Of a DNA stretch of 31,167 bases, positions 1 through 31,167 are shown in pieces; within the stretch, counting starts at the first letter, position 1, and each line of letters opens with the position of its first letter. A program made the position numbers and the translations under genes. The notes beneath the pieces were generated by a model that searched no databases, was not told the origin of the DNA, and was given only the letters and a program-made list of their open reading frames with translations. This stretch comes from Phycisphaerales bacterium UBA1161 (GTDB lineage: Bacteria; Planctomycetota; Phycisphaerae; Tepidisphaerales; Tepidisphaeraceae), in the NCBI GenBank assembly GCA_002311745.1, contig DBZL01000041.1, forward strand, positions 1-31,167. Direction: 5' to 3'.

Positions 1-11
1 GCAACGGTATC

Positions 12-32
12 AGGGGGACACTCCTGCTTATT
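12..32 (+). repeat. Left inverted repeat flanking the RAYT gene
   Basis: The 21 bases at 12-32 match the reverse complement of 784-804 at 19 of 21 positions, including a perfect 11-base block AGGGGGACACT. The pair brackets the transposase gene at 66-788. RAYT proteins are known to act on REP palindromes or their single-stranded hairpins, so these ends are good candidates for its recognition sites. The outer boundary could extend beyond the window. Confidence 0.7.
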
Positions 33-65
33 GCGAACGGCAACCGCCCATGGTAGGCTGCATCC

Positions 66-788
66 ATGGCTCGGGGCCCAAGACGGTTAGCGGATGACGG
101 TGTCTGCCACGCATTGAATCGCGGCAATTGCCGGATGGACATTTTCGAGAAGCCGGCGGATTTCGCGGCATTCATCAAGCTGTTGGAGGAGGGCCGGCGC
201 CGCTTCGACATGCGCATCCTGGGCTACTGCCTGATGCACAACCACTGGCACCTGGTGCTGTGGCCACGGCGGGGCGGAGATTTGTCGCGGTTCATCGGTT
301 GGGTCAGCACGACGCACGTTCGTCGATGGCGGGAGCATCGCGGCACCAGCGGCCAGGGGCATCTATATCAGGGACGATTCAAAAGTTTCGCGGTGCAAAC
401 GGACGGGCACTTGCTGGCGGTTCTGCGCTACGTGGAGGGCAATCCGCTGCGGGCGAAGATGGTGAAGCGCGCGCAGGATTGGCCCTGGTCGAGCCTGGGC
501 AGTGGTGCGGGGTCGGATGGCGTGAGGTTGCAACTGTCGCCATGGCCGGTGGATCGTCCCACAAACTGGAGTCGTATGGTCAACGAGGCGATGGGGGCCG
601 GCGCCCTGGAGCGACTGCGGACGAGCGTGGTCCGTGGCCGGCCGTTCGGCTCCGACGCGTGGGTGACGCGAACCGTGGCTCGGCTGGGTCTGGAATGGAC
701 GGTGCGCGATCCCTGGCGGCCTCACAAAAAAGCCCCGGTCGGCGTCAGGAAAGTCCCGCCGCCGGGCTCGGCCAAACGGGCCGAATAA
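66..788 (+). CDS. REP-associated tyrosine transposase (RAYT, Y1_Tnp/IS200-like)
   Basis: This 240-residue protein belongs to the Y1 transposase family related to IS200/IS605 TnpA. These enzymes cut and join single-stranded DNA at hairpins through a tyrosine nucleophile. Visible signatures are the HUH-type motif HNHWHLVLW near residues 58-66 (metal-binding H60 and H62), the block GHLYQGRFKS around 99-108, and YVEGNPLRA, which contains the likely catalytic Tyr122. The family usually ends soon after the WPWSS block; here about 95 further residues follow, rich in Arg and Trp. The gene looks intact. Imperfect inverted repeats lie on both sides (12-32 and 784-804), and the right one overlaps the stop codon. 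No strong ribosome binding site is visible, so the start is the most natural ATG rather than a proven one. A role in spreading REP-like sequences is inferred from the family. Confidence 0.9.
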   Translation: MARGPRRLADDGVCHALNRGNCRMDIFEKPADFAAFIKLLEEGRRRFDMRILGYCLMHNHWHLVLWPRRGGDLSRFIGWVSTTHVRRWREHRGTSGQGHLYQGRFKSFAVQTDGHLLAVLRYVEGNPLRAKMVKRAQDWPWSSLGSGAGSDGVRLQLSPWPVDRPTNWSRMVNEAMGAGALERLRTSVVRGRPFGSDAWVTRTVARLGLEWTVRDPWRPHKKAPVGVRKVPPPGSAKRAE

Positions 789-804
789 GTAGCAGTGTCC
801 CCCT
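784..804 (+). repeat. Right inverted repeat flanking the RAYT gene
   Basis: This copy is the inverted partner of 12-32 with 19 of 21 matches. It overlaps the last codon and stop of the transposase gene and runs into the tract CCCCCTTTTTCC (799-810). The same 12-base tract recurs at 9015-9026, so a REP-like family may be present in this genome. Confidence 0.7.
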
Positions 805-827
805 TTTTCCCGCCCCTTTTTTCCCGT

Positions 828-1097
828 TCAATCTTTTCGGTCGGGCGGTGTATTGGAAAGAGTGTACCCTGCGATTGTGCCAAGTAACGCGGACAGCGTC
901 GATGTCTCAAGTTTCGAGACGATGGCCAGGATGAGCAATGTCGGGATGAAGATGATAGTCCCAAGCGCCCGAAGCGTATCCGGCCCAAACCCACGATTGA
1001 GTACATGCAGCCGCCAGAAAAGACAGCCGAGCCCAAAGAACATGGCCAGGCCTGCAACCACGACCGCCAGCACCGGCAACCACCACGGATGGTCCAT
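828..1097 (-). CDS. Small two-helix membrane protein, unknown function
   Basis: An 89-residue protein starts at the ATG read from 1097, with a clear ribosome binding site AAAGGAG a few bases upstream. A longer reading back to 1223 is open but lacks such a site. The sequence begins MDHPWWLP and has a first hydrophobic helix at about residues 6-30, an Arg-containing loop with GFGPDTLRALG, and a second helix at about 46-62. The tail ends in a charged PPDRKD. I recognise no family. It converges on the transposase gene, whose stop lies 40 bases away, and is divergent from the sdhC operon. It is likely an inner-membrane protein of unknown role. Confidence 0.6.
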   Translation of the reverse strand: MDHPWWLPVLAVVVAGLAMFFGLGCLFWRLHVLNRGFGPDTLRALGTIIFIPTLLILAIVSKLETSTLSALLGTIAGYTLSNTPPDRKD

Positions 1098-1191
1098 TTG
1101 GTCACTCCTTTTGCGCCTGAGCGCATGGTGTTCTATGGCCAACAACGCGACGCACGAAATCGACCAAAAATCGAGAACAGATACTTTAGCA

Positions 1192-1210
1192 ATATTTCTC
1201 GAGGAAATAT
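1192..1210. repeat. AT-rich inverted repeat in the divergent intergenic region
   Basis: Arms ATATTTC (1192-1198) and GAAATAT (1204-1210) are perfect reverse complements around a 5-base centre TCGAG. It lies between the small membrane gene and sdhC, in an unusually AT-rich stretch. A dimeric regulator site is possible; no specific regulator can be named. Confidence 0.4.
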
Positions 1211-1253
1211 GATAATAAATCAAACCGACCGACCACCCTTTTTTGCACCTGTT

Positions 1254-1281
1254 TTGCGTCGCACTACCCCACCCCTATAAT
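1254..1281 (+). promoter_or_regulatory. Putative sigma-70 promoter of the sdhC operon
   Basis: A perfect -10 box TATAAT sits at 1276-1281. The -35 candidate TTGCGT at 1254-1259 is weak, with a 16-base spacer. Transcription would begin near 1288, giving a leader of about 27 bases before the GTG start of sdhC at 1315. Confidence 0.5.
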
Positions 1282-1314
1282 CGTTTTTCTCCGATCTCTG
1301 AAAGGACTGCTCAG

Positions 1315-2010
1315 GTGTCTCAGGCGACCGCCTCGGATGTGAAAAATTCCGCCATCGGCGCGGAGCGCTATTTTCTGTGGCGCCGGCTGCATTCCCTCAC
1401 CGGTCTGGTCTTCGGCGGGTACATCGTCGTCCACCTCATCGTCAACGCCACGATGATCCAGGGCACGCATCCGGCCGACATCTATCAGATTCAGGTCGAC
1501 AAGATTCATTCCCTGCCCTTCCTTTGGGCGGTCGAGTGGATCTTCATCTATCTGCCGATCATCTACCACACGCTTTACGGCGGGTGGATCACCGTGACTG
1601 GGCGGCCCAACGTGGGGGCGTATCCGTTCGGCAAAAATTACCTCTACCTGCTCCAGCGGATCAGCGGCGTCATCATCGTCTTTTTCATCCTGTTCCACGT
1701 GTTGGGGATGAAGGGATTGCTTGGCCATCAACTCAGGTTCGTTTCCGAGCAGGCGACGGCCAGCACGGCCCGGCACATCAATTCCAGCATCTGGGTCGCG
1801 TACGGGGTGTATCCCGTCGGCATCATCGCGTCGTGCTTTCACCTGGCCAACGGCTTTTGGGCGGCTGCCATCACCTGGGGCCTGACCATCAGCGCGGCCA
1901 GCCAGCGGCGATGGGGATTCGTCTGTGCCGCTTTGTTTGCCCTGACGCTGGCCTGCGGCTTTCTCGCCCTGGGCGCCGCCATTCACCACGGCGCCATGGT
2001 CGTGCTGTAA
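1315..2010 (+). CDS. sdhC: Succinate dehydrogenase cytochrome b558 subunit (SdhC)
   Basis: This is the heme-carrying membrane anchor of respiratory complex II, which passes electrons from succinate oxidation to quinone. From a GTG at 1315 it is 231 residues, typical for the single-subunit b558 anchor of the Bacillus type. AAAGGA at 1301-1306 lies 8 bases upstream, which favours this start over an upstream TTG at 1243. Five hydrophobic segments are visible. Histidines at about 26, 85, 128 and 176 lie in the contexts RLHSLTG, YHTLYGG, LFHVLGM and CFHLANG, the pattern expected for two b-type hemes. The flavoprotein gene follows two genes later in the same operon. The iron-sulfur subunit gene sdhB is not adjacent, which is unusual. 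Confidence 0.92.
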   Translation: MSQATASDVKNSAIGAERYFLWRRLHSLTGLVFGGYIVVHLIVNATMIQGTHPADIYQIQVDKIHSLPFLWAVEWIFIYLPIIYHTLYGGWITVTGRPNVGAYPFGKNYLYLLQRISGVIIVFFILFHVLGMKGLLGHQLRFVSEQATASTARHINSSIWVAYGVYPVGIIASCFHLANGFWAAAITWGLTISAASQRRWGFVCAALFALTLACGFLALGAAIHHGAMVVL

Positions 2011-2020
2011 AGAGAGCATC

Positions 2021-2509
2021 ATGGATCGCGCCATCATCGACCAGTACGAGCAAGGCGGACAAAAGCTGCGCGACGCCGTCCGCGGGCTTTCGCAGGTGGA
2101 CCTCCTGTGGGTCCCGCCCCCGGACGCCGACGTCGGCCGATGGTCGATACAGCAGATCGTGCTGCACCTGATGGATGCCGATCTGATCTGGACCGCGCGA
2201 ATGAAGTGCATCATTGCCGAGGACGATCCGCTGATCGTCGGCTACGATGAAAGCAAGTTCGCCGCCGAGTTGTTCTACGATCAGCAGGATGCGGACAGCG
2301 CGATCCGCATCTTCGATCTGAACCGGCGGCAGTTCGCGGGTGTTTTGCGGAAACTGCCCGACTCGGCGTTTTCGCGGGCGGGCCGGCACAACGAACGCGG
2401 CGCCGTCACGCTCGGTCAGAGCGTCCATTGGATGGTCGAGCACGTCGAGCACCACCTGGGATTCGTCCGCCGCAAGCGGGAAAGACTCGGAAAACCGCTC
2501 AAGGATTAG
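2021..2509 (+). CDS. DinB/YfiT-like metal-binding four-helix protein
   Basis: This 162-residue protein fits the DinB superfamily, a four-helix bundle that binds a divalent metal through three histidines. Members include bacillithiol or mycothiol-dependent transferases and many uncharacterised proteins. The first ligand is probably H49 in QQIVLHLMDAD, and the HxxxH pair is H141 and H145 in VEHVEHHLG. The length is normal for the family. The gene starts 10 bases after sdhC and its stop is 2 bases before the sdhA start, so all three are probably co-transcribed and translationally coupled. Its place between two complex II genes is odd. A thiol-linked or protective role near the flavoprotein would be speculation. 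The substrate cannot be read from the sequence. Confidence 0.85.
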   Translation: MDRAIIDQYEQGGQKLRDAVRGLSQVDLLWVPPPDADVGRWSIQQIVLHLMDADLIWTARMKCIIAEDDPLIVGYDESKFAAELFYDQQDADSAIRIFDLNRRQFAGVLRKLPDSAFSRAGRHNERGAVTLGQSVHWMVEHVEHHLGFVRRKRERLGKPLKD

Positions 2510-2511
2510 TC

Positions 2512-4440
2512 ATGGCAGCCTCGGGCAAACGCGTCATTGTGGTCGGCGGCGGGCTGGCGGGGCTGGCGTGCACCGTCAAGCTGGTGGAGGAAGAGCTGGA
2601 CGTCGATCTGTTCTCGATGGTGCCGGTCAAGCGCAGCCACAGCGTCTGCGCCCAGGGCGGGATCAACGCCTGCAACGACATCGCCCGCCAGCAGGGCTAC
2701 AGCGAGTGGATGCATTTCGACGAGACGATTCTGGGCGGCGATTTTTTGGCCGACCAGCCGCCGGTGCTGGAGATGTGCAACTGGGCCCCGCGGATCATCG
2801 ATCTGCTGGACCGCATGGGCGTTCCCTTCAACCGCACGCCCGAGGGCCAGCGGGCGTTGCGCCTATTCGGCGGGTCGCTCTTCAAACGCACGTTTTTTGC
2901 CGGCGCCACCACGGGCCAGCAGCTTCTGTACGCTCTGGACGAGCAGACGCGCCGCGGCGAGGCCGAGGGGCTGGTCCACAAATACGAATTCTGGGAATTC
3001 CTTTTTCCCGTGGTGGACGAAGGGCGCTGCGTCGGCATCGTCGCCCAGGACATGCGCACGATGCAGATTCGCGCTTTCCGCGGCGACGCGGTGGTGATCG
3101 CCACGGGCGGCTGCGGGGTGCTTTTCGGCCGATCGACGATGTCCGTGATCTGCACCGGCTCGGCCGCGTCGCGCTGCTACCAGGCGGGGGCGAGGTACGG
3201 CAATCCCGAGTTCATCCAGGTTCATCCCACGGCCATTCCCGGCGAGGACAAATGCCGGCTGATCAGCGAATCCGCCCGCGGCGAGGGGGCGCGCATCTGG
3301 GTCCCCCGGCGGCCCGGCGACGCGCGGCATCCCAACAACATCCCCGAATCCGAACGGTTCTATTTCCTGGAAGAGCGCTATCCCAAGTACGGCAACCTCG
3401 TGCCGCGCGACATCGCCACGCGCGAAATCTTCCAGGTGTGCACCGAGCTGAAACTGGGCATCGGCGGCGCCAACATGGTCTACCTGGACCTGGGCGACAC
3501 GGTCAAGCGGATCGGCCGGGCGGCGGTGCTGGCCAAGCTGGAAGGGATTCTGGAAATCTACGAAAAGTTCGTCGGCGTCGATCCGCTGACCGAGCCGATG
3601 AAAATCTTCCCCGCGGTGCACTATTCCATGGGGGGATTGTGGGTGGGGTTCAAGAAGGACGAGAAGACGGGCGGGCTGAAGTTCGGCGAGGCGGCCAACA
3701 TGATGTGCTCCCTCCCCGGCCTCTACGCCACGGGCGAAGTCTCCTTCGCCTATCACGGCGCCAATCGCCTGGGCGCCAATTCCCTTTTGAGCTGCATTTT
3801 CGACGGCCTTTTCGGCGGCACGTGCGTGAAGAATTACTGCACGGACGTCGCCCCGGTGGCCGCGGCGGATGTGCCCCAAGGCGTCTACGACGCCGCCGTC
3901 AAACGCGAAACCGATCGGCAAGACTGGCTGGTCGGCAACCAGGGGGACGAGAACCCGTACCTGCTTTGGCAGGAAATCGGCCGGTGGATGACCGACAACT
4001 GCACCGTCGTGCGTCACAACGACCGCTTGCAGCAGACGCTGGATCGCTGCCAGCAGTGGAAGGAGCGTTACCAGCGCATCAAGCTTTCGGACACGGGGAT
4101 GTGGACCAATCAGAACCTGAGTTTCGCGCGGGCCGTGCGCGACATGATCGTTTTGGCCGAGGCGATTCTCAAAGGGGCCCTGGCCCGCGACGAATCGCGC
4201 GGCGCTCATTACAAGCCCGCCTTCGCCAGGCGGGATGACGAGCAATTCCTCAAAGCGACCCTTGCCGAGTACGACGCCGCGGCGGACGCCGCCCAGATCA
4301 GCTTTGGCCCGGTGGACACCAGTCTGATTCCGCCGCGTGCCCGCGAGTACGGCAAGAAATCCGAGGCCGGGGCCGCGGCGGTCAAATCGGAGAAGCCGGC
4401 GGCGGCGGTTGCGACGGACGCCGCGGCGGTCTCGCCGTGA
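2512..4440 (+). CDS. sdhA: Succinate dehydrogenase flavoprotein subunit (SdhA)
   Basis: SdhA oxidises succinate to fumarate with a covalently bound FAD on the cytoplasmic face of complex II. The ATG at 2512 gives 642 residues; an in-frame start at 2428 lies inside the preceding gene and is unlikely. The dinucleotide-binding motif GGGLAGLA is at about residues 12-19. RSHSVCAQGG follows, with H43 the expected flavin attachment site. Further blocks are the HPTAIPG segment, SARGEGARIWVP, HYSMGG and YATGEVSFAYHGANRLGANS, all typical of this family. After the normal end at FGPVDTSLIPPRAREY there is an extra tail of roughly 25 residues rich in Ala, Lys and Pro. No sdhB follows: the next gene overlaps the stop by four bases and encodes a glycosyltransferase. 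Catalytic function is confident; where sdhB lies is unknown. Confidence 0.95.
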   Translation: MAASGKRVIVVGGGLAGLACTVKLVEEELDVDLFSMVPVKRSHSVCAQGGINACNDIARQQGYSEWMHFDETILGGDFLADQPPVLEMCNWAPRIIDLLDRMGVPFNRTPEGQRALRLFGGSLFKRTFFAGATTGQQLLYALDEQTRRGEAEGLVHKYEFWEFLFPVVDEGRCVGIVAQDMRTMQIRAFRGDAVVIATGGCGVLFGRSTMSVICTGSAASRCYQAGARYGNPEFIQVHPTAIPGEDKCRLISESARGEGARIWVPRRPGDARHPNNIPESERFYFLEERYPKYGNLVPRDIATREIFQVCTELKLGIGGANMVYLDLGDTVKRIGRAAVLAKLEGILEIYEKFVGVDPLTEPMKIFPAVHYSMGGLWVGFKKDEKTGGLKFGEAANMMCSLPGLYATGEVSFAYHGANRLGANSLLSCIFDGLFGGTCVKNYCTDVAPVAAADVPQGVYDAAVKRETDRQDWLVGNQGDENPYLLWQEIGRWMTDNCTVVRHNDRLQQTLDRCQQWKERYQRIKLSDTGMWTNQNLSFARAVRDMIVLAEAILKGALARDESRGAHYKPAFARRDDEQFLKATLAEYDAAADAAQISFGPVDTSLIPPRAREYGKKSEAGAAAVKSEKPAAAVATDAAAVSP

Positions 4441-6005
4441 GCAATCAGAGGCGCCGTTGGCTTGCGTGGGTCGTCGTGGCGGGATTGCTGGGCCTCGGCG
4501 CGTTCCTGCGATTTCATCAAATCAAACAGCAAAGCCAATGGCCGGATGAATTCTGGTCCGTCTATCTCTCCACGGGCCGCGGCGGCGAGATTTTCCATCT
4601 GCCCACCGGCAAGCTGCTCGATCCGCCGCCCAAGGCGATGCTCGAGGGCGCCCCCGCCTGGCCGCACATCTGGACTTCCATGGTCAACGCGGTTCATCCG
4701 CCGGTGTATCACATCGTTCTGCGCTGGTGGATGGACGTGGCCGGCGAAAGCGACACGGCGACGCGAGGGCTTTCGGCGCTGCTTTCCCTGGCCGGCGTGG
4801 TGATCCTTTTCGACGCCGTGCGCCGAAGCGTCGGCATGGGCGCCGGCCTGGCGGCCGCGGCCATGATGACCCTGGCCGTCAGCCAGATCGATCTCAGCCA
4901 GCAGACTCGCAGTTACACCCTTCTGGCCCTTTGGGGATTGATCGCCTGCCATGCGATGGTGCGCATCGAGATCGACGGCGCCCGACTTTCGAGCCTGATC
5001 GAGCTGGTCATCGCCGTCTTTGCCGCGCTGCTCACCCATTACCTGGCGGGTGGGGCTTTGGTGGGTCTGGGAATTTACGCCCTGATCCGTCTGCGCGGCC
5101 CGGATCGCCGCAAGACGGTTGGGGCCATGGTGCTGGCCGCTCTGCTGGCCGCCGGGGCGTGGGGTCCGTGGCTTTGGCGGCAGCGGCCGCTGCTGAGCTC
5201 CGATTACAGTTGGATGATGGAAGACCAAGCCGGCCGCGATCTGCCCCTGCAAAGAGCCCTGAGCGTTCCAGCCCTGCATTTATACGGTCATTGCAGCACC
5301 CTGGCCGCCGTGGCCGTGGCCATCGTCGTCTACCTTCTGCCCATCCTGCTGATTCGCCAAAGTCCCCAGCGTCTTCTGTGGTGGCTGTTGACCGTAGGCA
5401 TGGTCGCATCCACAGCCGTGCGCGATGCGACGGCGCACACGCTGCTCAATGCGTTTCCGCGGTACACGTTCATTGCCGCGCCGGCGATCTGCGCGCTGGC
5501 TGCCCTGCCTCTGCCTTTTCAAAGCTGGCGCGGTTGGCGCCGATGGCTGCTTAGCGCTGCGATGGTCCTCAGCGTGGCCGTGGCCGCCGCCATGCGCGTG
5601 CAGGAAGGCCCGCCGGACTACGGAGATTGGCGCGGCTTTTGCCGCCAGATCGACCGGCTGGCCGGTGAGCGCGACCCCATCATCTTTTCGCCCAACCCCT
5701 ATTGGGGTTCGCCGGCGTTCTGGTATCTGGCCCTGGCCCACTACGTGCCCGATTCGCGCCGGCCCATCATGATGCTCGACATGCCCGCCGAAGCGGCGGC
5801 TCTGCGGCAACTGGCTGGATACCGGCAGATTTGGCTCATCGGCGCCATTGGCCTGCCGCCGTCCCACTGGCTGCCCGGATGGACGCCGCAGGGCATCGTC
5901 GTCGGCGCGGCACAGGTGGGCTATTTGCAGAGGATGGTCCCCGCGACTTCGGCCCCTATTTCGCCGGCACCGTCGCCTCCAGCGACCCAATCACGCGCAC
6001 CATGA
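4437..6005 (+). CDS. GT39-like polytopic membrane glycosyltransferase
   Basis: A 522-residue integral membrane protein of the GT-C fold, closest in layout to the GT39 (PMT/ArnT-like) group, which transfers sugars from polyprenyl-phosphate donors to proteins or lipids outside the inner membrane. After the first helix (about residues 8-24) comes QQSQWPDEFWSVYLS, where the Asp-Glu pair in the first periplasmic loop is the usual catalytic site. A VHPPVYH motif follows, resembling the HPP loop of this group, and then about ten hydrophobic segments. The C-terminal tail is rich in Pro, Ala and Ser. The GTG start overlaps the sdhA stop (GTGA), so it is translationally coupled to sdhA although the functions look unrelated. 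Its last 50 bases overlap the convergent lipoprotein gene. Acceptor and sugar are unknown. Confidence 0.8.
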   Translation: MSNQRRRWLAWVVVAGLLGLGAFLRFHQIKQQSQWPDEFWSVYLSTGRGGEIFHLPTGKLLDPPPKAMLEGAPAWPHIWTSMVNAVHPPVYHIVLRWWMDVAGESDTATRGLSALLSLAGVVILFDAVRRSVGMGAGLAAAAMMTLAVSQIDLSQQTRSYTLLALWGLIACHAMVRIEIDGARLSSLIELVIAVFAALLTHYLAGGALVGLGIYALIRLRGPDRRKTVGAMVLAALLAAGAWGPWLWRQRPLLSSDYSWMMEDQAGRDLPLQRALSVPALHLYGHCSTLAAVAVAIVVYLLPILLIRQSPQRLLWWLLTVGMVASTAVRDATAHTLLNAFPRYTFIAAPAICALAALPLPFQSWRGWRRWLLSAAMVLSVAVAAAMRVQEGPPDYGDWRGFCRQIDRLAGERDPIIFSPNPYWGSPAFWYLALAHYVPDSRRPIMMLDMPAEAAALRQLAGYRQIWLIGAIGLPPSHWLPGWTPQGIVVGAAQVGYLQRMVPATSAPISPAPSPPATQSRAP

Positions 6006-6555
6006 CCGGCGCGGTGTTTCGCGACGTTTGGTCCATCGGATACATCCAGAACGTTCCCTGCAAAACCACCCGCACGCGGGGGGCTTGGCCGCTGAAACGC
6101 ACCGTTAGGTCCATCGGCTGAAGCAGTTTCTGCTTGCGGTTCAGAAAAATGCCGTAGGGCGTGTCCCGCCTCTGGCTGCTGGGCGAGCGGGTCGTCCAGA
6201 CCGCCTGGTCGATCTCGGCCGGATCGGAAACGTCCGGCAGCACCATGTCAAAATCGTACGAGTTGACCGTCTCCTTGCCGGATAGAACCCCCGATGGATC
6301 GTCGCTGTACAGCCGGGCGATGACTTGCCCATCCGACTTGGTCAGGCGCAGCATCGCCCGAGGGAAAAACTCCTCTTGCTGATCGATGACCAGCATCGAC
6401 CCCGCCGGTTGGGTTGCCGGCCCGGCCGCCACGGATGGCGCGGTCGCCGGAGCGGCGGCTTGGGCGCTGGGCGCGCTTTGCCCCCGACCACAGCCTGCCA
6501 GGCTGATGCCGCAGCAGCCCAACCACAGAATCCTCCACCACACCGCTCGGCTCAC
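5956..6555 (-). CDS. Predicted lipoprotein, unknown function
   Basis: This 199-residue protein has a short basic start (MSRAVWWR), a hydrophobic stretch and a lipobox SLAGC, with Cys22 the likely lipidation site. An Ala/Pro/Thr-rich linker follows at about residues 27-52, then a compact domain with DMVLPDVSDP, TPYGIFLNRKQ and a final beta-rich part, LRVVLQGTFWMYP-like in character. I recognise no family. It reads from a GTG at 6555. A TATAAT box on the minus strand lies only about 8 bases upstream, so the transcript may be nearly leaderless. Its 3' end overlaps the convergent glycosyltransferase gene by 50 bases. It is probably anchored in a membrane facing the periplasm. Confidence 0.7.
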   Translation of the reverse strand: MSRAVWWRILWLGCCGISLAGCGRGQSAPSAQAAAPATAPSVAAGPATQPAGSMLVIDQQEEFFPRAMLRLTKSDGQVIARLYSDDPSGVLSGKETVNSYDFDMVLPDVSDPAEIDQAVWTTRSPSSQRRDTPYGIFLNRKQKLLQPMDLTVRFSGQAPRVRVVLQGTFWMYPMDQTSRNTAPVMVRVIGSLEATVPAK

Positions 6556-6562
6556 GTCGGAT

Positions 6563-6570
6563 ATTATACT
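6563..6570. promoter_or_regulatory. Overlapping divergent -10 boxes
   Basis: Between the two divergent starts at 6555 and 6588 there are only 32 bases. ATTATA at 6563-6568 reads TATAAT on the minus strand, and TATACT is present on the plus strand at 6565-6570. No good -35 box is evident for either, and any would have to lie inside the opposite gene. The arrangement suggests mutually exclusive or coupled promoter firing. Confidence 0.4.
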
Positions 6571-6587
6571 GCAATTCGAGACGATTC

Positions 6588-7289
6588 ATGGCCACTTTTC
6601 TGCCTGCCGAAACCGACCTTTTGTGCGAGCGCTGCGGCTACATCCTCAACGGCCTGCCGCCCGGCGGCAATTGCCCCGAATGCGGCACGCCCATCGAGCA
6701 AAGCACGACCGGGCGCATCCTACCTCTTTGGGAACAGCGCGACACCGGCCGCTCCGATTTCGTGAGATTCGTCGTGACCTCGAGGCAGATCATCTTTCAC
6801 CCCGGTCGATTTTTCCGGACCACGACCTCTCGCGGCGACCTCGCGCCCGCCCAGCAATTTGCACGCTTCCACTGGTTCATCGCCGCCCTTCTATTCGCCA
6901 GCGCCGCATGGATTCACTGGAAGATCGTGTTCCGATTCGGCATTGATCCGCCCCGCGCCAAGCTCCTGGCGCCTCTGTTCATCGGCGCCTTTGGGGCGAT
7001 CCTCTTCACCACGCACCTTGCGGCACGCCTGACGGCGTGGGAAGCGGCGTATCGCGGCTACCGCCTGCCCCATCCGGTGGTGCTGCGGGCCATGTATTAC
7101 CATGCCGCTCACTGTTTCCCCGTGGCCTTGCTGGTGTTCCTGACCATCGGCGGTTACGCCCTGCGGCTGATTCCCTGCCCCATCCTGGCGTATCTCGCCA
7201 TCCTGGGCGCCCAGGTCGTCGGCTTCGCCCTGTATTTGTTCGCCACCTACTGGATTGCCATGCGCAATCTGATGTACGCTAACCGCTGA
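6588..7289 (+). CDS. Zinc-ribbon multi-pass membrane protein
   Basis: A 233-residue protein with an N-terminal zinc ribbon (C13, C16, C29, C32 in CERCGY and CPECG), a soluble linker to about residue 90, and four hydrophobic segments at about 92-110, 122-142, 176-196 and 198-220. This cytoplasmic zinc-ribbon plus membrane layout is common in uncharacterised planctomycete proteins. No catalytic motif is visible. It starts the gene set that continues with the TVP38-like protein 3 bases after its stop and then the deacetylase-like gene, so the three are likely one operon. A regulatory or scaffold role at the membrane is a guess. Confidence 0.7.
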   Translation: MATFLPAETDLLCERCGYILNGLPPGGNCPECGTPIEQSTTGRILPLWEQRDTGRSDFVRFVVTSRQIIFHPGRFFRTTTSRGDLAPAQQFARFHWFIAALLFASAAWIHWKIVFRFGIDPPRAKLLAPLFIGAFGAILFTTHLAARLTAWEAAYRGYRLPHPVVLRAMYYHAAHCFPVALLVFLTIGGYALRLIPCPILAYLAILGAQVVGFALYLFATYWIAMRNLMYANR

Positions 7290-7292
7290 CCG

Positions 7293-8000
7293 ATGACCAA
7301 AATCGCGACGCTTCGCTTGATCCTTGCGCTGCTGCTGGCTGCGGCCATCGCCGCCGCCGCCGTCTGGCTCTTCGGCACCCAGGAGGGCAACCAGTATCTC
7401 GATCCGAAAAATCTGCACCACCTCGGGAGACGCTTTCACGATTGGGTGCAGGGCCATCCGCTGTCGGCGCCGGCTGCGTTCGTCGCCCTGTACATCCTGC
7501 TGGGAATCCTGGCCCTGCCCGTCTGGTGGGTGCAGATCATCGCCGGCCGCGGCTTTGGATTGTGGATCGCCCTGGCCTTGACCCAGCTCGCCGCGACGAT
7601 GGCCGCCGCCTTGACCGTCGCCATCTCGCGCTCCCTGGTGGGCAACTGGCTGCGCGCGGAATTGGCCTCGCGCCGCGCCCGCCTCATGGAACTGGACCAA
7701 AAGCTCGGCCACAACGGGCTCCTGGTCGTGATGGCCGTGCGACTGGTGCACGTCATGCCCTTCAGCTTGAGCAATTACGCCTTTGGCTTGACGCAAATCC
7801 GCCCGCGCCAGGCCGCCCTGGGCACCCTGCTGGGCAACGTCCCCACCGCCGCTTTCTACATCAGCATCGGCGCCGGAGTGCACCCGTGGCGCAATTGGCG
7901 ATTCATCCTCGCCCTGGCCGTCGTGAATATGATCCTGTTAATTCCCCTGGCCCTGCGATATTACAGGCCGCAGTGGTTCAAGAAACTCGGCATTGAATGA
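7293..8000 (+). CDS. TVP38/TMEM64 (DedA-like, VTT domain) membrane protein
   Basis: A 235-residue protein with an N-terminal helix at about residues 8-27 and a VTT domain at about 65-200. The diagnostic region is RLVHVMPFSLSNYAFGLTQ, followed by GTLLGNVPTAAFYISIGAG, matching the Arg/Pro/Asn/Gly pattern of this family. DedA/VTT proteins are implicated in lipid transport or scrambling across the membrane, and some recycle undecaprenyl phosphate. The family assignment is firm, but the lipid is not. The last four bases (ATGA) overlap the start of the deacetylase-like gene, which implies translational coupling. Confidence 0.88.
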   Translation: MTKIATLRLILALLLAAAIAAAAVWLFGTQEGNQYLDPKNLHHLGRRFHDWVQGHPLSAPAAFVALYILLGILALPVWWVQIIAGRGFGLWIALALTQLAATMAAALTVAISRSLVGNWLRAELASRRARLMELDQKLGHNGLLVVMAVRLVHVMPFSLSNYAFGLTQIRPRQAALGTLLGNVPTAAFYISIGAGVHPWRNWRFILALAVVNMILLIPLALRYYRPQWFKKLGIE

Positions 8001-8995
8001 CCGGATTTTGCACCAGCCCGCAGTTCGTGGATCACATCACCCGCCCGCATCATCCGGAGCGGCCGGACCGCATCCGCGCCATCGCCCTGGCCGTGCGCCA
8101 GGCGGGACTGGTCGATTCGCCCAATCCATTTCCCGATTTTGAGCTGGACCTTCAGCTCAGCCCCGTCGGCGGCGAAAAGCTCCTGGAATTGCAGCCCTCG
8201 CCGGCTGAAGAAAAATGGATCGAGCTGATCCACACGCGCCGCCTCGTCAACTGGGTCCACCACATCTGCCAAAGCGGCGGGGGAATGCTGGATCAGGGCG
8301 AAACGCCGGTGTGCGCGGCAAGCTTTGACGTGGCCCTGCTGGCGGCGGGGGCGGTGCTGAGTTGCTGCGATGCGGTTATGGCCGGGCAGGTTCGCCGCGC
8401 CTTTGCCGCCGTTCGCCCGCCGGGACATCACGCCGAGCCGGATCGGTCCATGGGATTCTGCCTGTTCAACAACGTCGCCATTGCGGCCAGATATCTGCAG
8501 CGGCAGCACGACGTGGAGCGCGTCGCCATCGTCGATTTCGACGTGCATCACGGCAACGGCACGCAGGCGGCGTTCGAGGATGATCCCACCGTGCTGTTCG
8601 TCAGCATCCACCAACACCCGGGCACGTGTTACCCCGGCAGCGGCTACGGCTGGGAAACCGGCGAGGGCGGCGGCCGCGGCGCAACGCTGAATATTCCCAT
8701 GGTTCCCGGCAGCGGCGACGCGGAGTATTTCTCGGCGATCGAGTCGCTGATCCTGCCCAAGCTCGATGCGTTCAAGCCGCAAGTGTTGCTGCTGTCGGCC
8801 GGCTTCGACACGCACAGCGATGACCCGCTGGCCGACATTGAATTAAGCGAGGAGGGATTTGAGACGATCACGCGACTGCTGGCGCAAGCCGCCGATGTTC
8901 ACTGCCAGGGCCGCCTAGTCAGCGCGCTGGAAGGCGGATATAACCTACGCGCCCTGGGCCGCAGCGTCGTGCGCCACCTGGTCGCGTTGCGATAG
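7997..8995 (+). CDS. Histone-deacetylase-like zinc amidohydrolase (class II type)
   Basis: This 332-residue protein belongs to the arginase/deacetylase fold family that includes class II HDACs, bacterial HDAH and acetylpolyamine amidohydrolases. It removes acetyl groups from amines using a catalytic zinc. The active site is complete: RPPGHHAE (H144, H145), DFDVHHGNGT (D182 and H184 as zinc ligands), SAGFDTHSDDPL (D271 as third ligand) and LEGGYNL, where Tyr315 is the transition-state residue. The length is typical. It overlaps the TVP38-like gene by ATGA and is the last gene of that operon. A tract resembling a terminator or REP tag follows at 9001. The substrate, an acetyl-lysine protein or a small acetylated amine, cannot be decided from sequence. 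Confidence 0.92.
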   Translation: MTGFCTSPQFVDHITRPHHPERPDRIRAIALAVRQAGLVDSPNPFPDFELDLQLSPVGGEKLLELQPSPAEEKWIELIHTRRLVNWVHHICQSGGGMLDQGETPVCAASFDVALLAAGAVLSCCDAVMAGQVRRAFAAVRPPGHHAEPDRSMGFCLFNNVAIAARYLQRQHDVERVAIVDFDVHHGNGTQAAFEDDPTVLFVSIHQHPGTCYPGSGYGWETGEGGGRGATLNIPMVPGSGDAEYFSAIESLILPKLDAFKPQVLLLSAGFDTHSDDPLADIELSEEGFETITRLLAQAADVHCQGRLVSALEGGYNLRALGRSVVRHLVALR

Positions 8996-9000
8996 GAGAG

Positions 9001-9026
9001 AAAAAGGTTTCTGACCCCCTTTTTCC
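9001..9026. repeat. REP-like tag or weak terminator after the deacetylase gene
   Basis: AAAAAGG (9001-9007) and CCTTTTT (9018-9024) are perfect inverted arms around a 10-base loop. The right part CCCCCTTTTTCC (9015-9026) is identical to the tract beside the RAYT right repeat (799-810). It could end transcription of the preceding operon weakly, or be a remnant of a dispersed REP-like family. Confidence 0.45.
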
Positions 9027-9089
9027 TTGGGGAGGGGTTCCACCACATTGCCAGCGGATGGCTGCCCCATGCTTGTCGGAGTACTTACG

Positions 9090-9980
9090 ATGGTAACCTT
9101 TTTGAGCAATCACTGGCATCAAATAGTGGACGTGATAACCGTCGTCGGGCTCGTCCTCGCCGTCGTTGCGTTGGTGCTCGCGTGGAAACAGCTCCGCGAT
9201 CTCCAGCGCGTACAAAACTCACTGAGCACAAGGTACATAGGACAGTTTCCAGAACACATGGATGAAGTTGTAAAGCTGGTAAAATCTGCAAAAAGAAACC
9301 TGACGATTGTCTGTGACGTCCCAGCCTACTGCTCATTCACGAGGCCTGAGCTTGGCTTGGCGTATAAACAGGCCCTCGAGGGGAAAAAATATCAAGCCGG
9401 CTTCAAAACGCTGCGGTTTATTTGTCTGAGCGATCGTGAGATTGACGCTTTTCATCATGAGCAGTTGGACCCAGACACCACGGATGACAAATGGCCGGAA
9501 TTTAAGAAGCACTTTGACACACAACTCAACTTTCTCATTCGCGACTACGGGAGTGCGGAGACCTTTGAGTCCTTAACGCGTGAACAGTTTTTCAATTTGG
9601 TAATGACGGCCCACAAAAGCATGATGGCGGGGGTGCTGCAAAGATGGCATCCGGGTCGTTTCGACACGACGATGCCAATCTACTTCTGGATAGCGGACGA
9701 CTTTCGCGGCGTGCTGGCAATTCCTGTCCTGGCTGACGGCGTCACGGAAATCTGCTTTGCAACCAACGATCAGCAAATTTTGAAAGCACTCATGGGACTC
9801 TACTCGCGGTTGAACAGAAAAGCGGCCATCGCCGGGAATCCGAGTGCTTCGCCGACGCCCGCCGCGTCATCTTCCTCAACTCCTAGCGCGGGCGGCGCAT
9901 CCGCGGTTCAGCTGTCGAAACCGCCGCCTCCTCCGCTGGGCGGCGCCCCAGCCCCGAAATCGACCGAAGCTCCCCGCTGA
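9090..9980 (+). CDS. Membrane-anchored protein of unknown function
   Basis: From the ATG at 9090 (GGAG at 9078-9081, 8 bases upstream) the protein has 296 residues. One hydrophobic helix spans about residues 12-32, followed by a charged stretch and a soluble domain with KSAKRNLTIVCDVPAYCSF, LRFICLSDREIDAF and PIYFWIADDFRGVLAIP. The alternating strands and helices loosely resemble phospholipase-D-like nucleases, but no HKD motif is present, so I do not assign that fold. The last 60 or so residues are low-complexity, rich in Ser, Ala and Pro, with a run of prolines. Codons use more A and T than the neighbours, which hints at transfer. It stands alone between a REP-like tag and an IS66-type fragment. 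Function unknown. Confidence 0.65.
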   Translation: MVTFLSNHWHQIVDVITVVGLVLAVVALVLAWKQLRDLQRVQNSLSTRYIGQFPEHMDEVVKLVKSAKRNLTIVCDVPAYCSFTRPELGLAYKQALEGKKYQAGFKTLRFICLSDREIDAFHHEQLDPDTTDDKWPEFKKHFDTQLNFLIRDYGSAETFESLTREQFFNLVMTAHKSMMAGVLQRWHPGRFDTTMPIYFWIADDFRGVLAIPVLADGVTEICFATNDQQILKALMGLYSRLNRKAAIAGNPSASPTPAASSSSTPSAGGASAVQLSKPPPPPLGGAPAPKSTEAPR

Positions 9981-10086
9981 ATAATTCAAAGAAGTCGAAA
10001 CGGAATGAGTTTTCGGCAGACCAATCGTGTGCGCTACGTGAACCGCATCTTTTTTCTTCCCTGAGCAGTTGGCATTCTGCCATAGC

Positions 10087-10242
10087 ATGAACAAATCACA
10101 ACTTCCAGGTGCCGAAGAATGGCGCCAGATCATCGGTGGGCAACGGCCCAGTGGCCTGACCGTCGCGGCCTACTGCCTGGAACGGGGAATTACCCAAGGT
10201 TCGTTTTACACCTGGAAGCGGCGGTTCCGGGTCGGCGAATAG
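10087..10242 (+). CDS. Short IS66 TnpA-like helix-turn-helix ORF, probable remnant
   Basis: A 51-residue ORF from the ATG at 10087 ends with TAG at 10240-10242. Its sequence keeps the N-terminal DNA-binding pattern of IS66 accessory protein TnpA: a Trp-Arg start region (EEWRQII), then SGLTVAAYCLERGI, then GSFYTWKRRF. The full family is roughly twice this length, so the protein is either truncated or a minimal helix-turn-helix unit. No tnpB or tnpC follows and no inverted repeats were found, so it is most likely a leftover of an element. Base use is mixed and no good ribosome binding site is seen. Confidence 0.55.
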   Translation: MNKSQLPGAEEWRQIIGGQRPSGLTVAAYCLERGITQGSFYTWKRRFRVGE

Positions 10243-10348
10243 CCTATGCTTATTGGCTGTCTCGAGTCGTTCTTCCGCCTTCGCTCAACGCGAAATTTGT
10301 CAGACTCCCCGCCGGGCGGAGAATACATCCATAGACGAGGCCAATTAA

Positions 10349-11887
10349 GTGGATGAGGCGATCTCTAATCTTCGGACCTTTGTCGCTAGCAGGGATCCCA
10401 AGGCGTTTGAGGCGATTGTGCGGCAGTACCTCAAGATCGTCTATGCCGCGGCGCGGCGGCAGGTGCACGATGCGCAACTCGCTGAGGATGTCACCCAGGC
10501 GGTTTTCATTGTCTTATCGCAAAAGGCGGGGCGGGTGCCGCTGGATCGGCCGCTGTCAGGTTGGCTGCTGAAGACCACCGGGTACGTCGCGGCAAATTCG
10601 TTGCGAGCCGAGCGTCGCCGTCGCGAACACGAAAGGCGGGCGATTTCCATGACGAGTGAGTCGACCAGCGATCGCCGGGATGATCCGTGGGAGGGAATCG
10701 AGCCGCTGTTGGATCGGGGCTTGGCGCAGCTTGGATCGTCGAATCGGGATTTGGTGCTGTGGCGGTTTTTTGAATCGAAGAGCATCGGGGAAATCGCGCG
10801 GCAGCTTCAGATATCCGAAGAGGCCGCGAGCAAACGGCTGGGGCGCGCCGTGGAGAACTTGCGCGGGTATTTCCGCCAGCATGGCGTTGCGACGACCGCG
10901 GGGGTGCTGACGACGATGCTGGCGAGCCGGACCTCGGAGGCGGCCCCGGCGCATTTGGCGGGGATGATTACTGGGACGGCGCATGCTTCGACGAGCTCCG
11001 CGACTTTGGCGAAAGGAGCGGTCATTCTCATGATGACAACGAAGATCAAGGCGGCGGCGGCGGTCGCGGCGTTACTGATCATTGTGGTTGGCGGCGGCGG
11101 GACGATTCTCTATCGATCGGTGGCACATAGCTCCGTCGGCGATCAGCCACCGGCAAGTTCCCAAGCCATTGATTCCGCGCCGGCACCCGAGGCCGATTCC
11201 GGCGCGATCGAGTCGGCGCCGGCGCCCGAGCCCGATCCCGCCGAAATTTTCCAAGCCGCAAAAGCGGAGTGCTATCCCGATGTGGTGATGAAATATGTGT
11301 TGTCGGACCGGCTTTCCAAGCTCGCGGCGGATCTGGATCCGGGTGGGGAGCCACCAAACCAGGAGTTGATGGCGCTGGATCACACCGGGAAGTTGTGGAT
11401 GGCTTATGTCTTTGCAATCGATCACGTGGGCAAGGAACCGATCGTCATGGGCACCACCACGTTTCCGGGGCGAATAGGGGTCATCACCGATCAAGGAACG
11501 TTTGCCCCGGTTGAGAAGACGCCCGTCACAGACAAGCCTCGCTACCCAGGTTACTCAAATATGTCAGTGACGCCCGATCAGAGTTGGACCGGAAAAGAGA
11601 AATCCATGTTGGCACTGTATGAGGGTGATAGGTCCGGCAATAGGCTCCAACTTGGTAACTGGCCGGGCCGCGTCTGCGTGCAGCAGCTTGTTTTCATCGC
11701 ATCGAAGAACTGGCGTGTGGCGACGAGTTCGCTTCGGCCGGCTGCCACGGATGTCGTGGGGGATTTCACGATCTACCTGTGGCAGGAGAAGGTCAAAACT
11801 GCGACGAGCGGTTTCAGCGTCAACATCACGCTTAGGCGTCAAGCCGTTGCCGCGCCGGCGACGCGGGCTTCGGGTTCGGGGCAATAA
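10349..11887 (+). CDS. ECF-type sigma factor with membrane-anchored C-terminal extension
   Basis: A 512-residue protein starting at GTG 10349 with GAGG about 9 bases upstream. Residues 1-90 form a sigma-70 region 2 (DPKAFEAIVRQYLKIVYAAA, AEDVTQAVFIVL, GWLLKTTGYVAANSLR). Residues about 118-176 form region 4 with the helix-turn-helix SIGEIARQLQISEEAASKRL. After an Ala/Thr-rich linker, a single transmembrane helix spans about 234-256, then an acidic Pro/Ala-rich spacer and about 230 residues that should lie outside the cytoplasm. Such fusions are known from planctomycetes and related groups. No separate anti-sigma gene is adjacent. The extension may act as a built-in sensor or anti-sigma domain, which is an inference. 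Confidence 0.85.
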   Translation: MDEAISNLRTFVASRDPKAFEAIVRQYLKIVYAAARRQVHDAQLAEDVTQAVFIVLSQKAGRVPLDRPLSGWLLKTTGYVAANSLRAERRRREHERRAISMTSESTSDRRDDPWEGIEPLLDRGLAQLGSSNRDLVLWRFFESKSIGEIARQLQISEEAASKRLGRAVENLRGYFRQHGVATTAGVLTTMLASRTSEAAPAHLAGMITGTAHASTSSATLAKGAVILMMTTKIKAAAAVAALLIIVVGGGGTILYRSVAHSSVGDQPPASSQAIDSAPAPEADSGAIESAPAPEPDPAEIFQAAKAECYPDVVMKYVLSDRLSKLAADLDPGGEPPNQELMALDHTGKLWMAYVFAIDHVGKEPIVMGTTTFPGRIGVITDQGTFAPVEKTPVTDKPRYPGYSNMSVTPDQSWTGKEKSMLALYEGDRSGNRLQLGNWPGRVCVQQLVFIASKNWRVATSSLRPAATDVVGDFTIYLWQEKVKTATSGFSVNITLRRQAVAAPATRASGSGQ

Positions 11888-12035
11888 TGGGCTGACGTTT
11901 CCCGCGGCGATCACTCCGCCAGCATCATGGTATTCGTTCCACCAACCGCACTCCTTAGGGTGGAACGCGGTTGGCGCACCGGACACGACCAATCAAAGGA
12001 CACCCCCCGCTCTGTCTCGACCGTCTATGTAGACG

Positions 12036-12051
12036 CCTGAAGATCATCAGG
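12036..12051. repeat. Near-palindrome, first copy
   Basis: CCTGAAGATCATCAGG differs by one base from the core of the perfect palindrome at 12194-12209 (15 of 16 identical). The two copies bracket about 140 bases of protein-like but unassigned sequence, suggesting ends of a small element or paired protein-binding sites. Confidence 0.55.
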
Positions 12052-12192
12052 ACGTGGGCCAGCGCGTTCAAGAACAGATCGCGTGTGCGGCTGTTGGCGC
12101 TCTTGCCGGCGAGGCGATGCCTAGGTTCAGCGCTGGCCGGTAAGATCCCCGAAGCCACGAACGCGATTTTCGATTGAAAATTCTGACCCAGA

Positions 12193-12210
12193 ACCTGATG
12201 ATCATCAGGT
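12193..12210. repeat. Perfect 18-bp palindrome, second copy
   Basis: ACCTGATGATCATCAGGT is identical to its own reverse complement. It lies 48 bases before the dipeptidase start, so it might also serve as an operator for that gene. Confidence 0.6.
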
Positions 12211-12232
12211 GTCAACCGAGGGTCGAGACCGA

Positions 12233-12251
12233 GCAGTCCTGATCCCCTTTT
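12233..12251 (+). repeat. REP-like CCCCTTTT tag before the dipeptidase gene
   Basis: GCAGTCCTGATCCCCTTTT shares its GCAGT start and CCCCTTTT end with the RAYT right flank (792-808), and its TCTGA/CCTGA-CCCC pattern with the tag at 9008-9024. It ends 6 bases before the GTG start of the M19 gene. The assignment is tentative because only short blocks match. Confidence 0.35.
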
Positions 12252-12257
12252 GCTCGC

Positions 12258-13247
12258 GTGGACATTGTCGATGGACATCTCGATCTGGCGTACAACGCCG
12301 TGCGTGGGCGGCCGGTGGAGCTTGCGGCCAGGCAGCAGCCGGCCGACGACCACGGAATTCCCACGGTCGGCCTGCCGGATTTGCGACAAGGGGGCGTGAC
12401 GCTGGTCTGCGCGACGATTTACTGCGCGCCGGAGCTGGAGGGGAAGCCGGGGTATCGCACCGCGGACGAAGCCCATGCGGCCGCGATGAAACAACTGGAT
12501 TGGTATCGCCGCCAGGAATCGGCCGACGCCGTCCAATTCATCCGCCGCGGCGGCGAGGTCGCGTCTCCCACTCACTTGCATGCGATTCTTTTGCTGGAGG
12601 GGGCCGATCCCATCCGTCACGAGGCGGACGTGCGGCAGTTTTGGGATGCCGGCCTGCGCATCGTCGGCCTGGCGTGGCGGCGCACGCGCTACGCCGGCGG
12701 CACGCGCGCCCCCGGTCCCCTCACGCCCGAGGGCGTCGAACTGGTCAAAGTCCTGGATCGTTTCGGGATGATTCACGACGCCTCGCACTTGGCGGAAGAA
12801 TCGTTCTGGCAGTTGCTCGACTTGACGGCCGGGGCGGTGATCGCGTCGCATTCCAATTGCCGGGCCATCGTGCCTACCGACCGGCAGCTTTCGGATGCGA
12901 TGATCCGCGCCATCGCCGCCCGCGGCGGCGTCATCGGCGTCAACTTCTTCGACAAGTTTCTCTTGCCGCCGGATCAGTACGGCAAGCGCCGCGCCACCCT
13001 GGCCGACGTGGTGATGCACATCAGGCACATCTGCGATTTGCTGGGAGACGCGGCCCACGTCGCTCTGGGCACGGACATGGACGGCGGCCTGGGCCGCAAC
13101 GAAATTCCCGTGGAAATCGAAACCTCGGCCGACTTGCCGCGCGTGGCCGACGCCCTGGAGCAGGCGGGATTCGCCGACGATGCTATCCACGCGATCATGT
13201 CCCGCAACTGGACTCGATTCTTCGCACAACATCTGCCGCGCGGGTAG
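12258..13247 (+). CDS. Membrane dipeptidase family protein (peptidase M19)
   Basis: This 329-residue protein is an M19 (renal dipeptidase-like) metallohydrolase with the amidohydrolase TIM-barrel fold. The family cleaves dipeptides, including those with D-residues, with two zinc ions. The metal site is visible: DGHLDL (H7, D9), LLLEG (E114 as bridging ligand), DASHLAEE (H177), ASHSNCRA (H198), and GTDMDGG near residue 274. The length matches bacterial cytoplasmic members, and no signal peptide is seen despite the family name. The GTG start at 12258 begins directly with the DIVDGHLD motif and has no clear ribosome binding site, so leaderless or inefficient initiation is possible. Its stop is 9 bases from the stop of the convergent gene, with no terminator between. 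Confidence 0.9.
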   Translation: MDIVDGHLDLAYNAVRGRPVELAARQQPADDHGIPTVGLPDLRQGGVTLVCATIYCAPELEGKPGYRTADEAHAAAMKQLDWYRRQESADAVQFIRRGGEVASPTHLHAILLLEGADPIRHEADVRQFWDAGLRIVGLAWRRTRYAGGTRAPGPLTPEGVELVKVLDRFGMIHDASHLAEESFWQLLDLTAGAVIASHSNCRAIVPTDRQLSDAMIRAIAARGGVIGVNFFDKFLLPPDQYGKRRATLADVVMHIRHICDLLGDAAHVALGTDMDGGLGRNEIPVEIETSADLPRVADALEQAGFADDAIHAIMSRNWTRFFAQHLPRG

Positions 13248-13256
13248 GGGCGAGCG

Positions 13257-15386
13257 TCAACCGTGCGGGCTCGACACCCGCAGGCTCCACCGCACCACGG
13301 CGAGGCGCGGCGTCCCCTTATCCGGGTCGGACGCCGCCGAACGCGACGAGGGCCCCAGACATCTCAAGGTGATTTTGTTCACGCCGCCAGTGACCGGAAC
13401 GTCCCCGGCGTACAACCCGGCCCGATTGCAGGGGATTGTTCCGCGATACCCGCCATTGACAAGTTCGATGCAATCCAGCGCCCGATCCAGACGGTCCGCA
13501 TTCTGGAGTTGAGCCTCGAGGTGGACGCGTCCGTCGCGAGGGGACCAGATCGAGAAGGTCGCGGGGAAATCCTGCGGCCAGGTAAAGGACGGCCGCGGGC
13601 TGAGCGTGACCGCGTCCTGGCAATCGGCACGAAACAGCAAGGCCTCGTCCGCGACCGGCCAGAGGTAGAAGGGGGGCGAGGACCAGACGGCAGGCCGTTC
13701 AAACGCGTGAGGGTCGTCCGTCAGGACGTAGCTGGCGTCGCTCAAGGCGACGGAATGAACGAAGCTCATGATCGCGTCCGGCGAGTAGTACGGGCCATGG
13801 CCGCCGACCAGGTAGATGGGAAGGCCGCGCAGATAATAGACGCTCCAGTCATTGGCGGCGGGATCGTCGATGTTGACGGCGACGGTGCTCGCGTGGGTGA
13901 CTTGTGAAATGTTCTGGACCTCGCGGTACATCTGCATGCTCTTGGGATGCACCGATTGCGAAAAGGCGTAGATGCGGACGCATACGGCGATCCAGACGCA
14001 GGTGAAAACGATTCGCCAGGGAACCAGGGCGCGGCGCCCAGCGCCCATGGCGAGGACCGCAAGCAGAGAGAAGAGCCACCAGAAAGTGTTAATGAACTTA
14101 TACGCCCCGTAGTCGTAATGGGCGACGAATATCATGTCGGCCATCCCAAGCAACGCGACGCACGCCAGCGCCAGCAATCCGTACGCACGGCGTTTCAGCA
14201 GGATATAGATGCCGACCATCGAGGCCGCCGTCATACAGATGGATAGGACCATCGTGAGGATTTTCCACACGGACGGAAGGTGACGCTGGTAAGCAGCGAG
14301 GAATCCCCAAAAGGTGGAGAGGGAATAATTCGCTTGGAATAGAGAGAGGAAATAACTTTCTCCGGGGCGATTCCCCTTGGACGCCGTGCCGGCGATGAGA
14401 TTCATACGAAAAAACGTGAAAAGTTCGCTGCGCCATGGCCACATCAGCGCCAATGTGAAGGCGAAGGTCACGAGCAGCATGACGGCTGAGTTGGCGCGCC
14501 GATCTCGATGTGTAACCAGCGCTTCCAGCCACATGACGAATAGGGCCAGGATGACGATGGGAGCCAATTGCGGATAAGAATAGAGAGCGGTGGAACAGAG
14601 CAATGCCGCCGCGACGGACGTGGAAAGGCGCTTGGCCTCTGGGCCGTAATCCAGTCCGCAGACCGCCGGAATAATGCACAGGAGCAGCAGATTGCCGAAA
14701 TTGTTGGCCATGACGACGTTGAGGATCCATCCGGCGAAGACGGCAAACCATATATAGGTGCGCCACAGGTGCGGAAAGGAACCATACAACTTGCTGTAAA
14801 AGAAGAAGGCGACGCTCGACGCGTAGGCGAAGACAGACCAGACGAGAAACAGGCCGGTTGAGGTCTGTGGATCGCCGGCAGTGGTCAACGTTGAAAAGAA
14901 GGCGAGCAGGCCCGGGCTGACAAACTGGAAGAGCATCGGATTGATCCAGAAGACGGGCGCGGCCTGACCCGACACTTGCATGGGATAGTTCCAGACGACA
15001 AGTCCTTCCCTGACGTAATGGGGCCCGTCCCAGAACCAACTGCCGCGGAAATCCGTGATTCCGTAAACGAAATAAGGGACCAGCAGAAGCACGGGCAACA
15101 GCACGACTTGGGCGATCTCAAACGGGTGGGCGGCGATCTCGCGGAGGGTTGTCTTGGTGGTTCCGGCGAGGGCCAGAAGCAACGTGGCGATCCAAAGAAA
15201 CGGGGCCGCTTGCCCGACGGAATGACCCGTACGCAAGATGACAGCGAATCCAAGAGACCAAAAGGCCAAGGCCAGGACGGGCGACAAGAGGATGGCGGCC
15301 GGGGTGCCGGCGGGCAGGCGGATGAGCCGCTGTATGCCGCGGCCGGCCAGCACGCTGACCGCGCATAGCAGCAAGTAGTGAACCAT
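13257..15386 (-). CDS. Large polytopic GT-C-like membrane protein with extracytoplasmic tail
   Basis: A 709-residue protein with about 13 hydrophobic segments over residues 1-480 and a soluble C-terminal part of about 220 residues. The first periplasmic loop contains FRGSWFWDGPHYVREG, where Asp and Glu could be catalytic as in GT-C enzymes. No specific glycosyltransferase family is recognised. The tail has a beta-rich end, with FTWPQDFPATFSIWSP and LDRALDCIELVNGGYRG, that may be a carbohydrate-binding-like module. The ATG at 15386 has GAGGA about 10 bases upstream. A TATAAT promoter is visible about 120 bases upstream, so the gene probably has its own transcript with a leader near 110 bases. 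Likely role: surface glycan or glycoprotein assembly, by inference only. Confidence 0.75.
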   Translation of the reverse strand: MVHYLLLCAVSVLAGRGIQRLIRLPAGTPAAILLSPVLALAFWSLGFAVILRTGHSVGQAAPFLWIATLLLALAGTTKTTLREIAAHPFEIAQVVLLPVLLLVPYFVYGITDFRGSWFWDGPHYVREGLVVWNYPMQVSGQAAPVFWINPMLFQFVSPGLLAFFSTLTTAGDPQTSTGLFLVWSVFAYASSVAFFFYSKLYGSFPHLWRTYIWFAVFAGWILNVVMANNFGNLLLLCIIPAVCGLDYGPEAKRLSTSVAAALLCSTALYSYPQLAPIVILALFVMWLEALVTHRDRRANSAVMLLVTFAFTLALMWPWRSELFTFFRMNLIAGTASKGNRPGESYFLSLFQANYSLSTFWGFLAAYQRHLPSVWKILTMVLSICMTAASMVGIYILLKRRAYGLLALACVALLGMADMIFVAHYDYGAYKFINTFWWLFSLLAVLAMGAGRRALVPWRIVFTCVWIAVCVRIYAFSQSVHPKSMQMYREVQNISQVTHASTVAVNIDDPAANDWSVYYLRGLPIYLVGGHGPYYSPDAIMSFVHSVALSDASYVLTDDPHAFERPAVWSSPPFYLWPVADEALLFRADCQDAVTLSPRPSFTWPQDFPATFSIWSPRDGRVHLEAQLQNADRLDRALDCIELVNGGYRGTIPCNRAGLYAGDVPVTGGVNKITLRCLGPSSRSAASDPDKGTPRLAVVRWSLRVSSPHG

Positions 15387-15505
15387 AAAAGGACGTCCTC
15401 GCCGTCTCCCCAGCGGCGAATGATCGGAATCGCGGAGAACGGACTCGGCAGTTGTTCGCCCGCTGCCGCGCGGATCGAAGAGTCGATGCCGAAAGATCGG
15501 CGGCG

Positions 15506-15533
15506 ATTATATTGCCTCACTCCGGAGGATCAA
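15506..15533 (-). promoter_or_regulatory. Putative sigma-70 promoter of the 709-residue membrane protein
   Basis: Read on the minus strand, TTGATC (15533-15528) and TATAAT (15511-15506) are separated by 16 bases. Transcription would begin near 15499, leaving a leader of about 113 bases before the ATG at 15386. Confidence 0.5.
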
Positions 15534-15553
15534 CAATCTACGCGCACGGCGAG

Positions 15554-15576
15554 GGCGGCGGCCGACGGCCGCCGCC
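15554..15576. repeat. GC-rich hairpin just downstream of the PPDK stop
   Basis: The arms 15554-15564 and 15566-15576 are perfect 11-base complements around a single A. It begins 25 bases past the PPDK stop on the minus strand. No T tract follows, so it is not a canonical intrinsic terminator. It may stabilise the mRNA 3' end or assist factor-dependent termination. Confidence 0.5.
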
Positions 15577-15601
15577 GATCTCCGGTGCACCTGTTCGCCG
15601 C

Positions 15602-18328
15602 TCACAGATCGCGTCGATCGGGTGCGTTGCGAGCGGCCTTTGTGCATTGTATCGCAGCGTGGGCCGCGGCCAGGCGGGCGATGGGAACGCGGTAGGGCGA
15701 GCAACTCACGTAGTTCAGCCCGACCTTGTGGCAGAAGTGGACGCTCTTGGGGTCGCCGCCGTGTTCGCCGCAGATGCCGCACTTGAGATCGCGGCGGGTG
15801 CTGCGGCCCTTGCGGACGGCCATGTCAACGAGCTGTCCGACGCCGCCAATGTCCAGGCTCTGGAACGGGTCGCGCTCCAGGATTTCCCTGCTCAGGTAAT
15901 CGGGCAGGAAGCTGTTGATGTCGTCGCGGCTGAAGCCGAAGGTCATCTGCGTCAGGTCGTTGGTGCCGAAGCTGAAGAACTCGGCGACCTGGGCCATCTC
16001 GTCGGCGGTGACGGCGGCGCGCGGCACTTCGATCATCGTGCCGTACATGTAGTCCACCTTCACGCCGGTTTCTTTCATGACGGCGGCGGCGGTCTCGTCC
16101 GTGATCTTCTTGCAGAAATCCAGCTCCTTCTTGATGCCGGCCAGGGGGATCATGATCTCCGGCTTCACCTTCACGCCGGCCTTCTTGACCTCGCAGGCGG
16201 CCTCGATGATCGCCCGCACCTGCATCTCGAGGATTTCCGGATAGGTGATGGCGAGGCGGTCGCCGCGATGGCCCAGCATGGGGTTGGCTTCATGCAACTG
16301 GTTCACGCGGGCCTTGACCTGCTCGAGCGTCAGCCCCAGGGAATTGGCCAGGGCCTGCTGTTCCTTCTCTTCGTGAGGCAGGAACTCATGCAGCGGCGGG
16401 TCGAGGGTGCGGATCGTTACCGGCAGGCCGTCCATCGCCTTGAAGATGCCCACGAAGTCTTCCTTCTGGTAGGGCAGGAGCTTGGCCAGGGCGGCCTTGC
16501 GGGCCTCGACGGTCGTGGCCAGGATCATCTCGCGCATGTGGTGGATGCGCTGCGGGTCGAAGAACATGTGCTCCGTGCGGCACAGGCCGATGCCTTCAGC
16601 GCCGAAATCACGCGCCACCTGGGCGTCGTTGGGGGTGTCGGCATTGGTGCGGACGCCCAGGGTGCGATACTTGTCCGCCCACTTCATGAGGGTGGCGAAC
16701 GGTCCGCTCATCTGGGCCTTGACGGTGGGCATCTTCCCGTCGATCACTTCACCGGCGGAGCCGTCGAGGGAGATGAAGTCGCTGGGGCCGTAGGTCTTGC
16801 CGCTGACGGTGAACTTGCGGCCCTTTTCGTCGATCTGGATGGCGCCGGCGCCGGCGACGCAGCACTTGCCCCAACCGCGGGCCACCACGGCGGCGTGACT
16901 GGTCATGCCGCCGGTGCTGGTCAGGATGCCGACGGCGCTGTGCATGCCCTGCACGTCTTCCGGGCTGGTTTCCTTGCGGACGAGAATGACGGCCTCGCCG
17001 GCCTGCGTGCGCTCGTGCGCTTCATTGGCGGTGAACGCCGGCTTGCCCACCGCCGCCCCCGGCGACGCCGGCAGACCTTTGGCGATCACGTTGCGCTTGG
17101 CATCGGGGTCGAACGTCGGGTGCAGAAGCTGATCCAGGCTGTCCGGATCGACCCGCAAAACCGCCGTCTTCTCGTCGATCAATTTCTCCTTGGCCATGTC
17201 CACGGCGATCTTGACGGCCGACACGGCGTTGCGCTTGCCCGTGCGCGTCTGCAGCATGTACAACTTGCCCTTCTCGATGGTGAATTCGAAGTCCTGCACG
17301 TCCTTGTAGCGAGTTTCCAGGGCATCCTTGATCCTCAGCAGCTCGGCCCAGCTTTTCTTGCTCCAGCGATCGCCCATTTCCTGGCAGTCGATGGGTGTGC
17401 GGATGCCGGCGACCACGTCTTCGCCCTGGGCGTTGACCAGGAACTCGCCGAAGAACTTGTCCTCTCCGGTGCTGGGGTTGCGCGTGAACGCCACGCCGGT
17501 GGCGCTGTCGTCGCCCATGTTGCCGAAGACCATCGCCTGCACGTTGACCGCCGTCCCCAGCAGGCCGTGCACGTCGTGAATCTGGCGATACTTCACGGCG
17601 CGGTCCCCCATCCAGCTTCCGAACACGGCTTTGATCGCGCCTTCGAGTTGTTGCAGCGGGTCCTGCGGGAAATCGGTTCCGACGTGGTCCCGGTAAACCT
17701 TCTTGTAGCGGCGCACGACTTCCTTGAGTCCGTCGGTGTCCAGGTCGGTGTCCACCTTGGCGCCTCGGGCGTTCTTGACCGCCGACAGCTCATGCTCGAA
17801 ATGCTCGTGGTCCACGCCCATGACCGTGTCGCCGTACATGTTGATCAGCCGGCGATAGCTGTCTTGGGCAAAACGGGGATTGTTGCTCAGGCGGGCGATG
17901 CCTTCGACGACCTGGTCGTTGAGGCCGATGTTCAGCACGGTGTCCATCATGCCGGGCATGGAGAGCTTGGCGCCCGATCGGCAGGAGACCAGCAGGGGGT
18001 TGTTGGCATCGCCGAATTTCTTTTCCGTGGCATTTTCCACGCGTTCCAGGTTGCGCTTGACCTCCTCCATGAGGCCCTTGGGCAGCTTCTGGCCCAGGTC
18101 GTTGTACTCCTTGCAGGTGGCGGTGGAGATGGTGAAGCCCGGAGGCACGGGCAGACCCATGTTGGTCATTTCGGCCAGGTTGGCGCCCTTGCCGCCCAGA
18201 AGGTCTCTCATGTGGGCGCCGCCTTCGGCCTTGCCGTTGCCGAAGAAGTAGACGCGTTTTTTCGACTTGGCGGTCGAGGCGTGCCTGGTGGAAGCGGCTT
18301 TACGGTGTTTGGTCAAAGTTTTTGGCAT
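15602..18328 (-). CDS. ppdK: Pyruvate, phosphate dikinase (PPDK)
   Basis: PPDK interconverts pyruvate, ATP and phosphate with phosphoenolpyruvate, AMP and pyrophosphate in the cytoplasm, serving glycolysis or gluconeogenesis. The ATG at 18328 with GGAG 9 bases upstream gives 908 residues, close to the usual 870-900. The nucleotide-binding domain shows GGKGANLAEM and SGAKLSMPGMMDTVLN. The swivelling domain carries the phospho-histidine in GGMTSHAAVVARG (H478). The PEP/pyruvate domain has GLCRTEHMFF, LDPPLHEFLP and FGTNDLTQM, and the catalytic Cys853 in CGICGEHGGDP. All key residues are present. The first 27 or so residues, before KKRVYFFGNG, form a Lys/Arg/Ala/Thr-rich extension not needed for catalysis. 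It has its own likely promoter and is not tightly coupled to neighbours. Confidence 0.97.
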   Translation of the reverse strand: MPKTLTKHRKAASTRHASTAKSKKRVYFFGNGKAEGGAHMRDLLGGKGANLAEMTNMGLPVPPGFTISTATCKEYNDLGQKLPKGLMEEVKRNLERVENATEKKFGDANNPLLVSCRSGAKLSMPGMMDTVLNIGLNDQVVEGIARLSNNPRFAQDSYRRLINMYGDTVMGVDHEHFEHELSAVKNARGAKVDTDLDTDGLKEVVRRYKKVYRDHVGTDFPQDPLQQLEGAIKAVFGSWMGDRAVKYRQIHDVHGLLGTAVNVQAMVFGNMGDDSATGVAFTRNPSTGEDKFFGEFLVNAQGEDVVAGIRTPIDCQEMGDRWSKKSWAELLRIKDALETRYKDVQDFEFTIEKGKLYMLQTRTGKRNAVSAVKIAVDMAKEKLIDEKTAVLRVDPDSLDQLLHPTFDPDAKRNVIAKGLPASPGAAVGKPAFTANEAHERTQAGEAVILVRKETSPEDVQGMHSAVGILTSTGGMTSHAAVVARGWGKCCVAGAGAIQIDEKGRKFTVSGKTYGPSDFISLDGSAGEVIDGKMPTVKAQMSGPFATLMKWADKYRTLGVRTNADTPNDAQVARDFGAEGIGLCRTEHMFFDPQRIHHMREMILATTVEARKAALAKLLPYQKEDFVGIFKAMDGLPVTIRTLDPPLHEFLPHEEKEQQALANSLGLTLEQVKARVNQLHEANPMLGHRGDRLAITYPEILEMQVRAIIEAACEVKKAGVKVKPEIMIPLAGIKKELDFCKKITDETAAAVMKETGVKVDYMYGTMIEVPRAAVTADEMAQVAEFFSFGTNDLTQMTFGFSRDDINSFLPDYLSREILERDPFQSLDIGGVGQLVDMAVRKGRSTRRDLKCGICGEHGGDPKSVHFCHKVGLNYVSCSPYRVPIARLAAAHAAIQCTKAARNAPDRRDL

Positions 18329-18371
18329 GATGCATGGCTCCGAGAAAAAGGGGTGGAAAAAACGAGCCGGG

Positions 18372-18398
18372 AGTATAGGACAAGAGCGGTGATTGCAA
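18372..18398 (-). promoter_or_regulatory. Putative sigma-70 promoter of ppdK
   Basis: On the minus strand TTGCAA (18398-18393) and TATACT (18377-18372) are 15 bases apart. A start near 18365 would leave a leader of about 37 bases before the ATG at 18328. The short spacer lowers confidence. The rest of 18329-18524 holds only a 6-bp hairpin at 18430-18446. Confidence 0.4.
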
Positions 18399-18524
18399 AA
18401 GGCCCCACGGGAGCGGAGCGAGCGTTTTTGCACGGCAAATCCGTGCTTATCGGGGATATCACCTACGCGCCAGAAGGGTTAATTCCCGTCGTGCGTCGCC
18501 GGCGAGTGAAAATCTGCGGGAATG

Positions 18525-19937
18525 TTAGGGAATCAGCGGCGGCAGGGTGGCGCTGACCATTTCTTCTTCGGCGAGGCTCGGCGGCTGCGGCATTTCCGCC
18601 TGCTGCCGCAGCACCCGCAGGGTGTACCACGGCAGCCAGATGGCGCATCGGGCCGTGGCCGCCACGATCGTACCCAGCACGATGCCTTTCAGACCCAGGT
18701 GAAAGAAGCGTACCAGGGTGTAGTTGAGCACCACGTTGGCCACCCCCGCGATGAGGACCGAGGCGGTGAAAGCGCGAACTTTACCAATGGCCAGCAGAAT
18801 CGACCGTCCCACGGCGCTGCTGCCGCCGATGACGGTGTGAATCAGCATCCACGGCAGGATGGCGCAGGTGGCCGGAAACGGATTGCCAAGCAGTAAACGG
18901 AACAGAAAGGGCGAAGCCCACCAAATGAACGGGGCGATGACCAAGAGCATCGCCGCGGTGGCCAGGGTCCCCAGGAGGTAATAGCGGCGAACCGCCCGGC
19001 TGTCTCCGGAGACATGGGCGATGGCCGTGCGCGGCATCAGCACCAACGCCAAGGCCGAGGCCAACAGCAACATTCCGCCGTCCACTTCCACCGCCGGAAC
19101 ATAATCTGCCACGGTTTCGAATGAAATCAGCTTGGTGATGATCAGGTAATCGGTGGGTGCGTAAAGAAAATCGGCCATCTGCGCCGCGACGATCATGCCG
19201 CCGAACAGCAATAGCCGGCGTACGATGCGCCCGTCGAACTTGGTCCACCACCTTTCGAACACGCCGCTGCCCATATGATGAGAGAGGATCGAGCGCAGCG
19301 CCAGCAGCATCGCTGAACCAGCCATGAGCGGCCATCCGGTGGCGCGTTGCCAGGGCCAATGCAGCACATACAGGCCGATCACGGTGCCGCCGCCCCAGAC
19401 GATCTCGTGCAAACTGAGAAACAGGTTGTCGGCGAAGATTCTGCCTCGCGTTTGCAGCACCGCGCCGGGGGCGTCGCTGATCATGCGCAGAAGCGTGGCG
19501 ATGGCGACCATCAGCGCCAACTCGAATAGGGTGTTGCCCGTTTGGAGGTTGACGTGGGTGGTCTTGAACCAGGGCATGAACAGGGCCACGGCCAATCCAC
19601 CGGTCAGTGCCGTCAGCAGGGCCATGGCAAAACCGTTGGCATAGACGACACGCACGGCCGGCAGCAGCGGGGCGGTTTCATACGACCGATTCGACCCTGC
19701 GTCGTTGTCGCCGTGCCGCAGCGCCTCGGCCGTGAGGCGAATGATGGCCGGGCTCAGGCCGACGGCCGCGTATTCCAGGAGTCCCACCGTGGATTGAATA
19801 AGACCCAACTGGGCGAAGGCGAGTTTTCCCGCCACGCGCATCACCGTCGCGATCACCACCAGAAACGCCGTGATGCGCGATCCGCTGACCACACACGCCG
19901 AGACAAGGTCCCGACTAAGATTTTTTGCACCTGACAC
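18525..19937 (-). CDS. MOP-superfamily polysaccharide flippase (Wzx-like)
   Basis: A 470-residue membrane protein with 12 to 14 hydrophobic segments, fitting the oligosaccharide flippase group of the MOP superfamily, which moves lipid-linked glycans across the inner membrane. Visible features are the N-terminal SRDLVSACVVSGSRITAFL segment and the central FGGMIVAAQMADFLYAPTDYLIITKLIS, the usual repeat in which a polar helix enters the lumen. Near the end, ANVVLNYTLVRFFHLGLKGIVLGT matches the common N-x3-Y and G-x3-G pattern. The start is a GTG at 19937 without a clear ribosome binding site, so a later start is possible. The GT87 gene ends 19 bases upstream, so the two are likely one unit. The glycan is unknown. 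Confidence 0.82.
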   Translation of the reverse strand: MSGAKNLSRDLVSACVVSGSRITAFLVVIATVMRVAGKLAFAQLGLIQSTVGLLEYAAVGLSPAIIRLTAEALRHGDNDAGSNRSYETAPLLPAVRVVYANGFAMALLTALTGGLAVALFMPWFKTTHVNLQTGNTLFELALMVAIATLLRMISDAPGAVLQTRGRIFADNLFLSLHEIVWGGGTVIGLYVLHWPWQRATGWPLMAGSAMLLALRSILSHHMGSGVFERWWTKFDGRIVRRLLLFGGMIVAAQMADFLYAPTDYLIITKLISFETVADYVPAVEVDGGMLLLASALALVLMPRTAIAHVSGDSRAVRRYYLLGTLATAAMLLVIAPFIWWASPFLFRLLLGNPFPATCAILPWMLIHTVIGGSSAVGRSILLAIGKVRAFTASVLIAGVANVVLNYTLVRFFHLGLKGIVLGTIVAATARCAIWLPWYTLRVLRQQAEMPQPPSLAEEEMVSATLPPLIP

Positions 19938-19956
19938 GGGAGGGGAATATAGCGAC

Positions 19957-21288
19957 TTATGTCGGCAAGGCGATGGGCGCCGTCGGCTGGGATGCCGTCG
20001 CCGCGCCGCTTTGGCGGCGCAGGGCGCGGCGGATCAGCAGGACCGCGGTTAACGCCAGCAGGGGAACGGTGAGATGCAGCCGGGTGTGATCGGCGATGGG
20101 CGTGGCCACTTCCATGACCAGGTACAGGACCAGCCAGACCCACGGCAGCCAGCGGTCTTCCCAACCGTTGTCCGCGGCGGGCCCGCGCTGCCGATCCGCC
20201 GCGTACACCACCGCGGCCACGACGAGCAAGAGCAGATCGTAATCAAAATAGAACGGCATCAGCAGCGGCATGGCGGCGATTGTGGCGGCGATCAAACGGT
20301 CGGTCTGCGACGGCGACGGTTTTCCTCGCAGCGTATGCCAGATCACCGCAAGCAAACCCACCGCCAGCGCCGCCGCGCACGCGCCCCACAGCGCCACCAC
20401 CAGCGGCGATGCCGGCCCCACCGCCCAACCCTGGATCAGCAGACGCCAAAATCCCTTGAACGTGACGTGCCGTTGCCACAGATAGCGGTGCTCCACCTGC
20501 ATCCAATGCAAGTTGGCGGGCATGTGGATAATAAAGTCGTGCAGACTGCCGGGCATGCTCAGCAGATTGATCGCCAACAGCGCCAGGCCCATCGCGCCCA
20601 CGCCCGCCAGTGCCGCCCAGCCCTGGCTGAGGCACAGGACAATAGCGACGACCGCCGCAAGCTGCGGCTTGTACAGCAGCAGGCCGCAGACCAGTCCCGC
20701 CGCAAATCCGCGCCCGCTGCGCCACAAGCCGACTGTGATCGTCAACAGCAGCAGCGAGACAAACGTGTTTTGCGCATGACTGGCGGCCTGGATGAACGGC
20801 ATCGCCGTCAGCAGGAACAGGGGCACCAGCAGCTTGGTCTTCCAATCGCCCCGGAGCATCCGGCACAGCAGAAAAAGCGACGCGATCAGACAGCACAACT
20901 CGATCATCCACCACAGGGCCAAAGCCCGGCGGTAAGAGAACGCCGACAGGGGCGCGAACATCCACGCGGCAAACGGCGGGTTCCACCACGGGCCGAAGCT
21001 CTCGCCCAGTTCCAGGTCCGCCGCGCGGCCGGTGGCCCTCTCGAAATCCCGGGCGGCATCCAGGTCGTACAGCTTCTGGTACTGCCCCGTGCGGGCGCAA
21101 GTTCCGCCAAAATAGAAGACCAGAAAATCGTGCCCCAGCATCCGCCGCGTCACCGCGCGGTCCTTGGAGATGCAGAAGTTGCCGACGATAAAGGTGAGCA
21201 GGAAGACGGCCACCAGGCCGCCGGCCTTCCAAAGAAAGATGCGCGGATCCCTGCGAGCCGCCTTTTGCGCCGGTGCCTGAGCGTCCAT
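19957..21288 (-). CDS. GT87 (DUF2029) mannosyltransferase-like membrane protein
   Basis: A 443-residue polytopic protein of the GT87 group, GT-C enzymes that include polyprenyl-phosphate-mannose-dependent mannosyltransferases such as PimE. The first loop after TM1 has GHDFLVFYFGGTCARTGQYQKLYD, in which the Asp is the expected catalytic residue; then FGPWWNPPFAAWMFAPLS carries the NPP element typical of the group. A GLLLYKPQLA segment follows, also characteristic. I chose the ATG at 21288 over a TTG eight codons upstream because the TTG is a weaker start. It precedes the flippase gene closely on the same strand, which supports joint work on a surface glycan. Sugar and acceptor are not known. 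Confidence 0.82.
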   Translation of the reverse strand: MDAQAPAQKAARRDPRIFLWKAGGLVAVFLLTFIVGNFCISKDRAVTRRMLGHDFLVFYFGGTCARTGQYQKLYDLDAARDFERATGRAADLELGESFGPWWNPPFAAWMFAPLSAFSYRRALALWWMIELCCLIASLFLLCRMLRGDWKTKLLVPLFLLTAMPFIQAASHAQNTFVSLLLLTITVGLWRSGRGFAAGLVCGLLLYKPQLAAVVAIVLCLSQGWAALAGVGAMGLALLAINLLSMPGSLHDFIIHMPANLHWMQVEHRYLWQRHVTFKGFWRLLIQGWAVGPASPLVVALWGACAAALAVGLLAVIWHTLRGKPSPSQTDRLIAATIAAMPLLMPFYFDYDLLLLVVAAVVYAADRQRGPAADNGWEDRWLPWVWLVLYLVMEVATPIADHTRLHLTVPLLALTAVLLIRRALRRQSGAATASQPTAPIALPT

Positions 21289-21371
21289 GGGATGCGTACC
21301 GTATCGGCCCAAGACCGGCGCGATCTTGCCAATCGGCGGGCGGCCCAGCGGCGGCGTTTATGGGACGCTCG

Positions 21372-21863
21372 TCAATGCAGGAGCGGTTTTCCCAGCTTGC
21401 GACGCATCACCTGCATCTGCCCCAGGTGCATGGCGACGTGATTGGGAATCATGAAAACCAAATGCCCCACCGTGGGGACATACTGGCGCATCGGCTCGGG
21501 GCCGGGCTTGTCCAGGTCCGCGGGGGAAAGCGTTCTAATCCACGCGACGGTCGCAGCGCGAGTCTTGGCCAGTTGATTAAGCAATCGCTGTTTATTGGGG
21601 AATAGCGCGGGATCGTCCGAGGCGGCGGTTTCCTTGGTGAACTTCTTGTCGAATCCCTCCGGCAGCGCGGGCATGGCGCCGGGTTTACACGCACTGATCA
21701 TCCTCGTTTCGGAGGCGATCAGGTGTCCCAGTTGCCAGGCCGTATGATTGGCCTTGGGACATGGGCGGACCAGAAGGTCGGCATCGGAGAAATCCGCCAG
21801 GGTGGTCTGGAGCATATCGAGATTGCGTTGCAACACATCGGCAGCCAAGTCGATCGGGTTCAT
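21372..21863 (-). CDS. Second DinB-like metal-binding protein
   Basis: A 163-residue DinB superfamily protein with a strong ribosome binding site, AAAGGAG, 5 bases before the ATG at 21863. The metal ligands are probably H47 in WQLGHLIASE and the pair H142/H146 in PNHVAMHLGQ. It ends in RRKLGKPL, very like the RERLGKPL end of the other DinB-like protein at 2021-2509, although the rest differs clearly. It lies between the GT87 gene and the response regulator, with a gap of 89 bases upstream. The substrate is unknown. A thiol transferase or simple metal-binding role is possible. Confidence 0.85.
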   Translation of the reverse strand: MNPIDLAADVLQRNLDMLQTTLADFSDADLLVRPCPKANHTAWQLGHLIASETRMISACKPGAMPALPEGFDKKFTKETAASDDPALFPNKQRLLNQLAKTRAATVAWIRTLSPADLDKPGPEPMRQYVPTVGHLVFMIPNHVAMHLGQMQVMRRKLGKPLLH

Positions 21864-21952
21864 GCGCTCTCCTTTGCGGCCAGGGGTGTGGCCGGCGGCG
21901 ATAAAAGAACGGCGCGAATCGGAAATTGCAAGCGCAATATCAGGCGCCGCGC

Positions 21953-22606
21953 TCAGGCAATCTTAGGCGCGGCGGGGGCGGTTGCCGACAGCTCGTCGAC
22001 GTGGGCGGAAAGACGCTGAATTTCCTGGCTGATCTGAGCGAGGGATTTTTCCCACTGCCCGGTCGAGCGGGATGCGGCATCCGGGAGGTGCTGCGCCATG
22101 GCTTCCAGCGAGGCCATCGGCGTGCGCAGCTCCTGGCCCAACGTCGCCAACGACTGCTGCATCCCGGCGATGGTGTCGAGCAGGCGGTTGCGCTCGGACT
22201 CCAGTTGCGCGGCCTGCGCGGCCTGGTCGTGCAGGCGCACCGTGTGCTCGCCGGCGCGCAAACGCGCCAGCAGCTCTCCCCGATGAAAGGGCTTGGTCAT
22301 GAAATCGTTGGCGCCCGAATCCAGCGCCGCGATGGTCAAGGCGCGCTCGATATGCGCGGTGAGAATGATCAGATCCGTGAACGGAATGGCCAAATCAGCG
22401 CGGACCTGGCGGCAGAACTCGATGCCGTTCATCACCGGCATGTCGTAGTCGATCAGGGCGATGCGCGGGCCGTGGTTGCGCAGGACCGCCAGCCCCTCCG
22501 CGCCGCTGCAGGACTCGACGACTTCGTATCCCGCCGTGGTCAGGTGCGCCTGAAGCAGCTGGCGCAGCATGGGATCGTCATCCACGATCAGCACTCGCGA
22601 CGGCAT
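21953..22606 (-). CDS. Response regulator with a HisKA-like domain lacking the phospho-His
   Basis: From the ATG at 22606 the protein has 217 residues. Residues 1-120 are a REC domain with acidic pocket D9-D11, phospho-acceptor D53 in LIDYDMP, a conserved Thr in ILTAH and K105 in FMTKPF. Residues about 122-155 form a coiled coil. They lead to GQELRTPMASLEAM (157-170), which closely resembles the H-box of histidine kinases, except that Q158 stands where the phospho-accepting His belongs. A second helix, ISQEIQRLSAHVDELS, completes a four-helix-bundle-like hairpin. No ATPase domain follows. It may dimerise or bind a kinase without accepting phosphate. It is divergent from the yfiR cluster across 323 bases. 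Confidence 0.85.
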   Translation of the reverse strand: MPSRVLIVDDDPMLRQLLQAHLTTAGYEVVESCSGAEGLAVLRNHGPRIALIDYDMPVMNGIEFCRQVRADLAIPFTDLIILTAHIERALTIAALDSGANDFMTKPFHRGELLARLRAGEHTVRLHDQAAQAAQLESERNRLLDTIAGMQQSLATLGQELRTPMASLEAMAQHLPDAASRSTGQWEKSLAQISQEIQRLSAHVDELSATAPAAPKIA

Positions 22607-22929
22607 ATCCCTTCCCCGCCATTTTGGCTGTTCTTTGTGGCGACACGCATCTGTTTCTTTCATCGCCGGTTCTGCGGCGGTCCTTTAGCGTGCGTAGACC
22701 TTTGCGGACCCTTGAGAACCGAGAAATGGGCGGAGTGATTCTCCGCGCCGCGGTAAGAACCCCCGTCGGCTGACTCCCGTTGCCGCGATTTACGGACCCG
22801 CTGGCCGCGACGCGCCGCTGCGGAAGATTCCGTCTATTCGGCTTATCCGGCCTCAGAATTCAGTCGATGTTTTCAGCACCCCGGTTTTGGGCCATCGCTC
22901 AGCCGCCCATAGTCTTGGAGCCATCGTTG
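22607..22929. other. 323-bp divergent intergenic region between the regulator and the yfiR cluster
   Basis: No gene is supported on either strand. A perfect 6-bp hairpin with a 5-base loop lies at 22730-22746 (GCGGAG and CTCCGC). No convincing -35/-10 pair was found. The promoters of both divergent units must lie here, so this is the likely place for regulation of the c-di-GMP cluster. Confidence 0.5.
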
Positions 22930-23151
22930 ATGCGACGAATCCCTCTCATCGTCGTGGCCTGTATTATGGGGTTGAGCGTTGCCTCGGTGACCGTCACAGT
23001 CGTCACCGAGGGGGACATCGCACGCAGGGGTTTGACCGGCGTTGCAGAACGGTTCCGCCTGGTGCCCGGCATGGAGGGGAGCCGGACCAATGCCGATACG
23101 TGGTATGTCGGCTGGCGCGCCAGCCTCCGCCGGGGGACACGATCGGTCTAA
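22930..23151 (+). CDS. Candidate small exported or membrane protein upstream of yfiR
   Basis: A 73-residue ORF starts at ATG 22930, with GGAG 9 bases upstream. It opens with MRRIPLIVVACIMGLSVASV, a basic start followed by a hydrophobic stretch like a signal peptide or single helix. The remainder is short, Arg-rich and shows no known motif. It ends 40 bases before the yfiR start and would be the first gene of that unit. Coding status is uncertain; it may be leader sequence only. Confidence 0.35.
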   Translation: MRRIPLIVVACIMGLSVASVTVTVVTEGDIARRGLTGVAERFRLVPGMEGSRTNADTWYVGWRASLRRGTRSV

Positions 23152-23191
23152 CGCCGCGCGGATCGCCGCCATGCGAGGATATGGAAACATC

Positions 23192-23743
23192 ATGGATGGG
23201 CGGGTCGTCAGGTTGGGTTCCGCGGCCGTGCTGGCGGTGTTGTGCGTGGCGACGGCGATGACCCGGGGCGACGAGCCGAGCCGTGAGTACCAAGTCAAGG
23301 CTGCGTTTCTCTTTAACTTTGCGGAGTTCACGCAATGGCCGGACAGCGCCTTTGCCGGTTCCGATGGCCCGTTCGTGGTGGCTGTTATCGGCCAGAATCC
23401 CTTCGGCCAGGCGCTGGAACATACCATGGAGGGCAAATCCATCGCCGGTCATCCGGTCGTCGTCAGATATATCGACTCGTCCGGCGACGTTCCGGGTTGT
23501 CACGTGTTATTCGTCCCTGCCTCGGAGGATGGGCGCCTGGACGACATCTTCAAGCAGGTCGCGGACCGGCCGATACTTACTGTGGGAGAGTCGGAAAAAT
23601 TTCCCTGGGCAGGTGGCATCATCCGGTTTCTGATCGAGGACAACAAAGTCCGTTTCGAAATCAATCCGGACGCGGCGGCCAAGGCCTCTTTGCACATCAG
23701 CTCCAAGCTGATGTGCCTGGCACGGATCTTCAAAAAACAATAG
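23192..23743 (+). CDS. YfiR-family periplasmic protein (DUF4154)
   Basis: A 183-residue protein with a signal peptide (about residues 1-26, basic start then LGSAAVLAVLCVATAM) and a YfiR domain. The family signature EYQVKAAFLFNFAEFTQWP at about 31-49 is clear. Later blocks VAVIGQNPFGQAL, CHVLFVPASE, ILTVGESEKFPWAGGIIRFL and KASLHISSKLMCLARIF complete the fold. In Pseudomonas, YfiR binds the periplasmic part of the diguanylate cyclase YfiN and keeps it off. Here the next gene is a hybrid kinase with a similar sensor domain. The ATG at 23192 is chosen because the signal peptide starts there. Cysteines at residues about 18, 109 and 177 are present; YfiR is known to respond to redox state. Confidence 0.9.
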   Translation: MDGRVVRLGSAAVLAVLCVATAMTRGDEPSREYQVKAAFLFNFAEFTQWPDSAFAGSDGPFVVAVIGQNPFGQALEHTMEGKSIAGHPVVVRYIDSSGDVPGCHVLFVPASEDGRLDDIFKQVADRPILTVGESEKFPWAGGIIRFLIEDNKVRFEINPDAAAKASLHISSKLMCLARIFKKQ

Positions 23744-23783
23744 CTCCGCCGCCATGCCAAACCCAGGCAAGACAGGATCGTCC

Positions 23784-26109
<2,326 letters not shown>

Positions 26110-26135
<26 letters not shown>

Positions 26136-27018
26136 CGACTCCAAGTCCATGCACGCGCTGCTGCAGGCCAGGCTGCATCACGAGCCGGTCGAACTGCATT
26201 TCGCCTTGGACGGCCAGACCGGCCTGGCGATGGCCCTGCGCCTGCAGCCGGACCTGATCCTGTTGGACATCGACATGCCCGAGATCGACGGGTTTGAGGT
26301 TTGCCGGCGGCTCAAATCCGATGTCCGCACCCTGACCATTCCCGTCATTTTTCTGGCCGGCGACACCACCACCGAGCAGAAGATCAAGGGCCTGGAACTG
26401 GGCGCCACGGACTACGTCACCAAGCCCTTCGACGCCGCCGAGTTGCGCGCCCGCATCCGCGCCACCTTGCGGACCAAGTATCTCATGGACCTGCTGTCCC
26501 AGCGGGCCCTGCTGGACGGGCTGACGGGCCTGTGGAATCGCGTCTACTTCGACTCGCGCCTCTCCAGCGAATTGGTCCACATCCGCAGCGTCAACCAGCC
26601 GCTGTCTTGTCTCATGGTCGATCTGGACCATTTCCGGCAGTTGAACGAACGCTACGGCCATCATTTCGGCGACCAGGTGCTGCGCGAAACAGCGCGGATT
26701 CTTCTTCAGACCTGCCCGCCGGGCGACATCGTGTGCCGCTACGGCGGCGAGGAATTCGCCGTTCTGGTCCTGGGCACGACCGCCGAGCAGGCGACCGAGC
26801 TGGCCGAACGAATCCGCGATGCCATCCAGCAGAACACCTGGACCCACGGCGAACTGCCCGTGGAGGTGACCTGCAGCATCGGCGTGGCCGACCTGCAGCG
26901 CGTTCCGCCGCCGGGCGTGGTCGAACTGGCGGATGAGGCCATGTTCGAGGCCAAACGCGCCGGCAGGAACCGCGTCGTCATCGCCAAACGATTTGATTTT
27001 GCCAAAGGAGCCGCTTAA
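26110..27018 (+). CDS. Response regulator diguanylate cyclase (REC-GGDEF)
   Basis: A 302-residue protein. GAGGGAG lies about 6 bases before the ATG at 26110, inside the end of the kinase gene, so the two are coupled. REC (residues 1-120) has D9-D10, phospho-acceptor D53 in LLDIDMPEIDG and K105 in YVTKPF. The usual Thr before the helix is Ala (IFLAGD). The GGDEF domain (about 130-295) has DGLTGLWNR, DLDHFRQLNERYGHHFGD and the active signature RYGGEEF at 210-216, so it should make c-di-GMP from two GTP. The inhibitory I-site position RxxD reads PPGD (203-206), lacking Arg, so product inhibition may be absent. It is the natural receiver for the phosphorelay from the upstream kinase. Confidence 0.93.
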
Positions 27019-27041
27019 CGCCCCCCCCAAGCGAGCCAGGC

Positions 27042-29321
27042 ATGTCCCTCGCAACTCCAATCCGGCGCGTTCTGGTGATCGCCAGCGACCCGGCCGCCAG
27101 CGACGAGCTGTGCCGCGTTCTGGCCTGCGACCCGGAGGACTGGCGCGGACCCCTGGAGATCGACGCCGTCCGCCACGGCTCCGAAGGAAGCGAAAAAGTC
27201 GCTCAATCCCTGCAGGGCGGCCGTCCCTACGCCTTGGCGCTGATCGACGCCAATGCCCCCGATCCGCAAGCCATCGACGGCATCGTCAATATCTGGCGGG
27301 CCGATCCCAACTTGCAGATGCTGCTCTGCGCCGATGCCCCCGACTTGATTTTGCGCCAGATTCTGTCGCGCACCCAACACGCCGACCGCCTCTGGATGCT
27401 CAAAAAGCCTCTGGACCCGGCGCAAACGCGGCAACTGGTCGACGTCCTCACGCGCGCCTGGCAATGTGCGCGAAGCTCCGAATTGCGGGCGGCCCAGCTC
27501 GAGCAGACCATCCAGGCCGAACGCGCCCAGCGACAGCGCTTCGAGGAAGAGCTGCGCCTCAGCCAGGATCGCTTTGCCTTGGCCGTCGCCGGCTCCAACG
27601 ACGGCATCTGGGACTGGAACCTGGCCGATGGCCAGGTCTTCTATTCCCCGCGATGGAAGGCGATCCTGGGCTTCGCCGACGATGAAATCGCCGGCACGAT
27701 GGATGAGTGGTTCAAGCGCATTCACCCCGACGATCTGCATCGGGTCGAAGCCGAATTGGATTCCCATCTGGATGGGAAGACCGACCGCTTCCGCTGCGAA
27801 TACCGCCTGCGTCACAAGGACGGCTCCGACCGCTGGGTGCTGACGCAGGGCGTGGCCGTGCGCGATGAATCGGGCGTTGTGCGGCGCGTGGCCGGCTCGC
27901 AAACCGAGATCACCGACCGCAAGCTGGCCGAGGAGCAGCTCCGCCACGACGCCCTGCACGACCCCCTGACCGGCCTGGCCAACCGGCCCCTGCTGCTGGA
28001 CCGCATGAACCACTGCCTGGCCAGCGCCCAGCGCACCCCCAACTACCTCTTCGCCGTCCTCTTCCTGGACGTGGACCGCTTCAAGGTGATCAACGACAGC
28101 CTCGGTCACGATGCCGGGGATCAGCTCCTGGTGGAAATCGCCACGCGCATTATGACCGTCGTGCGCAGCATGGACATGGTGGCGCGGGTGGAGCCGGATC
28201 ACCTGGCGCGCTTTGGCGGGGACGAATTCGTGCTGCTGCTGGACGGCCTGAGCCAGCCGGAGGACGCCGTGCGCGTGGCCGAACGCCTCCTGAAGGCGTT
28301 GCAGGAGCCGTTCAAGTTCGGCCGGCACGACGTGTTCACCTCGGTGAGCATCGGCATCGCCTTCGGCAGCGCCTCCAGCCAGCGTCCGGAAACCGTTCTG
28401 CGTGACGCCGATGCCGCCCTGCACGCCGCCAAGACCGACCGCAAACAACGCTATCGCATCTACAACCCTGACATGCACGCCCGGGCCATGCGACACCTGG
28501 CCATGGAAGGCGAAATGCGCCAGGCGATCGACCGCGGCCAGCTCCGCCTGCACTACCAGCCGATCCATTCCCTGAGCACGGGAAAAATTGTGGAGTTCGA
28601 AACCCTGGTGCGCTGGCAACACCCGGAGCGCGGCCTGATCCCCCCGGCGGAGTTCATTCCCATGGCCGAGGAGACCGGCCTGATCATCCCCGTGGGCCGA
28701 TGGGTTCTGCGTACCGCCTGCCGGCAATTGGCCCAGTGGGACCGTCAGGAGCCGGCCATGGCGGATGTCGGTATCGGCGTTAACGTCTCCAGCCGGCAAT
28801 TCCTCAGCACCGACCTGGTCTCGGATGTGCGCGAGGCCCTTGCGGAGACCAGCCTGCGTCCGCAGCGTATCAGCCTGGAGATCACCGAAAGCGCCATCAT
28901 GGAAAGCGGCGCTCCGGCCCTGAACATCCTACCCGCCCTGCACGCCCTGGGCGTGCGCCTGCACCTGGACGATTTCGGCACCGGCTACTCATCCCTGGGC
29001 TATCTGAATCAGATGCCCATCGACGTGCTCAAAATCGACCGCTCCTTTGTGAGCCGGATCTGCACGGCCAAGACGGGCCTGTCGTTGGTGCAGGCGATCA
29101 TCGCCCTAGCTCGTTCGCTGAACATGCAGGTGATCGCCGAGGGCGTGGAGAGCGAGCAGCAGGTAGCCATCCTGACGGGCATGGGCTGCGATTACGTGCA
29201 AGGCTTCTACTTCGCCTCCGCGTTGGCACCGGACAAAGCCGTGGAGTATTGGAAGCGTTACATGAACTCGATCCACCTGCCCCTGAACAGCGGCATCTCC
29301 TCGATCAGCGAAGCGGTGTAA
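27042..29321 (+). CDS. REC-like/PAS/GGDEF/EAL c-di-GMP turnover protein
   Basis: A 759-residue cytoplasmic protein. The N-terminal REC-like domain (about 6-142) has a candidate acceptor D69 in ALIDANAPD and KKP at 121-123, but only part of the acidic pocket (ASDPAASDE), so phosphorylation is uncertain. A coiled coil leads to a PAS domain with PAC segment (about 172-295; DGIWDWNLADGQVFYSPRWK). GGDEF (about 300-470) has LTGLANR and RFGGDEF (391-396). EAL (about 485-745) has FETLVRW with E520, NVSSRQF, LEITESAIME, LDDFGTGYSSLGYL, LKIDRSF and IAEGVES, all residues needed for c-di-GMP hydrolysis. Both enzymatic halves look intact, so net activity is open. It starts 23 bases after the cyclase gene and is likely the last gene of the operon. 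Confidence 0.92.
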   Translation: MSLATPIRRVLVIASDPAASDELCRVLACDPEDWRGPLEIDAVRHGSEGSEKVAQSLQGGRPYALALIDANAPDPQAIDGIVNIWRADPNLQMLLCADAPDLILRQILSRTQHADRLWMLKKPLDPAQTRQLVDVLTRAWQCARSSELRAAQLEQTIQAERAQRQRFEEELRLSQDRFALAVAGSNDGIWDWNLADGQVFYSPRWKAILGFADDEIAGTMDEWFKRIHPDDLHRVEAELDSHLDGKTDRFRCEYRLRHKDGSDRWVLTQGVAVRDESGVVRRVAGSQTEITDRKLAEEQLRHDALHDPLTGLANRPLLLDRMNHCLASAQRTPNYLFAVLFLDVDRFKVINDSLGHDAGDQLLVEIATRIMTVVRSMDMVARVEPDHLARFGGDEFVLLLDGLSQPEDAVRVAERLLKALQEPFKFGRHDVFTSVSIGIAFGSASSQRPETVLRDADAALHAAKTDRKQRYRIYNPDMHARAMRHLAMEGEMRQAIDRGQLRLHYQPIHSLSTGKIVEFETLVRWQHPERGLIPPAEFIPMAEETGLIIPVGRWVLRTACRQLAQWDRQEPAMADVGIGVNVSSRQFLSTDLVSDVREALAETSLRPQRISLEITESAIMESGAPALNILPALHALGVRLHLDDFGTGYSSLGYLNQMPIDVLKIDRSFVSRICTAKTGLSLVQAIIALARSLNMQVIAEGVESEQQVAILTGMGCDYVQGFYFASALAPDKAVEYWKRYMNSIHLPLNSGISSISEAV

Positions 29322-29362
29322 GCGTTAGTTGCTGGCGGCTGGTTGCCAGTTGCTAGTGGGGA

Positions 29363-29388
29363 ATTCGTCATTCGTCATTCGTCATTCG
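29363..29388 (+). repeat. Tandem 7-bp repeat ATTCGTC
   Basis: The unit ATTCGTC occurs three times and then partly a fourth time. The array is bounded by AATTCG (29362-29367) and CGAATT (29387-29392), which form inverted ends. Confidence 0.7.
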
Positions 29389-29408
29389 AATTTCGGCGCT
29401 CCCCCTCT

Positions 29409-29435
29409 CCCTCTCTCCCCCTCCCCCTCTCTCCC
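29409..29435 (+). repeat. Homopyrimidine mirror repeat
   Basis: A run of C and T only extends over about 29401-29440. Within it 13 bases on each side of T29422 are a perfect mirror image, the arrangement that can form triplex (H-)DNA under supercoiling. Confidence 0.6.
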
Positions 29436-29483
29436 CCTCTACTTTCTCGCGCCGCGTGCCCTCGCGCACGTCCTTGTTAATAG

Positions 29484-29503
29484 CTGCGGGCGGAAGCCCG
29501 CAG
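29484..29503. repeat. 8-bp hairpin with GGAA tetraloop
   Basis: CTGCGGGC and GCCCGCAG are perfect complements around GGAA, a GNRA-type loop on the plus-strand RNA. It lies 163 bases after the EAL gene stop. No T tract follows, so it may be an mRNA-stabilising or repeat element. Confidence 0.5.
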
Positions 29504-30038
29504 ACCCCGCTCCAAAAGACACCCATTGACCCGCCAAGGCTGCTCCTCAAGCCGAATCGCATGCCCTATTCCGCGCCCCGCAATTCGGCATCTCCCGTCC
29601 TACGGTGCGGGCAGCGCCCGCTCCTGCGCGACGCGATCGCCGCTGCCTGGGGACAGGCGTTGCGGCGTCGGTTCGCGGGTCGCTTGCCGCGAAATCTCCG
29701 GCCACGTCGCGCTCTTCTGGCGATGGGCTGACGCACGGCACGTTTTCCCGTGAAGTTCCCCCCGTTTAACATTTTTGGACGACTGGAACGGTGCTGGCCA
29801 TTTTTGCGCCCGGTTAAAACGAAATGCCGCAACGCGCCGGCGCCTCCGTCGGCGGAATTTTTTGTCGCGTCCGCACCCACGCTTGTCGCATTTTCGGAAT
29901 GACAAATCACCTGTTTTTTGGGGCGAAAATTGCTTTGCGGACCTCCCATCTGGCTCTACGTTAAGTTTTGGTGTTCCTGGAGCCGGGTTTCTATCCAGGC
30001 GTGCGGCGCACGTCCTCTCCGCACGGCAAAAGCGGGTT

Positions 30039-30072
30039 GAAGGTTCCTCGGCGGAGTCGAGGCCTTCCTTTT
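30039..30072 (+). promoter_or_regulatory. Terminator-like hairpin in the leader of the PEP-CTERM gene
   Basis: GAAGG and CCTCG (30039-30050, with a 2-base bulge) pair with CGAGG and CCTTC (30058-30067), followed by CTTTT. It ends about 62 bases before the ATG at 30135. It could be a weak attenuator or simply leader structure. Confidence 0.35.
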
Positions 30073-30134
30073 GCGACGCCTCCGTCACTGATGACGTGGA
30101 GCGGCAGTACACGGACAGCCAATGGGAGAGAAGC

Positions 30135-30989
30135 ATGTCGCCAACCAATCCGCCAGTACATCGTGCGCTGTTGGGTTCAGCGCTCGGCTCGCTCGCCATT
30201 TTCATTTTTTGCAGCGCCGCCCAAGCGGCCTCGTATGGGAATTTCGTCGGGCCGAACGTGGCATACATGAACGTCAATGAAGCGGACTCGCAACTCGTCG
30301 GGCCGCCGCCAGTAACTACGTCGCCCGCCCAGCTCTACGGCCTGCCGGCGCTCTCGCCGACGGGAGGCGACAACCTGGCGTTCCCCAACCTGTCCTTCAC
30401 CTCCCTGGCGGCCAGCGGTCAGTTCGAATTCCTGGACGGCAAGCTGGCCATGGACATCGCTCCGACCACGTCGAGCGCCTTCATTCATTCGCTGAACATC
30501 GATGAAGGCGGCGCCTGGAGAGTGCTGGGGCCGGCGGGTAACACCGCCAGCTCCGAAGCAACCCTGCTGGTCAACGATTTGCGGATCACTTCCCTGAACG
30601 GAACGCCCCTGGCAACGCCGATTATCGTCACCCCCAGCTTCAACGTGACGTACAACGTGCAGGTCGGATCGGCTAATGTGACGACCGGCGTGGGTGACTT
30701 TACCGTAAGCGCCATCGCCTCCAATGCCGCCGGGACCTGGGATATCGACGCCTATTTCAATCTCGACGCTGCCCTGGCCGCCGCTGGCGAGACCGGCGCT
30801 CGCATCACGGACATGTCCCTTGCCCTGGATAATCAGCTTTTGACACAGACGACCTCGGAGGCGACCCTGACCCTGGCGGAGATTGACAAGAAACACTTCG
30901 ACATCAGCGAGAACGTGCCGGAGCCGGCGACGATTTCACTGCTGGCCTTCGGCAGCCTGCTGATGCTCCGCCGCTCCGCCCGGCGGTAA
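30135..30989 (+). CDS. PEP-CTERM sorting-domain exported protein
   Basis: A 284-residue secreted protein. The ATG at 30135 has GGAGAG 4 bases upstream and begins a signal peptide with a hydrophobic stretch and probable cleavage after AQA at residue 31. The mature part is rich in Thr, Ala, Ser and Asn, with beta-strand character. The C-terminus is a clear PEP-CTERM signal: VPEP at 261-264, then a hydrophobic helix ISLLAFGSLLML and an RRSARR tail. In known systems an exosortase cuts this signal and the protein is attached to the envelope or released into an exopolysaccharide matrix. No exosortase is in the window. The gene appears monocistronic, with a strong terminator 35 bases after its stop. 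Its proximity to the c-di-GMP cluster fits a matrix role, by inference. Confidence 0.88.
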   Translation: MSPTNPPVHRALLGSALGSLAIFIFCSAAQAASYGNFVGPNVAYMNVNEADSQLVGPPPVTTSPAQLYGLPALSPTGGDNLAFPNLSFTSLAASGQFEFLDGKLAMDIAPTTSSAFIHSLNIDEGGAWRVLGPAGNTASSEATLLVNDLRITSLNGTPLATPIIVTPSFNVTYNVQVGSANVTTGVGDFTVSAIASNAAGTWDIDAYFNLDAALAAAGETGARITDMSLALDNQLLTQTTSEATLTLAEIDKKHFDISENVPEPATISLLAFGSLLMLRRSARR

Positions 30990-31024
30990 TTGAACGGTCA
31001 ATGCAATCAACGGAACGGTAGACC

Positions 31025-31060
31025 GCGGTCCCGGCTTTGAGCCGGGACCGCTCTGTTTTT
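31025..31060 (+). terminator. Strong intrinsic terminator after the PEP-CTERM gene
   Basis: A 12-bp perfect GC-rich stem (31025-31036 with 31040-31051) closes a 3-base loop and is followed by TCTGTTTTT. It lies 35 bases past the stop codon. The last 107 bases of the window show no gene. Confidence 0.9.
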
Positions 31061-31167
31061 CCCTGCGGGGAAAACGGAGAGGGCGGATTTCGGCTCTGTT
31101 GAAAACCCACCACGCCGACCCTCTCTTCCCCCTCCCCCGGTACCCCCAACATTTTTCATCTATGCCG

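What the first reader, a model, noticed from the sequence alone, without database searches (positions are those of the whole stretch)
23192..29321. YfiR coupled to a CHASE8 phosphorelay kinase and a separate REC-GGDEF cyclase: a split, rewired YfiRN pathway
In the described YfiBNR system, YfiR represses YfiN, whose CHASE8-type sensor, HAMP and GGDEF are one chain. Here the gene after yfiR has a CHASE8-like sensor and HAMP on a hybrid kinase with REC and HPt. The next gene, overlapping by 26 bases, is a REC-GGDEF cyclase, followed by a GGDEF-EAL protein. Domain order and spacing are seen in the sequence. That YfiR controls the kinase, and that the HPt feeds D53 of the cyclase, is inference. If true, the system gains amplification and several control points.
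Basis: partly seen in the sequence, partly recalled or inferred. Interest (0 to 1): 0.78.

Follow-up and report, generated by a model that had tools for sequence, protein, structure and literature searches.

The report
YfiR sensor kinase with separate c-di-GMP cyclase
A gene cluster from a likely planctomycete pairs the periplasmic regulator YfiR with a sensor kinase that carries a variant of YfiR's proposed docking motif, and the kinase likely passes phosphate to a separately encoded enzyme predicted to make the biofilm signal c-di-GMP, so a switch known as one protein in Pseudomonas would here run as a relay; the YfiR-kinase pairing was already known, the recurring link to a separate cyclase is the newer part.

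Summary
In detail: yfiR (23192-23743), a CHASE8-HisKA-HATPase-REC-HPt kinase (23754-26135), a REC-GGDEF gene overlapping it by 26 bases, and a PAS-GGDEF-EAL gene lie in series. The pairing is not new: Malone 2012 (PMC3375315) reported Yfi homologues with kinase outputs, and the window passes NCBI models for both partners. In my survey kinases are the usual partner: 154 of 168 complete CHASE8 genes beside yfiR. Added here: (1) the Phe of YfiN's proposed docking motif is kept in 178 of 184 YfiR-paired CHASE8 domains (window AAVAF) and 5 of 22 unpaired ones; some other columns fall too, less steeply; (2) YfiR distances track CHASE8 (0.50), not the kinase core of the same chain (0.00); (3) among hybrid kinases a GGDEF regulator gene comes next in 14 of 34 with Hpt, 0 of 50 without, and HPt distances track that receiver (0.70, n = 14). 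The four-gene order is the window's alone (1 of 149). Likely a YfiR-gated phosphorelay to c-di-GMP; binding, sign and phosphotransfer are untested.

The parts
23192..23743 (+). yfiR: YfiR-like periplasmic protein (DUF4154), 183 aa, hydrophobic signal-like segment at residues 5-23
   Evidence: PF13689 E 5.8e-46; NF053591 163.5 vs cut-off 125; AlphaFold model of the domain, pLDDT 93.2, matching PDB YfiR; hydrophobic segment
23754..26135 (+). hybrid sensor kinase TM-CHASE8-TM-HAMP-HisKA-HATPase-REC-HPt, 793 aa (an alternative start ATG is at 23784)
23907..24215 (+). CHASE8 periplasmic sensor domain (residues 52-154)
   Evidence: PF17152 57.1 bits, cut-off 27; PAS/Cache-type fold in the model
23967..23981 (+). 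AAVAF (residues 72-76), counterpart of the AAVVF motif proposed as the YfiR docking site of YfiN; Phe76
24642..24644 (+). HisKA phospho-acceptor His297
   Evidence: motif SHEIRTP
25551..25553 (+). phospho-acceptor Asp600 of the kinase's receiver
25833..26069 (+). HPt domain (residues 694-772), His727 in HQLKGAGGGYG (nt 25932-25934)
   Evidence: PF01627 46.3 bits, cut-off 24.6
26110..27018 (+). REC-GGDEF diguanylate cyclase response regulator, 302 aa; Asp53, GGEEF; no RxxD inhibitory site; Ala at the receiver's switch Thr position
27042..29321 (+). degenerate receiver-PAS-GGDEF-EAL protein, 759 aa; GGDEF and the EAL motifs searched for are present

Best explanation
The cluster encodes a YfiR-type periplasmic protein that likely docks on the CHASE8 sensor of the adjacent hybrid kinase, whose HisKA-REC-HPt chain would pass phosphate to the separately encoded REC-GGDEF cyclase and so set c-di-GMP, with the GGDEF-EAL protein predicted to remove it. 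Shown by sequence: the four genes, their domains, the conserved His/Asp/His/Asp residues, the motif, and the statistical ties YfiR-CHASE8 and HPt-receiver. Inferred: YfiR binds the AAVAF face and, as in P. aeruginosa, holds the sensor in a repressed state until released; phosphate then runs H297 -> D600 -> H727 -> D53; the phosphorylated receiver activates GGDEF. No YfiB-like or TonB-type partner was found among the 24 window ORFs scanned, so the releasing signal is unknown. YfiR plus CHASE8 behave as a portable input cassette, and the kinase core plus HPt plus receiver-GGDEF as an output cassette, joined inside the kinase gene.
For: YfiR-CHASE8: 33 of 40 DUF4154 places in the phylum have CHASE8 directly downstream; 31 of 34 DUF4154 genomes hold a CHASE8 match against 18 of 260 without DUF4154. 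The Phe of the proposed docking motif is kept in 178 of 184 paired but 5 of 22 unpaired CHASE8 domains; of 13 CHASE8 columns at least 80% conserved in paired proteins, the motif's Phe (98 to 25%) and first Ala (89 to 20%) fall most. Distances: YfiR~CHASE8 0.498, YfiR~HATPase 0.004, HATPase~HisKA 0.821; CHASE8 beats HATPase in 100 of 100 column bootstraps, 131 of 160 pairs used. The own genome gave one DUF4154 and one CHASE8 match. Relay: a GGDEF regulator comes next in 14 of 34 hybrid kinases with Hpt and 0 of 50 without, Fisher 4e-7, not corrected for kinship. Those 14 loci lie in Planctomycetota (9), Acidobacteria (2), Armatimonadetes, Deltaproteobacteria and an unnamed MAG. The phospho-Asp and Lys of their receivers are kept in 14 of 14. 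Receiver~HPt 0.70 (0 of 2000 permutations), ~HATPase 0.58, ~YfiR -0.12, ~CHASE8 -0.07. c-di-GMP use: 5 GGDEF and 3 PilZ matches in the genome, one PilZ with a stop inside.
Against: The window's REC-GGDEF is the only one of 14 with Ala at the receiver's switch Thr, and it lacks RxxD, so its activation may be atypical. Unpaired CHASE8 domains are more divergent in general: besides the motif, columns F100 (82 to 32%), Y103 (86 to 41%) and N61 (82 to 40%) also fall, and at least two unpaired genes (L050, L305) start at a contig end, where a yfiR could be missing. Co-divergence of neighbouring genes can reflect linkage without contact. The residue-level coupling test did not separate CHASE8 from HATPase (15 pairs at z > 4 each). 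Within the 8 planctomycete loci with the GGYG-type HPt, CHASE8 (0.54) tracks the receiver nearly as well as HPt (0.65). The 14 GGDEF-linked loci amount to only 7-8 changes on trees of 123 tips. 20 of 34 Hpt hybrids have no GGDEF regulator next. The window YfiR keeps only one of the four cysteines of P. aeruginosa YfiR in place.
Confidence: 0.66

Rival explanations
1. YfiR gates the kinase, but the HPt mainly serves another regulator elsewhere in the genome, and the two c-di-GMP genes are only co-transcribed neighbours.
For: 20 of 34 Hpt hybrids have no GGDEF gene next; the window's receiver has Ala at the switch position.
Against: 0 of 50 hybrids without Hpt have a GGDEF regulator next, and HPt distances track the receiver's (0.70, n = 14).
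Confidence: 0.17
2. YfiR acts as a ligand-bound co-receptor that activates, rather than represses, the CHASE8 kinase; the kinase may also act as a phosphatase in the default state.
For: The repressor data that I saw are for one-chain cyclases (PMC3375315, section 12 and passages); three of the four cysteines of P. aeruginosa YfiR are missing here; TonB-type receptors sit beside yfiR in 6 of 10 chosen ORFs from loci without adjacent CHASE8, hinting at a nutrient-linked input.
Against: The same motif is conserved, which favours the same mode of contact, though not the same sign.
Confidence: 0.3
3. The genes are adjacent for historical reasons only, and the CHASE8 domain senses a small molecule without YfiR.
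For: CHASE8 belongs to the Cache-like clan of sensors (PMC8846402, passage); the model resembles CitA, WalK and LapD-type sensor domains; several CHASE8 columns besides the motif fall in unpaired domains.
Against: The steepest falls are at the proposed docking motif, and YfiR co-diverges with CHASE8 alone.
Confidence: 0.07

Closest known systems
YfiBNR / TpbB system of Pseudomonas aeruginosa (DgcN in E. coli, HmsCDE in Yersinia)
   Same: YfiR-fold periplasmic protein encoded next to a CHASE8-HAMP membrane sensor with the AAVxF motif; predicted c-di-GMP output
   Different: Here the sensor sits on a hybrid kinase with HPt and the GGDEF is a separate response regulator; no yfiB was found among the 24 window ORFs scanned; one of the four YfiR cysteines kept; below the NCBI cut-off for classical YfiR (39.8 vs 85)
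NCBIfam NF053591 / NF053592 (TOL_0243 family YfiR-like protein and its associated sensor histidine kinase)
   Same: Both models passed (163.5 vs 125; 198.4 vs 194): the same YfiR-kinase pair
   Different: The kinase model has 223 positions and covers residues 19-244 here, the sensor end only; it does not cover HPt or downstream cyclases
Divergent Yfi modules described by Malone et al. 2012 (PMC3375315)
   Same: YfiR with a YfiN-like PAS/HAMP joined to histidine kinase, HPT or GGDEF-EAL outputs, mostly without yfiB
   Different: The text I read (section 12 whole, passages elsewhere) does not describe a separate REC-GGDEF cyclase downstream; its Table S4 could not be read
REC-GGDEF cyclases such as PleD and WspR (recalled)
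   Same: Receiver with intact phospho-Asp and Lys, followed by GGEEF
   Different: No RxxD inhibitory site; Ala at the switch Thr; predicted donor is the HPt of a hybrid kinase encoded next to yfiR

Membership tests
YfiR / DUF4154 | Profile match and fold | tested here: met
   PF13689 156.6 bits, cut-off 24.9; model matches PDB YfiR chains
Classical YfiR of YfiBNR (NCBIfam NF053586) | Score over the curated cut-off | tested here: not met
   39.8 vs 85 bits
Classical YfiR of YfiBNR (NCBIfam NF053586) | Four conserved cysteines (71-110, 145-152) | tested here: not met
   Only the Cys110 counterpart (C103) aligns; the window protein's cysteines are 18, 103 and 175
YfiBNR system | YfiN: CHASE8-HAMP-GGDEF in one chain | tested here: not met
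   The CHASE8 partner is a HisKA-HATPase-REC-HPt chain; the genome gave one CHASE8 match, this one; genome 79.5% complete
YfiBNR system | YfiB, OmpA-like lipoprotein, beside yfiR | tested here: not met
   No OmpA or TonB family among 24 window ORFs scanned; the rest of the genome was not searched for YfiB
TOL_0243 YfiR-like protein and associated kinase (NF053591/NF053592) | Both proteins over curated cut-offs, genes adjacent | tested here: met
   163.5 vs 125 and 198.4 vs 194
YfiR-YfiN[PAS/HAMP] core module (Malone 2012) | AAVVF-type motif on the sensor | tested here: met
   AAVAF, residues 72-76
YfiR-YfiN[PAS/HAMP] core module (Malone 2012) | YfiR-sensor binding | not testable with these tools
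   No complex could be modelled; residue-level coupling test uninformative
Hybrid-kinase phosphorelay | HisKA His, receiver Asp, HPt His and ATPase motifs present | tested here: met
   H297, D600, H727, DTGIGI and GGTGLGL
Hybrid-kinase phosphorelay | Phosphotransfer HPt to REC-GGDEF | not testable with these tools
   Only association and co-divergence
PleD/WspR-type REC-GGDEF cyclase | Phospho-Asp, Lys, GGD/EEF | tested here: met
   D53, the Lys of VTKPF, GGEEF
PleD/WspR-type REC-GGDEF cyclase | Switch Thr/Ser and RxxD inhibitory site | tested here: not met
   Ala in FLAGD; PPGD instead of RxxD

The most novel reading that the evidence does not exclude
YfiR plus CHASE8 is a portable periplasmic input cassette that has been spliced onto unrelated transmitters across bacteria, and c-di-GMP control was rebuilt several times by phosphorelay: where the kinase carries an HPt, a separate REC-GGDEF or REC-GGDEF-EAL gene can take the place of YfiN's fused GGDEF.
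Probability: 0.58. Interest if true: 0.6.

Novelty: new variant of a known kind. Interest (0 to 1): 0.47.

Why it matters
If true, one periplasmic YfiR-sensor contact is reused with a direct (fused GGDEF) and a relayed (HPt to REC-GGDEF) output, and the Phe of the AAxxF motif is a candidate sequence marker for CHASE8 sensors that are YfiR-gated. That would make YfiR control of many unstudied kinases in planctomycetes, acidobacteria and others directly testable.

Tried and rejected
Residue-level coupling (mutual information with APC) between YfiR and CHASE8: 15 pairs at z > 4, the same number as with the HATPase control, so uninformative at Neff about 111-121. Viral contigs: 2 stretches matched a pattern, no relative. 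Rfam: no match in the window at gathering scores. Promoter and terminator scan of 22600-29900: 0 promoter-like (shuffles 1.0) and 6 terminator-like sites (shuffles 5.0, sd 2.6), so nothing above chance. Literature: ten searches and passages or sections of five papers showed me no description of YfiR with a kinase and a separate REC-GGDEF; the other listed papers were seen as listings only, most subscription papers are not held, and Table S4 of PMC3375315 could not be read. Considered and rejected: that the locus is unique; that the four-gene order is conserved (1 of 149); that the GGDEF-linked loci are 14 independent events (7-8 changes).

Full report
What is there. On the + strand, in order: yfiR 23192-23743; a 793-aa kinase 23754-26135 (10 bases later, or 40 if ATG 23784 is the start); REC-GGDEF 26110-27018, overlapping the kinase by 26 bases; and a 759-aa protein 27042-29321 with PAS, GGDEF and EAL domains, 23 bases further on. 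Pfam places DUF4154 on the first, CHASE8, HisKA, HATPase_c, Response_reg and Hpt on the second, Response_reg and GGDEF on the third, PAS_3, GGDEF and EAL on the fourth, all above curated cut-offs; HAMP is below its cut-off. The N-terminal 145 aa of the fourth protein have no Pfam match, but phmmer relates them to receiver-bearing ORFs (best 1.1e-24), and the acidic pair is gone: a degenerate receiver. The genome is a 2.9-Mb draft, 79.5% complete. The phylum is Planctomycetota by inference: contig C115 of G003, a 'same phylum' genome, has the length (47,861) and kinase architecture of L245, a record named Planctomycetota whose yfiR was dropped as a duplicate.

Known before. NCBIfam has models for this YfiR subfamily and for 'sensor histidine kinase, YfiR-like protein-associated', and the window passes both cut-offs; it fails that of classical YfiR. 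All 50 kinase N-termini in one alignment match the kinase model at E <= 1e-4 (whether each passes the cut-off was shown for the window only). Malone et al. 2012 (PMC3375315; section 12 read whole, passages elsewhere) wrote that almost all distant Yfi operons lack yfiB and that in many cases the GGDEF of YfiN is replaced with GGDEF-EAL pairs, HPT or sensor histidine kinases, and proposed a modular YfiR-YfiN[PAS/HAMP] core. So the pairing is not a discovery.

Survey. Domains were called with profiles that I grew from the window's own domains. After removing two duplicates there are 221 yfiR ORFs; 184 have a CHASE8 ORF directly downstream; 168 of those are not cut by a contig end: 154 carry HATPase, 3 are CHASE8-GGDEF(-EAL) in one chain (L270, L297, L299), 11 show neither. 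A further one-chain case, L172, is cut by its contig end. Of 37 unpaired yfiR ORFs, 4 have under 500 bases of contig left; of 10 long downstream ORFs that I chose from unpaired loci, 6 are TonB-type receptors and one (L224) is a MASE1 kinase followed by a REC-GGDEF gene. In the window's own family, one search found yfiR in 7 genomes (19 listed without): besides the window, L128, L130, L133 and L135 have a GGDEF regulator after the kinase; L132 has an Hpt kinase with none in the 1215 bases left, L129 none, and L131 and L134 no CHASE8 in the contig held.

Does YfiR act on the CHASE8 domain? Three tests. Co-occurrence: 31 of 34 genomes with DUF4154 have CHASE8 against 18 of 260 without. Co-divergence: on 131 of 160 pairs (the rest lacked domain coverage), rank correlation of distance matrices is 0.498 for YfiR-CHASE8, 0.004 for YfiR-HATPase, -0.033 for YfiR-HisKA and 0.821 for HATPase-HisKA; so the kinase core of the same chain does not share YfiR's history while the sensor does. 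Motif: Malone et al. mapped YfiR-insensitive YfiN alleles to an AAVVF motif with a protruding Phe and proposed it as a YfiR-binding site. The window kinase has AAVAF, Phe76. The Phe is kept in 178 of 184 paired CHASE8 domains and in 5 of 22 without an adjacent yfiR (24 loci examined, 22 aligned; 5 of the 24 lie in genomes that have yfiR elsewhere; L050 and L305 start at a contig end). Column control: of 13 columns at least 80% conserved in paired proteins, the Phe (98 to 25%) and the motif's first Ala (89 to 20%) fall most; F100, Y103 and N61 fall by 42-50 points; the other eight, among them Gly142 (98 to 100%, 12 unpaired residues), Leu78, Ala55 and Asp70, fall by 19 points or less (column numbers as printed, not residue numbers). 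The motif is thus singled out, but unpaired domains are also more divergent overall.

Does the HPt feed a separate cyclase? Of 149 kinases with more than 700 bases of contig behind them, 14 are followed directly by a GGDEF-bearing regulator; a motif search found the same number and no case outside the profile's. All 14 kinases are hybrids with HPt. Pfam confirms Hpt in 31 of 31 called positive and finds 3 in the 53 hybrids called negative, so the corrected table is 14 of 34 with Hpt against 0 of 50 without; the 65 non-hybrids, none HPt-positive by my profile and none with GGDEF next, were not checked with Pfam. Nine of the 14 are planctomycetes (the window, L092, L128, L130, L133, L135, L140, L196, L205), the rest Armatimonadetes (L232), Acidobacteria (L247, L255), a deltaproteobacterium (L251) and an unnamed MAG (L278). 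L140's regulator is itself fused to a hybrid kinase, and L226 has a REC-GGDEF two genes on, not counted. Among the 14, HPt distances track the regulator's receiver (0.70, 0 of 2000 permutations), HATPase 0.58, YfiR -0.12, CHASE8 -0.07; dropping any one locus leaves 0.64-0.76, but within the 8 planctomycete loci that share the GGYG-type HPt, CHASE8 (0.54) also tracks it. On trees of 123 kinases the label takes 7-8 changes, so the events are far fewer than 14. The kinship-blind p value should therefore be read loosely.

Peculiarities of the window. Only here, among the 14, is the next gene a REC-GGDEF followed by a second, GGDEF-EAL protein; three relatives of the same family have one REC-PAS-GGDEF-EAL gene, a fourth has REC-GGDEF without it (L128, L130, L135, L133). 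The window's receiver has Ala at the switch position where the other 13 have Thr, and its GGDEF has no RxxD. YfiR keeps one of the four cysteines of P. aeruginosa YfiR in place, so the disulphide-based redox control proposed for YfiR/HmsC (PMC4655355, PMC5550408, passages) is unlikely here. No OmpA- or TonB-type partner was found among the 24 window ORFs scanned.

Structures. The YfiR model (24 sequences, pLDDT 93.2) matches PDB YfiR chains at TM 0.73-0.78. The kinase N-terminus (50 sequences, pLDDT 93.2, pTM 0.71) is a TM-PAS/Cache-TM arrangement; its six matches at E <= 1e-3 include a LapD-type and WalK sensor domains. In the model the short helix 61-65 ends just before the motif's Phe, residue 66. 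No complex could be modelled.

Verdict. The anatomy is real; the YfiR-kinase pairing is already known; the HPt-linked separate cyclase is a recurring variant that I did not find described in the searches named. Mechanism steps that remain inferred are the binding of YfiR, its sign, the phosphotransfer and the enzyme activities.

Noticed in passing
window 21953-22663 (-): Divergent gene upstream of yfiR: receiver plus a HisKA-like match without HATPase, with Gln where the phospho-acceptor His is expected (GQELRTP, read from the sequence): a pseudo-kinase-like protein.
   Followed up: partly
L143, L163, L184, L210, L218, L253: In yfiR loci where CHASE8 is not directly downstream, TonB-dependent receptors sit next to yfiR (6 of 10 chosen ORFs), suggesting an outer-membrane partner other than YfiB.
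   Followed up: partly
L172:1-3317: A same-class locus with yfiR followed by a contig-truncated CHASE8-PAS-GGDEF-EAL chain, i.e. the one-chain form.
   Followed up: no
L214, L216, L217, L219: Same-class loci whose DUF4154 match is split into two stretches within one longer ORF (313-325 aa), perhaps an insertion in YfiR.
   Followed up: no
window 18525-21312 (-): A marginal polysaccharide-flippase-like match (23.5 vs cut-off 23) and a GT87 glycosyltransferase gene lie close to the c-di-GMP cluster.
   Followed up: no
window 29775-30989 (+): ORF ending in a PEP-CTERM-like tail (VPEPATISLLAFGSLLMLRRSARR, label recalled), no Pfam match.
   Followed up: no
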